64,000 nucleotides of DNA from contig DVED01000156.1 of the NCBI GenBank assembly GCA_015295945.1, positions 1-64,000 on the forward strand, in the 5' to 3' direction. Made by a program: the position numbers and the translations under genes. Each line of letters opens with the position of its first letter. Position 1 is the first letter of the stretch. Below, piece by piece: positions 1 through 64,000 of this stretch. Source of the stretch: Oscillatoriales cyanobacterium M59_W2019_021 (lineage in GTDB: Bacteria > Cyanobacteriota > Cyanobacteriia > Cyanobacteriales > Geitlerinemataceae). The notes beneath the pieces were generated by a model. That model was given only the letters and a program-made list of their open reading frames with translations, was not told the origin of the DNA and did not search any database.

Positions 1-58
1 GATCTCCACCTTGGGATTAGGGGATGTAAGTCAGACTGGGTCTGCTATCCCTGCCTGA
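1..58 (+). CDS. tnpB: TnpB (OrfB) of an IS200/IS605-type element, 3' end only
   Basis: Reading from base 2, the first 18 codons give ISTLGLGDVSQTGSAIPA followed by TGA at 56-58. From memory this is the typical C-terminal tail of cyanobacterial IS605-family TnpB (OrfB) proteins, the RNA-guided nucleases carried by these transposons. The rest of the gene lies left of the window, so integrity cannot be judged. The tail is followed directly by a hairpin that fits the right end of such an element, which strengthens the call. It is too short for a catalytic motif to be seen. Confidence 0.62.
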   Translation, partial: ISTLGLGDVSQTGSAIPA

Positions 59-99
59 GTCCTGAATCCCACGTCATTCATGCGTGGGAGTGGATCAAC
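59..99 (+). mobile_element. Right end of an IS200/IS605-type element (candidate omega-RNA end)
   Basis: Just after the TnpB stop there is a stem-loop with arms TCCCACG (67-73) and CGTGGGA (83-89), followed by TCAAC at 95-99. IS200/IS605 elements end in a subterminal hairpin that TnpA recognises, and the TnpB guide RNA is transcribed through this end into flanking DNA. The hairpin is seen directly. The exact cleavage point, and therefore the first base of host DNA, is inferred to lie near 95-100. Confidence 0.5.
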
Positions 100-200
100 G
101 ACTGTCCGCTATCAGAACTGGGAAACCTTTGATTTTGCGATCGTTCTCTCCACAACGGTGGAATGCCGATCGCCCAGTGGTAGATTTTTCCGAAAGCAAA

Positions 201-2258
<2,058 letters not shown>

Positions 2259-2474
2259 TCACAATAGAAGATAACGACTCGATCACACCCTTAGCATTGG
2301 TGAACTTTGCATCCGTTCTGACAACCCTCCCCTTCAGTTCCCGAGCGAGCGCTCTGTTCCGGAAAGATGCCCCACCGAGATGGAGAAAGGAACAGCCGCT
2401 CCGATTTGCCGTCTGGCGCTATCCTAACTCTTTTCCACACTCGACGCTCCTTTGTTGCCTCTTTGACTCTTACC

Positions 2475-3740
2475 ATGAATGAGTCCAGTCAAATTGTCGC
2501 TCCAACCCTTGCCTTATTCCTCTACGATTTGCGGGAGGAACTGGGACAAGATCGATCCCAAATCGAGCGCAACCGCCATCGATTTTGGCGGAAAATCGAA
2601 CCGCAACTCGATCGCCCGGAAGCCGAACTCAGCGAAGAAGATCGGCAGTGGTTGGTTCAGTTAGAAACGATCGAAAAGCCGGAAGCCCGAGAAATCGAGC
2701 TATTGACCCGAATTCGCGATACTCCTTTGGAGTCGCTGCGCGATCGACGGTTCCCCCCCAGTTTCTATGCGCTGCAAATGGGCGATACCTACGCCCTGCG
2801 GGTGGAATCCTCCGATCCGGGGGAGCGGGGAATGCAATCTTTGGAAATTTTATCCCAACTCAAACGCAAAGTTGCCTTCCACGTCAACCACCAACTCGAC
2901 TCTGCCGAACTTCAGGAGGGCAAACAAGGAACCATCGGTCAAACCTGGTTGCTGTGGGGACGGCTACCGGGCAATCATTTAAGTGCCCAGCAAATCGCCA
3001 AAGCTTGCTGCGAGCAGTTGCTCCCGAATGAAATGGGTAATGCCGAAGATTTCCAAACCGGAAAGCTGGTAGGGGCTAGCGTTTACGAATGGTGGCAGCC
3101 GCCGACGGAGTGGCACAATTTAGGGCGAGAAAATTGGCATCAATTGGCGATCCTCTTTTCGCCCCGGCAGTCGGTTGAAGGGATGCGGGCGACGATGAAA
3201 ATGCTGTATCCCCATTTAATGCGGCTGTTTTGCGATCGGAATAAAATTTTGCGGGCGTACGCTCGCAGTCGGCAAATCAAGGCTCGGCTTCAGGCGGATT
3301 ATGGGGCGATCGAAACCATGTCCCGCGATTTGCAAACTGCCCTCCAACAACCGGAAATTTCGACACCAGACTGGCAAAATCGGTTGGCGAGCATGTTGGA
3401 ATTGTGCTCTCGATACGCTCGATTGTCTGGCGATTTAGACCATCAGGAACGAACGATCCAAACCAGTTTGCTCAACTACCGCAGTGCCCTGGGGAAAATT
3501 ACCGACCTGGATGCGGACTGTCAACTGGAATTTTTCGCGGAATTTGGGAATAGCATCGCCGAAAATTACCGATTGCAAATCGAAATGGAAATTGCCTACT
3601 TCAAATCCGGTTTGACGGTGTTAGAGGCGATCACCCAGTCGATGCAAAGCGCGATCGCCCTACAACGAGACGTTCCCGCTATCGCGCCCACCATTTCTCC
3701 CCTGTGGCGGCGGTTTAAGTTTAGAAAAACGAATAGCTAG
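2475..3740 (+). CDS. Conserved hypothetical protein, helical, cytoplasmic
   Basis: A 421-residue protein from the ATG at 2475. An in-frame extension to 2367 exists, but its translation is low-complexity and unlike a protein N-terminus, so the internal ATG is preferred. I do not recognise the family. It has no signal peptide or membrane segment. The sequence is mostly helical: residues 15-80 are rich in E, R and Q, a mixed alpha/beta part (about 85-250) contains repeated tryptophans including YEWWQPP, and the C-terminal half looks like long amphipathic helices. It ends in a basic patch (RRFKFRK). Codon use and HIP1 density match the neighbours, so it appears native. Confidence 0.7.
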   Translation: MNESSQIVAPTLALFLYDLREELGQDRSQIERNRHRFWRKIEPQLDRPEAELSEEDRQWLVQLETIEKPEAREIELLTRIRDTPLESLRDRRFPPSFYALQMGDTYALRVESSDPGERGMQSLEILSQLKRKVAFHVNHQLDSAELQEGKQGTIGQTWLLWGRLPGNHLSAQQIAKACCEQLLPNEMGNAEDFQTGKLVGASVYEWWQPPTEWHNLGRENWHQLAILFSPRQSVEGMRATMKMLYPHLMRLFCDRNKILRAYARSRQIKARLQADYGAIETMSRDLQTALQQPEISTPDWQNRLASMLELCSRYARLSGDLDHQERTIQTSLLNYRSALGKITDLDADCQLEFFAEFGNSIAENYRLQIEMEIAYFKSGLTVLEAITQSMQSAIALQRDVPAIAPTISPLWRRFKFRKTNS

Positions 3741-3997
3741 ATACATAAAATATTATCGTCGATTTCAATGTTTGATGAGAAGTCAAAAGCAAGACCTAGT
3801 GGGGAATGCTTGGCTTGATGTTGGCGATTTTAAGACTTTTATGAAAAATGAGAGTAGTTAAGCAAAATTAATTAAAAATTATTGCAGCTTCTACTGGGGT
3901 TGAGGGATTTTTGGCAACCCTACCGATTGGGTTAAATCGGATTAATTCACACCATTTTTTGATTATTTATAATTGAAAATCTGTCGATCTCAAATTG

Positions 3998-5068
3998 CTA
4001 TAAAGGTAGCGATCGCAAAACTTTCCCTAAAAAAGCGAGATAACTCCCGCGAATTGTTACCTCCCCTCGCCCTTTTACAAACTCATGTGCTTTGGGTAAA
4101 TTGTAGTGGGGAATTGCCGACCAAAGATGATGTTCGGCGTGATAGTTCATATGGTGGGGAGAGAAGAAAATCGCCTCGATAAAATTGGGACGAAATGTTA
4201 CCAATCGTCGTGCGTCGCCGCGATCGTCCGGAAATTCCAAAACGGCATGATCGCAAAAGGCTCGAATTTCATCGGGAACGAATACTAAAAAGTAAATCGG
4301 CGCGATCCATAAGACTAAATAAGACCACAGCGGCAAGGGTGAAATCCAGATTAAACTGAGGATTAAAAGTTGGGCGATAAAAACGGGGAAACGCTGCTGG
4401 AAGTAATCGGTTAAAGCGTGTTGAACTGAGGTTAAATTTTGACCTCTCCCGCGTTGAGAAGAACCTAAACTCGAATTTAGAACGTTTCCCCCCTCGTCTC
4501 GCAGGAGAGGGGGGTTAGGGGGGAGAGGTTTCTCTAACTTCAACAACTTTCCAAATGGCGTTACTTTTAAAACGGTTTTTCCAAAGGTTGCTAACCCCGA
4601 ACAAAACAGTAAGAATTGAAACGGGGCGTTTTTCTGGTAAAATGTGTGAAGATAGCGATCAGGATCTTCTGCTGTTCCCATAAATTGATGGTGTTTTAAA
4701 TGGTTGCGCCGCGCATCTTCTAGCGCCATAAACATGGGTCCGTAAACCAACCATCGGGCGAGAAAATCGTTAACTTTTTTATTGGGATGCAGGGCATTAT
4801 GAATGGCATCGTGTGCTAGGATAAATAGCTTGTACTGGCACGTTCCGATAACGAGAAAGGCGATCGCATACATCCAAAACCTAGGAATCCAGAAGACGGC
4901 GAGAAAGGCAACAATAATACCTTGCCAATTGATCGTTAATTCCCAATAAGCGCGATAGGGGTTAATTTTCAGCCATTGTTGCAGTTTTGCCGGACTGACT
5001 GATTGGCGAATGGCTTGCTGGATGGTGAGGATATTATTATTGTTATTGTTTTCGGTGGTTGCTGTCAT
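3998..5068 (-). CDS. Fatty-acid-desaturase family membrane di-iron enzyme with in-frame repeat insertion
   Basis: Integral membrane di-iron oxygenase of the desaturase/ketolase superfamily. It has the three histidine boxes: HDAIH (residues 86-90), HLKHH (123-127) and HMNYHAEHH (306-314), with hydrophobic segments at about 50-80, 148-165 and 228-265. The substrate cannot be set from sequence: an acyl-lipid or carotenoid-modifying role (compare CrtW/CrtR relatives) are both possible. Residues about 178-211 (PLPPNPPLLRDEGG and following) are unlike the rest of the protein and are encoded by a G/C-rich palindromic repeat. They fall in the loop between the second and third boxes, where an insertion could be tolerated. 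The N-terminus has an asparagine run (NNNNNN). Confidence 0.85.
   Translation of the reverse strand: MTATTENNNNNNILTIQQAIRQSVSPAKLQQWLKINPYRAYWELTINWQGIIVAFLAVFWIPRFWMYAIAFLVIGTCQYKLFILAHDAIHNALHPNKKVNDFLARWLVYGPMFMALEDARRNHLKHHQFMGTAEDPDRYLHTFYQKNAPFQFLLFCSGLATFGKTVLKVTPFGKLLKLEKPLPPNPPLLRDEGGNVLNSSLGSSQRGRGQNLTSVQHALTDYFQQRFPVFIAQLLILSLIWISPLPLWSYLVLWIAPIYFLVFVPDEIRAFCDHAVLEFPDDRGDARRLVTFRPNFIEAIFFSPHHMNYHAEHHLWSAIPHYNLPKAHEFVKGRGEVTIRGSYLAFLGKVLRSLPL
4441..4530. repeat. Palindromic dispersed repeat inserted in frame within the desaturase gene
   Basis: The segment starts CCTCTCCC (4443-4450) and ends GGGAGAGG (4521-4528), an inverted pair at its limits, with a second C-run/G-run pair inside (4488-4494 and 4509-4514). 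Its translation gives PLPPNPPLLRDEGG, which I recognise from memory as a frequent translation of a dispersed repeat in filamentous cyanobacteria. The reading frame stays open through it. Neither its sequence nor its composition resembles the flanking coding DNA. Confidence 0.65.
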
Positions 5069-5100
5069 AAAACATAAATTTAAAATGTGGGCGACTGGAA

Positions 5101-5147
5101 GTCACGCCTACAGGATCGAAGTCCGCCTGCGCGGACTATTTTAACCG
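5101..5147. repeat. Short palindromic repeat (GTCCGCCTGCGCGGAC family)
   Basis: Sits between the desaturase start and the glycosyltransferase stop. It contains a 16-base palindrome GTCCGCCTGCGCGGAC at 5121-5136, preceded by CACGCCTACA. A related copy with the same order, CGCGCCTACA then CCCGCCTGCGCGGG, lies at 13037-13090. It may also fold as a hairpin, but it lacks a T-run and is not a clear terminator. Confidence 0.6.
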
Positions 5148-5175
5148 ATCCGTGTGGGTGTTGACGGGGAAATAT

Positions 5176-6171
5176 TTACATTTTAAACAATTTTCGTTTG
5201 ATTTTCGCGATCGTCTTCCTCATCCACAATTTCCGAACTCGCCAAGGTGTTAAATTTTCAATAGTTGCCGTTAAAGTAGGAAGGCGATCGAAAAATTCGT
5301 TAATGTCAGCTAAGATAACTTGCAGGCGATCGACGATACTTTGGGTGCGATACGGCTCGAAAAAAGAATCGGGTAGTGGCAATCGATCTGGCGAGTTTAT
5401 AACCTTTAAAATTCGCTCCATATCGTAGTCTAAAGAATAACCGGAAATTTTATGGCAATTAAATCCTGGATCGAGGTAATCAGCTAACGCGCTATTGACG
5501 CTCGAAAAGACCTGAGTGCCGCAAGCCAATGCTTCCAAAGGGGGCAAACCAAATCCTTCTGTCACCCCACTAGTTGCCCAATATTCCGCCGAATCGTACA
5601 GGTAAACTTTGCTGCGATTAAATAATCCCGCGATGTCTTCGATGTATCCATCTAATAACTCGACATTACATCGCGATCGCAATGCCGGAACCAATTTCTC
5701 TAGCAAATATTCCGAAGACTTCCGAACTTGCACCAAAACATCAATATCCCGTTCTAAACCCAAATTGCAAAACTCATCGCCAATTTGGTTGGGAAGGTAA
5801 TAAATTAACGAATTGGGCGATTTTTGTCCCCAATATCCCATGGTATTGCGACTAACGCAGATGATGGGAATCTTGGATGGCAAATTAAAGCGATATCCCG
5901 CACTGTGGGCGTGATAAATTAACGGGTAATCTCCCAATCTTTTGACAATTTTGGGAACATCGAAACCCCAACTGACGACAAAAATACAGTTTTCTAACGT
6001 TGTTTGGAGAAGATCTTCCAGAAATAGGCAATCGCGTTCTCGCTGGCGATAGGTTACCACTTCCGCCGAACAAATATTTCGTGCTAAGTCGATCGTCTTT
6101 AACTCCGCCCAAAGACCGCCCCCGCCAAAGGGTTTCGTCGTTCCTGGAAGTAAGAAATACAGGGTTCGCAT
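5176..6171 (-). CDS. Glycosyltransferase, GT-B fold (GT4-like)
   Basis: A 331-residue glycosyltransferase. The C-terminal half carries the GT4-type nucleotide-sugar motif EGFGLPPLEALACG (residues 205-218) with the E-x7-E pair E205/E213. The N-terminal half has the glycine loop GGGG near residue 17 and the conserved YHAHSAG region near 86. It probably transfers a sugar from a nucleotide donor in cell-surface or exopolysaccharide synthesis; donor and acceptor are unknown. A basic tail (IAKIKRKLFKM) could associate with the membrane. It is a single gene with dapL upstream on the same strand, separated by repeats, so an operon is unlikely. Confidence 0.82.
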   Translation of the reverse strand: MRTLYFLLPGTTKPFGGGGLWAELKTIDLARNICSAEVVTYRQRERDCLFLEDLLQTTLENCIFVVSWGFDVPKIVKRLGDYPLIYHAHSAGYRFNLPSKIPIICVSRNTMGYWGQKSPNSLIYYLPNQIGDEFCNLGLERDIDVLVQVRKSSEYLLEKLVPALRSRCNVELLDGYIEDIAGLFNRSKVYLYDSAEYWATSGVTEGFGLPPLEALACGTQVFSSVNSALADYLDPGFNCHKISGYSLDYDMERILKVINSPDRLPLPDSFFEPYRTQSIVDRLQVILADINEFFDRLPTLTATIENLTPWRVRKLWMRKTIAKIKRKLFKM

Positions 6172-6191
6172 GAAAATGGGTTATTCGTTAT

Positions 6192-6228
6192 TGGTTAATG
6201 GCTAATGGTCTCAAATAACCATTAACCA
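6192..6228. repeat. Inverted repeat TGGTTAATGG / CCATTAACCA
   Basis: A perfect 10-base inverted pair (6192-6201 and 6219-6228) lies in the 97-bp gap between dapL and the glycosyltransferase. It resembles the short STRR-type words (TTAATGG, TTAGTGG) scattered in other gaps of this window. There is no T-run after the stem, so it is listed as a repeat rather than a terminator. Confidence 0.55.
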
Positions 6229-6239
6229 CTAACAGTTGT

Positions 6240-6271
6240 GGTGCGTTTCGCGCTTCGCTCAACACACCCTA
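6240..6271. repeat. Dispersed repeat AGGGTGTGTTGAG...AAACGCACC, copy 1
   Basis: Seen on the plus strand as GGTGCGTTTCG ... CTCAACACACCCTA. The same repeat appears at 8721-8750, 8870-8900, 29477-29510 and 56722-56752, with a degenerate copy at 43780-43816. Here its terminal TAG supplies the stop codon of dapL (6269-6271 on the minus strand). Confidence 0.8.
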
Positions 6272-7504
6272 CGAACTAAACTTTTCCGTTATGCGCCGCA
6301 TGGCTTCTTCAACGTTGTCTCGACTGTTGAAAGCCGAAATTCGGAAGTAACCTTCGCCAGCCGCACCGAAGCCGGAACCGGGAGTGCCAACGACGTTGGC
6401 GGTTTGCAGCAACTTATCGAAGAAATCCCAACTCGATAAACCATCGGGCGTTTGCAACCAGATGTAAGGTGCGTTCGTGCCGCCGTAAACGGTGAATCCG
6501 GCAGCCGTCAATTTTTCGCGAATAATTTTGGCGTTTTCCAGATAGAAACCGACTAATTCTTTGACTTGTGCTTGTCCGTCTTCGGAGTAAACGGCTTCTG
6601 CACCGCGTTGGACGATGTACGACACGCCGTTAAATTTCGTCGATTGGCGGCGGTTCCACAGATTCCACAGTTCTACATTTCCGCCATCGGCGGCTTTGGC
6701 TTTGAGGGTTTTGGGGACGACGGTGAAGGCGCAACGAGTTCCGGTGAATCCGGCATTTTTGGAGAACGATCGAAATTCGATCGCGCAATCCCGCGCCCCT
6801 TCAATTTCGTAGATGGAATGGGGCAAACTGGGATCGGTAATAAAGGCTTCGTAAGCAGCGTCGAAGAAAATAATCGAACCGTTGGCTTTGGCGTAGTCTA
6901 CCCAGGCTTGCAGGTGTTCTTTAGTGGCAGTTGCACCTGTAGGGTTGTTGGGGAAGCACAGGTAAATCAAATCGACCTTGGTGGCGGGGATTTCGGCGGT
7001 GAAATCATTGTCGGCAGAAATGGGGAGATAGATCAACCCCTCGTACTCGCCTTTGCCGCTGGCTTGTCCGGTATGACCCGCCATGACGTTGGTATCGACG
7101 TAAACGGGGTATACGGGGTCGGTAACGGCGATCGTGTTATTTTTGCCAAAAATGTCGAGAATGTTGCCTGTATCGCACTTAGAGCCGTCGGAAATGAAGA
7201 TTTCGGAGGCGTCGATGTCGCATCCGCGCGATTGGAAATCGTAGCTGGCAATCTTCTCCCGCAACCACAGATAGCCTTGTTCGGGACCGTAGCCTTTGAA
7301 GGTGTCGCGAGATCCCATGTCTTCGACGGCGCGAATCATTGCCGTCCGGCATGCTTGGGGTAAAGGTTCGGTCACGTCGCCGATGCCGAGTTTGATAATC
7401 GGTGCGTCGGGATTGGCTTCGGCAAAAGCGTTGACCCGTCGCGCGATTTCGGGGAAGAGGTAACCGGCTTTGAGTTTGAGGTAGTTGTCGTTGATGGTTG
7501 CCAT
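6269..7504 (-). CDS. dapL: LL-diaminopimelate aminotransferase
   Basis: PLP-dependent class I aminotransferase that converts tetrahydrodipicolinate to LL-diaminopimelate in one step for lysine and peptidoglycan synthesis, the route used by plants and cyanobacteria. The 411-residue length is normal for DapL. Visible: N-terminal [24 protein letters not shown], the cofactor-binding core including CFPNNPTGA, and the Schiff-base lysine in [13 protein letters not shown] near residue 250. The start ATG at 7502-7504 is well placed. The last codons run into a dispersed repeat that supplies the TAG stop, so the extreme C-terminus may differ by a few residues from relatives. Confidence 0.96.
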
Positions 7505-8034
7505 AGTAGATTTCTAGGACTGCCTTTAAAGTGTCGTAATAGCTTTCTTGAGCTTTCTTGAGCAGGGGAGGCAGGGGAGGCAGGGGAAGCAGAGGAAGAA
7601 AATTCCCCATTACCCATTACCTATTAACAACCCCAAACCCCCAATCCCTATTCTGAACTCCTGTAACTCCTGTAACTCCTGAACTCCTGCTATAACGACG
7701 CCGTTAAAACAGTGTACTGCGATCGGTCGGCTTCTTATTCTCCTGGCAATTCGGTAATTTCACGGCGAGGGCGATCGCCCCTCACCCTCCGTAGAATAAC
7801 TGAGATCGACCGATCGCTCCGACTCGCTCTCGCCAACGGATCGATCGATGGCTGGTAATTTCCCAAACGAGAAAATCTGGGAAACGCCTGGGATTGACGG
7901 AACGAGTGGGTCGAAATTCCCCCGCAGGGATTTCACTAGAGAAAGACTTGCACTAGCGACAGATTTTAGTTACAATCTCAAATACGGTTTCCGTAAAAAC
8001 ACTTAAAAATCTGCCATTAACACTGTCAGAAAAG
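7505..8034. other. Long non-coding gap upstream of dapL
   Basis: No gene is supported here. Near dapL there are G-rich tracts (7562-7598, GGCAGGGGA repeated) and CTCCTGTAA/CTCCTGAA repeats (7659-7690), both also found upstream of other genes at about 11640-11720, 33250-33310, 51260-51350 and 56770-56800. A HIP1-centred palindrome, GAGGGCGATCGCCCCTC, lies at about 7768-7784. The rest looks like promoter DNA for dapL; no clear -35/-10 pair was found. Confidence 0.5.
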
Positions 8035-8069
8035 AAAAAAACCCCACCTCAGAGTGCAAGGGTGGGGTT
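8035..8069 (-). terminator. Rho-independent terminator on the minus strand, no annotated gene ahead of it
   Basis: On the minus strand a nine-pair stem AACCCCACC/GGTGGGGTT (arms 8061-8069 and 8040-8048) is followed by a run of T (complement of 8035-8041). There is no minus-strand gene between this site and the plus-strand gene starting at 8317. It may therefore end a small or antisense RNA transcribed leftward from about 8100-8300. Confidence 0.6.
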
Positions 8070-8316
8070 GTTATTCCCTTAACACATTAGATCTTTATAG
8101 TTCCGATCTCCGGCTCATCGCATCCGCCAAATGGCTGAACCCTAGAGCTAATTTCTTAGCGTCCAATTGGAATTCAAGATTCGAGTTGCCTTTCTATCCT
8201 CCCCTCGATCTGCATCTCTCTGGCGACAGAAGCCCGCCCGAAGTCGATCGTGTTAACCTGAGATTATCCGGGGATTGCCGGTTATCAGTATTGCGTCGAG
8301 GTATCCGAATTCGTCC

Positions 8317-8712
8317 ATGTCTGAAGCTCAACAAGGCAAAACGATCGACTCTCCCGCCGCCGGGAACGGACCGATCGCCAAAATTACCAATCTTCTGGGG
8401 AACTGGAAGGTGAAAGCCGGACTGTTAATCACCGCCCTTGTTTCGATCATCATCGGTCTAGCGCTCCTCAACTTCTTTTGGGCGCACATCGTCGCGGGCA
8501 TCGGCTTAAAATCCTGGTCGTCTCGCGCGGATGCCCAGCCGATCGAATGTATGATTAAAGACACGAACAGCGATGGCTACGTCAGTTGTACGGCACTGCT
8601 TAAAGGCGAAGTCGTTCCCCTAGAATGCGGTTCCAGTATTTTTAATCTCGGTTGTCGCGTGAATTACGGGTCTGCCGCCTCTCCCCCCGTCCATCCCCCC
8701 GTTGCTAATTAA
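8317..8712 (+). CDS. Small single-pass membrane protein, unknown function
   Basis: A 131-residue protein from the ATG at 8317; an in-frame TTG at 8275 gives a less plausible start. One membrane helix at about residues 34-54 follows a short cytoplasmic N-terminus. The outer part contains four cysteines (78, 91, 104, 113), suggesting disulfides, and a DTNSDGYVS stretch resembling a calcium-binding-loop pattern (D-x-N-x-D-G). I do not recognise the family. It is a stand-alone gene, followed by a strong bidirectional terminator at 8770-8803. Confidence 0.65.
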   Translation: MSEAQQGKTIDSPAAGNGPIAKITNLLGNWKVKAGLLITALVSIIIGLALLNFFWAHIVAGIGLKSWSSRADAQPIECMIKDTNSDGYVSCTALLKGEVVPLECGSSIFNLGCRVNYGSAASPPVHPPVAN

Positions 8713-8720
8713 CAATAGCA

Positions 8721-8750
8721 GGTAGGGTGTGTTGAGGCACGAAACGCACC
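8721..8750. repeat. Dispersed repeat AGGGTGTGTTGAG...AAACGCACC, copy 2
   Basis: Reads GGTAGGGTGTGTTGAGGCAC then GAAACGCACC, about ten bases after the stop of the small membrane protein gene. It is nearly identical to the copy at 56722-56752. Confidence 0.8.
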
Positions 8751-8769
8751 ATTGCGGACGTTAAAAATC

Positions 8770-8803
8770 AAAAGGCAGGGACTTTAAAGTCCCTGCCTTT
8801 TTT
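8770..8803. terminator. Bidirectional Rho-independent terminator
   Basis: A perfect palindrome, AAAAGGCAGGGACTTTAAAG on the left arm and its complement on the right, spans 8770-8803 with A-runs on the left and T-runs on the right. It lies between convergent genes: the plus-strand membrane protein (end 8712) and the minus-strand ammonium transporter (end 8971). It can serve both. Confidence 0.85.
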
Positions 8804-8834
8804 GGGGGTAACGATCCTGAACTTCGTTAATTAC

Positions 8835-8924
8835 AGGACTTACGCAAACACGTTACTCATGGGGGTGATGGTGCGTTACGCTCCGCGCTTCACACCCTAC
8901 ATATGGAGGCGTTGCGTAAGTCCT
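8835..8924. mobile_element. 90-bp MITE-like element with AGGACTTACGCAA inverted ends and a nested repeat
   Basis: Perfect 13-base terminal inverted repeats, AGGACTTACGCAA (8835-8847) and TTGCGTAAGTCCT (8912-8924), enclose a 64-bp centre with no coding capacity. The centre contains another dispersed repeat at 8870-8900 (GGTGCGTTACG ... CACACCCTAC), the same family as the copies at 6240 and 8721. From memory, this terminal sequence occurs in cyanobacterial MITE families. Confidence 0.65.
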
Positions 8925-8970
8925 AAATTAGCCAACAGCTTCATGTCATTCGCCCCTACCGAACTCCTGC

Positions 8971-10584
8971 TTATACCACTTCGCGATCGCTACCCGGCAT
9001 TCCTCGCATCGAAGAATGACCGACCATACCCATCGACGAAGTATCTTTGAGGAATCCATGATAGGCTTCCATGCCGTGTTCGCCGATATCCAACCCTTCG
9101 AGTTCCTCTTCAGGAGAGACGCGAATACCCAAGGTAGCCTTGAGAACGAGCCAGAAAATCGAACTCAACAGAACGGTCATGCCGCCCACCGAGAGGATAC
9201 CCAGAAGTTGGGCACCCACTTGAGTGAAGCCGCCGCCGAAGAACAATCCCGCCAGCGGTCCGCCGTCTCCGGCTGCGTAACCCACGCCTTCCGGGTTGGC
9301 AAACAGACCGACTGCCAGAGTTCCCCAAATGCCGTTGACCAAGTGAACGGAAATGGCACCCACGGGGTCGTCAATTTGGATGCTGTCGAAGAAGCCGACG
9401 GCTAACACCACCAGGATGCCGCCAATCAGACCGATAATGGCTGCGGAGAAGTTGCCCACCCAGGCACAAGGAGCGGTAACGGCTACCAAACCCGCCAAAA
9501 TCCCGTTGATGACCATCGAGAGGTCGGGTTTGCCCAGCAACAGCCATGCGGTGAAGGTGGCGCCGATACCGCCTGTTGCTGCCGCCAAGTTGGTGGTCAG
9601 AGCAATGTGAGCAATGCTGAGGTCGGCTGCCATCGTGGAACCGGGGTTAAATCCAAACCAGCCGATCCACAGAATCAAGCATCCCAAGGTAGCAATACTG
9701 AGGTTGTGACCGGGAATGGCGCGGGGTTGACCGTCTTCGTATTTGCCGATGCGAGGTCCGAGGAAGGCAGCGCCCATCAGAGCCGCCCAACCGCCGACGG
9801 AGTGTACCACCGTCGATCCGGCAAAGTCCCAGAAACCCGCGCCAGCTAACCAGCCGCCGCCCCAGACCCAGTGTCCGGTAATGGCGTAGGAGATGCCGAC
9901 GAGTAAGAGACTGAAGATCAAGAAGTCGGTAAACTTAATCCGTTCGGCAACAGCCCCAGACACGATGGTGGCTGCCGTTCCGGCAAAGGCAACTTGGAAG
10001 ATGAATTTGGCTGCCAAGGGAACGCCCGCCCAACTCATGGAACTGAAGATCCCTTTGTAGTCATCTCCAGTGACGGGGCTGTTATCGGGTCCGAGGAGGA
10101 AAAAGCCTTGAGTGCCGATGAAGCCGTTACCGTCGCCGAACATCAGTGCAAAACCGATCGCCCAAAAGGCTACGGTCGCTAAGGCAAAAACGATCAGGTT
10201 TTTTGTGAGGATATTAACGGCATTTTTTTGACGGCACAAGCCAGTTTCTAGCATGCCGAAACCGGCGTTCATAAAAATCACCAGAATGGCGGCGATCACC
10301 ACCCAAACGGTGTCGAGAAGAACTTTCAGATCTTCAACTTTGAGTTCGCCGTCTTGGGCGGATGCCGAGAGTCCCCAAACACCCACAATGATGGCTGCGA
10401 GAGGAATACACGCAACCCAACGCAGGGGAAATTTCCCGATCGCCGATTGCAGTCGATCGAGTAGGGAAATAGAACGATGGGAGGAGAACGATCGACCTCT
10501 AGCCGACGGTCTGCGTCTTGTTTTTTTTGTTTTACTTAGAGCTAGCTTAGATGTCATTTTTTCACTTTGCATCACGTCGCTCAA
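8971..10584 (-). CDS. amt1: Ammonium transporter (Amt/MEP/Rh family)
   Basis: Polytopic inner-membrane ammonium channel/transporter, 537 residues. After a basic, Ser/Arg-rich N-terminus there is a signal-like hydrophobic segment (about 56-77, ending ASAQ), then about eleven membrane helices. Family motifs visible include [20 protein letters not shown], the [13 protein letters not shown] segment with one of the pore histidines, and FNPGS. The C-terminal tail ([17 protein letters not shown]) matches the regulatory tail that contacts P-II protein. A GTA-N8-TAC site lies 389 bp upstream, consistent with NtcA nitrogen control. An alternative ATG is nine codons further in. Confidence 0.95.
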
Positions 10585-11051
10585 CAGTTTTCATGAAGCC
10601 TGACATAAAGCGACGATTGCCGTTTCCAGGTTTCAGGATTGTCCGGGAAAAAGGCTTCCCGCGTAGGCGTTACTGCGATCGCCCAATTGGATTATCGGCA
10701 CGATAGCCGATTTCCAAAAACCTTATTTTCTCATCAGGTCTCACACACCCAATAACCGAATCGACAAGTCATTCACTTAAATTTTCAGAAGAGCGATCCG
10801 AAATCGGAGTACAGAAGTTTGGATGGATCTGTATTCGATTTTGTTCGGAAGCGTTTGGGTCTTTTAGGCGCTTTCCATTAGAGTCAGGATTCTCGAATCG
10901 AACTCGAACAAAACGGTCAATGAACTTTGCTGCAAATCACAATGATTCCACCAAGTCTCCCCGGTTCGTTCTGTATCGATCGCTACATTTTGTCGGGTTT
11001 GCGCCACTTTTTACCAAAAAAATTAGAAAAATTGCAGGATTCGAGGGCATT
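10585..11051. other. 467-bp gap between amt1 and purE, amt1 control region
   Basis: No gene is supported. The segment is the 5' side of the minus-strand amt1 gene and contains the candidate NtcA site at 10973-10986. The composition is AT-richer than in the flanking genes, as expected for a long leader or promoter. No convincing -10/-35 pair was found. Confidence 0.5.
10973..10986 (-). promoter_or_regulatory. Candidate NtcA-binding site GTA-N8-TAC
   Basis: GTATCGATCGCTAC matches the palindromic NtcA consensus GTA-N8-TAC exactly. On the minus strand it lies upstream of amt1, a gene usually activated by NtcA under nitrogen limitation. At the expected 22-23 bp downstream the sequence is TGGAAT rather than TAN3T, so the -10 match is weak. 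The core overlaps a HIP1-like CGATCGC, so a chance match is possible. Confidence 0.4.
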
Positions 11052-11576
11052 TCACCCCGATTGGCTGGAAGACATCCCCTCGAGGTAGGCGGCGTACCCC
11101 TGCCGATCGAGTTGGGTTTGTTTTGCCATCACCGCATCTGCTAAACTTTGGCGGTACTGCTGCACTCGCGCCAACAACTCCGGGCGATCGGCGGCTAGCA
11201 TCTGGACGGCGAGCAATCCGGCATTTTGGGCGTTGCCGATGGCGACGGTTGCCACGGGAATCCCCCGAGGCATCTGGACGATGGAATAGAGGGAATCGAC
11301 CCCTTGGAGGTGGCGGGTGGCGACGGGGACGCCGATCACGGGTAACGGAGTCAGCGATGCCACCATTCCCGGCAAATGCGCCGCCCCTCCCGCTCCGGCG
11401 ATCATCACTTTCAGCCCGCGTTGGTGGGCGGTTTTAGCGTACTCTACCATGCGATCGGGGGTGCGGTGGGCGGAGACGATCGCCACCTCGCAGGGAACCT
11501 CAAACTCCTCGCAAACCGCGATCGCTGCTTGCATCGTCGGCAGGTCGGAATCGCTGCCCATAATAATTCCAATCAT
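11052..11576 (-). CDS. purE: N5-carboxyaminoimidazole ribonucleotide mutase PurE
   Basis: Purine biosynthesis enzyme that rearranges N5-CAIR to CAIR. The 174-residue length is typical for class I PurE. Visible: GSDSDLPTM at residues 7-15, the active-site SAHRTPDRM near residues 40-48, [12 protein letters not shown] near 62-73, and the nucleotide-binding segment [20 protein letters not shown]. The start ATG at 11574-11576 gives the standard [12 protein letters not shown]-terminus. It is divergent from nagA across a tandem heptamer tract. Confidence 0.96.
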
Positions 11577-11582
11577 TTGTTG

Positions 11583-11638
11583 TTAGTGGTTAGTGGTTAG
11601 TGGTTAGTGGTTAGTGGTTAGTGGTTAGTGGTTAGTCG
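11583..11638. repeat. Tandem heptamer (TTAGTGG)7 plus one imperfect unit
   Basis: Seven exact copies of TTAGTGG run from 11583 to 11631 and are followed by TTAGTCG. This is a short tandemly repeated repetitive (STRR) sequence typical of filamentous cyanobacteria. It sits between the divergent starts of purE (11576) and nagA (11740), so changes in copy number would alter promoter spacing. Shorter TTAGTGG/TAACAACTAACAA tracts occur at about 23735-23775. Confidence 0.85.
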
Positions 11639-11739
11639 CTTTGCTCCCCCTGCTCAAGAAAGCTCCCCCTGCTTCCCCTGCTGCTTCCCCTGCCTCCCCT
11701 GCTCGAGAAAGCTCCCCCCGCTCTCTGCCTTCTACACTC

Positions 11740-12885
11740 ATGCTCGAGAATTTAACTATTATCAATGCGCGCGTGCCGGGTTATACCCAACTCCAGCGAA
11801 TTTTGACGGACGATCGGGGGTCGATCGCCCGGATCAAACCGATGGAAATATCGGAGTTATCCGCAACAGAAACCCTCGATGTGGGGGGAGATTGGATGTC
11901 TTTGGGGGGGGTAGATTTGCAGATTAATGGGGCGCTGGGTTTGGCGTTTACGGACGTGGAACGGGCGGATTTGCCGAAGTTGGGGGAAATTTGTCGGTTT
12001 TTGGGGGAGCGGGGAGTAGATGGTTTTTTACCGACGTTGGTGACAACCTCGGTGGAGAAGATCGGGCGATCGCTCTCCGTTTTTGCCGAGTTGATGGCGG
12101 GGCAATCGCCAGAGGAGGGGGCGCAAATTTTGGGCGTTCATCTCGAAGGACCCTTCCTCAATCCCCAGAAACGGGGGGCGCATCCAGCCGAGTATTTGCT
12201 GCCGCTGACGGTGGAGAACGTGAAGCGGGTGTTGGGGGATTATGCCGAGGTGGTGAAGGTGATGACCTTGGCGCCGGAATTGGAGGCGGGGGGAGAGGCA
12301 ATCGCCTATTTACGATCGTTGGGGATTACGGTGAGTTTGGGGCATTCCCTGGCAACGGCAGCAGACGCGCATTTAGCGTTCGATCGCGGGGCGACGATGG
12401 TCACTCACGCCTTCAATGCGATGCCGGGATTGCATCACCGAGAACCGGGGCTTCTGGGGGCAGCGATCGCCCGCTCTGGGGTACGTTGCGGGTTTATTGC
12501 CGACGGCGAACACGTTTGCCCGACGATGTTACAGATTTTACTCGCGGCAGGTCAGGGCGATCGGGGCTTATTCTTAGTCAGCGATGCCTTGGCGCCTTTG
12601 GGGTTGCCGGATGGGGTGTATCCCTGGGACAGCCGCCAAATCGAGGTGAAAAACGGTACGGCAAGGCTGCCGGATGGTACGCTTTCGGGGACGACGCTAC
12701 CGTTGTTGGCGGGAGTGGAAAACTTGGTTAATTGGGGGATTTGCGAGGTGGACACGGCGATCGCTCTAGCTACAATTTCCCCGAGACGGGCGATCGGGAT
12801 CGAACCTTGGATCGGTCAGCGGATTTCGCAGTTATTGCGCTGGAAGCAGGGATCGGGTTGGAGTTGGAAGCGGGTTTTTAAGTAA
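11740..12885 (+). CDS. nagA: N-acetylglucosamine-6-phosphate deacetylase
   Basis: Metal-dependent amidohydrolase that deacetylates GlcNAc-6-P in amino-sugar salvage. Starting at the ATG at 11740 it is 381 residues, normal for NagA. The frame is open back to 11641, but that stretch only translates the dispersed repeat (ASPAASPASPARES), so it is excluded. Visible: HLEGPFLNPQKRGAH, GHSLATAADAHLAF, THAFNAMPGLHHREPG and the catalytic aspartate in LVSDALAPLG. No nagB or sugar transporter is adjacent. The TAA stop falls in an AAGTAAT tandem repeat. Confidence 0.93.
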   Translation: MLENLTIINARVPGYTQLQRILTDDRGSIARIKPMEISELSATETLDVGGDWMSLGGVDLQINGALGLAFTDVERADLPKLGEICRFLGERGVDGFLPTLVTTSVEKIGRSLSVFAELMAGQSPEEGAQILGVHLEGPFLNPQKRGAHPAEYLLPLTVENVKRVLGDYAEVVKVMTLAPELEAGGEAIAYLRSLGITVSLGHSLATAADAHLAFDRGATMVTHAFNAMPGLHHREPGLLGAAIARSGVRCGFIADGEHVCPTMLQILLAAGQGDRGLFLVSDALAPLGLPDGVYPWDSRQIEVKNGTARLPDGTLSGTTLPLLAGVENLVNWGICEVDTAIALATISPRRAIGIEPWIGQRISQLLRWKQGSGWSWKRVFK

Positions 12886-12903
12886 TAAGTAATAAGTAAT
12901 AAG
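12880..12903. repeat. Tandem heptamer (AAGTAAT)3 overlapping the nagA stop
   Basis: AAGTAAT is repeated three times and then begins a fourth copy. The first unit contains the last lysine codon and the TAA stop of nagA. The same unit follows dctM (about 41418-41441) and precedes the repeat at 29477. Confidence 0.75.
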
Positions 12904-12912
12904 CCATGTTGG

Positions 12913-13017
12913 TTAGGACAAATTTTTGTAGGGGCTTAGCATTTACTCGACAATCTTGTCCGCTCACCCACAAAGTTTATGCAAATGCTAAGCCTAAGCC
13001 AGATCGTCATGTCCTAA
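12913..13017. mobile_element. 105-bp MITE-like element, TTAGGAC/GTCCTAA ends, copy 1
   Basis: Begins TTAGGAC and ends GTCCTAA. The internal words TTTTTGTAGGGG, CAATCTTGTCCGC and AAAGTTTATGCAAATGCT are shared, in order and spacing, with the element at 53361-53498. The centre contains a second inverted pair, TTAGCATTT / AAATGCTAA, so the whole folds as a long hairpin. No ORF. Confidence 0.7.
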
Positions 13018-13036
13018 CTAGAGCATCACTTTCAAC

Positions 13037-13236
13037 AGGCGGTTAAAACCGCGCCTACAAGAACAAAACCCGCCTGCGCGGGTTAGCTTAAATGGCTTCC
13101 TCGTCTGCATTCGCACAGCGTTCTTGGCGGGTCGGCAAACTTTATTTTTGTTACTGCGAATTCCAGATGCCGGTTTTTTGGCTTTCCCAGTCTTCTTCAG
13201 AAGACTTTAACTGTTAGCCTGGGGTTTAAACCCCAG
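13037..13236. repeat. Palindromic repeats downstream of cysQ
   Basis: Two elements sit in this gap. At 13037-13090, GGCGGTTAAAACCGC followed by CGCCTACA and the palindrome AACCCGCCTGCGCGGGTT matches the family seen at 5101-5147. At 13217-13236, CCTGGGGTTTAAACCCCAGG is a perfect 20-base palindrome 28 bp after the minus-strand stop of the CysQ-like gene. It could stop transcription although it lacks a T-run. Between them nothing else is recognised. Confidence 0.65.
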
Positions 13237-13263
13237 GCGGGCTATATTGCTTGCCAGATGTTG

Positions 13264-14223
13264 TTAACCAGCTAAGGCGTCGATCGCCTTTTGGTGGATC
13301 GTGCCATTACTCACTACAACGCCTTGGTTGTCCACCATTTTCGCGCCCTTAGAGAAATCTAGAGGCTTGCCGTACATATCGGTGACTTTGCCGCCCGCTT
13401 CTTCTACGACAATGACTCCGGCAGCGTGATCCCAAATTTTTTCCCGGTAGTCGGGGGATTTGGGGGAAGGCAAGCGCAGGTAGAGGAGCGCTTGTCCGGA
13501 TGCCACCGCGCCGTATTTGGCTTGGGAGTCCATGCGGAGGGAGGGGGCGGTAATACCCACGGCTTGGGCGATCGCGGCTTGTCGGGATTGGTCGCCGTGA
13601 CCGGATTCCACGCTTTCGACGAACCGCAAACTTTCGGTATCGTCCATGCTGGCAACCCGGATCGGTTGCAAATCGCCGCCGGAGAGGGGTGCTTGGTAAG
13701 CGCCTTCACCGCGTACGGCAACGAAGAGGGTTCCCACTTCTCCGGTTGCCATGGGTAAGGCAGGACAGGCTAACACGCCGACTTTGATTTCGCCGCCTTC
13801 CACCAGTGCCAAGGCAACGGCGTATTGATCTTGGCGCAAAAATCCTTTGGTTCCGTCGATGGGATCGAGCGTCCAGTAGCGATCGCTCACCGTACCGTTG
13901 CCGCGATCGATCCAAGCGATAATATTTTCGGGAGTGGCATCGGAGCGCAATTCCTTGGCATATTCAACCACTCGATCGAGGGGTTCTTTCATGTCCGGTT
14001 GCGACAAGGTGGCGGCATCCTCTTCTGCCACGATGGGATCGTCGCCAAACGCATCGGACACGGCTTTGCAAATCAGCGCCTGCGATCCGTAGTCGGCAAC
14101 GGTGACGGGACTTTTATCGCTTTTCTCGATCGCGGCGGGAATCGACTGGCGAACTTGCTGGCACAGTTTCGCGGCGGCGATTGCCGCATCGATGGCGACT
14201 TGCTTTTCTTTTTCGTAGGACAT
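13264..14223 (-). CDS. cysQ: 3'(2'),5'-bisphosphate nucleotidase CysQ/HAL2-like (inositol monophosphatase superfamily)
   Basis: Lithium-sensitive, Mg-dependent phosphatase that hydrolyses 3'-phosphoadenosine 5'-phosphate and keeps sulfate assimilation and sulfotransferase reactions running. The 319 residues contain the superfamily metal ligands: EED (67-69), DPIDGTKGF (120-128) and WDHAAG near residue 264. The SPVTVADYGSQ segment and overall length favour the HAL2/PAP phosphatase branch over plain inositol monophosphatase. PAP is the by-product of PAPS-dependent sulfotransferases, and one such domain lies in this window (minus strand, 24485-29455). Monocistronic. Confidence 0.85.
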   Translation of the reverse strand: MSYEKEKQVAIDAAIAAAKLCQQVRQSIPAAIEKSDKSPVTVADYGSQALICKAVSDAFGDDPIVAEEDAATLSQPDMKEPLDRVVEYAKELRSDATPENIIAWIDRGNGTVSDRYWTLDPIDGTKGFLRQDQYAVALALVEGGEIKVGVLACPALPMATGEVGTLFVAVRGEGAYQAPLSGGDLQPIRVASMDDTESLRFVESVESGHGDQSRQAAIAQAVGITAPSLRMDSQAKYGAVASGQALLYLRLPSPKSPDYREKIWDHAAGVIVVEEAGGKVTDMYGKPLDFSKGAKMVDNQGVVVSNGTIHQKAIDALAG

Positions 14224-14605
14224 AAATTCAAACTAAAAATCGCTGAGAACAATTCAGAAGAGAGTGGCAAGGGAGACGAGAAGAGATCTCGAACGCAAAC
14301 TCAGACACAATACTCGAGTGTAACGAACCGTCGATGGATTCGGTAGGCAGATGCTCTCCTCTGGCCGGGAGAATTCGATGCTGCGCGCCCAGAGGGCAGT
14401 TTCTCCAATGTAGCTCGATCGACCCGCCGAGGTCGATATTGCAAGGCAACTTCCACAATCTCGCTTTCGCAAGAAAGACTGTGGTGGAAATCCGATAAGT
14501 TCTTAGACTTTTACATTTTTAATTTTTAATTTTTAATTCTGCGATCGGTACTAGGCAGAGCGACCCACCCCGTGCTACGCTCTAAAACCGAGAAGGTTGC
14601 AATTC
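14224..14605. other. Divergent intergenic region, no gene seen
   Basis: Separates cysQ (minus) from the giant glycosyltransferase (plus). AATTTTTAATTTTTAATTTTTAATT at about 14512-14537 is a short tandem AT tract. GAGAAGG at 14590-14596 is a plausible Shine-Dalgarno for the ATG at 14606. No terminator or RNA gene was recognised. Confidence 0.5.
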
Positions 14606-17600
14606 ATGACACTCGCGACTTCGACGGCAGCAATTCTAATGACCGAATGGCAGTTAAAAACCCCCGTTGCTTTTTTAATTTTCAATCGACCCGATGTCAC
14701 GGAAAGGGTTTTTGAGACGATTCGCCAAGCCAAACCGCCGAAATTGTTGGTCGTTGCCGACGGACCGAGAGCCGATCGACCGGGGGAAGCCCAAAAGTGC
14801 GCGGCAACTCGGGCGATCGTCGATCGGATAGATTGGGATTGCCAAGTTTTTAAGAACTATTCGGACACTAATTTAGGCTGTCGCCATCGCGTGGCAAGTG
14901 GCTTGACTTGGGTTTTTGAAACCGTTGAAGAAGCGATTATTTTAGAAGACGATTGCTTGCCGCATCCTAGCTTTTTTCGATTTTGTGAGGAATTACTCGA
15001 TCGATATCGCGACGACAATCGAGTGATGGCAATTTCCGGAGATAACTTTCAATTTGGAAACCGCACCCTAACCACCAGCTACTATTTTTCTCGATATATG
15101 CACGTTTGGGGTTGGGCAACCTGGCGTCGAGCTTGGCAGTTTTACGACCTGGATATGAAAGCTTGGTCGCACGTTCGGGAAACAAATTGGTTGACCCAAA
15201 AGCTACAAAGCGATCGCGCCGCTCAATTTTGGTCGTCTCTATTTCAAAATGCTTATTCGGGATTTAATACCTGGGACTATGCCTGGGTATTTGCCTGCTG
15301 GATGCGAGATGGATTGGTGATTTTACCGAATGTCAATTTGATTTCTAATCTTGGATTTGGCGCGGAGGCAACCCATACAAAAGAAGTCAATATTTTTAGC
15401 AATATGAAAGCGGAAGAAATGATATTTCCGCTCGTTCATCCAACTTCCATTGTCCGGGATATTAAAGCCGATTGGTTTACAGAAAAAAACTTGTATAGTG
15501 GTGACAATGAAAAGGTGAGTATATCGATCTCAAACCCATCTAAATCTGAAGACGATCGACAAATGGAAGATAAGGGAATAGAAGTTTGTAAGGTTTGCGG
15601 TTCTCTGTCTCGTCCCTTCGATCGAGCGACACTCCTGCAGAAATACGAGGTGAACTACTTCCAATGCTCGCAGTGTGGTTTTGTGCAAACGGAAGAACCT
15701 TATTGGCTTGAAGAAGCCTATTCTAGCGCGATCGCCAGTAGCGATGTAGGATTGGTCGCACGGAATTTGATGTTTTCCCAAATTACCAGTCGTTTAATCT
15801 TTAGCTGCTTTCATCGCCAAGGAAAATTTTTAGATTATGGCGGTGGATATGGTTTATTCGTTCGTTTGATGCGCGATTTGGGATTAGATTTTTATTGGCA
15901 CGATCGATATGCCTCGAATTTATTTTCCCAGGGATTTGAAGTAGAAGACTCTGACGATCGACGGTTTGAACTGGTAACGGCTTTTGAGCTATTCGAGCAT
16001 TTCGCAAATCCGCAGCAAGAAGTAGAACGGTTACTGAAATTTTCCAAAAACATTTTATTCAGTACCGAACTACTCCCAAATACCAATCCCAAACCCCACG
16101 AATGGTGGTACTATGCCACTCACGAAGGTCAGCATATCTCACTCTACACGCCAAAAGCGCTATCAATTCTCGCTCGGAAATTTAACTTGAATCTCTATTC
16201 CAACGGTCAAAACTTGCATTTGCTAACGGAAAAGACGATCGATCCGAATTTATTCCAACGATCCGTTCAATACCAACCCCCTCAATCGGTACTTCCTTCG
16301 CGCATCCCTCAAGATTATCAAGCAGCCATTGCCAGAATCGAACGTCAAAAAACAACACTTAATATCGGAACGAAGAAGATCGAAATGAAGTCTCAAGATC
16401 GAGTTAAAATTTTAATCGATGCCGTTTTCTTTCAACTTTATCAAACGGGTATCGCTCGGCTATGGAGATCGTTACTCGAAGAGTGGTCAACCGGAGATTT
16501 TGCCAAACAGATTCTCGTTCTCGATCGCGCTGGAACCGCACCGCGAATTCCCGGAATCAAGTATCTTTGCCTTCCTCGATACGACTATAACAATACAGAA
16601 GCCGATCGGCAAACACTGCAAAAGATTTGCGATGAAGAAGCGATCAATATTTTTGTTTCTTCATATTATACAACTCCGGTTACCACTCGATCGGTTTTCA
16701 TGGCTTATGACATGATTCCCGAGATTGCTGGATATAACCCGGAAAATCCCATGTGGCGAGAAAAAAAATACGGCTTAGAACACGCTTCATCGTACATTGC
16801 CATTTCCGAAAATACCGCACAAGATTTAGTTCGGCTATTTCCGCAGATCGATCGAGACTCCATAACTGTATCGCATTGTGGAGTTAGTTCTGTCTTTTCT
16901 GCGGCAAGTTCGACTGAAATTGAAAGCTTTAAACAGAAGTATGGAATCTCTAAACCCTACTTTATGCTGGTCGGGATGAGAGTGGGTTATAAGAATGCGA
17001 TTTTATTTTTCAAAGCATTAAATGAATTAGAAAACAAACACGAATTTGAAATTGTCTGTACGGGTGGGGGACCGCAGCTAGAGCCAGAATTTCAACCGTA
17101 CATTTCCGGTATTAAAGCTCATATGGTGCAACTGAGCGATGAAGACTTGCGTACTGCCTACTCGGGAGCCGTTGCCTTAGCTTTTCCTTCCCAATACGAG
17201 GGTTTTGGATTACCCGTTTTGGAGGCGATGGCGTGTGGATGTCCGGTGATTACCTGCCGAAAATCTTCGCTGCCAGAAGTTGGCGGAAATGCCGTTATTT
17301 ACGTGGACGAACAAGATGTCGCGGGGATGGCAAATGCCTTGCGCGAAGTCCAAAAAGCTGAAGTTCGTAATGCTTTAATAACTGCGGGTCTTGATCGCGC
17401 CAAGCAGTTTTCTTGGTCAAAGATGGCAAATCGAGTCAGTGAAGCTTTAATTAAAGCTGCTGGTTGCTCTACCTCATCTGTAAGTTCTTCACCTGTATTC
17501 TCCGATGGACTCTTAACTCAAATTCAAGCGTATCAACAAAATTCTCTCGATCGCAATTCTCTTCCAATTTTACAACAAGCTCGCAAAAAGCTGGCTCAAT

Positions 17601-20269
17601 ATTGGCTGAATTTACCTGCGGATCGACTTGAAAGTGAATATCAAAGTGAATTGGGAAAACTTCATTTAGCGTTCTGGAATAGCGGCTTTAAAAATGAGTT
17701 ACGAACTGAAGAAGAAAAGCTAATTGCTACACAAATATCTGCAAAAGTTGCAAAAGGATTTAATGAGTTGGATGCGATCCAAGCATTGATTGCTGCCACA
17801 TTATATTTCTATCCCCACCAACTTTCGATACAATACCAACGAGCGCCAATTCCCAACTGGTTTGCGGCATCTTACCTGCAATTCATGTTTGAATCGCCGC
17901 GTTTGTTTCAAGAACTGGGAGAAGTCGATCGCTATGCTGATTATTTCCACGGTTGGATCGATTATCTTCACGGTAATATTACCAGCAATCCCGATTTTGA
18001 GGTTTGGAAATACGTTTCTTCAGTGTTTGCCAACCAAGCCAATTTAACGCCGTTATACTTTAGTGGCAGCGATTTAAAACAAGAACAAAGCCAGCGATCG
18101 CAAATTCTCGAGTTGTATCTGAAGCAAAATGGCTGTCAACTCGACTATACGTTCCCAGAACGATCGACCACTCGATCCAAAATTCGGTTGGGAATTCTCT
18201 GTCAAAACTTTTATCCTTCGGCAGAAACTTTTACCGTTCTTCCGGTATTTGAACATCTCGATCGCGATCGCTTTGAAGTCTATCTCTATGCTTTAGATGT
18301 TGGAAATACATCCTCCGAACAGTTAGTGCGCGATCGATCGGATAAGTTCGTCCATTTAAGCGATAAAAATCTCGATAGTCTTGTGCAAACTCTACGTGCT
18401 GACGACTTAGATATCATTTTAATTGGTAGTAATATTACTGCGCGTTCTTACCCGCTAACCTTACTATCCATGCACCGCTTGGCTCGAATTCAAACTGTTT
18501 CTCTTGCCGATCCCGTTACTACGGGAATGCGAAATATTGACTATTATATTGCCGGGAACTTAACTGTTTCTGACACTGCACAACAATCTTATCAAGAGAA
18601 ATTAGTAACGATCGACGGTTCCGGTTTGTGCTTCCGCTTTCCTCCCGATCCCGCACCCACTCTCAATCCTACGCGCCAAAGTTGGGGAGCAAACGAGGGG
18701 ACGACGATCTTTATTTCCGGCTCGAATTTTCGTAAAATTAACCCCGAAGTTCGTCATACTTGGGCAAAAATTCTCGCTGCCGTTCCCAACTCAATTTTAG
18801 CGTTATATCCCTTCGGACCGAATTGGGGTCGCCATCCTCAATTAGAACTGCCATTTTACCAAAATTTACAAGCGGTTTTCGCGCAATATGGCATCGCTCC
18901 CAATCGGTTAGTTTTAATCAAAACACTTCCCAATACCGCCGATATTCGGAAATGTTTGGAAATTGCCGACATTTATCTCGATTCTTATCCCTATTCCGGT
19001 GCAGCATCGGCACTCGATCCTCTCAAAGTTCATTTACCGATCGTGACGATGGAAGGTCGAGAACTGCGCCATCGACAATCGGCAGCATTATTAAAAGAGT
19101 TGCAAATTCCTGATTTAATTGCTCGCAGCGAATCGGAGTATATTCAGTTAGCCGTTTCTCTGGGAACAAATCCTCAGTTACGCCAACAGAAACGGATGGA
19201 CATTCAACAGAAGATGCGGCAAACTCCCCAATTCTTGGATAGTCGATCGTACTCTGAAAAAATGGGAGCGTTGTTCCAGAAACTTTTCCGCGAGTGGCAA
19301 TCGCCGGGAAGCAAATTGACGATCAAATCCAACGTTTCTCAGTTTCCCACTCAAATCGGTCGAATTGAAGAAGATCGATCGCCACTAACACCGCAACTTC
19401 TCGATCGCCTTTCCGGTTGCCTCAACCTCTATCAAATCGATCCGTCCGATCGCACGACGATTTCCGAACTGATGCCATTGCGGCGAAAATTAGCCGAACA
19501 TTTATTAACGATAACGCCTCATGAATTAGAAAATCTTTATCAAAGTGAAGTGGGAAAAGCTTATCGAGCGTTACTTAAAAGTGGCATTCAAAAACAACCG
19601 AATGATAATAACGATGGACTCTTCGTACAACAGTTAACCCAACAAGGTGTAGGCTTAACTAATCCTCAAGCTGTTAATGCTTTGATGGGAGCGATGTTGT
19701 ACTACGCTCCGGGAACGCTGAAAGTTCAAAACTATCGCGATCGCCTGCCGAAATGGTTAATTGAAGATTACGAGCAAGTGTTTGAAAGCGATATCTCCAC
19801 ATCGTCCTCTTCTCAACCTCAAGTTGCCAATTCTCCAGAGATTTCCAATTTACCTCAGCTTTCGATCGAATTTCTCAATCGTCTTTTAGGTTGTGTCAAT
19901 CTCTACGAAATCGATCCCTCAGAACCTTCGATTATTTCCGAATTGCATCAACTCCGCCGCCAGCTTTCCGAATATTGGCTGAAAGTTCCCACGGATGGAC
20001 TGGAAACTCTGTATAAAGCAGAAGTCGGTCGGCGTTACCAAGCCTTGCTAAAAAGCGGTTTTCAAAAAGAATCGATTCCTGAAACCGATCGCACTTTCGT
20101 ACAGGAAATTACCCAAATTGCTTCTAGTTCCGCTCACCCACAATCGCTCAATGCGATGTTAGCAGCAATGTTGTATTATACTCCCAGCCAATTAAAAATC
20201 CAGAACGCGCGCGATCGCCTGCCGGGATGGTTAATCGAGGATTACGAACGAGTTTTCGAGCAGTTATAA
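14606..20269 (+). CDS. Giant multidomain glycosyltransferase/methyltransferase with repeated helical modules
   Basis: About 1887 residues from the ATG at 14606, chosen over a TTG at 14597 because of the Shine-Dalgarno GAGAAGG. Domains: 10-300, GNT-I-like nucleotide-sugar transferase (TPVAFLIFNRP, ILEDDCLPHPSFF with an acidic DXD-type motif); 325-560, methyltransferase with paired CxxC (CKVCG, CSQCG) and SAM loop LDYGGGYGLF; 600-955, GT4 domain with EGFGLPVLEAMACG; 965-1110, helical module A; 1190-1570, SPINDLY/OGT-like (GT41) domain with DIYLDSYPYSGAASALDPLK; 1595-1730 and 1750-1887, helical modules B and C. Likely role: several successive steps in surface glycan or glycoprotein synthesis. 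No membrane segment. Acceptor unknown. Confidence 0.88.
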   Translation: MTLATSTAAILMTEWQLKTPVAFLIFNRPDVTERVFETIRQAKPPKLLVVADGPRADRPGEAQKCAATRAIVDRIDWDCQVFKNYSDTNLGCRHRVASGLTWVFETVEEAIILEDDCLPHPSFFRFCEELLDRYRDDNRVMAISGDNFQFGNRTLTTSYYFSRYMHVWGWATWRRAWQFYDLDMKAWSHVRETNWLTQKLQSDRAAQFWSSLFQNAYSGFNTWDYAWVFACWMRDGLVILPNVNLISNLGFGAEATHTKEVNIFSNMKAEEMIFPLVHPTSIVRDIKADWFTEKNLYSGDNEKVSISISNPSKSEDDRQMEDKGIEVCKVCGSLSRPFDRATLLQKYEVNYFQCSQCGFVQTEEPYWLEEAYSSAIASSDVGLVARNLMFSQITSRLIFSCFHRQGKFLDYGGGYGLFVRLMRDLGLDFYWHDRYASNLFSQGFEVEDSDDRRFELVTAFELFEHFANPQQEVERLLKFSKNILFSTELLPNTNPKPHEWWYYATHEGQHISLYTPKALSILARKFNLNLYSNGQNLHLLTEKTIDPNLFQRSVQYQPPQSVLPSRIPQDYQAAIARIERQKTTLNIGTKKIEMKSQDRVKILIDAVFFQLYQTGIARLWRSLLEEWSTGDFAKQILVLDRAGTAPRIPGIKYLCLPRYDYNNTEADRQTLQKICDEEAINIFVSSYYTTPVTTRSVFMAYDMIPEIAGYNPENPMWREKKYGLEHASSYIAISENTAQDLVRLFPQIDRDSITVSHCGVSSVFSAASSTEIESFKQKYGISKPYFMLVGMRVGYKNAILFFKALNELENKHEFEIVCTGGGPQLEPEFQPYISGIKAHMVQLSDEDLRTAYSGAVALAFPSQYEGFGLPVLEAMACGCPVITCRKSSLPEVGGNAVIYVDEQDVAGMANALREVQKAEVRNALITAGLDRAKQFSWSKMANRVSEALIKAAGCSTSSVSSSPVFSDGLLTQIQAYQQNSLDRNSLPILQQARKKLAQYWLNLPADRLESEYQSELGKLHLAFWNSGFKNELRTEEEKLIATQISAKVAKGFNELDAIQALIAATLYFYPHQLSIQYQRAPIPNWFAASYLQFMFESPRLFQELGEVDRYADYFHGWIDYLHGNITSNPDFEVWKYVSSVFANQANLTPLYFSGSDLKQEQSQRSQILELYLKQNGCQLDYTFPERSTTRSKIRLGILCQNFYPSAETFTVLPVFEHLDRDRFEVYLYALDVGNTSSEQLVRDRSDKFVHLSDKNLDSLVQTLRADDLDIILIGSNITARSYPLTLLSMHRLARIQTVSLADPVTTGMRNIDYYIAGNLTVSDTAQQSYQEKLVTIDGSGLCFRFPPDPAPTLNPTRQSWGANEGTTIFISGSNFRKINPEVRHTWAKILAAVPNSILALYPFGPNWGRHPQLELPFYQNLQAVFAQYGIAPNRLVLIKTLPNTADIRKCLEIADIYLDSYPYSGAASALDPLKVHLPIVTMEGRELRHRQSAALLKELQIPDLIARSESEYIQLAVSLGTNPQLRQQKRMDIQQKMRQTPQFLDSRSYSEKMGALFQKLFREWQSPGSKLTIKSNVSQFPTQIGRIEEDRSPLTPQLLDRLSGCLNLYQIDPSDRTTISELMPLRRKLAEHLLTITPHELENLYQSEVGKAYRALLKSGIQKQPNDNNDGLFVQQLTQQGVGLTNPQAVNALMGAMLYYAPGTLKVQNYRDRLPKWLIEDYEQVFESDISTSSSSQPQVANSPEISNLPQLSIEFLNRLLGCVNLYEIDPSEPSIISELHQLRRQLSEYWLKVPTDGLETLYKAEVGRRYQALLKSGFQKESIPETDRTFVQEITQIASSSAHPQSLNAMLAAMLYYTPSQLKIQNARDRLPGWLIEDYERVFEQL

Positions 20270-20320
20270 TTTGATATGGGAAAATCGATGATGTCGAAGA
20301 TTCTATCGATATAAGGTAGA

Positions 20321-20869
20321 TTAATAAGTACTGCTATTGCGGCTTCCGCTTGAGTAGCAAACGCCATCGATCTCGCGTTTTAGGTCAGCTAAAGATAGTG
20401 AATTTTTACTGAGATCGACTTCGACAACTTTAGCAAATCCTTCGGCAATATGAGGCGGAAACTCGGAGAGCGCTTGCGCCATGCTCTCGATGACTTCTGT
20501 GGGAACTTTTCGCGATCGCTGCTGGTTCCAAACTTTACAAATTTTGATCGGGGCTTTCAGATACCACGCCATCCATTGCAGTGGTTCTTCTGTTGCTACT
20601 GCCACTTTTTTAAGGAATTTTAATCTCCAGGTGCGTTGTGCATTTGTTGCATCGTAAATGACCGTTTGTCTGGCATTGAGTGCCTCTTGTATTCGGGAAA
20701 TGAGAACGGCTTCGATTTCTTGCCAGTTGCCCTGTATGCTTTCATTGCCATATAGTTCGGCACGAATGCGATCGGGAGAAATAATAATGCTTTCATCGTT
20801 GAGACTATCCAGTTGTGCTGCAAAAGTTGATTTACCACTACCTGGTAATCCAATTAAAAAATGGTGCAT
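20321..20869 (-). CDS. P-loop kinase of the AAA_33 / polynucleotide-kinase-like type
   Basis: A 182-residue P-loop protein with Walker A GLPGSGKST at residues 7-15, followed by ISPDRIRAELYG, VIYDATNAQRTWR and a lid-like region. This matches small kinases related to T4 polynucleotide kinase and zeta toxin, which phosphorylate small molecules or RNA ends. The substrate cannot be told from sequence. No antitoxin-like gene is adjacent, so a toxin role is not supported. It converges on the giant glycosyltransferase gene 51 bp away and is separated from mutS by 95 bp. Confidence 0.8.
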   Translation of the reverse strand: MHHFLIGLPGSGKSTFAAQLDSLNDESIIISPDRIRAELYGNESIQGNWQEIEAVLISRIQEALNARQTVIYDATNAQRTWRLKFLKKVAVATEEPLQWMAWYLKAPIKICKVWNQQRSRKVPTEVIESMAQALSEFPPHIAEGFAKVVEVDLSKNSLSLADLKREIDGVCYSSGSRNSSTY

Positions 20870-20964
20870 AATTTTTGATACTAATTGTCATTACCCCGTC
20901 TCAATGACCGACGAGAGTTCTCAAGTTTTTACCGTCTTCGCATCCCAAATTTTAACCTGACATT

Positions 20965-23664
20965 CTATTCGCAGGGGGAATCTCGCCGATCAAAAATGTC
21001 TAACTGTTCGATCGGAGATTTGGTTTTCACCTGATACTTTCCCTTTTTCTCCTGTACCGATTGTCCGGAACTTTTTCTCAGTCCGATCGCTATTTTACTG
21101 TGCTTTTCAATTTGTCCCATCACTTCCTTGGCACGCTTAATCACCGATGCGGGTAAACCCGCCAACCGTCCGGCTTCGATGCCGTACGATCGATCGGCGC
21201 CTCCCGGTTGAACTTGATGGAGAAAGACGATTTCATCGGGTAATTCTTTCACCGTTACTTGATAGTTTGCCACGTTATCTAAAATCGAAGCGAGTTCGTT
21301 GAGTTCGTGGTAGTGGGTGGCGAAAATGGTGCGAGAACCGATATCAGTGGCTAAGTATTCGGCAACAGCCCAAGCGATCGACAAACCGTCAAAGGTTGCC
21401 GTTCCCCTGCCAATTTCATCTAATAATACCAGAGATTTTGGCGTGGCGTGGTTGAGAATATTTGCCGTTTCGTTCATTTCTACCATAAATGTGGATTGTC
21501 CGGTGGCGATGTCATCGACAGCACCGACGCGGGTAAAAATGCGATCGCAAATCCCCAAAGTTGCCGCCGTTGCCGGGACAAAACTTCCGGTTTGCGCCAT
21601 CAGTTGAATTAACCCCGTTTGCCGCAAATAGCAACTTTTGCCGCTGGCATTGGGTCCGGTTAAAATAATTAAATCCGGCGCGTTTTCTTCAAAAATTCCC
21701 AACTTCGTGGAATTGGGAACGAAGAACCCCGCAGGCAGCGATTGTTCGACCACTGGATGCCGTCCGGCAACGATCGCCAATTCCCGACTCTCGACAATTT
21801 TCGGGCAACAATACCCCCGTTCTACGGCAACTTCAGCAAAGCCGCACAATACATCTAAGGCAGCAACGGCTTTGGCGATATTGCGAATTTGTTCGGCACG
21901 ATCGCCCACTTCCGATCGTAATTCAACGAAGATTTCATACTCCAATCGATTCAATTCTTCCTGAGCGTTTAATATTCGCGCTTCCCGTTCTTTCAGTTCC
22001 GGCGTAATGTATCGTTCTTCGTTAGTTAGCGTTTGTTTGCGAATGTAATTATCCGGCGCTTGTTCGGTTTTGGAACGGGAAATACTGATATAATATCCAA
22101 AGGTTTTATTAAACCCAACTTTCAGCGTCGAAACCCCCGTGCGATCGCGTTCGGTAACTTCCAAATTGGCAATCCAAGCTCGATCGCTCTCCAATTGTTG
22201 CCGCCTTTCGTCTAACTGCGCGTTCACCCCCGGACGAATTAAATTCCCCTCCTTAACGTGAATCGGTGGAACTTCGACGAGGTGAGCGTGCAGGCGCTGC
22301 GCCAAGGCTTCCAAAGCGGGGGACACCGTTTGCAGGGTTCGCAGGTAGGGAGATCTCCCCGTAGCACATAAGTGTGCCAACTCCGGCAACCTTGCCAGCG
22401 AGTCGGCAATGGCAACCAAATCCCGCGCGTTTGCCGCTCCAGAACCCGCCCGTCCCGTCAGCCGTTCCAAGTCGTAAATTTGCCGCAAAAGCTGTTGCAA
22501 ATCCTGGCGCAGGGTGAAGTTTGCCACCAACTCCCGCACCGTCTCCTGTCGCGCTTCGATCCCCTTGCGGTTCAGCAGGGGTTGCAGCAGCCAGCGCCGC
22601 AGCGCCCGAGATCCCATCGCCGTGCGGGTTTTGTCCAGTGCCCACAGCAGGGAACCGTAGCGACTGCCGTCCCGTACCGTTTGGGTGATTTCCAGGTTGG
22701 CGCGGGTTTGTCGATCGAGAATGAGATAATCGGCAATGGCGTAGGTTCGCAGGGGTTGCAACGGGATCGATCGCGGTTGGGTGGGTTCCCGCTTATCTTT
22801 CACCTCTTGCTCGAAGGTTTTCTCCAAATACTCCAACAAGCCGCCTGCCGCGCGAATTGCCAGGGGGAGGTGTTCGCATCCCAAGCCTTCGAGCGATCGC
22901 AACCGGAACCGCTGCAACAATCGCGATCGCGCTTCGGCTAAACTAAACGGTTGCTGGGAACGCAGGGAATAACAAAACACCGTGGGTAACTCCGGCGGCA
23001 ACTCCTCCGAGGTTTCCCCCGGACGCAGAATCGCCGTAGGATTGGGAGCATTGGTGGGAATCAGCACCTCCGAGGGTTGCAACCGCATCAACTCCTCCGT
23101 CAGTTGCGCCAAATCCTCCCCTTGGGTGGTGAAAAAGTCCCCGGTGGAAATATCCGCGTGCGCTAACCCCCAATGTAGGTTCGCCAGTACCACCGCCGCC
23201 AGGAAATTATTGCGACTGGCTTTGAGCATTCCCTCTTCGATCAGGGTTCCGGGGGTAATGACGCGAGTGATTTGTCGATCGACCATCCGTCCTTCCGACG
23301 CCGCATCCGAGGCTTCTTCCACCTGATCGCACACGGCAACGGCGATCCCCTTTTCCACCAACATCGCCGCATACCGATCGAGCGCGTGATGGGGTACTCC
23401 CGTCATCGTCACCCGTCCGATATTCTTACCCCCTTCCTTACTCGTTAGAACTAACTCTAATTCCCGCGCCAAGGTCACCGCATCTTGAAAAAAGCACTCG
23501 AAAAAGTCGCCAACTCGATACAGCAACAGCGCGTGAGGATACAAATCCTTGGTTTGCGTGTAATGCTGCATCATCGGCGATAGCTGGCTGCGATCGAGCG
23601 ATCGATAGTCGGAATGCGGCGCTTGGCGCGATGCGCGTTGGGAGTTAGGTGGGTCGCTGGTCAT
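20965..23664 (-). CDS. mutS: DNA mismatch repair protein MutS
   Basis: Mismatch-recognition ATPase of 899 residues. Visible: the mismatch-reading Phe-x-Glu motif in [10 protein letters not shown] near residue 53, connector and lever domains, the clamp region, and the C-terminal ABC ATPase with Walker [10 protein letters not shown] near 668, [12 protein letters not shown] near 745 and [10 protein letters not shown] near 780. It carries a short C-terminal extension ([10 protein letters not shown]), which resembles the beta-clamp-binding motif QLxLF. The start at 23664 is followed by a Ser/Gln-rich leader before [16 protein letters not shown]. Monocistronic; the upstream gap is filled with tandem short repeats. 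Confidence 0.97.
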
Positions 23665-23775
23665 TTGTCATTGGGGGTTTGGGGTTTGGGGTTGGTCATT
23701 CGTCATGGTCATTTGTCAGTGGTGAAAAACGACTAGTCACTAGCCACTAACAACTAACAACTAACAACTAACAAC

Positions 23776-24261
23776 TCACTCATGACTCCCGTTGAGAACC
23801 TCTTTCACGTCGGCAGCAGAAATTCCTAAAATTCGTGCTAAGGGGTTAATTAAAGTGGAATCAACGGATTTTCCGGCTGCCAGATCGTTGAGGTGTTGCG
23901 GGGAAACTTTGTAAGTATCGCAGAATTTGAGAAACTCTTGGGGACTGAGTTGCAGTGCTTTTTGTCGATCGACCAGCATAGCCGCGATCGCGCGCGGACC
24001 GGATTTCGGTCGTTCGGTTTTGGCGAGATACTTCTCCATCAGTTCCTCAACTTTGGCAGGATTGCCTCCTTTGGCGCGGAGGATATCCAAACAGGCGATG
24101 CGCAAGGCTTTGCGCAACTTATCTTGATCGTTCATCGCTTCGACGATTTCTCGCGCGTAAAAGGGATGGCAATAGCCAACTAACTCGCCTTCTCGATAAA
24201 TGGGAAGGTGAGGTTGTTCCGGTTGAAACTCCCACGACAAAGATTCCTGTATTTGGATCAT
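23776..24261 (-). CDS. Conserved cyanobacterial protein with C-terminal helical/HTH-like region
   Basis: 161 residues from the ATG at 24261. An in-frame extension to 24360 is not protein-like and is left out. The N-terminal half (WEFQPEQPHLPIYREGELVGYCHP) looks like a small beta domain. The middle is charged and helical, and the C-terminal 60 residues (LSPQEFLKFCDTYKVSPQHL ... ISAADVKEVL) resemble a helix-turn-helix or XRE-like arrangement. I do not know its function; a DNA-binding or adaptor role is inference only. The start lies 224 bp beyond the stop of the sulfotransferase fusion on the same strand. Confidence 0.65.
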   Translation of the reverse strand: MIQIQESLSWEFQPEQPHLPIYREGELVGYCHPFYAREIVEAMNDQDKLRKALRIACLDILRAKGGNPAKVEELMEKYLAKTERPKSGPRAIAAMLVDRQKALQLSPQEFLKFCDTYKVSPQHLNDLAAGKSVDSTLINPLARILGISAADVKEVLNGSHE

Positions 24262-24359
24262 AATTCGCGCATTCCTCAAGGAGCAATAGTTCAGAACTCG
24301 AATGGCAAAAATTGGATTGAATTTCGATTGCCAGGATCGTCGATCGCCGCATTTCTGCA

Positions 24360-24382
24360 AAGCTTCGAGGTTGATCGAAGCT
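24360..24382 (-). terminator. Possible hairpin terminator after the sulfotransferase-glycosyltransferase gene
   Basis: AGCTTCGA and TCGAAGCT form an eight-pair stem with a six-base loop about 100 bp past the minus-strand stop at 24485. Only a short T stretch follows, so the call is weak. Confidence 0.35.
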
Positions 24383-24484
24383 ACTATATTTTGGGGAAAC
24401 AGTCTGGGAGTATCGCTTGTGGATCGCGATCGTAGTGCGATTCTAACAAATTGGCGACCCCAATTTACAGTAAATTACGATCGG

Positions 24485-27400
24485 TTAACGACCTTTTCTC
24501 AAAATGGCGATAAATTCAGCTTCGTTACTTTGCAGGCACTCGAGTTCAAAGGGATAGGGAAGTTCCTGTTGACAGTACGTCAGAAATTCGGTAAAGGCTT
24601 CTGGCGTCCAAACATGGAAGTGAATGCTAAAGTCCATATCGACGAGCAAAAGTCGCAGGCGTTCGGATAGCTGGGTTTCCGGAACCCGATCAACCAATCG
24701 CACGTATTCTTCAAAGTGTTGAATTTGCGAAGTTTCCGGTCCTTCTCGATCGTCGCGGATCAGATGTTCTAACGTGGTGACGGGACGATCGCGATCGAAG
24801 GTATATCGCTTATCGGGAATTGCCAGATAAATCGTGCCGCCAGGTTTGACCACGCGCAGGTAATTTTTCAGCGTGGCGATCGGATTTTGGCAGTGTTCGA
24901 GCATATGATTGGCGATGACAAAATCCACGGAAGCATCGGGAATCGTTCCCAAAACTTCCCCATCATCGATGATATCTACATCGACTAACGGCAACTCGTT
25001 CAGTTCGGGATATTGCATCCGCAAATCGAACACCGAAAGACGATCAACGTAGCGAACTTTGACGGTTTCCGGTACTTGCAAAGGAGAATGCAGCGCACCC
25101 ACTTCGATGCCTTCTCCTTGGAGATATTGCGCGGCAATGGCACGGCGAACCCGATCGGCTTTGGCTTTGGGATCTTCGACTTCAGGTTCGGCAACGGTCG
25201 CGATTTCTTCTACTCGATTAAGTGTTTTTTTTTCCGAGGTTGCCATCCCGTTTAACTGCGGGTTGACAATTTCTATTTCGGTTAATTCTTTGAGATCTTT
25301 TTCTTTTAAAGTAGCGGCGATCGCACCGTTCGATTCCGATAGTAAAGCACCGAAAGGATTGCTATCCACTTCTATTTCATCAGGACGAGAAGCCGAATTT
25401 TGTGCCACCTCTGGATCGGTTAACTGCGAAGGATCGAACTCAACGGCGATCGAAGGGGGAAGTTCGTTAATGCTATAATCTTCTCGCAACCGCGTTAAAT
25501 TGGGATTGTAACACGGATCGTTATCGAGATATTTCTTCCACCGACTCCGTAAGATATTGGCTTCTTTTGCCAATCGCGCCAGTTTTTCCGGTGTATCTTC
25601 GTATCCGCGACTCTTTGATTCGTAATGGTATAAAACGACGTGGGGTAGGTAAATATTGCGGTAGCCGCGATCGACTAATTTCAAACAGAAATCCACATCG
25701 TTATACGCCACCGCCAGCGTTTCATCTAATCCGCCAACTTCGTCAAACACTTCTCGCCGACACATCAAACACGCACCCGTCACCGCCGAGAAATTATTCA
25801 CCGTTTTAACTTGACAAACATACCCTGGCGTGTCTTTCGGAAAAGCGCGATGGCTGTGTCCGGCAACGCCGCCGATGCCTAACATAATTCCCGCGTGTTG
25901 AATCGTATCGTCTTCGTAGAGAAGCAACGCACCAACCGCACCAATTTCCGGTCTTTGCGCCTGTTCTACCATCGCTTCTAACCAGTCTGGAACTAAGACT
26001 TTTGTATCGTTATTTAAAAAGAGTAAATAGTCTCCCGTGGCTTGGCTGACCCCAAAGTTATTAATCGTGGGATAGTTAAAGGGAATATCGAAAGGATAAC
26101 ACTTAAATCGATCGGGTTCTCGTTGCGTCCATCGCGCGATAATGTCCGCCGTTTCCGCTTCCGTACTGCCGTTATCCACCACCACCACTTCATAATTGGG
26201 ATAGGTCGTTTGCGCGAAAATAGAACTCAAGCAGCGATCGAGTATTTCCCCTAAATTGCGGGTGGGAATAATAATGCTGACTCGCTTGTAGTCGCGAATT
26301 TGATAGCGAACGGTATAGTTGCCAAAATATCCCGGAACGTCAAGAACCGTTCCCGGTTCACCGCGACGTTCGAGTGCCTCGGTAATGGCTTTTTTCGCCG
26401 CATCGTAAGCATAAGTTTTTACCTCTTGGTTTCCCGTTGCCGTCGATTCCGCATGCAGCCGCCAATGGTAGAGAATTTTAGGAATATGGTAAACTTTCTC
26501 CGTTTTTTCCGTCAGCCTCAACACCAAATCGTAGTCTTGGCTGCCTTCAAATCCCACCCGAAATCCGCCAATTTCGTTAACAAGCGATCGGCGATAAACC
26601 CCTAAATGACAGGTATACATCCGCGACAAAAACGAATCCGGACACCAATCGGGTTTGAAGAACGGGTGCATGAGTTGGTTATTCTCATCCACCTTATCTT
26701 CGTCGGAATAAATCATATCGGCATCGGGGTATTTATTGAGCAGTAATACCACCTCGTATAGCGCATCGGGAGTGATTAAATCATCGTGATCTAACAGTGC
26801 GATAAAGTCTCCCGTTGCCAGCGCGATCGCCGCATTGGAAGCGCGAGAAATATGTCCGTTTTCTTGACAAAACGTAACTTTAATTCGAGCATCTTTTGCA
26901 GCATATTCCTGTAAAATAGGTTTGATATGCGCCGCCGTGGAAGCATCGTCAGCTACGCACAATTCCCAATAGGGATAAATTTGATTTAAAACCGATTCGA
27001 TCGCATCTCGCAGAAACTTCTCCGGCGTATTGTAAACGGGAACGATAATGCTAATTGTGGGTTTGTAGCGAAACGTCGGCACGGTATCCGCCATTTTTCG
27101 CAAGTCAGCGGCACGGGGAAAATGCTGTGCCAGCCACTGCTGGTATGCCAAATCGTGTGCCGGAACGGCAACAACGGGAACCTGAGAACTTGGGGACAAT
27201 TTTCCGGCGATTTTCTGCCGCGTTTTCCCTAATGCTGCTTTCAATCCTTGTTGTCGGGAAACGTCAAAAAAAGCCTTGCCTTTCGATTTAATTTTACCTA
27301 ACGGTGCTTTTAACTTAAACCACAAGGTTCGCAATTTCCAGAACTTGGTATTTTCCATCGCCTGAATTTGGTTTCGTGCCTCTTGCAAATGGATTTGTAA

Positions 27401-29455
27401 CTGTTCGAGTGCCGAAGCTGTTTGATGGAGTTGCTGGTGAACCTGCTGATTTTCCAATCGCGACTGATAGAGTTGTTGGTGAGTTTGTTGAGCGTTTAAA
27501 ATCGATTCGTGCAACCGTTCGTGGGTTTTTTGTAACTCAATTCTGGCTTGATTTAACTGTTCGTGAGTTTGCTGCGATTCTAAAATCGATCGATTCAACC
27601 GTTCGTGGGTTTGCTGCGACTCCGTTCTGGCTGCATTCAACTGTTCGTGTGCGTTTTGAACGTCGCTCAAGGCTTGACGCAATCGTTCGTGAGTGTGTTG
27701 CGATTCCAGCCGAGTTTGATATAATTGTTCGTGTGCAGCTTTTAAATCTGCTTCGAGTTGTTTCTTTTGCCGTTTGTATTCTTCTAACTCCGCTTTAATA
27801 ATTTCACTATTCGATCGCTCGGCAAGTAATTGAGCTTCCTTCGTTGCTAGAACTTCCACAAAATTGGTCTCGTATAAATCGAGATGTTTGGCACAAATAT
27901 ATTGAATCAGCCGATGTCGATTTTCCGGTAGATTGCACCGACTCACCATCGAATCGAGGCGGAAGCGGTATTGAAATAGCACTTCGGGAAGGTGAGAAAA
28001 CTTCCAGCCTTTCTCCGCTGCCATCAGCCAAAAATCCCAATCTTCATACCCCAATCGATCGGGAATATTGCTGTCATATCCGCCGCAATCTTCCCAAACT
28101 TGTCGGCGAAACACCGCACAAGCATCGATATAGTTCCCTTTGACAATTAAATTGAGATCGAAATCGGGAACTTCGCGAACTTCTTGCTTATCCCCGAAAA
28201 TTTCCATATCCCCGTAGACGATTCCTACATCGGAATTTGAATCTAAAATCTCGATCGCCTTAGTAATATACTGAGGATAAATTTTGTTATCTGCATCTAG
28301 TGGCAAAATGTAGCGTCCTTTTGCCTGTCGAATGCCAATATTTCTCGCCTCTGCCAATCCCACATTCTTAGGAGTGTCGATAATATTGTAGTTCCGTTTT
28401 CTCAAATAATTCAGAACTTTCTCCGTAACTGGATCTCGCGAGCAATCGTTTACAACAATCAACTCGTAAACAGATTCTTGACAGTTTTGAACGCTGGCGA
28501 TCGCTTCTAGTAAATACTCCCCTTGGTTGTAGCAAGGAATGATGACAGAAACAGCAATTTGAGACGATGAGGTAGATGATGGCATGGATTGGACTTCGGG
28601 AGTTTTACTGGCAAGAGATAAGGGTAAACTTTCTGGGAAGTTTTTGGCCATCTCGATCGGTTGAGTGGCGTACGAACTGGGAATGTCGGCACTGCGGTCT
28701 AGATTGGACAACAAATCGAGATATTGGGGAGTTCGATCGCCGATTGTTTGAATGAGGGGATGGCTGGTTTTTAAGGTTCCAAATAATCGAGAGTTGTAAA
28801 GTTCTTTCAGGTTTTCGGGATTGGGATTGGTAAGATTTAAGTTGAATTTGGTTTGCAGTCGATCGACCAGTAAACTGGGGTTTTCTAAAATTGAATTGAT
28901 ATTGACCAGCAAACAGCGATCGGGATGGCGATCGTAAAAATTCAGCAAATGGCGGTTGTAAAATGCCCAAATTTGGAGTGCGTAATGCGGTCGTTCGTGG
29001 AAGGCTACACTGTGGAGGCGAACGATGGAATCAACCACATCCCAAGGATAGCGATACACGAACAAATATCTCGCTTCGGGTAATAATTCGTCCCAAAAAT
29101 CGAGAAGTAACGAAGTTCTCGGATCTTTCCAACCCCACAAATTTCGTTCTTCGGGTTGCCGACGATCAATTAAAGCTTGCGCCATTTCTCGATAATCGGT
29201 CAATTTAGCGCGATCGATCGTTTCGCTTTGGGTCCATCCCCAATCTTGCCATCCCGCCTCTTCTAGGTTACAACACGCTGGCAAAATCGATCGCTGGAAC
29301 TCGACAAAATCCACATCTTCAAAGTAACCTTTGGGATTGTGTTTATCCGCTTCCAGCAAGTTATTTCCCAGATCGATGCCGAGATTTTGAATGAAGGATG
29401 CCATCAGGGAAGTCCCCGACCTGTGCATTCCTGTAATAATTAAAACCTCAGACAT
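24485..29455 (-). CDS. Sulfotransferase / GT2 / coiled coil / GT2-GT2 / methyltransferase fusion protein
   Basis: 1656 residues. Domains: 1-230, PAPS-dependent sulfotransferase with the 5'-phosphosulfate loop TGMHRSGTSLM; 300-530, GT2 (SVIIPCYNQGEY, LPLDADNK); 552-680, coiled coil made of nine 14-residue units; 684-710, tail motif MENTKFWKLRT; 798-1030, GT2 (SIIVPVYNTPEKF, LLDHDDLI); 1055-1325, GT2 (SIIIPTRNLGEIL, LLFLNNDTKV); 1440-1656, class I methyltransferase (IANHMLEHCQNP, VKPGGTIYLAIPDKR). Likely builds, sulfates and methylates a surface glycan in the cytoplasm before ABC export by the adjacent wzm/wzt. The coiled coil suggests oligomerisation or a spacing role. The upstream methyltransferase gene is 59 bp away with a dispersed repeat between. 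Confidence 0.9.
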   Translation of the reverse strand: MSEVLIITGMHRSGTSLMASFIQNLGIDLGNNLLEADKHNPKGYFEDVDFVEFQRSILPACCNLEEAGWQDWGWTQSETIDRAKLTDYREMAQALIDRRQPEERNLWGWKDPRTSLLLDFWDELLPEARYLFVYRYPWDVVDSIVRLHSVAFHERPHYALQIWAFYNRHLLNFYDRHPDRCLLVNINSILENPSLLVDRLQTKFNLNLTNPNPENLKELYNSRLFGTLKTSHPLIQTIGDRTPQYLDLLSNLDRSADIPSSYATQPIEMAKNFPESLPLSLASKTPEVQSMPSSTSSSQIAVSVIIPCYNQGEYLLEAIASVQNCQESVYELIVVNDCSRDPVTEKVLNYLRKRNYNIIDTPKNVGLAEARNIGIRQAKGRYILPLDADNKIYPQYITKAIEILDSNSDVGIVYGDMEIFGDKQEVREVPDFDLNLIVKGNYIDACAVFRRQVWEDCGGYDSNIPDRLGYEDWDFWLMAAEKGWKFSHLPEVLFQYRFRLDSMVSRCNLPENRHRLIQYICAKHLDLYETNFVEVLATKEAQLLAERSNSEIIKAELEEYKRQKKQLEADLKAAHEQLYQTRLESQHTHERLRQALSDVQNAHEQLNAARTESQQTHERLNRSILESQQTHEQLNQARIELQKTHERLHESILNAQQTHQQLYQSRLENQQVHQQLHQTASALEQLQIHLQEARNQIQAMENTKFWKLRTLWFKLKAPLGKIKSKGKAFFDVSRQQGLKAALGKTRQKIAGKLSPSSQVPVVAVPAHDLAYQQWLAQHFPRAADLRKMADTVPTFRYKPTISIIVPVYNTPEKFLRDAIESVLNQIYPYWELCVADDASTAAHIKPILQEYAAKDARIKVTFCQENGHISRASNAAIALATGDFIALLDHDDLITPDALYEVVLLLNKYPDADMIYSDEDKVDENNQLMHPFFKPDWCPDSFLSRMYTCHLGVYRRSLVNEIGGFRVGFEGSQDYDLVLRLTEKTEKVYHIPKILYHWRLHAESTATGNQEVKTYAYDAAKKAITEALERRGEPGTVLDVPGYFGNYTVRYQIRDYKRVSIIIPTRNLGEILDRCLSSIFAQTTYPNYEVVVVDNGSTEAETADIIARWTQREPDRFKCYPFDIPFNYPTINNFGVSQATGDYLLFLNNDTKVLVPDWLEAMVEQAQRPEIGAVGALLLYEDDTIQHAGIMLGIGGVAGHSHRAFPKDTPGYVCQVKTVNNFSAVTGACLMCRREVFDEVGGLDETLAVAYNDVDFCLKLVDRGYRNIYLPHVVLYHYESKSRGYEDTPEKLARLAKEANILRSRWKKYLDNDPCYNPNLTRLREDYSINELPPSIAVEFDPSQLTDPEVAQNSASRPDEIEVDSNPFGALLSESNGAIAATLKEKDLKELTEIEIVNPQLNGMATSEKKTLNRVEEIATVAEPEVEDPKAKADRVRRAIAAQYLQGEGIEVGALHSPLQVPETVKVRYVDRLSVFDLRMQYPELNELPLVDVDIIDDGEVLGTIPDASVDFVIANHMLEHCQNPIATLKNYLRVVKPGGTIYLAIPDKRYTFDRDRPVTTLEHLIRDDREGPETSQIQHFEEYVRLVDRVPETQLSERLRLLLVDMDFSIHFHVWTPEAFTEFLTYCQQELPYPFELECLQSNEAEFIAILRKGR
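27371..27760 (-). repeat. Coding tandem repeat, 42 bp (14 residues) per unit, about nine units
   Basis: The protein reads LYQTRLESQHTHER, LRQALSDVQNAHEQ, LNAARTESQQTHER, LNRSILESQQTHEQ, LNQARIELQKTHER, LHESILNAQQTHQQ, LYQSRLENQQVHQQ and LHQTASALEQLQIH, then a final degenerate unit. Each is two heptads with Leu at position 1 and H/Q at the end. The DNA repeats every 42 bp with drifting similarity, as expected from internal duplication. Confidence 0.8.
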
Positions 29456-29460
29456 AGATT

Positions 29461-29510
29461 AAGTAATAAGTAATGGATAGGGTGTGTTGAGCGATAGCGA
29501 AACGCACCCT
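29461..29510. repeat. AAGTAAT heptamers followed by dispersed repeat copy 4
   Basis: AAGTAATAAGTAATGG at 29461-29476 precedes AGGGTGTGTTGAGCGATAGC GAAACGCACCC at 29479-29509. Both fill the short gap between the methyltransferase and the sulfotransferase fusion and probably separate or weaken co-transcription. Confidence 0.75.
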
Positions 29511-29514
29511 TTCT

Positions 29515-30345
29515 TTATGTAGGTACCTCTTTTTCAGGACAACGGGGTTCTTCAGTTAGCAATGGGGTCGATAATAGTCGAATGGGTTTATTTTTCAAGG
29601 CAATAAAAGTGGATCGATCGGCTTCTTCTCGAAATCGCATTTGTTCGTATTTGGGAATCATCGGCATATGACATTCGTACACCGAAGAAAAACCTACATC
29701 GATCAGTAAATTATATAGAGAAGGACGGGTTAACCAAACGCTCGTAGAATTACCGATCGACGCCCACAAAGTCTCATCTTCCGTGTAATTTCGTCCCCAA
29801 TATTCTCTGTTTTGGTAAAGATAAGACTGTTCTCGAGTTCGACTGACGTGGGTGTCAAAAATGGCTAGCCGAGTGCAAACTCTCTCGATATTTCGAGCAA
29901 ATTCAAACACATCCGGTGCGTCGAGATGGTAGAAAATCCCCAAACATAAAACAACGTCAAATTGACCGTATTTTTCCGGAGATAAATTCCGCACGTCATC
30001 TCGAACGAAATCGATTTTATCTAACCCTAAAACCGATTTTGTAAATCGCGCCTTTTCTAAATTCTCTTCTCGACCTTCGATTCCCACAACTTGCGCCCCT
30101 TGCAGCGCCAATTCGATGCCATATAACCCTTCAAGGCACGCCAAATCTAACACGCGCAACTCGGAAAACGATTGCCCGGTTAAGTCAGCAATTGCTTGTA
30201 AAAAACGCCGTACTTTAACTTCCGAACCTACTAGATGATTCCCGATCGTATATAACTCATCTTGGAGGCGAATGTTGTGATTCGTCCACGGGCCAAATCG
30301 ATCGATAATCTCCTGTTTTTTTTGCCGAATCGTCTCAATATCCAT
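29515..30345 (-). CDS. SAM-dependent methyltransferase, glycan cluster
   Basis: 276-residue class I methyltransferase. The SAM-binding strand-loop is VLDLACLEGLYGIELA (about 64-79), with a downstream acidic residue in VGIEGREENLEKA and motif DVVLCLGIFYHL near 132. The start ATG at 30345 lies four bases past the wzt stop at 30350, so the two are almost certainly one operon. A methyltransferase beside wzt fits methyl capping of the non-reducing end of a polysaccharide, which in some ABC-exported O-antigens stops elongation and marks the chain for Wzt. Acceptor not proven. Confidence 0.85.
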   Translation of the reverse strand: MDIETIRQKKQEIIDRFGPWTNHNIRLQDELYTIGNHLVGSEVKVRRFLQAIADLTGQSFSELRVLDLACLEGLYGIELALQGAQVVGIEGREENLEKARFTKSVLGLDKIDFVRDDVRNLSPEKYGQFDVVLCLGIFYHLDAPDVFEFARNIERVCTRLAIFDTHVSRTREQSYLYQNREYWGRNYTEDETLWASIGNSTSVWLTRPSLYNLLIDVGFSSVYECHMPMIPKYEQMRFREEADRSTFIALKNKPIRLLSTPLLTEEPRCPEKEVPT

Positions 30346-30349
30346 AGTG

Positions 30350-31717
30350 CTATCTCGACTCTAACGTCGCCTCGGCAAGTTCGGAATCTACCGTCAGCGA
30401 AGGTTCGATCGACAGATCGATCATGCCGCTAGCCAAGGAATCCGGATCGGGTTGCACGCGGAACATGGCAATATCGATATACCGTGCCAAATAAGTAAAC
30501 GTTCCATCGACTATTCCCGAAACCCCAGCATTTAAAAAGTACACGCCGGGATTGAGGCAGCAATGAAACTTGAAGCGAACGGTGACGGTATTTCCCGGTT
30601 CGATATATTCGAGATTTTGCGATTCTCCCGGACAAGAAATCCCGCCCAATTCCAAACCGCTCACGGTTTTCACTAACATTCCAAACCGCACTTTATGCAC
30701 GGCTTTAAAGAAAGTGACGGAGTAAGTATAAATATAAGTCTTACGTCCGATGAGATGGTTAACTTGAACCTCTTCAACCGTGAGAATTTTCGGCTCGAAA
30801 ATTTTCGCCCCGCGAGAAATATACGACAGCGTGTTTTGCGGTACGAACCCCGGATCGTAAAATTCCCCTAACATAACCGGAGGAGCAGCTTCGATCTCTT
30901 TAGGCGATAATCCCTTGCCGTTGAGTTGGGATTCTTCTTCTCGATCGAGGCGAATTTCTTCGCGGATGGCTTCGTAGCGATCGCTCGGCGCGTAAATCAA
31001 TTTATGATAGCGATCGACCACTCGTTTTGGCTTTCCAGATAACAGCAACTCGCCCCGATCGAGCAACACCGCCCGATCGCACAATTCCACGATTGCCGAT
31101 GCCGAATGGGAGACAAATAAAATCGTTCCCCCCCGCGATTTAATCGACTCGATCCGGGCAAAACATTTGCGCTGAAAGGCTTCGTCCCCCACCGATAGCG
31201 CCTCGTCTACCACCAACACCTGGGGATCGACGCTGGTTGCCACCGAAAACGCCAACCGCACGAACATTCCGCTCGAATAGGTTTTCACCGGGCGATCAAT
31301 AAACTCGCCAATATCGGCAAACGCTTCGATCGCATCGAACCGATCCTCGATTTCTCGGGGATTCAAACCCAACAATTGCCCGTTGAAAAAGACATTTTGC
31401 CGTCCGGTAAACTCCGGATTAAAGCCGCTTCCCAGTTCCAACAGTGCCGAAATTCGACCGTTAACCCGTACCGTTCCCGCAGTCGGCGTCAGCGTGCCGA
31501 CGATAATTTGCAGCAGCGTACTTTTGCCGGAACCATTGCGTCCGACAATCCCCAAGGTTTGCCCTCGGGGAACCTCCAAACCCACATCCCGCAGCGCCCA
31601 AAACTCGTTACCCCGGCGTTGGCGGGGTTGGAGAATTTCTTTTAAGCGATCGGTCGGATGCGAATACTGCTTGAAGCACTTGGAAATATTCGCCAGCGAA
31701 ATTACAATTTCAGCCAT
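30350..31717 (-). CDS. wzt: Polysaccharide ABC exporter ATP-binding protein Wzt with C-terminal binding domain
   Basis: 455 residues. The N-terminal 250 form the nucleotide-binding domain: Walker A GRNGSGKST (59-67), signature YSSGMFVRLAFS near 148, Walker B VLVVDEAL, and the H-loop in FVSHSASAI. Residues about 290-440 form a beta-rich extension typical of Wzt proteins that recognise the cap on the finished glycan (as in E. coli O8/O9a). It works with the wzm-type permease encoded 264 bp upstream, and is followed by a tightly linked methyltransferase gene. Together they export a lipid-linked polysaccharide across the inner membrane. Confidence 0.93.
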   Translation of the reverse strand: MAEIVISLANISKCFKQYSHPTDRLKEILQPRQRRGNEFWALRDVGLEVPRGQTLGIVGRNGSGKSTLLQIIVGTLTPTAGTVRVNGRISALLELGSGFNPEFTGRQNVFFNGQLLGLNPREIEDRFDAIEAFADIGEFIDRPVKTYSSGMFVRLAFSVATSVDPQVLVVDEALSVGDEAFQRKCFARIESIKSRGGTILFVSHSASAIVELCDRAVLLDRGELLLSGKPKRVVDRYHKLIYAPSDRYEAIREEIRLDREEESQLNGKGLSPKEIEAAPPVMLGEFYDPGFVPQNTLSYISRGAKIFEPKILTVEEVQVNHLIGRKTYIYTYSVTFFKAVHKVRFGMLVKTVSGLELGGISCPGESQNLEYIEPGNTVTVRFKFHCCLNPGVYFLNAGVSGIVDGTFTYLARYIDIAMFRVQPDPDSLASGMIDLSIEPSLTVDSELAEATLESR

Positions 31718-31981
31718 GCTTTTATGGATAGCTATTAGCCGTTAGCTATTAGCAGTTAGCTCGGAGATCGATCTTCGCTGCCAATTCCACGTGGGGAAAG
31801 TGGGCGATATCTTCATCTTCAGGGCTCAGATTGTGGAACTCCTACGCGATCGCTTCTGGATCGGTGGAATGAACGAGTGAGGGCGAGACTTGGCGATCGT
31901 CGAGACGCGAATGCTATTTATTGTGACAGCAACTTTCCCCAGGGGCAATCCCCAACGGGAAATTCAGTTAGGTCAAGCCAC

Positions 31982-32833
31982 CTACAGCACGTCGGCAAAT
32001 GCCGGACGCAACCGCCGATAGCACCACAATCCCGCCAAGAATACGGCGGCGGAAATGCCCGAAGCTACAGCCCATTCAGCCGCATGACCGATTTCGCCCA
32101 CCAAGAGCAGATCGCGGTACACGGCAGAAAACGTCGCGATCGGATTGACCCAAAAGACCCAATCTTGGAAGGGTTCGGGGATCGCCGTTGCCGGATAGAC
32201 GATCGGGGTTAGATAGAATAAAAGATTGAGAAAAACTCCCGCCGTTTGGGGAATATCGCGCAAAAACACCGTCAGTCCGGCAGCGAAATATCCCAATCCC
32301 GCCGTTAACAGCAATTGCGGCAGCCAAATCAGCGGCAGCAGCCACAGGGTATTGTGAATCACCCCCGAAGACCACGCCACCAACACGATCAGCGCCATCA
32401 GTCCCAGGGAACTTTCGATAAACGCCGCGAGAACCGGAACCAGAGGCAGCAAGCACAGGGGAAAGACCACCTTTTTCACCAGATTGGGCTGGAGAATCAC
32501 GGCGTTTGAAGCTTGCAGAAAGCCGTTGGTAAACGCCAGCCAAGGCAGCAACCCCGCAAACAGCCACAAGCCGAAGGTGAGGTTGTTATCCGGCAGTCCG
32601 TCCAAAGACAGCTTGACTTTGAGGACGATCGAAAAGACGTAGGTATAGATAAAAAGCTGAGATAGTTGGTTCAGCAGGGGCCAAAAATTGCCCATCAACG
32701 AACCTTTGTAGCGAGATTCTAAGTCGCGCTGGGTCAGCGTCAGCAGCAGATCGAACTTCGATCGCCAAGGACCGGTTAAAGCCGGAATGCGAGGGAGGGA
32801 TCTCCGTTCGCTTTTGGGAAGAACGCCTCTCAT
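31982..32833 (-). CDS. wzm: Polysaccharide ABC exporter permease Wzm (ABC-2 type)
   Basis: 283-residue ABC-2 permease with about six membrane helices. The N-terminal segment LLLTLTQRDLESRYKGSLMG is typical of RfbD/TagG/Wzm permeases and precedes the first helix. It pairs with Wzt downstream on the same strand. The 264-bp gap between them contains STRR-like TAGCTATTAGC repeats (31729-31760) and no gene, so wzt may have its own promoter. The short basic N-terminus after ATG 32833 (RGVLPKSERRSLPRI) is cytoplasmic. Confidence 0.92.
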   Translation of the reverse strand: MRGVLPKSERRSLPRIPALTGPWRSKFDLLLTLTQRDLESRYKGSLMGNFWPLLNQLSQLFIYTYVFSIVLKVKLSLDGLPDNNLTFGLWLFAGLLPWLAFTNGFLQASNAVILQPNLVKKVVFPLCLLPLVPVLAAFIESSLGLMALIVLVAWSSGVIHNTLWLLPLIWLPQLLLTAGLGYFAAGLTVFLRDIPQTAGVFLNLLFYLTPIVYPATAIPEPFQDWVFWVNPIATFSAVYRDLLLVGEIGHAAEWAVASGISAAVFLAGLWCYRRLRPAFADVL

Positions 32834-33319
32834 TTTCCTCCACCACTCATGTTTACTCGTTCACTCCTTACCCCATCGAGGCGATCCGTTCCGGTCAATC
32901 TCTCGCCCGATCGATCGCGCCGAGTTGAGTTTCTCACACAGCCACTCTACCATTGACGAGCCAGATTCCCAAGATGTTGCTTCGGCGATCGCGAGATTTT
33001 TCGGCATTCGCCCGATCGAGGCTCGTCGCTATAGGTATTTTACCAAGCTTTTGAAGGGCTTCAACCGGGGCAGTCGATCGAGGTTCGATCTCCAAAACCG
33101 CGATCGTGTCGTCCGAATGCGGTAAGCTTATTCGAGATTCGAGAGAGCAGACTTCACCAAAGCTCCGACCGTAGCAAACTCCTGCTGGCTATCAGCTAGG
33201 GACGGGTCGTGGAGCGAGGAATCTTTAATTTTTCACGTTTAATTTTGCATTCTCCTGAACTCCTGTAGGCGAGAAGAGCGCGCTTACTCCTGAACTCCTG
33301 AACTTCTGTATTCTTCTTT
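32834..33319. other. Divergent intergenic region between wzm and the methyltransferase
   Basis: Contains no supported gene. Close to the methyltransferase start there is CTCCTGTAGGCG ... CTTACTCCTGAACTCCTGAAC (33252-33308), a repeat also found directly upstream of the protein kinase gene at 51299-51350. ATTTTTCACGTTTAATTTTG near 33228 is AT-rich and may include promoter elements. Confidence 0.5.
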
Positions 33320-34318
33320 ATGAGCATCCTCGATAGTTATATTCACACCGCACCGAGTTCTCAAAACGCCCTCGATTTATTTAAAGGGGAATGGTCGTCT
33401 AAGTTGCCTGCCGAATGCGCGGGACTCGAAGCGGGTCCCATTGCTTTATTTGAAGACGATCGCATTGCTTGGGCGATTGCTCAATTCGGCGGCGTAGAAG
33501 GTCAAACTATCCTCGAACTGGGTCCGCTGGAAGCGGGACACACCTATATGTTCGAGCGTCACGGTGCCGCCTCGATTACAGCGATCGAAGCTAACTCCCG
33601 CGCCTACCTCAAATGCCTGATTATCAAGGAAATTTTGGGGTTAACCCGTTCCCATTTCCACTACGGCGACTGCGTGGAGTACCTCAAAGGCAACCCCGGC
33701 AAGTTCGACCTCTGCTGCGCCAGCGGCGTTCTCTACCACATGGTCAACCCCGCCGAATTGATTTCCCTGATGGCGCAAGTGTCCGATCGCCTGTTCCTGT
33801 GGACGCACTACTACGACGAAAATATCGTTAAAAATAGCCCCCGCCTGATTCACAAATTTCCCGGCAGCATCGAAACCGAATATAACGGCTTCCAACACAC
33901 CCTCTACCAACAAGACTACGAAACCGCGCTCAACTCCATGGGATTCTGCGGCGGCGGCAACACCTACAGCAATTGGATGACCCGCGACGCGCTCTTAGAA
34001 TACCTCCAGCACGTGGGTTACGGCAACATTCAAATCAACTTCGACCTTCCCGACCATCCCAACGGTCCGAGTTTGGCACTGACGGCAGAGAAAGTCGGCG
34101 TTGCATCCGGCGGATCTTCCCCCCAAACCGCTTCGGTCAACAACGCCACCGTGGTAACAGATACGGAGGCACAATTGAGATCGCGCCTCGTCGAACTGCA
34201 ACTGCAACTCCAACAAGCCAAAGACCGCGTGACCGCCATGGAAACCAGCAAGTTCTGGAAACTGAGAACTCAATGGTTTAAGGTCAAAAAAAGCTTGGGA
34301 TTGCCTGCCGACGAGTAG
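33320..34318 (+). CDS. SAM-dependent methyltransferase with FWKLRT C-terminal tail
   Basis: 332 residues. Class I methyltransferase core with SAM loop ILELGPLEAGHTYMFE (about 62-77) and motif FDLCCASGVLYHMVNP near 130-145. A short helical linker (about 285-305) leads to the tail TAMETSKFWKLRTQWFKVKK. The same tail, MENTKFWKLRTLWFKLK, follows the coiled coil of the sulfotransferase fusion (minus strand, 24485-29455), which ties the two proteins together. It is transcribed divergently from wzm/wzt. Probable role: modification of the same exported glycan. Start ATG at 33320. Confidence 0.83.
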   Translation: MSILDSYIHTAPSSQNALDLFKGEWSSKLPAECAGLEAGPIALFEDDRIAWAIAQFGGVEGQTILELGPLEAGHTYMFERHGAASITAIEANSRAYLKCLIIKEILGLTRSHFHYGDCVEYLKGNPGKFDLCCASGVLYHMVNPAELISLMAQVSDRLFLWTHYYDENIVKNSPRLIHKFPGSIETEYNGFQHTLYQQDYETALNSMGFCGGGNTYSNWMTRDALLEYLQHVGYGNIQINFDLPDHPNGPSLALTAEKVGVASGGSSPQTASVNNATVVTDTEAQLRSRLVELQLQLQQAKDRVTAMETSKFWKLRTQWFKVKKSLGLPADE

Positions 34319-34413
34319 GGGTTTGGGATGGGTTATGGGTTATGGGTTGTTCGTTATTAGTGAATTCCCATGACCCATGACCGATTACCCCATTACCCTA
34401 TCCCGTACTGCCA

Positions 34414-36219
34414 CTACTGGGAGTCGGGACTCCACCAAGTCAGCCGCTCGAACGTGCCGTCGAGAAAACTAGCGCGACAAGCACGGCGCTGAATCTTTCC
34501 ACTAGACGTTTTGGGCAAGCTGCCGGGTTTGAGTAAGAGAACCGTCTGGATGGGCAACTCGTGCTCTTGGACGACGGCGCGTCGAATCGCCTCGACGATT
34601 TCCCGCGACCGTGGGTTGTTCCCCGGTTCCCACTCGACGCCCTGCCCCTTGACATAACTGCGATCGATTTCCGCCACCACCACCGCCCGTTCTTCGCCTT
34701 CGAGATCTACCGAAAAGGCTGCCGTACAGTGGGGTCGAATCGACGGATGGCTGCTTTCGACCGTCCACTCCACATCCTGGGGATAGTAGTTGCGACCGTT
34801 GACGATCGTCATATCTTTGAGACGACCGGTGACGAATAATTCACCGCCGTCTAGAAAACCCAAATCTCCCGTCCGCAAGAACGTTTGATCGCTCGAGGAC
34901 GGCATTTTCCCATTCCTTTCCCCCACTGCCAGTTGCGCCCGGAACAGTTCTTCTGTGGCGGTGGGATTTTGCCAGTAGCCATCGGCAACGCTGGCGCCGG
35001 AGATCCAAATTTCTCCAACCTCGTCTGGAGCGCAAGGAATGCGGGTGTCGGGATGGACGATGACAACGTGTTGGTCGGGTAAGGGGCGACCGCAACTGAC
35101 TAGCACGCGAGCGTTTTCCCCGTTGGCGAGATCGGTCTCCACCACTCGATGTCGCTCCAATTCCCGAGCGTCAACGGTTTTCAACCGAGGCGGATCGCTG
35201 GGGTTGCCACCGGACGCGAATAAGGTTGCCTCGGCTAACCCATAACAGGGATACAGTGCTGTCGCTCGAAACCCTGCCGGAGCGAACACCTGGGCAAATC
35301 GATCGAGGACGGTAGCGCTGATGGGTTCGGCACCGTTAAATGCCACCTGCCAACAACTCAAGTCGAGTTCGGCAATGTGTTCGGGCGCGATTTTGCGCGT
35401 GCAGAGGTCGTAGGCAAAATTCGGACCGCCGCTACAGGTCGCCCGGTAGTGGCTGATAGCTTGCAACCAACGCAACGGCTTTTGCAAAAACATCAGCGGC
35501 GACATTAAGGTCACGGGAAATCCGCCGTAGAGCGGTTGCAGAATGCCCCCAATCAAGCCCATATCGTGATACATGGGCAACCAGGAGACGACGTGGCTCT
35601 CGGCGTTAAGTCCGAAGGAGCGGTAAATGCCGTCCAAGTTGTGTAGCAGGTTGCCGTGGGTGACGCGGACGCCTTTCGGGTCGGCAGTCGAACCCGAAGT
35701 ATATTGGAGAAATGCCACCGTCGTGCGGTCTGCGTCCGGCGCTTGCCAGTGGGTTGCCGCGTCTTCGAGACGATCGGTGGCGAGCCACTTTAAGGCACTC
35801 AGTGCTGGCGAATCGGTACCGCGCCGCGCGAGGACGGAGAAGGTTTCGCGGGTGGTCAGAGCGATCGTTGCCCCCGAGTCGATGGCGATCGATTGCAGGC
35901 GGGAAAACGATCGATTGGGTCGAGGGGGATAAGCCGGAACGGCAATCGCTCCGGCGTATAGGCATCCAAAAAAAGCGCTCACGTATTCGAGTCCCGGCGG
36001 ATAGAGGAGTAGCACCCGTTCCCCCGGCAAACACAGTGATTGCAGGTGCGCGGCGATCGACCGCGCGTGCCGATCGAGTTCTTCGTAAGACAGGCTGAGG
36101 GTTTGAGTTTCTCCATCGACCAAAAACCGATAGGCGATGCGCGAGCTTTGGTTATCCGCGCGATCGCGCAGCAGGTCTACTAGAGTTTTTCCTGAAAATG
36201 CTTGAGCCGAGTAATTCAT
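34414..36219 (-). CDS. Stand-alone fatty acyl-AMP ligase (FAAL) family protein
   Basis: 601 residues from the ATG at 36219; an in-frame TTG at 36267 is the only upstream option. Adenylate-forming enzyme: PAYPPRPNRSF near residue 102, phosphate-binding loop QYTSGSTADPKGV near 172, GLAEATLFASGG near 320, TGDLGFLDGGELFVTGRLKD near 440, and the C-terminal catalytic lysine region LPKTSSGKIQRRACR. The PAYPPRPN segment and HPSIRPHCTAAF match FAALs, which make acyl-adenylates and pass them to carrier proteins. No PKS, NRPS or acyl carrier protein gene is adjacent, so its partner is elsewhere or the enzyme serves lipid recycling. Confidence 0.85.
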   Translation of the reverse strand: MNYSAQAFSGKTLVDLLRDRADNQSSRIAYRFLVDGETQTLSLSYEELDRHARSIAAHLQSLCLPGERVLLLYPPGLEYVSAFFGCLYAGAIAVPAYPPRPNRSFSRLQSIAIDSGATIALTTRETFSVLARRGTDSPALSALKWLATDRLEDAATHWQAPDADRTTVAFLQYTSGSTADPKGVRVTHGNLLHNLDGIYRSFGLNAESHVVSWLPMYHDMGLIGGILQPLYGGFPVTLMSPLMFLQKPLRWLQAISHYRATCSGGPNFAYDLCTRKIAPEHIAELDLSCWQVAFNGAEPISATVLDRFAQVFAPAGFRATALYPCYGLAEATLFASGGNPSDPPRLKTVDARELERHRVVETDLANGENARVLVSCGRPLPDQHVVIVHPDTRIPCAPDEVGEIWISGASVADGYWQNPTATEELFRAQLAVGERNGKMPSSSDQTFLRTGDLGFLDGGELFVTGRLKDMTIVNGRNYYPQDVEWTVESSHPSIRPHCTAAFSVDLEGEERAVVVAEIDRSYVKGQGVEWEPGNNPRSREIVEAIRRAVVQEHELPIQTVLLLKPGSLPKTSSGKIQRRACRASFLDGTFERLTWWSPDSQ

Positions 36220-36368
36220 CCGATCGTCGTAAGTGTTTCTAGGGTCTGATGGTGATACCTTTGCCAATTTTAGGAAAGGTCGCGCGAATACTAGACTTTA
36301 GACTAACCGATCGATCGCTCGTGTTTTCAACGTCAAACGAAGGCAGATGGCAGAAGGTAGAACGAGAG

Positions 36369-36872
36369 TTAATTTACCGGAACCGATCCCGGCGGACAGT
36401 CTAACTCTTGACCGGGTATGGATTGGGCGGGAAAAACGGGGGGAACTGGGGACGGTTGCTCTGTTTGGCAGAGGTTCATCACCGCTTCGACGCCATTTTC
36501 GTTCGGTTTCACGGTAACGATGCCCGCATAGCTGTGTTTGTCCTCCGCACGAGCTGTAGCGGTCATGATGACTCGTCCGGTAGCTTCTTCGGACACCACG
36601 TCGTAAACGTAGTCCGGCGTTTCCAAGTTGAGGTCGATCCCCATTTTGTCGGGGGAAGTGGCAAAGCTGCCGTTGGCTTTGTAGTAGGCTTCTTGTCCTC
36701 GAGTGAGGGCTTGAATGTAAAATTTAGCTTGGTTTTCGCTACTTAAATCGGGTTTTTGGATGCTGAGCTGGCAACCCGTCAACATCAAAGGCGCGATTAG
36801 TAAACCGCATTTCCCCCATTTTTTCAAGACGTCCGAGGGGGATTGACGATTCGATCGAGCGGTGAGGTTCAT
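36369..36872 (-). CDS. Lipoprotein with type IV pilin-like G/H domain
   Basis: 167 residues from ATG 36872. Residues 20-34 form a lipoprotein signal ending in lipobox LTGC with Cys34 as the acylation site. The following region, YIQALTRGQEAYYKANGSFATSPDKMGI, is the characteristic core of cyanobacterial 'type IV pilin-like G/H' proteins, which normally start with a prepilin peptide instead. A proline-rich C-terminus contains a cysteine pair (CQTEQ ... LDCPPG). Location: probably anchored in the outer or thylakoid/plasma membrane by lipid. An ATG at 36917 would place the signal 15 residues deeper, so the later start is preferred. Function unknown. Confidence 0.7.
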   Translation of the reverse strand: MNLTARSNRQSPSDVLKKWGKCGLLIAPLMLTGCQLSIQKPDLSSENQAKFYIQALTRGQEAYYKANGSFATSPDKMGIDLNLETPDYVYDVVSEEATGRVIMTATARAEDKHSYAGIVTVKPNENGVEAVMNLCQTEQPSPVPPVFPAQSIPGQELDCPPGSVPVN

Positions 36873-36926
36873 CTGGAATATTGAATCTAATGCAACACAT
36901 CCCCAGTCATTTCTCATCCTGGGGGG

Positions 36927-37197
36927 TTGACATAACCTACAAGGTGTGAATGCTAAATTCCAGAAATTTCAGAAAGTTTGATCGACAGTTCTTTGAGATT
37001 TAAGATTGCCTGCACGAACGATCGCCGATGATGACCGCTTTTGACCTTCCCGCCGCCGACGAGATTTGTCACCATAGGGGTGGTATCTCTCTAGGGTCAA
37101 TTGCTAACTCGAGGGTGTTTCAGCGTGCATTCACTGGCGATCGCCGGAGTCCAACGTCCTAACCCCGAGGACGAACTCCGGCGATCGCCTTTTTTCA
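36927..37197 (+). ncRNA. Possible small RNA ending in a strong terminator
   Basis: There is no ORF between the lipoprotein and the collagen-like gene, yet a strong plus-strand terminator stands at 37136-37196, 119 bp before the next ATG. A TTGACA hexamer at 36927-36932 could be a -35 box, but no good -10 follows at 16-18 bp. The 5' end is therefore not fixed; a transcript of about 120-240 nt is possible. Alternatively the hairpin is a leader attenuator for the downstream gene. Confidence 0.35.
37136..37196 (+). terminator. Strong two-part hairpin terminator
   Basis: Outer arms GGCGATCGCCGGAGT (37136-37150) and ACTCCGGCGATCGCC (37175-37189) are perfectly complementary over 15 pairs. An inner stem CGTCCT/AGGACG (37155-37160, 37168-37173) is stacked on it, and six T follow at 37190-37195. 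Each outer arm contains a HIP1 GCGATCGC word. Confidence 0.85.
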
Positions 37198-37268
37198 GCG
37201 TTGGCAACAGAATACCCGGAATGTACGTCGATCGAGAAGGAAAAAGATTGATGCTCTAATGCCAAGTT

Positions 37269-37289
37269 GCAGTTGGCAACTGCTATAAA
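37269..37289 (+). promoter_or_regulatory. Candidate -10 box with an operator-like palindrome ahead of it
   Basis: GCAGTTGGCAACTGC (37269-37283) is a perfect 6-3-6 palindrome and is immediately followed by TATAAA (37284-37289), 26 bp before the ATG of the collagen-like gene at 37316. The palindrome occupies the expected spacer region, as a repressor site would. No -35 match is obvious. Confidence 0.4.
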
Positions 37290-37315
37290 AATTAGAGGTT
37301 AGAAGATTCTCCGTT

Positions 37316-38656
37316 ATGAAAGTTTCGGTTTTGGGCAAATTGTCTCTGGTTTTAATTCCCTTAACTTTGGCAACTGCTGCCGTTTCTCCCCCACCCAGTT
37401 TCAGTCAGTCGAACGCCTCAAACTGGGTCGCGAACGTTAACCAGACGCCTCGCCAAGGGACGGATGGCAGACCCGGACGGGAGGGTCGCGACGGAACCCC
37501 TCAGACCATTTTTGCCAACGGAACGGCGGTCAACCTCGATCTGTCGGGTGGCGATGGCACAAACGGAGAAGACGGCAGCGACGGCGAAAATATGCGAAAC
37601 TGCTTACTTCCCGATCGACCCTCGTTCGATATCAACGCACCGAATGGGGGAAATGGCGGTCGCGGTGGCGATGGCGGTCGAGGGGGAAATGGGGGAGATC
37701 TGACGGTTTACTATACCAATTTAGACGATTTGCAGGCAATTTCCGTTCGATCGCCGGGAGGACGCGGTGGATTAGGCGGACGGGGGGGACGCGGCGGCGA
37801 GGGGTGTCGGTGCGATCGCCGCTCTTGGGAACGAAACGATCGACGCTACCATTGTAACGACGGAAGTTATGGCAGCGATGGTGCAGACGGAAGGGATGGC
37901 GACGATGGCAGTTTGGGGAGGCTGTGGATTGTCAATAGTACGGAAGAATTGCCCCCGGAAGTGCCGACGCTCACCGTGCCGCTTGCCGATTTGCGCGATC
38001 GCACTTTCGATCTCTCCCGCCATATTTGGGAAACTAAACTCGGTGCCACTGCCTTACTCGCATCAGGTTCAATCATTGACGACGAATACAACGAGTTTGT
38101 CAAACGGTTGGAAGGATCGTTTCAGTTGGCGTGGCAGGCAGATCGACCTCTGACGGATTTTACCGGGGATGCGACGATCGAGATGCAAAATGACGGGAGG
38201 ATCGAGATCGAGTTTCCCGAAGACGTTTGGGTGGAAGGTCGAACGCAACAAGACACCGATCGCACCCTGTTTACCGTAGAAAATGCGATCGCCAAACGTG
38301 AAGCGACTCAGCTACAAGTTGCCGAATTTTCCGGGAACGGTACGGACTTACAACTGGCACTGGTAGATTTAGCGCAAAAATCCGACCTCATCGATACGAA
38401 GGTACAAATCGAATACCGTTCCACCGATCGAGATAGCGGACGAGAACGCTACCGCACCCGCTACGAAGGAGAAATCCCCGCCGAACTCCTCCACCGCAAC
38501 TACAATCGGTTTGTGATGGATTTGGGCAAATTACCGATCGATTCTCGCTTTCTCCAACCCGGCATTTCCGTGGAAATCGAATTGACTTTAACGCGATCGT
38601 TCGGCGGACGTTCGGCACAACAGGAAATTAACTGGCAAGGCGAGATTAAGCGATAG
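37316..38656 (+). CDS. Secreted glycine-rich, collagen-like protein
   Basis: 446 residues with an N-terminal signal peptide (about 1-31, hydrophobic core LSLVLIPLTLATAA). Residues about 45-205 are packed with short glycine triplets (GTDGRPGREGRDGTP, GGNGGRGGDGGRGGNGGD, GGRGGLGGRGGRGGEG, GSDGADGRDGDDGS). This is collagen-like but interrupted by loops with cysteines (CLLPDR, CRCDRR). The C-terminal 240 residues are a mixed beta domain (residues about 210-446) with no family I recognise. Probably exported to the surface or matrix. A promoter with an operator-like palindrome lies just upstream. Confidence 0.78.
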   Translation: MKVSVLGKLSLVLIPLTLATAAVSPPPSFSQSNASNWVANVNQTPRQGTDGRPGREGRDGTPQTIFANGTAVNLDLSGGDGTNGEDGSDGENMRNCLLPDRPSFDINAPNGGNGGRGGDGGRGGNGGDLTVYYTNLDDLQAISVRSPGGRGGLGGRGGRGGEGCRCDRRSWERNDRRYHCNDGSYGSDGADGRDGDDGSLGRLWIVNSTEELPPEVPTLTVPLADLRDRTFDLSRHIWETKLGATALLASGSIIDDEYNEFVKRLEGSFQLAWQADRPLTDFTGDATIEMQNDGRIEIEFPEDVWVEGRTQQDTDRTLFTVENAIAKREATQLQVAEFSGNGTDLQLALVDLAQKSDLIDTKVQIEYRSTDRDSGRERYRTRYEGEIPAELLHRNYNRFVMDLGKLPIDSRFLQPGISVEIELTLTRSFGGRSAQQEINWQGEIKR

Positions 38657-38735
38657 GGGAAGAAGGCAGGGGACGCAGGGGAAGCAGAGGGAGAAAGTTC
38701 TTGCCAATGACCAATGACCAACCCCAAACCTCAAA

Positions 38736-39236
38736 TTATTCCTTGACCGAGATCGTGTAAATCCGATCGGCTAGAATTTTAGCGGAATCCTCGAGCGGGG
38801 CGATATCGGCTGCCGACCAGGGGCGAATTGCCTGACAGTGATGGGCGACCAGCAATCCCCACAGTCCATCCGGGGTGAGAATGGGTGCAACTAGGTTCGA
38901 TCGCACGTTCATACTTTCCAGAAATTCTCGATGGCAAGGACTCAGAGGTTCTGTAGCAATGTCGTCAATAGCTCGAATTCGTCCGGCTTCGTACAGGGTG
39001 GCATATTCGTTGTTAAAACAGTCGTCGGCACCGGTGGAACCGTAAATCGACAACTCGATCGAGCTTAAAGACTCGAAGGTCACGCGACCTTTCCATTGGC
39101 GATAGAAATAATACAAAACCACGCGATCGACTTGCAGGGTCGTTCTCAGTCGATCGAGGGTCGATTGAATCAAAACATCTTTCTCTAATGATTTTGACAG
39201 GCGATCGTTAAGCTGGTAAAGCAGTGGGTCAGACAT
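38736..39236 (-). CDS. Single-GAF protein, DXCF-type cyanobacteriochrome-like
   Basis: 166 residues, essentially one GAF domain. It has the features of bilin-binding cyanobacteriochromes: DDCF (residues 71-74, matching D-x-C-F), GRIRAIDDI (85-93), the canonical chromophore pair Cys101-His102 (SPCHREF), VRSNLVAPIL (111-120) and LWGLLVAHHC...RPW (125-140). Cys73 would be the second, dark-state cysteine, giving blue/green-type photocycles. There is no kinase, GGDEF or methyl-accepting output domain, so it would signal by protein contact or act as a non-photoactive GAF. Monocistronic, facing the collagen-like gene. Confidence 0.75.
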   Translation of the reverse strand: MSDPLLYQLNDRLSKSLEKDVLIQSTLDRLRTTLQVDRVVLYYFYRQWKGRVTFESLSSIELSIYGSTGADDCFNNEYATLYEAGRIRAIDDIATEPLSPCHREFLESMNVRSNLVAPILTPDGLWGLLVAHHCQAIRPWSAADIAPLEDSAKILADRIYTISVKE

Positions 39237-39536
39237 TTTAAGATAGATGTTGAATAGAAGGATAACCTTCTGGGTAAGCGCCCTCTCATTCTAAACCCCA
39301 CGTCAGCATTCAGCATTCAGCGATTGGCTTTCTTTTTCTATAGCCAGTCTATTTGATTCTTAAAAAATCAAGACAATCGACAGCCGTAATACCGTCGCGA
39401 AACGCAGTGTACCGCAGGCTGAGATCGATCGACTCTGGCGTTATCGGGATCGATCGGCTGGCGACCGACTGCTGATAGCCCCGCAACGTCAAGCGGTACA
39501 ATACAGAATCGTCCCCGTTGAGAGAGAGGTTGCCTT
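39237..39536. other. Divergent gap between GAF gene and dctQ
   Basis: Small palindrome AGAAGGATAACCTTCT (about 39256-39271) lies near the GAF start. CAGCATTCAGCATTCAGCG (39305-39323) is a short tandem repeat of the CATTCAG type also seen at 54472 and 54660. Ahead of dctQ, GAGAGAGAGG at 39520-39529 is a purine-rich ribosome-binding site. Nothing else is recognised. Confidence 0.5.
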
Positions 39537-40088
39537 TTGGAAATACTGCGTCGCATTTCTCGGGCGATCGATCGGTTTAACGAAAGTTTGGGTCGCCTCA
39601 TTGCTTGGCTAATTCCGGCGATGATTCTCGTCGGCGTCTGGAACGTTATCGGTCGCTATCTGGGTAAAGCCGTCGGTCAAAACCTCAGTTCTAATACGGC
39701 GATCGAAATTCAATGGTATCTGTTTGCGATCGTCTTTCTGTTGGGGGCGGCTTATACCCTCAAACACGACGCCCACGCCCGCATGGACGTTCTCTACAGT
39801 CGCTGGCGTCCTCGACAACAAAAACTCGCCGATTTAGCCGGAACGTTACTGTTCCTCCTCCCCTTCTGCATTGTCACCCTCTGGTTTACCTGGAGACCCG
39901 TCCTCAACTCCTGGCGCATTTGGGAAAACTCTCCCAACCCCGGTGGTTTGCCCGTCTACCCCATTAAAACGGTGGTTTTGGTCAGTTTGGGGTTGCTGAT
40001 CGTTCAGGGCATTTCCGAGGCGTACAAAAAATGGTCGAGTCTCGATAATTCTAATTCACCCCTGGAGGATGTCGATGGCGATCGTTGA
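39537..40088 (+). CDS. dctQ: TRAP transporter small permease (DctQ type), TTG start
   Basis: 183 residues, four membrane helices typical of DctQ: LIAWLIPAMILVGVWNVIGRYLG, EIQWYLFAIVFLLGAAYTLK, a third near 95-115 and a fourth near 140-160. The HDAHARMDVLYSRW loop between helices 2 and 3 is the classical DctQ signature. The start is TTG at 39537, supported by the ribosome-binding site GAGAGAGAGG 7 bp upstream and by the absence of an earlier ATG in frame. It overlaps dctM. The substrate of the system cannot be told without the binding protein. Confidence 0.88.
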   Translation: MEILRRISRAIDRFNESLGRLIAWLIPAMILVGVWNVIGRYLGKAVGQNLSSNTAIEIQWYLFAIVFLLGAAYTLKHDAHARMDVLYSRWRPRQQKLADLAGTLLFLLPFCIVTLWFTWRPVLNSWRIWENSPNPGGLPVYPIKTVVLVSLGLLIVQGISEAYKKWSSLDNSNSPLEDVDGDR

Positions 40089-41415
40089 TCTTCTAAGTCC
40101 GGCAATGTTCGTCGGGGCATTGGGACTCCTCCTGTTGGGCTATCCGGTGGCATTTTCCCTCGGTGCCGTTGCCATCCTCTTCAGCATCATCGGCAGTCTG
40201 TTCGGCGTCTTTAATTGGACGCTATGGGGAACGCTACCCCTACGGATTTTCGACGTGATGTCCAACTACACCCTCCTCGCCATCCCCTATTTCATCTTCA
40301 TGGGGGCGATGTTGGAAAAGTCGGGCATCGCCGAACGCCTCCTGGAAACCATCGGCATTCTCTTCGGACGGATTCGCGGCGGACTTGCCCTGGCGGTTGT
40401 CGTCGTGGGGGCGTTGCTGGCAGCTACCACGGGGGTGGTGGCGGCAACGGTGGTGGCGATGGGTTTAATTTCCCTCCCCGTGATGTTGCGTTACGGCTAT
40501 AGCAAGGAACTGGCAACCGGGGTTATCGCCGCCTCGGGAACTTTGGGGCAAATTATCCCCCCTAGCGTTGTTTTAGTAGTCTTGGGCGATCAATTGGGCG
40601 TTTCCGTTGGTGACTTATTTATCGGGGCGATGCTGCCGGGATTGTTGATTACCGGGGCGTACGCGATTCATATTGCGATCGCCGCTTGGCTGCGTCCGGA
40701 TGTTGCCCCGGCATTGCCCCCCGAAGTTCGCAATATCGGCGGCAAGGATTTGGGCAAGCGAGTTCTCCAGGCAATGGTTCCGCCGTTGGTGCTGATTTTG
40801 TTGGTCTTGGGCAGCATCTTTTTCGGCATGGCCACGCCAACGGAAGCGGGGGCAGTGGGCAGTTTGGGGGCAGTTCTCTTGGCTGGGGCAAATCGCCAAC
40901 TCAGTTGGGAATCCATCCGCCAAACCTCCGATGCCACCCTGAGAATTACCGTCATGGTGATGTTTATTTTGGTGGGTTCGGCAGCATTTAGTTTGGTGTT
41001 TCGCGGGTTGCAAGGGGCGCACGTTGTCTCCAGTTTTCTGGGGAATTTACCGGGCGGACAAACGGGATTTTTATTCGTTAGTATGCTAACGGTTTTTATC
41101 CTGGGATTTTTTATCGATTTTTTTGAAATTGCCTTTATTGTCATTCCCTTATTTGTACCGATCGCCCAAACTTTCGGTATGGATCTGGTGTGGTATGGTG
41201 TCGTTTTAGGCGTCAACTTACAAACGTCTTTCCTCACACCACCCTTTGGATTTGCCCTATTTTACCTACGCGGCATCGCCCCACCCGAAGTCTCCACCGG
41301 AGATATCTATCGCGGTGTTATCCCCTTTATCTGCTTGCAACTTGTCATTTTAGTTGCGGTGATTGTCTTTCCTCAAATCGTTAACTTCTTACCCTCGATC
41401 GCCAATACACTTTAA
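40075..41415 (+). CDS. dctM: TRAP transporter large permease (DctM type)
   Basis: About 446 residues with some twelve membrane helices. It carries out Na+-driven uptake together with DctQ and a periplasmic DctP. Visible family segments include YTLLAIPYFIFMGAMLEKSG, GGLALAVVVVGALLAATTGVVAATV, ASGTLGQIIPPSVVLVVLGDQ and the conserved second-half EIAFIVIPLFVPIAQTFGMD. Two ATGs are possible (40069, 40075). GGAGG at 40064-40068 is spaced six bases from the second, which is therefore chosen. It overlaps dctQ by 14 bp, showing translational coupling. No dctP gene follows. Confidence 0.93.
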   Translation: MAIVDLLSPAMFVGALGLLLLGYPVAFSLGAVAILFSIIGSLFGVFNWTLWGTLPLRIFDVMSNYTLLAIPYFIFMGAMLEKSGIAERLLETIGILFGRIRGGLALAVVVVGALLAATTGVVAATVVAMGLISLPVMLRYGYSKELATGVIAASGTLGQIIPPSVVLVVLGDQLGVSVGDLFIGAMLPGLLITGAYAIHIAIAAWLRPDVAPALPPEVRNIGGKDLGKRVLQAMVPPLVLILLVLGSIFFGMATPTEAGAVGSLGAVLLAGANRQLSWESIRQTSDATLRITVMVMFILVGSAAFSLVFRGLQGAHVVSSFLGNLPGGQTGFLFVSMLTVFILGFFIDFFEIAFIVIPLFVPIAQTFGMDLVWYGVVLGVNLQTSFLTPPFGFALFYLRGIAPPEVSTGDIYRGVIPFICLQLVILVAVIVFPQIVNFLPSIANTL

Positions 41416-41417
41416 TT

Positions 41418-41441
41418 AAGTAATAAGTAATAAGTAATAAG
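41418..41441. repeat. Tandem heptamer (AAGTAAT)3 after dctM
   Basis: AAGTAAT repeated three times begins just after the dctM stop and is followed by AAGTGGG. It is the same unit and copy number as the tract that overlaps the nagA stop at 12880-12903. Confidence 0.7.
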
Positions 41442-41489
41442 TGGGAATGGGTAATTGGAATTAACCAACCCCAAACTCAAAAATAACCT

Positions 41490-41831
41490 ATGACCAATAA
41501 ACTTTGGATTTTATCGCTAGCTTTAATAACAACGATCGTCCTCAATGCAAAGGTGGGGCGATCGGATACGGGAAATGTCGATCGGCAAACTTGTAGTTAT
41601 AACGGCATTCCGTTATTCGGCAAAATCGAAATTGTCGAAAGTTCGGGCGATATTGCCGTCCAAATTGTCGATTCGTTTCCCGATCTCAATGTTAAAGTGG
41701 TCGAGAACTTCCCAGATGAATGCGGAAAATGGGAGTTTGTCGATTCTTTCCCGGATTTTACCGTGGAGTTCGTCGAATCTTCTGCCGACATAGATATTAA
41801 ATTTGTCGATTCTTTCCCCGGTATTCCTTGA
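41490..41831 (+). CDS. Small secreted beta-repeat protein (VDSFPD repeats)
   Basis: 113 residues. A signal peptide (about 1-24, ILSLALITTIVLNA) is followed by about six 11-residue units: GKIEIVESSGD, IAVQIVDSFPD, LNVKVVENFPD, GKWEFVDSFPD, FTVEFVESSAD and IDIKFVDSFPG, with a two-residue insert (EC) after the third. Alternating hydrophobic/charged residues suggest a regular beta fold on the periplasmic or outer side. From memory, similar VxSFPD-repeat proteins are widespread and uncharacterised. It ends 48 bp before the symporter gene and may be co-transcribed. Confidence 0.7.
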   Translation: MTNKLWILSLALITTIVLNAKVGRSDTGNVDRQTCSYNGIPLFGKIEIVESSGDIAVQIVDSFPDLNVKVVENFPDECGKWEFVDSFPDFTVEFVESSADIDIKFVDSFPGIP

Positions 41832-41878
41832 TAGTACAAAAGCCGATCGCCTCTCTCCCATTATTAAACTCGATTTTT

Positions 41879-43348
41879 ATGAACGATACGCCAACTCCCG
41901 ACTCCTCCCTTCAAAACTCCGAACCCGAAAAACTTAGCATTTGGACAAAACTTGCCTATGGTGCAGGAGATTTAGGATCGGCAATTACTGCAAATATTCT
42001 CATTTTCTATCTTTCTCCCTTTTTAACCGACGTTGCCGGATTAAAACCGGGATTGGCGGGATTAACTCAGTTAGTCGGAAAATTCTGGGATGCGGTTAAC
42101 GACCCGTTGGTGGGAGTCTTGAGCGATCGCACGCAAAATAGTCGTTGGGGACGGCGATATCCCTGGATGATTTTTGGCGCGATTCCCTTGGGAATCTTCT
42201 TCTTTCTTCAGTGGATCGTGCCTCGATTTAGCGGCAATGAAGATGTCAATCAGTGGGGAATGTTTTGGTATTATACTATCATTTCTATCCTCTTCAATAC
42301 TGCGTATACCGCCGTTAATTTACCTTATACTTCCCTCACCCCAGAGCTCACCCAAGACTACGACGAACGAACTAGTTTAAATAGTTTTCGATTTTTCTTT
42401 TCCATCGGTGGCAGTATCGTTTCAGTCTTAATTGTTGGATTAATTGCCAAGATCTATCCCAACAATGCTAGCTTGCAATATATCGCCATCGGTTTAGCGT
42501 GTTCGATTTTATCCGTCGTTCCCGTATATCTCTGCGTTTGGGGAACTCGAAAACGAGTGGCGGCAGTGGTTGCCAGACACCCTGAAGAAGACGTTCCCGT
42601 TTCGTTACCGATCGTCCAACAAATCAAAATTGCCTTTAGCAATCGTCCGTTTTTATACGTCGTTGGAATTTATCTCTGTTCTTGGTTGAGCGTTCAACTG
42701 ACTGCTGCAATTATTCCCTATTACGTTCGCAGTTGGATGCGTCCCAGCGATAATCCTGCCGATATTACCCAAGTGGTCGTGCAAATGATTTTAGCCGTTC
42801 AAGTCACGGCAATGGTGATGCTATTTGTCTGGAGTGCGATTAGCAAGCGAGTTGGGAAACGAGCCGTTTATTTTATGGGAATGTCTCTCTGGGTTATCGC
42901 TCAATTCGGTCTATTTTTCGTCAAACCCGATCAAATGTCTCTGGTTTATATTTTGGCAATTATGGCGGGATTTGGGGTTTCCACAGCGTATCTAGTTCCC
43001 TGGTCGATGCTTCCCGATGTGATTGAACTGGACGAACTGAATACGGGTCAACGTCGGGAAGGTGTTTTTTACAGTTTTATGGTATTTCTGCAAAAGGTAT
43101 GTTTGGGAATTGCGGTCTTTTTGGTGTTGCAAAGTTTGGAGTGGACGGGATACGTTCAACCGACAGATGCCGTGCCGCTTCCCGTGCAACCGGATGCCGT
43201 TTTGTTAGCGATTCGTCTGTCGATCGGTCCGCTTCCCACAACTGCCTTAATTATCGGTTTGATTCTCGCCTATTTTTATCCCCTTACCCGCGAAGTTCAC
43301 GCCGAAATTTTACTCAAATTGAACGAACGGAAGGAGGGTCGATCGTAA
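41879..43348 (+). CDS. GPH-family (glycoside-pentoside-hexuronide) cation symporter
   Basis: 489 residues from the ATG at 41879; an upstream in-frame TTG at 41828 gives no better N-terminus. Twelve membrane helices. The family signature is clear: YGAGDLGSAITANILIFYLS, GKFWDAVNDPLVGVLSDRT, SRWGRRYPWM, and LPYTSLTPELTQDYDERTSL between helices 4 and 5. It probably imports a sugar or glycoside with Na+ or H+. Cyanobacterial members are common and poorly studied. The small gene at 43357 starts 8 bp after the stop. Confidence 0.9.
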   Translation: MNDTPTPDSSLQNSEPEKLSIWTKLAYGAGDLGSAITANILIFYLSPFLTDVAGLKPGLAGLTQLVGKFWDAVNDPLVGVLSDRTQNSRWGRRYPWMIFGAIPLGIFFFLQWIVPRFSGNEDVNQWGMFWYYTIISILFNTAYTAVNLPYTSLTPELTQDYDERTSLNSFRFFFSIGGSIVSVLIVGLIAKIYPNNASLQYIAIGLACSILSVVPVYLCVWGTRKRVAAVVARHPEEDVPVSLPIVQQIKIAFSNRPFLYVVGIYLCSWLSVQLTAAIIPYYVRSWMRPSDNPADITQVVVQMILAVQVTAMVMLFVWSAISKRVGKRAVYFMGMSLWVIAQFGLFFVKPDQMSLVYILAIMAGFGVSTAYLVPWSMLPDVIELDELNTGQRREGVFYSFMVFLQKVCLGIAVFLVLQSLEWTGYVQPTDAVPLPVQPDAVLLAIRLSIGPLPTTALIIGLILAYFYPLTREVHAEILLKLNERKEGRS

Positions 43349-43356
43349 ATTGAAAG

Positions 43357-43770
43357 ATGACTAATGTCTTTAAATTTAGCCAGTTTCCACCTAAACACTG
43401 GTTGATGGTTGTTTGCCTCAATCTCGTTCGCCAACGCAGATTAACTGACGATGAGGCGATCGCGCGGATTCTCGAATTGGGAATTCTACCGACTCTGCAA
43501 TATCAGTGGAATAGCGATCGCGGTGAATTCGATCTGTTGGCGATCGTGCAATGCGATCCGATGGATGAATATACCCTTTCGGACGAACAAATCGATCGAC
43601 TTTGGGAAATATTCGGCACCGAGTCGATGCTATCGATGTCGACCGGGGATGGAGATTTAAGCGGCGTCAGCGTCCGAGAACAACTCGAACAAACCGTTCC
43701 GGAACCGCCACCCCAACCAGATTGGTACGTTCGTCCGGGTGGAGGCGATCGACACAAGACCCATCAATAA
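43357..43770 (+). CDS. Conserved hypothetical protein, 137 residues
   Basis: Starts 8 bp after the symporter stop, in the same direction, so it is probably co-transcribed. The N-terminal 90 residues look alpha/beta (FPPKHWLMVVCLNLVRQRRLTDDEAIARILELG ends a helical part). The C-terminal 50 are low-complexity with a proline-rich VPEPPPQPDWYVRP. There is no membrane segment or signal peptide. I do not recognise the family. Codon use matches the neighbours. Confidence 0.6.
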   Translation: MTNVFKFSQFPPKHWLMVVCLNLVRQRRLTDDEAIARILELGILPTLQYQWNSDRGEFDLLAIVQCDPMDEYTLSDEQIDRLWEIFGTESMLSMSTGDGDLSGVSVREQLEQTVPEPPPQPDWYVRPGGGDRHKTHQ

Positions 43771-43779
43771 TTGCAGATC

Positions 43780-43816
43780 GGTAGAGTGTGAGTGTGCCGC
43801 CGGAAAGAAACGCACC
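43780..43816. repeat. Degenerate copy of the GGTGTGTTGAG repeat
   Basis: GGTAGAGTGTGAGTGTGCCG and GAAACGCACC mark the two ends of the repeat, with the centre altered. It lies just beyond the hypothetical gene. Confidence 0.5.
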
Positions 43817-43825
43817 GTTCGGGTG

Positions 43826-44516
43826 CTAAATCTCCTCGAGACGATCGGGATCGACCCCCAATTGGCGCAGTTTGCTCGCGAGGCGATCGGCTCGTTCCCC
43901 ACTGGTTAATAATAATTGACCGTCTGCATCCCACCAGCGCAACCACGGCCAAGATTGATTCTGGTATTCTCCTTCCCAAATGCCTAATTCAACCTGTAGG
44001 GGGGGGGATCGGGTAGTGACCGCGATCATTCGGCAAAATCGGCTGATAGCGACCGTCGATGAGTTGAAAAACCTCCACTTGGGCTTGACTCACGTCATAA
44101 ATACCGTAAAAGGGAATTTGGATAGCTCGCTCGTAAACCCAAAATTTCCCCTTGATGGGCGTGAGATCGCGCTCTTCCAAACCGCTCCCAGACACGAATT
44201 CCAGGGCAATAAAGGGAACGGTAGGCTCTTGCCAAAGCACATAGGAACGGCGAATTTGTCCGTTCAAAGTGGGCGGCACATTGGGAATATAAAACCAATC
44301 GGGCGCTTCGGCATCTTTTTCGGGGGCTTCCGGCGGATCAGGCAAACGCCAGTAGATGCCACAATCGCGACCAATACAGTAGTTCCCGTCAGGGTGCAGT
44401 TGCTTGAGGATAGGGGTAATGCAATCGGTGAGGAGATCTCCCTGGGGAGGTTCTTGGTAATTCTTCACAAAACTGCCGTTAGTCTCAGGGAGTTGGGTGT
44501 GGTCGGGTAACTGCAC
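43826..44516 (-). pseudogene. Uma2 family endonuclease, frameshifted at a nine-C tract
   Basis: The minus-strand frame from 44516 gives 175 residues of a Uma2 (DUF820) PD-(D/E)xK-like protein: GDLLTDCITPILK, RDCGIYWRLPDPP, APDWFYIPNVPP, EFVSGSGLEERD and KFWVYERAIQIPFYGIYD. It ends early at 43989. The expected C-terminal part continues in another frame: PPLQVELGIWEGEYQNQSW, PWLRWWDADGQLLL, then ERADRLASKLRQLGVDPDRL. The frames meet at a run of nine C (43999-44007 on the plus strand as G). Removing one C restores one protein of about 229 residues. It could be a sequencing error, a pseudogene or phase variation. Uma2 proteins are abundant in cyanobacteria and mostly uncharacterised. Confidence 0.8.
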
Positions 44517-44744
44517 TGCCCATCCTGTAACGAATTGGGGGGGATATGGGAGGCGCTTGACTCATCTTTGCTGGGTAGCTAAGTCCAAATGGATTTTGCA
44601 AGGTTCTGTTGATTGATTCTAGCGCGCGTTGCTTGGGAGAAGGAGTTGGGGGATAAGGGCATCCCAGTCGATCACGCGTCGATACCAAACTTTACGAATT
44701 TTTAATTGCAAGTAAATCTCAGTAGTGATACACTGTGTCTCGAG

Positions 44745-44762
44745 ATTTATGATAATCTGAGT
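44745..44762 (+). promoter_or_regulatory. Candidate Fur box overlapping the irpA leader
   Basis: ATTTATGATAATCTGAGTC keeps ATGATAATC from the 19-bp Fur consensus and matches roughly 11 of 16 aligned positions. It lies just before the irpA ATG at 44767. The gene family is typically iron-repressed by Fur. The second half of the palindrome is poor. Confidence 0.35.
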
Positions 44763-44766
44763 CAAC

Positions 44767-45936
44767 ATGAGTCAAAAAACGATTCAACTCTTGCTAGCGG
44801 TGACGCTAGCGGGAAATTTAGTGGCGTGCAATAGTTCTTCGTCAACGCCAGAAGCCAGCGATTCCCCACCCGCAGAGGCAACAGTGACGAGCGAAGGTGG
44901 CGAAGGCGGGGAAGCAGGAGAAGCTACCGCCGATCTCAACTGGGGGAACCAATTCGAGGATCGCCAAGTTATCGCCAGCTTTGCCGATAACGTCGTATTG
45001 CCTAAATACGCTCGGTTTTCCACCGATACAGCAAAACTCTCGGACGCACTCGACGCCTTTGCTGGCAACCCCAGCGAGGAAACCCTTGCCGCCGCGAGAG
45101 AGGCATGGATTGAGACTCGTTCGTCTTGGGAGATGACGGAAAGTTTTGCCTTCGGACCTGCGGGATCGCTCGGTTACGACGGCGCGATGGATACTTGGCC
45201 GATAAATGAAACTGATATTCAAAAAATTATAGAAAGCGAAGATCCTCTAACCGCCGAAGCCGTTGCCGGGATGCAAGATTCGCAGAAAGGGATGCACGCG
45301 ATCGAATATTTGCTATTCGGAGTCGCCAACAATAAATCTCTAGATGAATTTAGCGATCGCCAGCGCCAATACCTCAGCGCCCTCGGACAGGATCTCGAGA
45401 AGGTTTCCGAGGCACTGCTGGCAAGCTGGCAGAAAGGTATAGACGGTCAACCCGCCTATCGAGAAGTTCTTGCCAAAGCTGGAGAAGCCGATAATAGCAT
45501 CTATCCCACCGTTCCTGCCGGAGCGCAGGAAATGGTGACGGGATTGGTGGAATGCCTCAACGAAGTGGCAGTGGAAAAACTCGGTGTTCCGATGGAGGAG
45601 AAAGCTAGCACGAACTTAGAAAGTCGCTTTAGTTTCAATACGCTTAACGATCTGAAAAATAACGTTGCCGGAGCGCAAAATCTTTACCAAGGGAAGCTTG
45701 CCGATGCTTCCAACGTAGATGTGAGTTTGAGCGGTTATGTGACTAAAGTCGATCCCAGTTTGAATGCCGAAATTGAAACCCAATTTCAAGAAGCATTAGC
45801 AGCTATAAATAACATTCCCGCACCGCTGGAAAAAAGCGTGAGCGATCCGGCAGCCGAACCCCAACTCGAAGCCGCCAAAGAGGCGATCGAAACGCTGCAA
45901 CAAACGATCGAGCAGAAACTCGTTCCGCTAATTTGA
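44767..45936 (+). CDS. irpA: Imelysin-family lipoprotein, iron-regulated IrpA
   Basis: 389 residues. A lipoprotein signal peptide ends in LVAC (Cys21), and a Ser/Pro/Glu-rich linker follows. Two imelysin-type helical repeats are seen: the first contains YDGAMDTWPIN and the signature GMHAIEYLLFG (GxHxxE metal motif) near residue 177; the second starts about 285. Imelysin/EfeO proteins take part in iron acquisition at the periplasm. It is paired with the di-haem protein gene 22 bp downstream, as in cyanobacterial irpAB. A candidate Fur box lies upstream. Confidence 0.88.
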   Translation: MSQKTIQLLLAVTLAGNLVACNSSSSTPEASDSPPAEATVTSEGGEGGEAGEATADLNWGNQFEDRQVIASFADNVVLPKYARFSTDTAKLSDALDAFAGNPSEETLAAAREAWIETRSSWEMTESFAFGPAGSLGYDGAMDTWPINETDIQKIIESEDPLTAEAVAGMQDSQKGMHAIEYLLFGVANNKSLDEFSDRQRQYLSALGQDLEKVSEALLASWQKGIDGQPAYREVLAKAGEADNSIYPTVPAGAQEMVTGLVECLNEVAVEKLGVPMEEKASTNLESRFSFNTLNDLKNNVAGAQNLYQGKLADASNVDVSLSGYVTKVDPSLNAEIETQFQEALAAINNIPAPLEKSVSDPAAEPQLEAAKEAIETLQQTIEQKLVPLI

Positions 45937-45958
45937 TCCTTTCGATCCTGAAAATTTC

Positions 45959-47329
45959 ATGGCAAATTCTGTTATTTCTTTAGAGTTTCCGCGTTGGGGA
46001 AGATCGATCGCCCTGCTCGCCATTGCCGCATTGCTGGGAATTGCGCTCTCGATTCTGCTGCACCACAGTTGGAAAGACTCCCCTTCTGGGTTACTCGCCG
46101 GAGGTGCAACGACGGTACACAACCGTTCCTCCCGCGCCTTTTCCCAGCCATCGCCGGGACTGTCGGCAGAAGAGTTCGATCGCCACGGGGAAGGGGATGC
46201 TAACTTCGATGCTGTCTTCGTCACCGCACCCGCGTTAGTTAACCCCGGATTGGGTCCGCTGTTTAATAATGCTTCTTGTACCGGATGTCACATCAAAGAC
46301 GGTCGGGGAATGCCGCAGATGGGACAATCTTTGGTGCGGGTCAGCTTGCCGCAACCGACGATCGATCCCCATATCGGCGCGGTGCCCGTACCGGGAATTG
46401 GCGTGCAAGTGCGCGACCAAGCCATTTACGGTCATGTTCCTGACGCCAAAGTGACGGTCGAATGGCAGGAACGATCGGGTCAATATCCCGACGGAACGCC
46501 CTATAAATTGCGATCGCCCCAAGTCCTTCTCGGTCAACTCGATCCGAAAAAACCCATTCCTGCCAACACCCTAACTTCCCTGCGGGTACCGCCTCCCGTT
46601 TTCGGCACGGGTTTGCTCGAAGCCATCCCCGACAAGGCAATTTTGGCGCTTGCCGACCCGGACGATAAGAACAAAGACGGCATTTCCGGACAACCTAATT
46701 TCGTTTGGGACCCGCAGCAGAAAACCACCGTCCTGGGACGCTTCGGACTCAAAGCCAATACATCTTCCCTACACGTCCAAACTGCCGCCGCCTACGTTAA
46801 CGATATGGGCGTCACTAATCCCATTTTCCCGGAAGCCAACGGAAGCAGCGACATCGACGCGCAAGTTTTGGATACGACCACGTTTTACGTGCAAACCCTC
46901 GGCGTTCCCGAACGGACGATGTTGGACGACCCGCAAGTGCAACGCGGCGAGAAGTTATTTACCCAAGCCAATTGCGCGACGTGCCATACTCCAATGCTGA
47001 AAACTGGGAAGTCCGACATCAAGGTCTTAGCAAATCAAACCATTCACCCGTATACGGATATGCTACTGCATGATATGGGGTTAGGTTTGGCAGATGGTCG
47101 TCCGGATTTTGAAGCCACTGGCAGCGAGTGGCGCACCGCACCACTGTGGGGGGTGGGATTGACACAAACAGTGTTACCCTATTCCGGATATCTTCATGAT
47201 GGACGTGCTCGGACTCTGGAAGAAGCCATTCTGTGGCACGGCGGCGAAGCCGAAGCATCTAAAACCGAGTTTATGACAATGAAAAATGACGATCGATCGG
47301 CTTTGTTGAAGTTCTTGAATTCGCTGTAA
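45959..47329 (+). CDS. Di-haem oxidoreductase family (DUF1111) c-type cytochrome
   Basis: 456 residues with an N-terminal membrane anchor or signal (SIALLAIAALLGIALSILLH). Two c-type haem sites are seen: SCTGCH (about 105-109) and ANCATCH (about 338-344). The region FNNASCTGCHIKDGRGMP and the C-terminal PYSGYLHDGRARTLEEAILW are typical of the di-haem oxidoreductase family that partners imelysin proteins. Probably a periplasmic electron-transfer partner in iron oxidation/reduction during uptake. Co-transcribed with irpA (22-bp gap). Confidence 0.87.
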   Translation: MANSVISLEFPRWGRSIALLAIAALLGIALSILLHHSWKDSPSGLLAGGATTVHNRSSRAFSQPSPGLSAEEFDRHGEGDANFDAVFVTAPALVNPGLGPLFNNASCTGCHIKDGRGMPQMGQSLVRVSLPQPTIDPHIGAVPVPGIGVQVRDQAIYGHVPDAKVTVEWQERSGQYPDGTPYKLRSPQVLLGQLDPKKPIPANTLTSLRVPPPVFGTGLLEAIPDKAILALADPDDKNKDGISGQPNFVWDPQQKTTVLGRFGLKANTSSLHVQTAAAYVNDMGVTNPIFPEANGSSDIDAQVLDTTTFYVQTLGVPERTMLDDPQVQRGEKLFTQANCATCHTPMLKTGKSDIKVLANQTIHPYTDMLLHDMGLGLADGRPDFEATGSEWRTAPLWGVGLTQTVLPYSGYLHDGRARTLEEAILWHGGEAEASKTEFMTMKNDDRSALLKFLNSL

Positions 47330-47423
47330 GAGCGATCGTATAGCTAAACGCATGATCTTAGGAAAAACTTAGGAGCAAATCCTTTGCCCCTAGTTCAAAT
47401 CCGGATTCTGCCTGTTCAGGATC

Positions 47424-48785
47424 TTACGAACAAGCGGGTTGTGCTAAGCTTGCCGATTTAAAGGTAAGAAATACGCGATACCGATCGATCTCCAAGACGG
47501 GGCTGTCGTGAGTTTCACTCTCGTTTTGAAGTTTAACTAAGCTATATTCTACATCTCCCGCATAGATAGCTAGGACAATTTTCATGAATTCAAAAAATTG
47601 AATGACGAACGGGCATTCGCTTTCGGGAAGCTGTTTGTAGTAGCCCACGAGATCGGCAAGGCAACATTCCAAGTGGACGCGAGAATTGGGGCTGATGAGA
47701 ACTAACTTGAGCAGGGCGATCGCCAATGTGAGGGGATTGCCGCGAGAGACCAACATCTGAAAAATGGCGGAGGGTTCTTGATGGTTTTCCGTAGTCAACC
47801 ATTCGATCGCCCGGTTGCAAGTGACCAAGGTTAGGGCAGAGTTAATCTGTTCGTTTTGCTTCGACGGATACAATAAATTAAGTTTCCGAGCGAGCATTTT
47901 TTGCAAAGTTGTGATGTCATTCTGGGACTTGCAAGAATTAAATAAATAGGTCTGAAACTGCTGTTTAAAGTTGAAGTAGGTACTCTTATTCGTTTGCTCG
48001 ATAAACCGCCGACCGATCTGTTCGTAACCGCCATCGCGACGTCGGGCAACTAATAATTTGATCAATCGCAAGGCGTCATCGCCAAAAATCGTAGGATTGG
48101 GGTACGTTTGGCGATCGTAACCTGCCGATTGGGCGCGAGCGGTATACATTGCCAAATCGTATTTAAAGCGATCTTTCATCCGTTGGGCGACGAGATTGGC
48201 GAGTTCGCGTTGCTCGGGAGGATTGCTCAAATTCGTCGAGCGAGCGATCCATTGATAAACGACGTAGCGATCGCTCCAATGGCTTTGGGATTGTGCCGAG
48301 TTTTGGTAGCGTGAATAGTCTTGGACTAATTGTTGTAAGTCTCGATAATCTTGACTTTGGGCAAACGATCGCACCCACATTTTGACGCGCTTGAGCGATG
48401 GAGAAAAGGTTTTTTGAGTCAAACTCGGATCGGTCATCAATTGGAGCATTTTGCCCACCCAATCCAAGCATCCGTTACTCGCCCAATTCTTGAATAAGAT
48501 GTAGCATGATCGCTTGAGAATGCACCGAAAATCTTGCTCTCGATTGTCGCGAACGAGATTTTGTAAAACCTGAAATGCTTCTAAGGCGATCGGATTGACG
48601 TGATGGACGAATAAATTTTTAAATTCGATCAGTACTTTTTCAGGAGACCACGCTCGAACGATTTCCTCGAAATAAGAAAAAATGAGAGTCTGGGATGACG
48701 AGAGACGAGGGGCAGCGATCAAGCTAACGCCCAGAAAATCTTCAGAAAGGTTCGCGTATTCGTGAGAGTTGCCAAGTGCGACCAT
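47424..48785 (-). CDS. Large helical protein of unknown function
   Basis: 453 residues, convergent with the di-haem gene. No signal peptide or membrane segment. The sequence is helical throughout with frequent aromatic residues (YFEEIVRAW, ILKRSCYILFKNW, YVVYQWIARS, YFNFKQQFQTYLF). It includes a few cysteines and possible repeats of the form 'L...W...SRN'. I do not recognise the family. Helical-repeat scaffolding is possible but not shown. It ends about 94 bp from the di-haem gene, with no clear terminator. Confidence 0.65.
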   Translation of the reverse strand: MVALGNSHEYANLSEDFLGVSLIAAPRLSSSQTLIFSYFEEIVRAWSPEKVLIEFKNLFVHHVNPIALEAFQVLQNLVRDNREQDFRCILKRSCYILFKNWASNGCLDWVGKMLQLMTDPSLTQKTFSPSLKRVKMWVRSFAQSQDYRDLQQLVQDYSRYQNSAQSQSHWSDRYVVYQWIARSTNLSNPPEQRELANLVAQRMKDRFKYDLAMYTARAQSAGYDRQTYPNPTIFGDDALRLIKLLVARRRDGGYEQIGRRFIEQTNKSTYFNFKQQFQTYLFNSCKSQNDITTLQKMLARKLNLLYPSKQNEQINSALTLVTCNRAIEWLTTENHQEPSAIFQMLVSRGNPLTLAIALLKLVLISPNSRVHLECCLADLVGYYKQLPESECPFVIQFFEFMKIVLAIYAGDVEYSLVKLQNESETHDSPVLEIDRYRVFLTFKSASLAQPACS

Positions 48786-49124
48786 GAGGGGAAGCTCCTA
48801 AATAAGCCTTATCTAAAAAACCGTTTCAGTGTTAATGCTTATTAAAACCGACAATTTTAATTAAGGCTGTGACAATTTCGGACTCGGTGTGCGATCTTCA
48901 TCAATACTAACTGGAGATCTTTATTAACACCGAATAGAGATCCACATCACACTGGACAACATACCTACCTAAATGTGTGGGAGTCAGGGTCGGTAAAAAT
49001 ACCGATCTAGACAGAACAGTCTCTTCCCACGTCAATTCAATGGCGCGAGGGGTTAGCTGAAGGTTGGGTTGCTTGCCGGATCGGTGTTTCCGTACTTGCA
49101 ACCCACCCTCGATCGAGTTGTATC
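48786..49124. other. Gap between asnS and the helical protein gene
   Basis: No supported gene. A 64-codon open frame at 48907-49101 (minus) has no ribosome-binding site or family resemblance and is not annotated. The region before 48785 probably holds the promoter of the helical protein. No motif was recognised. Confidence 0.5.
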
Positions 49125-50516
49125 TTAAAATTCGATACTCAACGGCGCGCGGGGGAAAGGAATGACATCGCGAATGTTACCCATTCCCGTCATAAACTGT
49201 ACCAACCGCTCGAATCCCAATCCGAATCCGGCATGGGGGACGGTTCCGTAGCGCCGTAAATCCAAATACCACCAGTAATCTTCGACATTTAAACCCTGTT
49301 CTTGAATGCGCCGTTCCAGTACATCGAGGCGTTCTTCCCGTTGGGAACCGCCGATAATTTCGCCGACGCCGGGTGCGAGAACGTCCATCGCCGCTACGGT
49401 TTTCTCGTCCTCATTGAGGCGCATATAAAATGCTTTGATTTCCACCGGATAATCGGTCACGATCACGGGCTTTTTGAATAATTCCTCGGCTAAATAGCGC
49501 TCGTGTTCCGACTGCAAATCCAAGCCCCATTCTACCGGATATTCAAATTTTCGATCGGCTTTTTGCAACCATTCGATCGCCTCGGTATAGGGAATGCGAG
49601 CGAATTCGTTGTTAATAATATTCTCGGCTCGCGCTAACACCTCTTTATCGATTCGCTGGTTAAAAAACTCCAAATCTTCCGGGCAGTTTTCCAGCACGAA
49701 TTGGAAAATCGACTTCAAAAAGGCTTCCGCTAAATCCATATCCCCTTGGAGATCGCAGAATGCCATTTCCGGCTCGATCATCCAAAATTCGGCGAGGTGG
49801 CGCGAAGTGTTCGAGTTTTCCGCCCGGAACGTCGGACCGAAGGTATAGACGTTGCTAAACGCCATCGCCATCACTTCCGCTTCCAGTTGCCCGCTTACGG
49901 TTAAATAAGCGGGTTTGCCGAAAAAGTCCTGAGAATAATCGACTTCTTTGGCATCGGTGAGGGGAATATCTTTCAGATTCAAACTGGTAACTGCCAGCAT
50001 TTCCCCCGCCCCTTCGCAGTCGCTGGCGGTGAGAATCGGCGTGTGAACCCACAGAAACCCCCGTTCTTGGAAGAACTGGTGAATGGCGGTGCTGGCGGCA
50101 TTACGGACGCGGAATACCGCTCCTAGGGTATTCGTGCGCGATCGCAAATGTCCCAAAGTTCGCAAAAATTCAAACGAATGGCGCTTCTTCTGCAACGGGT
50201 ACGTCGCCGCATCCGACTCGCCTACGACTGTCACCGTCTGGGCCTTCAATTCGATGCGCTGTCCCTTCGCCGGAGACTCCACCAGGGTTCCCGCCACCGT
50301 CACCGACGCCCCCGTACTCAGTTGCTTCACGGTGTCGGCATAGTTGGGGACGTCTCCATCGATCACCACTTGCAAGTTCGCCAGGGACGAACCGTCGTTA
50401 ACTTCCAGAAACGCGAAATCCTTCAACGCCCGAACCGTTCGCACCCAACCGCGCACTTCCGCCGCCTCGTCCGGTTGACCGTTCCGCAAAATCTCGATAA
50501 TTCGTCGAATACCCAT
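49125..50516 (-). CDS. asnS: Asparaginyl-tRNA synthetase
   Basis: 463 residues, normal for bacterial AsnRS. The N-terminal OB-fold anticodon-binding domain begins [20 protein letters not shown]. The class II core has motif 2 ([20 protein letters not shown]) and motif 3 ([12 protein letters not shown]). The [19 protein letters not shown] segment separates it from AspRS. It charges tRNA-Asn; both a direct and an indirect asparaginylation route exist in bacteria, and its presence shows the direct route here. Start ATG 50516. The upstream gap of 152 bp leads to an ABM gene on the same strand. Confidence 0.96.
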
Positions 50517-50668
50517 GTCTGCTTCTGTGTGAATTTGTGTCGATCGAACCCAAGTCCGTCGAACCCATTTCTGGATTGTAGCAGCGCTATTTCCTGGCTG
50601 TGGGAATGGGTCGGTCTAGTAGCTGAATTCAACCGCAGATCGATCGCCACCGGACAAATCGATCGCAC

Positions 50669-50968
50669 CTAAGCCAACAAGCGGTAACGGCGGATATCTG
50701 GCATCGCAGCTAACAACCCTTCCACCCGTTCAAACGCCTCTTGAAGGTGAGGAGAAGTTAGATGGCGATCGAGATCTGCATCCGATGCCCAGGTTTCCAC
50801 AAAGGTAAAATCGGTAGGATCGGAGGAATTATGCAAAAGTTCGTATTGGACGCAACCCGCTTCTTGGCGCGTGGGTTCGATGAGCGCCAGCAATACGGCT
50901 TTCAGGTCTTCTACCTTGTCCGGCAAGGCAACAACACGAGCGACGACGCGAACGGTAGAATCGGACAA
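50669..50968 (-). CDS. Antibiotic biosynthesis monooxygenase (ABM) domain protein, TTG start
   Basis: 99 residues, one ABM domain of the ferredoxin-like beta-alpha-beta fold. Features: VVARVVALPDKVEDLKAVLL, then the conserved TRQEAGCVQYELLHN and FTFVETWASDADLDRHLTS. Such proteins are cofactor-free quinone or heme-related monooxygenases or stress proteins (YgiN type). The start TTG at 50968 is supported by AAGAGGTG about 6 bp upstream; no ATG is available nearby. Role in vivo unknown. Confidence 0.8.
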   Translation of the reverse strand: MSDSTVRVVARVVALPDKVEDLKAVLLALIEPTRQEAGCVQYELLHNSSDPTDFTFVETWASDADLDRHLTSPHLQEAFERVEGLLAAMPDIRRYRLLA

Positions 50969-51354
50969 CGGACACCTCTTTGATGTATAGCCATCAGCTA
51001 TCAGCAGTCAGCTAAAACTCTAGATCCGCGCTCTTCCCGTCGGGCTGGAGTTTTTGGGTCTTCGAGTTCGAGAGCGAATGCCGCAACCCTCTGGGCGACA
51101 GCTATAACTGTTAGCTCAGCGATCGCCAACCCTACCACGCCAGCGCCCCCGCCAACAATCCGAATTTTTACCCATTTGCCAGACATTTAACCAGCTTGCG
51201 CTATCGTGGTTAGTGGTTATTAGTCATTTGTCATTGGTCATTGGCAAACATCTTCTCCCCCTGCCTCCCCTGCTCAAGAAAGCTCAAGACTGCTTTCTTC
51301 CTCCTGTAGGCGTAGCCAGCACGCAGCACTTACTCCTGAACTCCTTCTGGAACA
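50969..51354. other. Repeat-rich gap upstream of the kinase gene
   Basis: Contains AGCTATCAGCAGTCAGCTAAAACTC (starting near 50996), also found at 54481 in similar form, TTAGTGGTTATTAGTC (51211-51226), CCCCTGCCTCCCCTGCTCAAGAAAGCTC (51260-51287) and CTCCTGTAGGCG ... TTACTCCTGAACTCC (51300-51343). These are all window-wide repeat families. The 61-codon frame at 51001-51186 (minus) lies in this repeat material and is not called. Confidence 0.55.
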
Positions 51355-53265
51355 ATGAACCCAACGTTGCTAAATTCTCGCTATCGCGTCATTCGTACCC
51401 TCGGACGGGGTGGATTTGGGGAAACCTTTTTGGCACAAGATACCCATATGCCCTCGGGTCGGTACTGCGTCATCAAGCAACTCAAGCCCTCTGAGAGTAG
51501 CGATTCGCAGGTCATGCAACTGATTCGAGAACGGTTCGCACGGGAAGCGGCAATTTTGGAGGAGTTGGGGGAAGGGCATTCTCAAATTCCCAACTTGTTT
51601 GCCTACTTTTCTGAAGGCGGTCAATTTTATCTAGTTCAGGAATGGATCGAGGGGTTGACGCTGGGAAATCGGATTGCCACCCAAGGACCGATGCGCGATC
51701 GCGAAGTAGCGGCATTGCTTGATCGCCTTCTACCCGTTCTCGAGTACGTCCACAGCAAGCGCATCGTCCACCGGGATATCAAACCCGATAATATCATTCT
51801 GCGGCAATCCGACGGATTTCCCGTTTTAATCGACTTCGGCGCTGTCCGAGAAACCATGGCAACGGCAATGACAACGGGAGGCAACGTCACCAAAAGCATC
51901 GTCATCGGCACCCCCGGTTTTATGTCCAGCGAACAGGCTGCCGGACGACCGACTTATTCCAGCGATTTATATAGTTTGGGACTGACGGCAATTTACGCCC
52001 TGACGGGGAAAATGCCCCAAGAAATCCCCACTGACCCGCAAACGGGGGCGCTATTGTGGCAACCTCAAGCCTTGGGGGTCGATCCCCGGCTGTCGGTGGT
52101 GTTGGATAAAGCCGTGGAACCCCATCCGCGCGATCGCTATACCTCCGTGGCACAGATGCAAGCCGCACTGCGGGGTCAAGCCGTTTCTCCCTATGCGAAC
52201 CCAGCACCGTATTCACCCGCACCCAATTCGTATCAACCCACCGTTCCGGTTTCCCCAGGCTATCCCGGATATCCAGCCCCACCATCCTCACAACCGACGG
52301 TTGCCCAGACCCAACCCGTCGCCCCGCCAAAGTCGGGGAATGGCAAGGTCATTGCCGGAACGATCGCGGTGTTTGCTATCGGAGCCGCTACTGCCATCGG
52401 GATTGCCTTAGCGGTCAACCAATCGAGATCGCCGCAACCCACTCCCCCCGTCGTGCAAGCTCCGCCAACTCCGGAACCCATTCCCGACATTCCCACACCG
52501 GAACCGACGCCGGAACCGACACCGGAACCCACGCCAGAACCCACGCCAGAACCCACCCCTACACCAACTGCGGAACCCACCCCTACCCCCGTCGAATCTT
52601 TCTATTTCCTCGCCGATTCTGCGTTTAAAAATCCGGGGAATGCTAAGGAACAACTCGATCGCCTCAAAAGTGTGGGATACGCGGGTGCGGGTGCATTTTG
52701 GATGCCCGATTATCCCAACTTATCGCGCCAGAAATACACCCAAGTTTATGCAGAGACATTCTCGGATCTCGACAGTTGCGTGCGGATGCTGGAAACCTAC
52801 GGTCGCCAAAATCGCGATGCTTACTGTGCTTTAGCCAGTACCGATCCCAAAACGCCACTCCAGCGAGTGTATGCTAAGGATGTGGTGCGCGAAGAGGAAG
52901 AAAAATCCTCTAAATCCGAGGAAAGCGATCGTCCCTCCCCCGAACAAGCCGTCCGCGATTATTTTGCCACCATCGACAACGGCGAATATCGATCGGCTTG
53001 GGATATGCTCTCAGAACCCTTACAACGAGATTCGCAGTTGCATCCCAATGGCTATGCCGACTATTTTCGCTGGTGGGATTCGGTTAACTTCGTTGAGGTC
53101 GAAGAAGTGACGCCACTGAATGTTGAAGGCTCTTCCGCTCGCGTCCTCACTCGTTTGAAGTACCACATGAAAGCGGGGAATGTGAGTCCTCAAACTCTGG
53201 AAATCGATTTGATTTGGGATGAAAAATCCGGTCGGTGGTTGTACGACAACGGCAAGGTGTTATAG
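51355..53265 (+). CDS. Eukaryotic-type Ser/Thr protein kinase with membrane anchor and C-terminal sensor-like domain
   Basis: 636 residues. Kinase domain about 8-275: glycine loop GRGGFGETFLAQ, catalytic lysine in CVIKQL, HRDIKPDNIIL, DFGAVRE, and activation segment GTPGFMSSEQ. A Pro-rich stretch (280-325) precedes a membrane helix (VIAGTIAVFAIGAATAIGIAL, about 330-352). This is followed by a PEPT-rich linker (about 365-410), a domain with four-cysteine-poor mixed alpha/beta fold (411-495), and a C-terminal NTF2-like region (525-636, ending DEKSGRWLYDNGKVL). The kinase faces the cytoplasm and the last part lies outside. Ligand unknown. Confidence 0.9.
   Translation: MNPTLLNSRYRVIRTLGRGGFGETFLAQDTHMPSGRYCVIKQLKPSESSDSQVMQLIRERFAREAAILEELGEGHSQIPNLFAYFSEGGQFYLVQEWIEGLTLGNRIATQGPMRDREVAALLDRLLPVLEYVHSKRIVHRDIKPDNIILRQSDGFPVLIDFGAVRETMATAMTTGGNVTKSIVIGTPGFMSSEQAAGRPTYSSDLYSLGLTAIYALTGKMPQEIPTDPQTGALLWQPQALGVDPRLSVVLDKAVEPHPRDRYTSVAQMQAALRGQAVSPYANPAPYSPAPNSYQPTVPVSPGYPGYPAPPSSQPTVAQTQPVAPPKSGNGKVIAGTIAVFAIGAATAIGIALAVNQSRSPQPTPPVVQAPPTPEPIPDIPTPEPTPEPTPEPTPEPTPEPTPTPTAEPTPTPVESFYFLADSAFKNPGNAKEQLDRLKSVGYAGAGAFWMPDYPNLSRQKYTQVYAETFSDLDSCVRMLETYGRQNRDAYCALASTDPKTPLQRVYAKDVVREEEEKSSKSEESDRPSPEQAVRDYFATIDNGEYRSAWDMLSEPLQRDSQLHPNGYADYFRWWDSVNFVEVEEVTPLNVEGSSARVLTRLKYHMKAGNVSPQTLEIDLIWDEKSGRWLYDNGKVL
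52495..52590 (+). repeat. In-frame PEPT codon repeats within the kinase gene
   Basis: CCGGAACCGACG-type 12-base units encode five or more consecutive PEPT repeats, followed by PTPTAEPTPTP. The DNA units differ at third positions, so the tract has drifted. It forms the extended linker between the membrane helix and the outer domains. Confidence 0.7.
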
Positions 53266-53360
53266 CGACGGTCAGTCAGGGCAATACGGTTCAGTTAACG
53301 CTGTGTGAACTTTAGAACTGAAGGCTAAAAGCTAATTGCTGACAGCTATCTGCTAACAGC

Positions 53361-53498
53361 TATAGCAGTCGCCACTGTCATTAGGACGAATGTCTGTAGG
53401 GGAGAAGCATTTGCCAGGGCAATCTTGTCCGCCAACCCGCAAAGTTTATGCAAATGCTTCTCCCGCCCCACGTCCTAACCCGAGTGGCGGTTGCTATA
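53361..53498. mobile_element. 138-bp MITE-like element, copy 2, long imperfect inverted ends
   Basis: TATAGCAGTCGCCACT...TTAGGAC (53361-53387) pairs with GTCCTAA...AGTGGCGGTTGCTATA (53472-53498), 21 of 27 positions. Inside, CTGTAGGGG, CAATCTTGTCCGC and AAAGTTTATGCAAATGCTT match the element at 12913-13017. It fills the gap between the kinase and ABC ATPase genes, which converge here. Confidence 0.7.
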
Positions 53499-53505
53499 TA
53501 TAAGG

Positions 53506-54300
53506 CTAACTCGTGCGGAACGATCGATTGAGTTTGTCAATTGGGGTCTGCGATTCCGCCTGGATTAAAACCCCATCTTCTACCTCGACAATGCGATCGG
53601 CAAAACCCAAAATTCGCGGATCGTGGGTGGTGAGGATGGCTGTGCAGCCCTGTTGCTTCACCAAATCTCGCAGTAAGGAGACTACCACGCGACCGTTTTG
53701 GGAATCCAATGCCGAGGTGGGTTCGTCGGCGACGATTAAGGGGGGATTGCCGGCTAAGGCGCGAGCCATTGCCACCCGCTGCTGTTCGCCGCCGGAGAGG
53801 TAGCGGGGGAGGTGGTTGGCGCGATCGCCCAGCCCCACTGATTCTAATAAGTGCCGCGCTTGCCGTCGAGCGCTCGATGGGCGAAATCCTTTGAGGGCGA
53901 AACCGAGTTCGACGTTTTCCAAGGCGGTGAGCGATCGAAAGAGATTGCCTTCTTCAAAGAGGATGCCGAGATGGTGACGGCGGAATTGGGTGCGTTCTTC
54001 TCGATCCATGCCGACGATCTCTTTGCCAAATAGATAGACTTTGCCGCGCGTGGGGGTCAGCAATCCCGATAAAATCAACAGTAACGTGGTTTTCCCCGCA
54101 CCCGACGGACCGACGACCATTTGCAATTCTCCCTCGAAAACGGTGAGGTCGATCGCCTGCAAAACGCGAAAGGGATGGGTTTTAGAGTTAAAGACCATCT
54201 CGATCCCTCGTGCGGCAATCGCCACCCGTTTGCGGGAAGAACCATTTTCCTGCGCGTCCCCCAAATCCATCGGGACGGAATGCAGTGCCGAGCCGATCAT
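53506..54300 (-). CDS. ABC transporter ATP-binding protein (LolD/MacB/DevA-like), orphan, altered Q-loop
   Basis: 264 residues. Walker A GPSGAGKTT (about 64-72), ABC signature YLSGGEQQRVAMARALAG near 165, Walker B LIVADEPTSALDS, H-loop TTHDPRIL. The pattern TRGKVYLFGKEIVGMDREER and overall length match LolD/MacB/DevA subunits of exporters. At the Q-loop the usual glutamine of FQ is replaced: LGILFEEGNLFRSL. No permease or membrane-fusion gene is adjacent, so it must work with components encoded elsewhere. The N-terminal 25 residues are an unusual polar extension. Confidence 0.86.
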   Translation of the reverse strand: MIGSALHSVPMDLGDAQENGSSRKRVAIAARGIEMVFNSKTHPFRVLQAIDLTVFEGELQMVVGPSGAGKTTLLLILSGLLTPTRGKVYLFGKEIVGMDREERTQFRRHHLGILFEEGNLFRSLTALENVELGFALKGFRPSSARRQARHLLESVGLGDRANHLPRYLSGGEQQRVAMARALAGNPPLIVADEPTSALDSQNGRVVVSLLRDLVKQQGCTAILTTHDPRILGFADRIVEVEDGVLIQAESQTPIDKLNRSFRTS

Positions 54301-54721
54301 GGCTGGAAAACCTCCGGTTATTCAGTTGGTGAGGCTGGTTGGGGTTGCTAACTCAAACAGGCTTGAAGATCGGACTGTTGATGGGAATTTTACAGTCTAT
54401 TTTCATTGTCTTTCAAGACGAGAAGCGGAGGAAAATATGTTACAAAGCTTAATTTTAAAGGGCGTTTCGCAAGCATTCAGCTATCAGCCGTCAGCCTAAA
54501 ACTCACAATCCAGCTTACGCCCTGAACGTTCTCAAGACCAAAAACCCTAAAATCTTGCCTCTCTTCGAGCTGCCAAAGCTGTAGGCGTTCGCTGTGCGAC
54601 ATGAAAGGCGTCGTCGCTCTGTTGGCGGAGTTTGCGTGCCGCGCAGTGGCTGTTCGCTGACGGCTGAATGCTCGCGGCGTTTCTCGTTCGATCGAACCCA
54701 ATGCCACGACTCGCCGATCGC
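54301..54721. other. Intergenic region with long inverted repeat
   Basis: GCATTCAGC...CGTCAGC (about 54472-54495) is matched as an inverted repeat by GCTGACGGCTGAATGC (about 54655-54670), enclosing about 160 bp. The left arm continues CTAAAACTC, as in the repeat near 51000. No gene is supported inside. Confidence 0.5.
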
Positions 54722-55600
54722 TCACACTTCCACTCTCCGAATCCAACCGTTGAGGGTAAAACGACTGTCTTCAAATTTTTGTGAGGGGCAGCGAACGGGC
54801 AAAACTTCGTGTTTGCAACGGCTGTTAAAAAAGACGATGCGATTGTTGCGCGGTTCGATGTCTTTGTAGGTGCTGTAGGAATTGGCAACGCCTTCTTTTA
54901 ATTCGGTATCGTATAACCTCAATTGACCTTCTGAAAAGGGTGGCGGTTCTTGACAGAAGTAATAGACATACGTGAGTTCTCGGGTGGCGGTCGTCGCGCT
55001 GCCGGAATCGTTGTGAACTTTATAGTAGCAGCCGTCGTTGTGAGCAGTAAGCTGCATTTCCACTTTAGAAATTAAAAATTCCGACATTTTTAACTGAGCC
55101 AGAATCGAAGGAACGGTTTTGATGATTTTTTTCTTGAGAAGCTCGTAAAACGAAGGAAATAAGGTAGCATATAACACCCAAGACTTGCGATAATTCTCAG
55201 CATTGGTGGTCGTGGTTGAGGTGATAAACTGTTGTTGATTGTTGAGAGCGATTTCGAGCGCTTCTCGATTTTCGTCCGGGGATAAAAAATTATCGATTTG
55301 AACGTAGTGAGCGGGTAAAAACCGGGTGGGACTGCGATCGAGTGCGGTTGAGGCGACATCGCTCGACCGACCGTTGCTGGGGGAGGCAATCGCTGGCTTT
55401 GCGGCAACGGGAGATGATGCTCCCGCCATTTCTAGAATTTTCAGGGCAACTTGCGCCCGTTCTGAGGCGGAAAGGGCATCGCTATCGAGCAAGCGATCTA
55501 AGGTGTCGATCGCCCGATCGACTAAATTGCTGAATTTATCGGAAGTCGGGGGGTTGCTGGCGAGCGAATGAAGGGTCGATCGAGAGTCTTGGGACATCAT
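54722..55600 (-). CDS. 2-oxoglutarate/Fe(II)-dependent dioxygenase (prolyl-hydroxylase-like)
   Basis: 292 residues. Residues 1-95 are a low-complexity Ser/Ala-rich lead with a short helical segment (FSNLVDRAIDTLDRLL). The dioxygenase core covers about 95-290: metal ligands in YKVHNDSGSA (HxD) and KHEVLPV (distal His), with the 2-oxoglutarate-binding arginine in DSRFTLNGWIRR. This matches the prolyl 4-hydroxylase / PKHD-type 2OG oxygenases. Probable role: hydroxylation of a peptide or small molecule; substrate not known. Divergent gap of 270 bp to the YtxH gene. Confidence 0.85.
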   Translation of the reverse strand: MMSQDSRSTLHSLASNPPTSDKFSNLVDRAIDTLDRLLDSDALSASERAQVALKILEMAGASSPVAAKPAIASPSNGRSSDVASTALDRSPTRFLPAHYVQIDNFLSPDENREALEIALNNQQQFITSTTTTNAENYRKSWVLYATLFPSFYELLKKKIIKTVPSILAQLKMSEFLISKVEMQLTAHNDGCYYKVHNDSGSATTATRELTYVYYFCQEPPPFSEGQLRLYDTELKEGVANSYSTYKDIEPRNNRIVFFNSRCKHEVLPVRCPSQKFEDSRFTLNGWIRRVEV

Positions 55601-55870
55601 AAATCTGAAATAATAGCGTCCAACGGGGAAACAACTCTGCTGGCAATTTTAGCGTACTCCTACCCAGTCTTAAATCGATCGAGTTTGGCGATGAAACTTG
55701 AGCCATCCCAGCCATCTCTCCCCCCGACTCCTCGCGAATCGCCATGTAGCATGATGGATTTCTCCGGTCTCGCGTTAGAGTGGAAATGTAAGCAGATGGC
55801 ATTGTCTGCCGTTTGCGGGCGACATTCCTGAGTACAATTGCGTTAACCGATCGAATCGATTTTAATTCCC

Positions 55871-56224
55871 ATGTCAAAGGATCGTACAGGCGTCTTTCTC
55901 GGTGGTATGCTACTTGGAACGGCGATCGGCTTGGTCGGCGGTTTGCTCGGCGCGCCGAGAACGGGTAAGGAAACGCGGCAAATTTTAAAGAAATCAGCTC
56001 AGGCTTTACCCGAGTTGGTGGAGGATTTATCGACGAGCATCCAACTGCAAACCGATCGCCTCTCGGAATCGGCTGCGCGCAATTGGGAAGGAACGTTGTC
56101 GAGGCTCAAAGAGGCAGTTGCTGCCGGAATCGAGGCATCTCAACAAGAGCGCGAATTCCTCTCGACGCAGGAGATCGCACCGGATGCCGAAGTGCGCCTC
56201 ACCAGTAGCGATCGAGCTAGGTAG
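55871..56224 (+). CDS. YtxH-domain (COG4980) small membrane protein
   Basis: 117 residues. N-terminal hydrophobic segment GVFLGGMLLGTAIGLVGGLLGAPRTGKETR is the YtxH motif (glycine-rich helix followed by AP-x-GKETR). The rest is an amphipathic helix. Such proteins are stress- or envelope-associated; their exact role is unknown. It is followed after 6 bp by the DUF948 gene, a pair commonly found together. Confidence 0.85.
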   Translation: MSKDRTGVFLGGMLLGTAIGLVGGLLGAPRTGKETRQILKKSAQALPELVEDLSTSIQLQTDRLSESAARNWEGTLSRLKEAVAAGIEASQQEREFLSTQEIAPDAEVRLTSSDRAR

Positions 56225-56230
56225 CACACC

Positions 56231-56701
56231 GTGACCGATCCCATTTTTTGGCTGGGTCTTTCCGTTGGCTTGGTAGCCCTCAGCTTGGTGATGGTATTAG
56301 CCGCTTTGATTCCTGCCGTGCGCGAGTTACAGCGGGCAGCCCGTAGTGTGGAAAAATTAGCCGATACCCTGTCGCGAGAATTACCCCCCACCCTGGAAGC
56401 CATTCGCCTCACCGGACTGGAAATTACCGAACTGACAGAAGAGATGGGGGATGGGGTGAGAAATGCCGGGGAAGTGGTGCAGCAAGTCAATCAAGGAATG
56501 ACGCGGGTGAAGCAACAAACTCAAGCCGTTCGCACCAACACTCGCAGCGTTTTGGCCGGGGTGAAAGCGGCGTGGAAAACCTGGAACCGCCAACCCCCTC
56601 GCACCCGCCGTCGCCGCCCGGAATCTCTGCCTCATTCTCAAGAAGACGCGGTAGAATTTGGGCAGCCTTATGTCTCAAGTTCGGATGAAATTGAGGAATA
56701 G
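56231..56701 (+). CDS. DUF948-domain membrane protein, GTG start
   Basis: 156 residues, start GTG at 56231. One membrane helix (FWLGLSVGLVALSLVMVLAALIPAV, about 6-30) is followed by a long coiled-coil-like helix (about 31-115) and a basic Arg-rich tail (RTRRRRPESL). The helix plus LSRELPPTLEAIRLTGLEITELTEE is the DUF948 pattern. Co-transcribed with the YtxH gene. Function unknown; relatives are linked to envelope or stress. Confidence 0.85.
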   Translation: MTDPIFWLGLSVGLVALSLVMVLAALIPAVRELQRAARSVEKLADTLSRELPPTLEAIRLTGLEITELTEEMGDGVRNAGEVVQQVNQGMTRVKQQTQAVRTNTRSVLAGVKAAWKTWNRQPPRTRRRRPESLPHSQEDAVEFGQPYVSSSDEIEE

Positions 56702-56721
56702 TTAATTGTTAGGGGTTAGTT

Positions 56722-56752
56722 GGGTAGGGTGTGTTGAGGCACGAAACGCACC
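56722..56752. repeat. Dispersed repeat AGGGTGTGTTGAG...AAACGCACC, copy 5
   Basis: GGGTAGGGTGTGTTGAGGCA then CGAAACGCACC. It follows the DUF948 gene and precedes a CCCCTGCTC-type tract at 56770-56800. Nearly identical to the copy at 8721-8750. Confidence 0.8.
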
Positions 56753-56871
56753 ATTCCCTACCACAAATCCCGAGCAGGGGGAGCTTTCTTGAGCAGGGGA
56801 AGAAGACAGCGAGCAGTTATGGGTCATAGATCTCAATCCCAAATCTAAAATCTAAAATCCCCAAATGATCA

Positions 56872-58440
56872 ATGACCCATGACAAACGACCAATGACCAA
56901 CAACCAATCACCCATACTATCGATCGTGCTATCTTCCCTAAAAAACCGTAAAATTCCCCGCCGTATTCTGTGGTTTGAAAGAGTGATGGCGACGATCGCC
57001 TCTATCAATTTGGTATTGGTGTTTTTCGATCTGAGCTACGTTCCGTATCGCGATTTATACGTCCGCCGCTTTTGTTTTTTGGCGGCGTGTTTTCAATTTC
57101 CCGAAAGTTGGCATCAGTATTACGATAAAAAGAAGGGAATCGAACCCCACCGGGAAACTCAAAAATACTTGCAAACGGTCGATCGTCTAAAAGCACAAGT
57201 CGAAAAAACGGGCATCGATTCGCCCCAAGTCGAGCCAATTTTGATGGAACTGCGTCAGATGAGTACGCAGATGATTGATGAAAATCCGTTTGCGATCGCC
57301 AATAAAACGGGAACGCTGGAACGAATTAAAAATCGACTGCGCGATCGCATGGGAAATGAGTCTTCCAAGCAAGCCTTTAACCAGTTTTGGAGTCCTCAAT
57401 ATTTAACTCAAAATAATTGGCAGCGCGAGATTAATTTCTTCGATTATCAGATTAGACCTTATATCGAAAGCAACTACTTTAGAAAATATTCAGAAACTGG
57501 AGAGTTTGTCAATGAATTTTGGCAAATTGATATTATTTTTAATATTATTTTTTTTGTTGATTTTATCACGAGAACTCGATTGATTTCGCGTCGATTTATC
57601 GGGGTAAAGTGGATACCCGATGCCATGTTGTGGCGCTGGTATGATGTCTTTCTCATTTTACCATTTTCGCTGCCATTCCCGTTGATGAATCCATCTTGGG
57701 GTTTACTGCGAATTCTACCCGTATCGATTCGTTTGGGACAGGCTAATCTCGTCGATCTCAGCCCCATTTGGAGGCAAATCAATCGCAGCATTATTGCTAA
57801 TTTTGCCGGGGCTTTGACCGAAATTGTGATTATTAATACGATCGACCAGCTGCAAGTTGCCATCCGCAACGATTTGCCGAAATGGTTAGCCAATAGCGCG
57901 AACAAGCGGTATATTGACTTAAATGATGTTAACGAGTTAGAAGCCATTTCCAGTCGTATTGTCAAGCTGAGTATTTATCAAGTTTTACCCAAAATAAAAC
58001 CCGATATTGAAGAAGTTTTGCAATATTCGGTTAGAAAAGGTTTAGCTGCAATTCCGATGTATCGAGAATTAGATCGAATTCCGGGAGTAGGAAGTTTTTC
58101 TAAAAATTTAACAGAACAAATGGTCGATAACATTCTGAAAAATACCTATGACTTGCTGGCGGCGTCGATCGAAGATCCCCAAGGGGCGCAATTGACAAGT
58201 CAGTTAGTTCAAAGCTTCGGGGATGCCTTGATTGAGGAGATTCAAAAAGGCGTTAACCTCCAGGAACTTCAGATTTTGATGTGCGAATTTCTCGACGAAG
58301 TGAAAATTAACTACGTCAGACGATTGGAGGAAGGCGATATCGAGCAGTTAATTGCCGAAACCGAACAACTCCGCCAACGTCCGAAATCCACGACACCGAA
58401 ACCGAATCCCACCTCTACCAGCATTCAACGGCGATTGTAA
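56872..58440 (+). CDS. Conserved membrane protein of unknown function
   Basis: 522 residues from the first ATG. The first codons (MTHDKRPMTNNQ) overlap a window-wide ATGACC-type repeat, so the real start could be later, at 56893 or at the ATG before TIASINLVLVFF. Hydrophobic segments: about 42-60, a pair near 225-242 (IDIIFNIIFFVDFITRTRL) and 258-280 (WYDVFLILPFSLPFPL). The layout, a cytoplasmic N-terminus, a membrane part and a long helical C-terminal region (about 320-500), is reminiscent of ion-channel-like proteins, but no selectivity motif is seen. Unknown family. Confidence 0.65.
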   Translation: MTHDKRPMTNNQSPILSIVLSSLKNRKIPRRILWFERVMATIASINLVLVFFDLSYVPYRDLYVRRFCFLAACFQFPESWHQYYDKKKGIEPHRETQKYLQTVDRLKAQVEKTGIDSPQVEPILMELRQMSTQMIDENPFAIANKTGTLERIKNRLRDRMGNESSKQAFNQFWSPQYLTQNNWQREINFFDYQIRPYIESNYFRKYSETGEFVNEFWQIDIIFNIIFFVDFITRTRLISRRFIGVKWIPDAMLWRWYDVFLILPFSLPFPLMNPSWGLLRILPVSIRLGQANLVDLSPIWRQINRSIIANFAGALTEIVIINTIDQLQVAIRNDLPKWLANSANKRYIDLNDVNELEAISSRIVKLSIYQVLPKIKPDIEEVLQYSVRKGLAAIPMYRELDRIPGVGSFSKNLTEQMVDNILKNTYDLLAASIEDPQGAQLTSQLVQSFGDALIEEIQKGVNLQELQILMCEFLDEVKINYVRRLEEGDIEQLIAETEQLRQRPKSTTPKPNPTSTSIQRRL

Positions 58441-58500
58441 GAAGAGATAACATTAGAAGGTAGAAAACCCTAGAAAAAATAGAATTTTTTAAAGATTTTA

Positions 58501-58509
58501 TGGTATAAT
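58501..58509 (+). promoter_or_regulatory. Extended -10 promoter of the FMN reductase gene
   Basis: TGGTATAAT gives a perfect -10 TATAAT with the upstream TG of an extended -10, 65 bp ahead of the ATG at 58574. The -35 region is AT-rich without a good match, which is usual for extended -10 promoters. GAAGGAAACC at 58560-58569 is a good ribosome-binding site. Confidence 0.65.
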
Positions 58510-58573
58510 TTGAGATCTATGTTAAGTCTATAGGAGTGTCTCTTCGATTGCTACATTCATTGAAGGAAACCCT

Positions 58574-59161
58574 ATGTCTCAACCCATCAAAATTCTGGCT
58601 TTTGCAGGTAGCACCCGAATTGAATCTTTCAATAAAAAGCTGGTCAAAATTGCTGCCGAGGGCGCCAAAGCAGCGGGAGCAGAGGTTACCTACATCGATC
58701 TGCTTGATTACCCAATGCCTTTGTACAACCAAGATTTAGAAACCCAAGAAGGATTGCCCGATACCGTTTTCCAGTTTAAAGCACTGCTGAAAAGCCATCA
58801 GGGATTCCTGATTTCTTGTCCGGAGTACAATGGTTCTATTACTCCCCTGCTCAAAAATGCGATCGACTGGGCCTCGCGATCGCAACCCGGCGAACCTCCC
58901 CTAGCACTGACCTGTTTCCAAGGCAAAGTCGCGGCATTGCTGGCAACTTCACCCGGCGGATTGGGGGGGATGCGGGGTTTAGTTCACGTTCGCGCCATCC
59001 TCGAAGGCATCGGCGTGTTGGTCATTCCCGACCAGAAAGCGATTCCCGGCGCTATCCAAGCTTTTGACGAAGGAGGACAGTTGGTCGATGCCGGACAGAT
59101 GGCTGCCGTACACAGTATCGCTCAAAAGTTGGTACGGGTGACCACAAAACTGAACGGATAG
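58574..59161 (+). CDS. NAD(P)H-dependent FMN reductase
   Basis: 195 residues, flavodoxin-like fold. Visible: phosphate loop GSTRIESFNKKL (12-23) for FMN, SCPEYNGSITPLLKNAIDW (about 82-100) and LATSPGGLGGMRGL (about 120-133). It probably reduces FMN, quinones or metals such as chromate with NAD(P)H in the cytoplasm. Monocistronic with its own strong promoter. Redox or oxidative-stress function is inferred from the family. Confidence 0.88.
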   Translation: MSQPIKILAFAGSTRIESFNKKLVKIAAEGAKAAGAEVTYIDLLDYPMPLYNQDLETQEGLPDTVFQFKALLKSHQGFLISCPEYNGSITPLLKNAIDWASRSQPGEPPLALTCFQGKVAALLATSPGGLGGMRGLVHVRAILEGIGVLVIPDQKAIPGAIQAFDEGGQLVDAGQMAAVHSIAQKLVRVTTKLNG

Positions 59162-59202
59162 GCAACCCCATCTCTTCGCCAACGCCTGAAGTCTTTCCCC
59201 AC

Positions 59203-61467
59203 ATGACGGTTTCTATCTTTGGCATTCGACATCACGGTGTGGGTTCGGCACGGAGTTTAGTGCGATCGCTCCAACAGTTTCAACCGGATATTATCTTAAT
59301 CGAAGGTCCGCCGGATGCTAACGACATTTTACCGCTAGCGGCGCATCCGGAGATGAAACCGCCGATCGCCCTATTGGTTTACGTTCCCGGCGATAGCGCC
59401 TCCCTCGTCGATGCAGTGTACTATCCCTTCGCCGAATTTTCCCCGGAGTGGCAGGCGATGCGTTACGGGTTGGCGCGCCAGATTCCCGTGCGATTTGCCG
59501 ACTTACCCCAGGCGTATCGGTTGTGCCGGGAGGAGGAACTGGAAGGTACGGTAACCCCTTCCCCCCTACGCCGCGATCCTTTGGGAGAGTTGGCGGCGGC
59601 AGCGGGATATAGCGACGGCGAACGCTGGTGGGAACATATGGTGGAACAGCGGCGGGAGAGTGCGGATTTGTTCGCGGCGATTTTGGAGGCGATGGCGGCG
59701 TTGCGGCAGGCGTTGGCAGAGGAGGGGGAGGAAATTGACCCTCTCGACGCGCGACGGGAAGCGTATCTGCGGCAGAGTATCCGGCAGGCGCAGAAGGAAG
59801 GGTTCGATCGCATTGCGGTGGTTTGCGGTGCTTGGCACGCACCGGCACTGTCACAGATGCCGAGTGCCAGTCAGGATAAAGCGATTTTGGCGGGGTTGTC
59901 GAAAGTGCGGGTAAAGGCAACGTGGATACCGTGGACTTACGGCAGGTTGGCGGCGGGAAGCGGGTACGGTGCGGGGGTGGCATCGCCGGGATGGTATCGC
60001 CATTTGTGGGAAGGGGGAATGGGGAGATGGGGAGATGGGGATGGAATTGAGGGAAAAAATCCTCTAATCCATGAAGCTGATATTGCGATTCGCTGGATGT
60101 CGCGGGTGGCGCAGTTGTTGCGAGAGGAAGGGTGGGATGCGTCGTCGGCGCAGGTTATTGAAGCGGTGCGGTTGGCGGAGGCACTGGCGGCGTTGCGCGA
60201 TCGATCGTTGCCGGGATTGGAGGAACTCAACGAAGCTACGCAAACCGTGATGTGTTTCGGTTCCGATGTGCCGATGCGCCTGATTCGCGACCAATTGATA
60301 GTCGGCGATCGCCTGGGATCGGTTCCCGCATCGACTCCCAAAGTTCCCCTGGATGAGGATATCCAACGCTGGCAAAAACGGTTGCGCCTGAAACCGGAAC
60401 CGACGGAAAGGTTGGTAATGTTGGATTTGCGAAAGGAAAAGGATAAGGATCGATCGCACTTTTTGCATCGCTTGAGTTTGCTGGGAATTCCCTGGGGAAA
60501 ACGTCAACCCGTTCGCGGTTTGGGAACGTTTAAAGAAACGTGGCAATTGCGCTGGAAACCGGAATTTGCCGTGGCGATTTTGGAAGCAGCACCTTGGGGA
60601 AATACCCTCCTGGCGGCGGCAACGGCGTATACTCGGCATCGGGTGGAGGCGGCGTCGGCATTGCCGGATTTAACAGCATTGCTCGATCGATCGTTACTGG
60701 CAGAGTTACCCGATGCGATCGCACCTTTAATGGATCGCATCGACGAAATTGCCGCCTTAACGTCGGATGTGGCGCATTTGATGGCGGCGTTACCTCCCCT
60801 GGCAAACATTTTACGCTACGGCAACGTCCGGCAAACGGATACCACATCGGTTCGTCACGTCGTCGATGGGTTGGTGGTTCGCAGTTGTATCGGTTTTCCC
60901 CAAGTTTGTTATTTTGTGAATGAGGAAGTGGCGGCGGATCTGTTGGGGAAGATGGTGGCGTTCGATCGCGCATTGTCGTTATTGCAGAATCCCCAACACG
61001 GGGAAAGTTGGCAAGAAACCTTACACAAATTAGTGGAAACGCCTGGGATTAACGGGTTGCTAGCGGGTGGCAGTTGTCGGTTGTTGCTCGATCGTCAGTG
61101 CTTCGATCCGCCAGAAGCATCGCGACGTATGGGTTTGGCGTTATCCCTCGCCAGCGAACCCCTGGAAGCGGCAGCTTGGGTAGAAGGATTTTTGCAAGGA
61201 AGCGGGTTAATTTTGCTTCACGACGATCGCCTTTTTGGTGCGATCGATACTTGGGTCAGATCGATCGACGACGACACTTTCCTCACGGTTCTCCCCCTGT
61301 TAAGGCGTACTTTCGCCACCTTCCCCCCCGCCGAACGCCGCCAACTCGGAGAAAAAATTCGCCGGGGTGCGACAAAAGCGGTGAATTCTGAAGAGATGGA
61401 TTGGGAACGGGGGGAAAAGGTTTTGCCGATCGTTGCTCAGTTGTTGGGGTTAAAATTTGGGGGTTAG
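59203..61467 (+). CDS. DUF5682 family protein
   Basis: 754 residues. The N-terminal HHGVGSARSL, IEGPPDAND, ALLVYVPGD and AVVCGAWHAPAL segments are the DUF5682 pattern. From memory, family members usually sit beside MoxR-type AAA ATPase and von Willebrand A-domain genes in suspected chaperone or conflict systems. No such partner is in this window: upstream is the FMN reductase, downstream a TPR gene. Near residues 270-285 the sequence MGRWGDGDGIEG comes from short tandem DNA repeats (60013-60055) and may be an in-frame insertion. No signal peptide. Function unknown. Confidence 0.8.
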   Translation: MTVSIFGIRHHGVGSARSLVRSLQQFQPDIILIEGPPDANDILPLAAHPEMKPPIALLVYVPGDSASLVDAVYYPFAEFSPEWQAMRYGLARQIPVRFADLPQAYRLCREEELEGTVTPSPLRRDPLGELAAAAGYSDGERWWEHMVEQRRESADLFAAILEAMAALRQALAEEGEEIDPLDARREAYLRQSIRQAQKEGFDRIAVVCGAWHAPALSQMPSASQDKAILAGLSKVRVKATWIPWTYGRLAAGSGYGAGVASPGWYRHLWEGGMGRWGDGDGIEGKNPLIHEADIAIRWMSRVAQLLREEGWDASSAQVIEAVRLAEALAALRDRSLPGLEELNEATQTVMCFGSDVPMRLIRDQLIVGDRLGSVPASTPKVPLDEDIQRWQKRLRLKPEPTERLVMLDLRKEKDKDRSHFLHRLSLLGIPWGKRQPVRGLGTFKETWQLRWKPEFAVAILEAAPWGNTLLAAATAYTRHRVEAASALPDLTALLDRSLLAELPDAIAPLMDRIDEIAALTSDVAHLMAALPPLANILRYGNVRQTDTTSVRHVVDGLVVRSCIGFPQVCYFVNEEVAADLLGKMVAFDRALSLLQNPQHGESWQETLHKLVETPGINGLLAGGSCRLLLDRQCFDPPEASRRMGLALSLASEPLEAAAWVEGFLQGSGLILLHDDRLFGAIDTWVRSIDDDTFLTVLPLLRRTFATFPPAERRQLGEKIRRGATKAVNSEEMDWERGEKVLPIVAQLLGLKFGG
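60013..60055. repeat. G-rich tandem repeat within the DUF5682 gene
   Basis: GGGGAGATGGGGAGATGGGG is a short tandem of GGGGAGAT embedded in the coding frame. It translates to GRWGDGDG, which is unlike the rest of the protein. Confidence 0.55.
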
Positions 61468-61478
61468 ACATCTCCCAA

Positions 61479-62057
61479 TTAGTCGAGTTGCTGAAGTCTT
61501 TCGATTGTATTGATTACACCTTGTACCCCATCCTCGTTTCCTTGTTGCTCAAACAAATTTGCTGCTTGTTGCAGATCGGATTGACCTCCAGATTTATCTC
61601 CCGAATTCCAACGAGTAATCCCTCGATTATTATAAGCTGGTGCAAAGTTAGGATTGAGACGAATCGCTTCGGTATAATCAGCGATTGCTCCCTCTATATC
61701 TCCTAAATTGTCGCGAATATTACCTCGAGAAAGATAAATTACTGCAAAGTTAGGAGCGAGACGAATGGCTTCAGTGTAATCGGCAAGTGCACCTTGAAAA
61801 TCTCCTGAATTTTCAAGAGACATTCCTCGATAAAGATAAATTTCTAGCCTGTTAGGCTCGAGGCGAATCGCTTCATTAAAATCGGCGATCGCTCCCTCTA
61901 AATCTCCTGCATCGAATTTTTCTAATCCTCGGTTAAAAAAATCTTCAGCACTAACTTGCGCGATGAACACTTGCGGAGTGCGTGCGGATGTCGGTAAAGC
62001 GATACCACTCCACAGAGAAAGGAATCCGAATAGGGCGATCGATCGGATGGGATTCAT
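61479..62057 (-). CDS. Secreted tetratricopeptide-repeat protein
   Basis: 192 residues. A signal peptide (FLSLWSGIALPTSA) precedes four 34-residue TPR units, starting AEDFFNRGLEKF, RLEIYLYRGMSLENSG, FAVIYLSRGNIRDNLG and FAPAYNNRGITRWNSG, the first three with AIADxxEAIRLxPN-type second halves. TPR proteins mediate protein contacts. Here the signal peptide places it in the periplasm or outside. Convergent with the DUF5682 gene, 11 bp apart. A hairpin with arms GCAGAA/TTCTGC lies at about 62106-62124 upstream. Partner unknown. Confidence 0.85.
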   Translation of the reverse strand: MNPIRSIALFGFLSLWSGIALPTSARTPQVFIAQVSAEDFFNRGLEKFDAGDLEGAIADFNEAIRLEPNRLEIYLYRGMSLENSGDFQGALADYTEAIRLAPNFAVIYLSRGNIRDNLGDIEGAIADYTEAIRLNPNFAPAYNNRGITRWNSGDKSGGQSDLQQAANLFEQQGNEDGVQGVINTIERLQQLD

Positions 62058-62292
62058 GATATACCTTGCTAAAGCTTAGATAGGTTATATCAGGGTATCG
62101 TTTGGGCAGAACCCCGATTTCTGCATTTGTGATATTTCTTTACAATTTCTCGAGTTAGGGGGTGGTTGTCCGTTCGATCGATCCTCGAATCGAGTTTTTG
62201 AATGCGTTGGGTCTCGTCACCTCGACCCCACCTACGGCTTAGACGTTTTGTACGAAAAGCCAGTCTTCAAGGGAGTTTTCGGGGATTTCCAG

Positions 62293-62745
62293 TCATCGCT
62301 TCACCCCCTCGGGAATCTCCACAACCCGATAGCGGTCTTTGTCCGTTGCTGTCGCCTTCCACTCCTCGAACGCCTCGACATCGCCCCCGAAAGATTCCAC
62401 CGAGACGATCGACTTACCTTGAGGAACCCAGACAGGCTCGACGGGACTGTACTTGCACCAACAGATGACCACTTCGGTGAATTCTTGACCGACTGGCAAA
62501 TCCGGCAGGTAGGATTCGACGCGATCGACCACCCAATCGCCCCACCGGGAATAATGCGTGCCATCCTCATCCTTTTTGCCCTCAGTCAGTCGTTCCCCCA
62601 CTTCGGGGATGGGTCTACCGGACGAATCGAAATGCTCTTGCAGGATGCCCGTCAGGGAGCGCGAACCGGAAAACGTCCGCCATCCTTTGTCTTCACTCCA
62701 GTGAGCGCGGTAAATGATGTATTTGTGAGTTTTGGGTTTAGTCAT
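62293..62745 (-). CDS. Hypothetical protein, 150 residues, coupled to a small upstream gene
   Basis: Chosen start is ATG 62745, which overlaps the stop of the upstream small gene (ATG ACTAA), implying translational coupling; a longer frame to 62781 is possible. Tryptophan-rich N-terminus (YRAHWSEDKGWRTF) and a beta-rich core (DWVVDRVESYLPDLPVGQEF, VVICWCKYSPVEPVWVPQGK). No signal peptide. Not recognised; possibly phage- or mobile-element-derived, but only the small size suggests it. Confidence 0.6.
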   Translation of the reverse strand: MTKPKTHKYIIYRAHWSEDKGWRTFSGSRSLTGILQEHFDSSGRPIPEVGERLTEGKKDEDGTHYSRWGDWVVDRVESYLPDLPVGQEFTEVVICWCKYSPVEPVWVPQGKSIVSVESFGGDVEAFEEWKATATDKDRYRVVEIPEGVKR

Positions 62746-62944
62746 TGTCGGTTTTCTCCATGTAATCCGGGAAAGGGGCATCGCCGTAGAACACGCAATC
62801 GACTTTCAGGATGGGAGCATCCGGGTATTCGTCGATTCGCTTCAATCTCCATCCATACTTGCGTTCCATCTTGTAGCAACTCTCGCGATCGGCGGCGGAA
62901 TGGATAGTTTCGTCGTCGTTGGGGAGAGGGAGAGGGTTAGTCAT
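62738..62944 (-). CDS. Small hypothetical protein, 68 residues
   Basis: Start ATG 62944 is preferred over GTG 62950 because of the strong GGGAGGAGGG Shine-Dalgarno just ahead (complement of about 62950-62960). Sequence: polar, with ESCYKMERKYGWRLKRIDEY and a C-terminal VFYGDAPFPDYMEKTDND. It overlaps the downstream gene by eight bases. No family known. Confidence 0.55.
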   Translation of the reverse strand: MTNPLPLPNDDETIHSAADRESCYKMERKYGWRLKRIDEYPDAPILKVDCVFYGDAPFPDYMEKTDND

Positions 62945-63026
62945 CGCCACCCTCCTCCCGAAATTGCCCGAAATTGATTGACGATTGCCTCGGCTTTGGA
63001 TTCGATTCCCATTACTCTCAAATGTG

Positions 63027-63263
63027 TCAGGAGTAGCTGATTAAGCGCTGATGTAACATGGAAGAATTTTCATTCAGAACTTGCATCAAAATTGTACCCG
63101 CACCGAAAGAATTGTAAGGAGTAGATAGATAATATACCTTAAAAGGTTTTAGAGGGGCAATATCTTCTTGCAGATCAAACTCTTCGGCTAAAAGGCGAAA
63201 TAGCTGAAGTCGATCTGGTAGAGAAAGTTTCCGGATAGCTGGAAGGAGTTCTGTTAGGGTCAT
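63027..63263 (-). CDS. Small conserved cyanobacterial protein, 78 residues
   Basis: From ATG 63263: MTLTELLPAIRKLSLPDRLQ... The N-terminal helix (ELLPAIRKLSLPDRLQLFRLLAEEF) followed by a short aromatic-rich segment is a pattern I have seen in small cyanobacterial proteins of unknown function, sometimes next to toxin-like genes. No toxin partner is visible here. An in-frame upstream ATG (63296) exists but gives an unlikely N-terminus. Confidence 0.55.
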   Translation of the reverse strand: MTLTELLPAIRKLSLPDRLQLFRLLAEEFDLQEDIAPLKPFKVYYLSTPYNSFGAGTILMQVLNENSSMLHQRLISYS

Positions 63264-63486
63264 GGTTATGGAAATCGGTGTCTTAGCGATCGGCAATTCT
63301 GCTTGTATTGTAGCGCAGGAACGTCGATTGAGAAGTTAACAGATCGATCTCTGCCACCAATTGATTGTGAAAATCCGACCAATATTCAGATTGTTCGAGA
63401 TTGAGATTCATTCCCGGAAATGGATTAGACATGACGGACTCTTCTAATCTCTAATATATGACCAACAACTAATTACCCATTACCCA

Positions 63487-64000
63487 TTAAACAGGCTGCT
63501 GACCGTAAAAAGGTTTTGCTTCCGACCAATGAGGTTTCTTTCCCTGTTTCCAATCTAAATATGCCAACTCAAACACACTTATAACATATTTTCCTAAGTC
63601 ACTCTCTGCCCGAATTAAATGGTAAGTATTTTCCCGAGAATCCAAAGTTTGTTGCCAAGATTCCGGCGTTTGAACGGCATCAGTTTGAACGACAATCGCC
63701 CCTCCATCCGACGGTGAAATGCGATAAATTGCGGTAAATAATTTACCCTGTGCTGCCGACATTTGCACGGCAATATCCCGGCTATTTTCTACATTTTCGG
63801 CTGCCTCAAAATGGGCGATCGCCGCTAACGTGGAAATGGCAAACACTGGAATATCTAATTGGGCCCCCAACGTCCGTGCCGTCACCATTCCCAAACGGGT
63901 GCTGGTAAAACTTCCCGGACCCTTGGCAACGGCAATAAACCCTAAATCCGACCAGGTTTGCGGTGGGAGAAATTCAACGAGATAGGAATGCAAATGGGTA
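63487..64000 (-). CDS. tsaB: tRNA N6-threonylcarbamoyladenosine synthesis protein TsaB, 5' end outside window
   Basis: The last 168 residues seen. GPGSFTSTRLGMVTARTLGA matches the conserved TsaB motif (usually GPGSFTGLRIG...), and the frame is open through the window edge, so the N-terminus (nucleotide-binding start) lies beyond 64000. TsaB works with TsaD and TsaE to make t6A37 in tRNAs that read ANN codons. The C-terminal segment ends KGKKPHWSEAKPFYGQQPV, close to the family pattern. Upstream context unknown. Confidence 0.88.
   Translation of the reverse strand, partial: THLHSYLVEFLPPQTWSDLGFIAVAKGPGSFTSTRLGMVTARTLGAQLDIPVFAISTLAAIAHFEAAENVENSRDIAVQMSAAQGKLFTAIYRISPSDGGAIVVQTDAVQTPESWQQTLDSRENTYHLIRAESDLGKYVISVFELAYLDWKQGKKPHWSEAKPFYGQQPV

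What the first reader, a model, noticed from the sequence alone, without database searches (positions are those of the whole stretch)
1..110. Right end of a TnpB (IS200/IS605) element abuts ligA
The first 58 bases translate to a TnpB C-terminal tail, followed by a terminal hairpin (67-89) and TCAAC (95-99). TnpB guide RNAs run through this end, so the bases just past it, about 100-115, would be the current guide. That guide would match the empty site.
Basis: partly seen in the sequence, partly recalled or inferred. Interest (0 to 1): 0.6.

Follow-up and report, generated by a model that had tools for sequence, protein, structure and literature searches.

The report
Right end of a TnpB transposon

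Summary
Confirmed, and ordinary. Window 1-98 is the right end of an IS200/IS605 element of the IS608 type. Bases 2-58 are the last 18 codons and stop of a TnpB. Bases 1-98 also fold as a TnpB guide-RNA scaffold: 14 of 32 pairs change on both sides across 16 sequences, 0 of 500 shuffles reaching this. Twenty relatives share the end and vary from base 99 on; 18 of 20 end in TCAA. The end is therefore base 98, not 99, and the predicted guide starts at 99. The nearest relative has an exact empty site, TTTAC|CTA, in a sister genome, predicting the target motif TTAC, as in IS608. The window starts at a contig edge. Contig pairs in this assembly share 97-99 terminal bases; one pair is itself an IS605-type right end shared for 98 bases up to TCAA. 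Base 1 thus looks like an assembly break 98 bases short of a repeat's end. This copy's tnpB body, tnpA, left end and empty site were not found; RNA and cutting could not be tested.

The parts
2..58 (+). 3' end of tnpB: last 18 codons and stop (TGA 56-58)
   Evidence: Frame; matches TnpB tails of relatives
1..98 (+). Right end / guide-RNA scaffold. Helices in window coordinates: 1-5 with 92-96; 12-17 with 59-64; 20-25 with 47-52; 32-36 with 40-44; 67-77 with 80-89 (74 bulged)
64..67 (+). GAAT at the foot of the right hairpin, same letters as the right guide of IS608
   Evidence: Sequence; GAAT in 14 of 16 rows and AAAT in 2 of 16 of the alignment; IS608 letters from PMC5934647 passages
67..89 (+). 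Terminal hairpin
95..98 (+). TCAA, right cleavage site; the element ends after base 98
99..118 (+). Predicted guide (16-20 nt of flanking DNA)
   Evidence: Inference from the end position and from the ISDra2 reRNA; no other match at 2 or fewer mismatches in the own genome
201..2222 (-). ligA (NAD-dependent DNA ligase), neighbour of the insertion, not part of the element

Best explanation
Window 1-98 is the right end of an IS200/IS605 element of the IS608 type, inserted just 3' of ligA. Shown: TnpB tail, conserved and covarying guide-RNA fold, right hairpin with GAAT at its foot, TCAA end at base 98. Inferred from relatives: a Y1 transposase (TnpA, encoded divergently from tnpB) excises the element as a single strand between TTAC and TCAA and inserts it 3' of TTAC. 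A transcript running through tnpB into the flank yields a guide RNA whose last 16-20 nt are bases 99-114/118. TnpB with that RNA would cut the emptied site (TTAC followed by CGACTGTCCGCTATC...) and so favour its refilling from a sister chromosome.
For: TnpB tail and upstream TnpB in relatives: 15 of 20 loci match P0002 upstream, 9 of 20 have a frame of more than 300 codons. Shared end at base 98. Exact empty site of relative L051 in G037, TTTAC|CTA. Covariation. TnpA (NF033573, 137 bits) and TnpB (NF040570, 227.5 bits) of the relative; TnpB alignment to ISDra2 TnpB keeps the acidic RuvC positions. IS608 letters TTAC, TCAA, GAAT, AAAG (PMC5934647) are all found in the family. Contig start 98 bases before the end, like the pair C18/C24.
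Against: The tnpB body, tnpA and left end of this copy are not in the assembly; it could be a fragment. No second copy of bases 1-99 is in the assembly although the contig break suggests one. The window copy's empty site was not found. In the second sister genome, G066, TTAC is changed at the joint. No RNA evidence.
Confidence: 0.9

Rival explanations
1. A dead relic: a truncated tnpB 3' fragment with its right end, no longer mobile and no longer making a working guide complex.
For: Upstream sequence is missing; the own genome holds a decayed fragment of the family at C163; several relatives are truncated or frame-broken (L016, L017, L038).
Against: The tail frame and all five helices are intact in the window, and the contig break 98 bases before the end fits a longer repeat upstream.
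Confidence: 0.25
2. A transcription terminator or chance hairpin downstream of ligA, unrelated to TnpB.
For: The hairpin alone is weak against shuffles (z -1.74).
Against: Homology over the whole of 1-98 to TnpB right ends, covariation; no T run follows the hairpin, and the only terminator-like site in 1-400 is at 241-265.
Confidence: 0.01

Closest known systems
IS608 (Helicobacter pylori, IS200/IS605 family)
   Same: Right cleavage TCAA, left cleavage/target TTAC, guides GAAT and AAAG 5' of the hairpins (PMC5934647, passages; here)
   Different: Host and sequence differ; relatives show no C preference after the insertion site (A5 T4 C3 G3 of 15)
ISDra2 TnpB and its reRNA (Deinococcus radiodurans; 8h1j, 8bf8)
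   Same: Closest natural TnpB with a solved structure to the family's protein (E 4.4e-44); guide RNA from the right end with a flank-derived guide (PMC8612924, passages)
   Different: ISDra2 uses TTGAT; this family uses TTAC
SfaTnpB
   Same: A studied TnpB with the target motif TTAC, so the predicted motif is not new (PMC12781874, passages)
   Different: Sequence relation to this family was not tested

Membership tests
IS200/IS605 family element (IS608 type) | Right-end hairpin, guide tetranucleotide at its foot and TCAA cleavage site | tested here: met
IS200/IS605 family element (IS608 type) | Insertion 3' of TTAC without target duplication | tested here: inconclusive
   Met for relative L051 by its empty site in G037, and TTAC precedes the left end of L058; not testable for the window copy
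IS200/IS605 family element (IS608 type) | Y1 transposase TnpA in the element | tested here: inconclusive
   Present and divergent in relative L051; the window copy's left part is missing
TnpB RNA-guided nuclease | TnpB protein with RuvC and zinc-ribbon domains | tested here: inconclusive
   Only the 18-codon tail is in the window; the relative's full protein matches NF040570 and ISDra2 TnpB
TnpB RNA-guided nuclease | Structured right-end RNA overlapping the tnpB 3' end | tested here: met
   Covariation
TnpB RNA-guided nuclease | RNA made with a flank-derived guide; guided DNA cutting | not testable with these tools
   Needs RNA reads and a cutting assay

The most novel reading that the evidence does not exclude
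Right ends of this family can move and persist without tnpB, as guide-RNA units of about 92 nt lying between TTAC and TCAA that work with a TnpB encoded elsewhere; the unit at G183 C23 would be one, and the window's end might be another.
Probability: 0.05. Interest if true: 0.5.

Novelty: new member of a known kind. Interest (0 to 1): 0.17.

Why it matters
It adds a cyanobacterial IS608-type TnpB subfamily with an exact right end, a scaffold supported by covariation and a target motif supported by an empty site, all directly usable in a test. It changes no general understanding. It also shows how contig edges can be used to locate the end of a repeat.

Tried and rejected
Own-genome DNA and protein searches for a second copy or the tnpB body found none of this subfamily. 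The 14 genomes of the taxonomic family gave no copy beyond the window's own. Empty site of the window copy: none of 92 ligA loci (80 and 12 of the 13) carries the 99-200 interval or the element tail beyond chance-sized matches. An empty site for G154 (7 genomes of its genus) and for the G183 unit (1 genome, itself) was not found. Plasmid collection: 5 records, of which 4 are distant TnpB tails. Rfam: no match in 1-2300. Literature searches. Rejected: an end at base 99 (TCAAC), because base 99 is variable in relatives. Alignment A1 used the window and 15 of the 20 relatives aligned; L039 (identical to L021) was left out as a duplicate, and L023, L026, L029 and L030 because no TnpB tail frame was seen in them.

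Full report
What was checked. The window is the start of contig C111 (80,309 bases) of a 212-contig, 4.99-Mb genome. Most named relatives of its ligA are cyanobacterial, so the host is taken to be a cyanobacterium. Nothing lies left of base 1 in the assembly.

The observation. Bases 2-58 read ISTLGLGDVSQTGSAIPA-stop (sequence). The hairpin 67-73/83-89 is perfect over 7 pairs, and TCAAC is at 95-99. Searching 388 genomes of the class with bases 1-105 gave matches in 26 genomes, the window's own included. I aligned 20 relative loci at their ends. Nine of the 20 (eight without a duplicate) have a TnpB frame of more than 300 codons that stops 40-60 bases before the end, and 15 of 20 match the relative TnpB P0002 upstream. 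The nearest, L011, ends GISTLGLGDVSQAEPAISA.

Where the end is. BLAST matches of these 20 loci finish at window base 98 or 99 in 19 and at 96 in one. Set in register on base 98, 18 of 20 end TCAA, one TTAA and one TCCA. Over the window and 15 relatives, positions 95-98 are identical in 15-16 of 16 rows and position 99 in 5 of 16. So the end is TCAA| after base 98.

An empty site. For relative L051 (genome G052) I joined the bases left of the putative left end (...TTTAC) to those right of TCAA and searched its genus of three genomes. Both other genomes matched across the joint. G037 has ...GCTTTAC|CTATAG... with no base gained or lost; G066 is more diverged, with one-base gaps near the joint and TTAC changed. 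The G037 site fixes that element's ends as TTAC| ... TCAA|. In L051 and L058 the left hairpin is preceded by AAAG. IS608 is described with left and right cleavage sites TTAC and TCAA and guides AAAG and GAAT (PMC5934647, passages seen). The window has GAAT at 64-67. The same paper reports TTAC followed by C as preferred; the window's base 99 is C, though relatives show no preference (A5 T4 C3 G3 of 15).

The RNA. Consensus folding of the window with 15 relatives gives five helices. Pair counting gives 95.1% paired cells, against 35-49% when slid, 14 of 32 pairs changed on both sides and 36 such cells; none of 500 shuffles reached any of the five measures. The structure was derived from the same alignment, which favours it over the slid versions. 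Three helices lie partly or wholly inside the tnpB frame, as expected of a right-end RNA overlapping the gene. No Rfam family matches.

The rest of the genome. A covariance model found the window, C186:1-98, C163:1747-1845 and two weak matches. C186 and C163 are a second subfamily, also ending TCAA; C163 is a decayed fragment with about 35 tnpB codons. Against the relative's TnpB, no place in the own genome exceeds 35% identity except two short tail fragments of 35-38 residues. The 18 bases from 99 have no other match at two or fewer mismatches; three other sites have three mismatches, and the reversed control pattern gives seven.

Why the contig begins here. I compared 86 contig termini, some of which read N. 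Among the rest, eleven prefix pairs and two adjacent overlaps share 97-99 bases, and five further pairs share 57-81. C18 and C24 start with the same 98 bases, an IS605-type right end by eye, stopping exactly at TCAA, and then diverge. So this assembly tends to break about 98 bases before a repeat's boundary. C111 and C186 both start exactly 98 bases before their TCAA ends. This points to a branch at the element's end and hence to further copies; against it, no second copy of bases 1-99 is in the assembly. The missing body may be in contigs that were dropped or withheld; I could not tell.

How it works. By homology to ISDra2 TnpB (8h1j, E 4.4e-44 for the relative's protein) and its reRNA, whose last 16 or so bases come from flanking DNA (PMC8612924, passages), the guide here would be 99-114/118 and the target the emptied site with TTAC 5' of it. 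A TnpB with a TTAC motif is already in print (PMC12781874, passages). Transcription, guide processing and cutting are inferred, not shown.

Verdict. It is a new member of a known kind, and interest is low.

Noticed in passing
L171 (G183:C23), compared with L170 (G183:C16): A solo right end of 92 nt without tnpB, 97% identical to the right end of a tnpB-bearing copy in the same genome. It starts directly after TTTAC, while in the other copy the same stretch is preceded by an internal TCAA, and it ends in TCAA. It looks like a unit that moved from TCAA to TTAC; no empty site was available.
   Followed up: partly
G000 contigs C18 and C24, first 98 bases (L196, L203): Two contigs start with the same 98-base IS605-type right end ending in TCAA and then diverge: another multi-copy element of this kind in the genome, not matched by the covariance model.
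   Followed up: partly
G000 contigs C25, C29, C30, C35, first 98 bases (L204, L208, L209, L214): Four contigs start with a shared repeat end carrying a strong hairpin and ending in GGTCA: probably the end of another insertion sequence.
   Followed up: no
G154:C70 at 39828 and 142029 (L039, L021): Two copies of the element with identical flanks on both sides about 102 kb apart: a duplicated segment rather than two insertions.
   Followed up: no
L037 (G267:C165), 1500-1618: The terminal hairpin carries an extra insertion of about 20 nt in its loop, the outer stem being kept.
   Followed up: no
G000:C137:14357-14473 (L177): Weak match to the right-end model ending in ATGTCAAG, possibly a decayed right end of a related element.
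   Followed up: no

Follow-up and report, generated by a model that had tools for sequence, protein, structure and literature searches.

A putative stand-alone DXCF-type cyanobacteriochrome in an Oscillatoriales cyanobacterium is a member of a widespread single-GAF family

Introduction

Can a single GAF domain with nothing attached to it serve as a complete photosensor? The question is raised by a short gene within the window, by which we mean the whole 64,000-nucleotide stretch analysed here (Oscillatoriales cyanobacterium M59_W2019_021, contig DVED01000156.1, positions 1 to 64,000). In most descriptions, cyanobacteriochromes (CBCRs) are photosensory modules attached to kinases, cyclases or chemoreceptors, yet such fusion to an output domain, although usual, does not define the photosensory family. 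A first-pass annotation had proposed that the reading frame at 38736–39236 encodes a lone CBCR-type GAF with a DDCF and an SPCH cysteine and no output domain. Our analysis bears directly on the gene, its motifs, the predicted fold of its product, the conservation of that product within a stand-alone family that forms one clade, and the chromophore-synthesis genes of the same genome.

Results

The open reading frame list and its translation place a 166-amino-acid protein with an ATG start on the minus strand at 38736–39236. Pfam labels the protein as GAF only (E=1.6e-17). Its best match by phmmer among PDB sequences is the GAF domain of a dual sensor histidine kinase (6oap, 5e-24), followed by miRFP670nano and TePixJ (1.5e-19). 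Pfam and these CBCR GAF matches thus bear out the single GAF domain of the first-pass annotation. Both proposed cysteine motifs are also present in the translation. The DDCF motif (D71-D72-C73-F74; 39015–39026, minus strand) carries the second, or DXCF, cysteine, and the SPCH motif (S99-P100-C101-H102; 38931–38942, minus strand) carries the canonical bilin-attachment cysteine. A third conserved cysteine, C134 (38835–38837, minus strand), occurs in 109/109 aligned family rows and in 28/28 multi-domain DXCF GAFs.

The protein ends where its GAF domain ends. Translation and Pfam reveal neither a PAS nor a PHY domain, so that the GAF-PHY arrangement of knotless (Cph2-type) phytochromes is absent, and no kinase, GGDEF or MCP output domain was found in the window frame or in the relatives surveyed. 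The C-terminal helix and tail (residues 142–166; 38739–38813, minus strand; helix 142–164 in the AlphaFold2 model) have no output domain beyond them. The frame stops directly past this last GAF helix, and the frames of its relatives stop at the same point. Its neighbors are different genes on the plus strand, one downstream (37316–38656) and the TRAP transporter gene DctQ upstream. The proposed lack of an output domain therefore stands. By its sequence, the protein has the features expected of the DXCF subfamily of CBCRs, namely a bilin-type GAF, the canonical cysteine, the DXCF cysteine, and a lone GAF as the sensory unit.

Comparison with solved structures points the same way. The alignment with TePixJ, a DXCF-type blue/green CBCR (3vv4, 4fof, 4glq), has no gaps across residues 12–151 and a constant offset of 421. 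Taking the TePixJ residue numbers to be those of established knowledge, C73 falls on C494 and C101 on C522, and D71, R86, H102 and H132 correspond to D492, R507, H523 and H553. Identity is only about 25%, and the window protein, unlike TePixJ, contains the family-specific stretches LYYFY, VTFESL and GSTG. The TePixJ GAF is moreover embedded in a methyl-accepting chemotaxis protein, whereas the window GAF is alone. With the family alignment as input, AlphaFold2 gave a model of the window protein with pLDDT 84.9 and pTM 0.79. The model is poor only at residues 51–70, just before the DXCF motif, where block means fall to 45–52; the missing chromophore may account for this low confidence. Nearly all of the top PDB matches to the model in Foldseek are CBCR GAFs, including TePixJ (4fof, 5.9e-12; 4glq, 2.1e-11), whose blue-absorbing form is among them; the predicted fold is thus that of TePixJ. 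A single CBCR GAF can function as a free-standing bilin protein, as illustrated by miRFP670nano (6mgh), which shares the architecture of the window protein. However, miRFP670nano was engineered, from the NpR3784 GAF, and it lacks the DXCF cysteine that the window protein possesses.

The window protein is not an isolated candidate. Among 293 genomes of the same order, matches at E<=1e-36 were found in 151, and about 141 of the 293 carry a short-frame orthologue that is 48–63% identical. Matches in long multi-domain proteins are clearly set apart, starting at 46% identity and 137 bits. A search of 386 genomes across the cyanobacterial phylum yielded a single match per genome at E<=1e-42 in 56 of them, with frame lengths of 165–213 amino acids; these orthologues have about equal lengths and come from dozens of genera. 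A scan of named genomes recovered members from Nostoc, Fischerella, Scytonema, Leptolyngbya, Phormidesmis, Nodosilinea, Okeania, Pleurocapsa and others, with identities up to 66%. The orthologue is absent from many genomes, including most others of the window's own family, the Geitlerinemataceae.

Copy number is usually one per genome. A few genomes have two copies, and in both G090 (L139, L144) and G107, which belong to the same genus (g56), the second stand-alone copy is the more divergent. Two longer relatives, of 341 amino acids in G104 and 260 in G121, were considered as possible fusions; this was rejected, since the surplus lies ahead of the likely start, where the frame simply stays open, and contains no domain. 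A family member also occurs on a contig titled Candidatus Gracilibacteria bacterium SU_1_2 (JAAUUT010000105.1), which is probably cyanobacterial sequence that was misbinned or misnamed.

Conservation was counted over 110 stand-alone members. C101 and H102 are present in all 110, and C73 in 109. The sole exception, from Dendronalium phyllosphericum CENA369 (L121, 6379–6945), has serine in its place (DNSF), so the second cysteine is not a strict requirement of the family. This protein provides a natural single-cysteine comparison within the stand-alone group.

We also compared 46 stand-alone rows with 28 multi-domain DXCF GAFs. D71, F74, Y82, R86, H102, N114, W126, H132, W140 and both cysteines are common to the 28 multi-domain domains and nearly invariant in the family. 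Multi-domain DXCF GAFs from this genome and related ones (for example L002, contig C137) have both cysteines and the pocket residues as in the window protein, to which they are 34–46% identical, but they lie inside proteins of several hundred to more than 1000 amino acids. The stand-alone family is marked off from them by the LYYFY and VTFESL stretches and by G69 and R103. At position 161, just before the stand-alone end, 42/46 stand-alone rows have Ile and the window protein has Thr; 26/28 multi-domain domains have Gln here, leading into the linker. We read the missing Gln as the lack of a linker into an output domain. Phe at position 54 is likewise family-specific (42/46, versus Val or Ala in 27/28 multi-domain DXCF GAFs). 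A prediction of photoproduct color from F54 as the beta-2 tuning Phe was dropped because its identity with the published tuning Phe could not be established. A maximum-likelihood tree built from 84 GAF domains separates the 46 stand-alone rows from the multi-domain DXCF GAFs by a branch with support 100/100.

The genome also encodes the means of making a chromophore. PcyA is present (L135, which scores 357 bits with an NCBIfam equivalog model whose cut-off is 206), as are two heme oxygenases and two further ferredoxin-dependent bilin reductases that adjoin each other. With heme oxygenase and PcyA both encoded, the chromophore precursor should be available. Together with the architecture, the predicted fold, and the two cysteines and pocket residues conserved family-wide, this supply supports the original reading of the gene as a CBCR candidate.

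Gene context is informative in one lineage. In Nostocales, the GAF gene commonly lies directly after ndhH on the same strand (24 loci). There it belongs to a recurrent neighborhood made up of an oppositely oriented rsmH-like gene, ndhH, the GAF gene, and glyoxalase-like, methyltransferase-like and 3-hydroxyisobutyrate-dehydrogenase-like genes, names that were read by eye from the sequences. Nostocales members with an upstream ndhH fall inside the single stand-alone clade of 46 rows; Alr3356, discussed below, is itself outside the tree. At the family loci compared outside Nostocales no conserved neighbors were found, and the window likewise lacks those of Nostocales. We therefore set gene context aside as a general hint to a partner, the repeated neighborhood being confined to that lineage.

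The Nostocales arrangement nevertheless identifies a counterpart that has been described. In Anabaena sp. PCC 7120, ndhH is alr3355 (PMC8147232), and alr3356 is annotated as 'similar to phytochrome'. Alr3356 has been described, citing Ma et al., as a phytochrome-like sensory photoreceptor of the CBCR family with a chromophore-binding GAF (PMC4788461). By EMSA, the same study detected binding of FurA to the alr3356 promoter; turning furA off raised transcript levels 3.94-fold, which identifies FurA as a repressor (PMC4788461). Within the literature searched, Alr3356 is named in that study alone. Gene order and this description make the window protein a very probable orthologue of Alr3356 (Anabaena/Nostoc sp. 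PCC 7120), although the window gene lacks the adjacent ndhH that Alr3356 shares with family members of other Nostocales. As a lead only, Alr3356 may be one of the seven PCC7120 GAFs of Ma et al. 2012. Since Alr3356 has already been called a CBCR, this kind of protein is not new; the window protein adds a member to a widespread orthologous family.

Discussion

On this evidence, we consider it highly probable that the window protein is a bilin-binding dual-cysteine photosensor, that is, a stand-alone DXCF-type CBCR. In DXCF CBCRs, the canonical cysteine holds C3-1 of the bilin, and the DXCF cysteine adds to C10 and aids isomerization of phycocyanobilin (PCB) to phycoviolobilin (PVB); photoconversion reverses the second bond (PMC11284453, PMC5578081). 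By analogy with these proteins, from which we carry over both binding and photocycle, C101 would take the C3-1 carbon of the PCB that heme oxygenase and PcyA supply. Addition of C73 to C10 would then produce a violet/blue-absorbing 15Z dark state and promote PVB formation. On illumination, the 15,16 bond would isomerize to 15E and the C73–C10 bond would open, yielding a longer-wavelength photoproduct. Since the residues for DXCF photochemistry are present, a dark state and a photoproduct of this kind are to be expected.

How such a protein would signal is a matter of conjecture. Because an output domain occurs in no member, signaling in trans is the simplest reading, and we give it a little better than an even chance. 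Without an output domain or linker helix, the GAF would most likely dock on a partner in a light-dependent manner; both this mode and the partner are our guess. We infer it from an absence, since outside Nostocales no conserved neighbor suggests a partner. The linkage to ndhH in Nostocales and the control by FurA in Anabaena are the only leads to one.

The strongest alternative, which we nonetheless regard as unlikely, is that the protein binds bilin without acting as a light switch. It would then be a carrier, a buffer or a sensor of bilin levels tied to iron or heme status, and any photochromism would be incidental. The absence of output domains throughout the family fits this idea, as does the repression of alr3356 by an iron regulator, bilins being derived from heme. 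However, a mere carrier would not need the DXCF cysteine, which is known for color tuning and PVB formation and has been kept in all but one of the members counted. It is far less probable that the GAF resembles a CBCR in looks only and holds another ligand, such as a cyclic nucleotide, or none; Pfam, it is true, gives nothing narrower than GAF, but the two cysteines for attachment and the residues of the CBCR pocket are conserved, the sequence and fold matches are bilin GAFs, and the Anabaena counterpart has been called a CBCR in print. The least credible alternative is that a multi-domain CBCR lost its output module and left this protein as a broken remnant: many multi-domain CBCR GAFs do exist in the same genome, the closest 43% identical, but the family forms a single old stand-alone clade with 31 invariant columns in a 55-sequence alignment, orthologues of similar length in dozens of genera count against decay family-wide, and the DNA downstream of the window gene holds no trace of an output domain.

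A dual-cysteine photosensor thus remains our preferred reading, and the family to which it belongs has wider implications. First, there may be, though with less than even odds, an old, dedicated lineage of diffusible dual-cysteine photoreceptors that, in contrast to other CBCRs, never carries an output domain. Its members would dock on a partner in trans depending on light, and might in Nostocales be tied to iron status through FurA and to NDH-1. Second, a mostly single-copy lineage that consists of a sensory module only and spans many cyanobacterial genera raises the question of its interlocutor. Finally, a protein of this type would be a ready compact photoswitch for engineering.

Elsewhere in the window

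Several other features of the window were recorded. On the plus strand at 39537–41415, DctQ and DctM TRAP transporter genes stand in tandem, and no DctP binding-protein gene was recognized in the adjacent open reading frames scanned. The gene at 37316–38656 (plus strand) encodes a 446-amino-acid protein whose N-terminus is signal-like and which contains a Gly-rich, collagen-like stretch (GDGTNGEDGSDGE...), and that at 41490–41831 (plus strand) a 113-amino-acid protein made up mostly of VDSFPD / VESSADI repeats; neither has a Pfam match. Two very large multi-glycosyltransferase proteins of 1890 and 1656 amino acids (14597–20269, plus strand; 24485–29455, minus strand) flank mutS, close to a gene for a Wzt-type ABC transporter, and the area looks like a surface-polysaccharide region.
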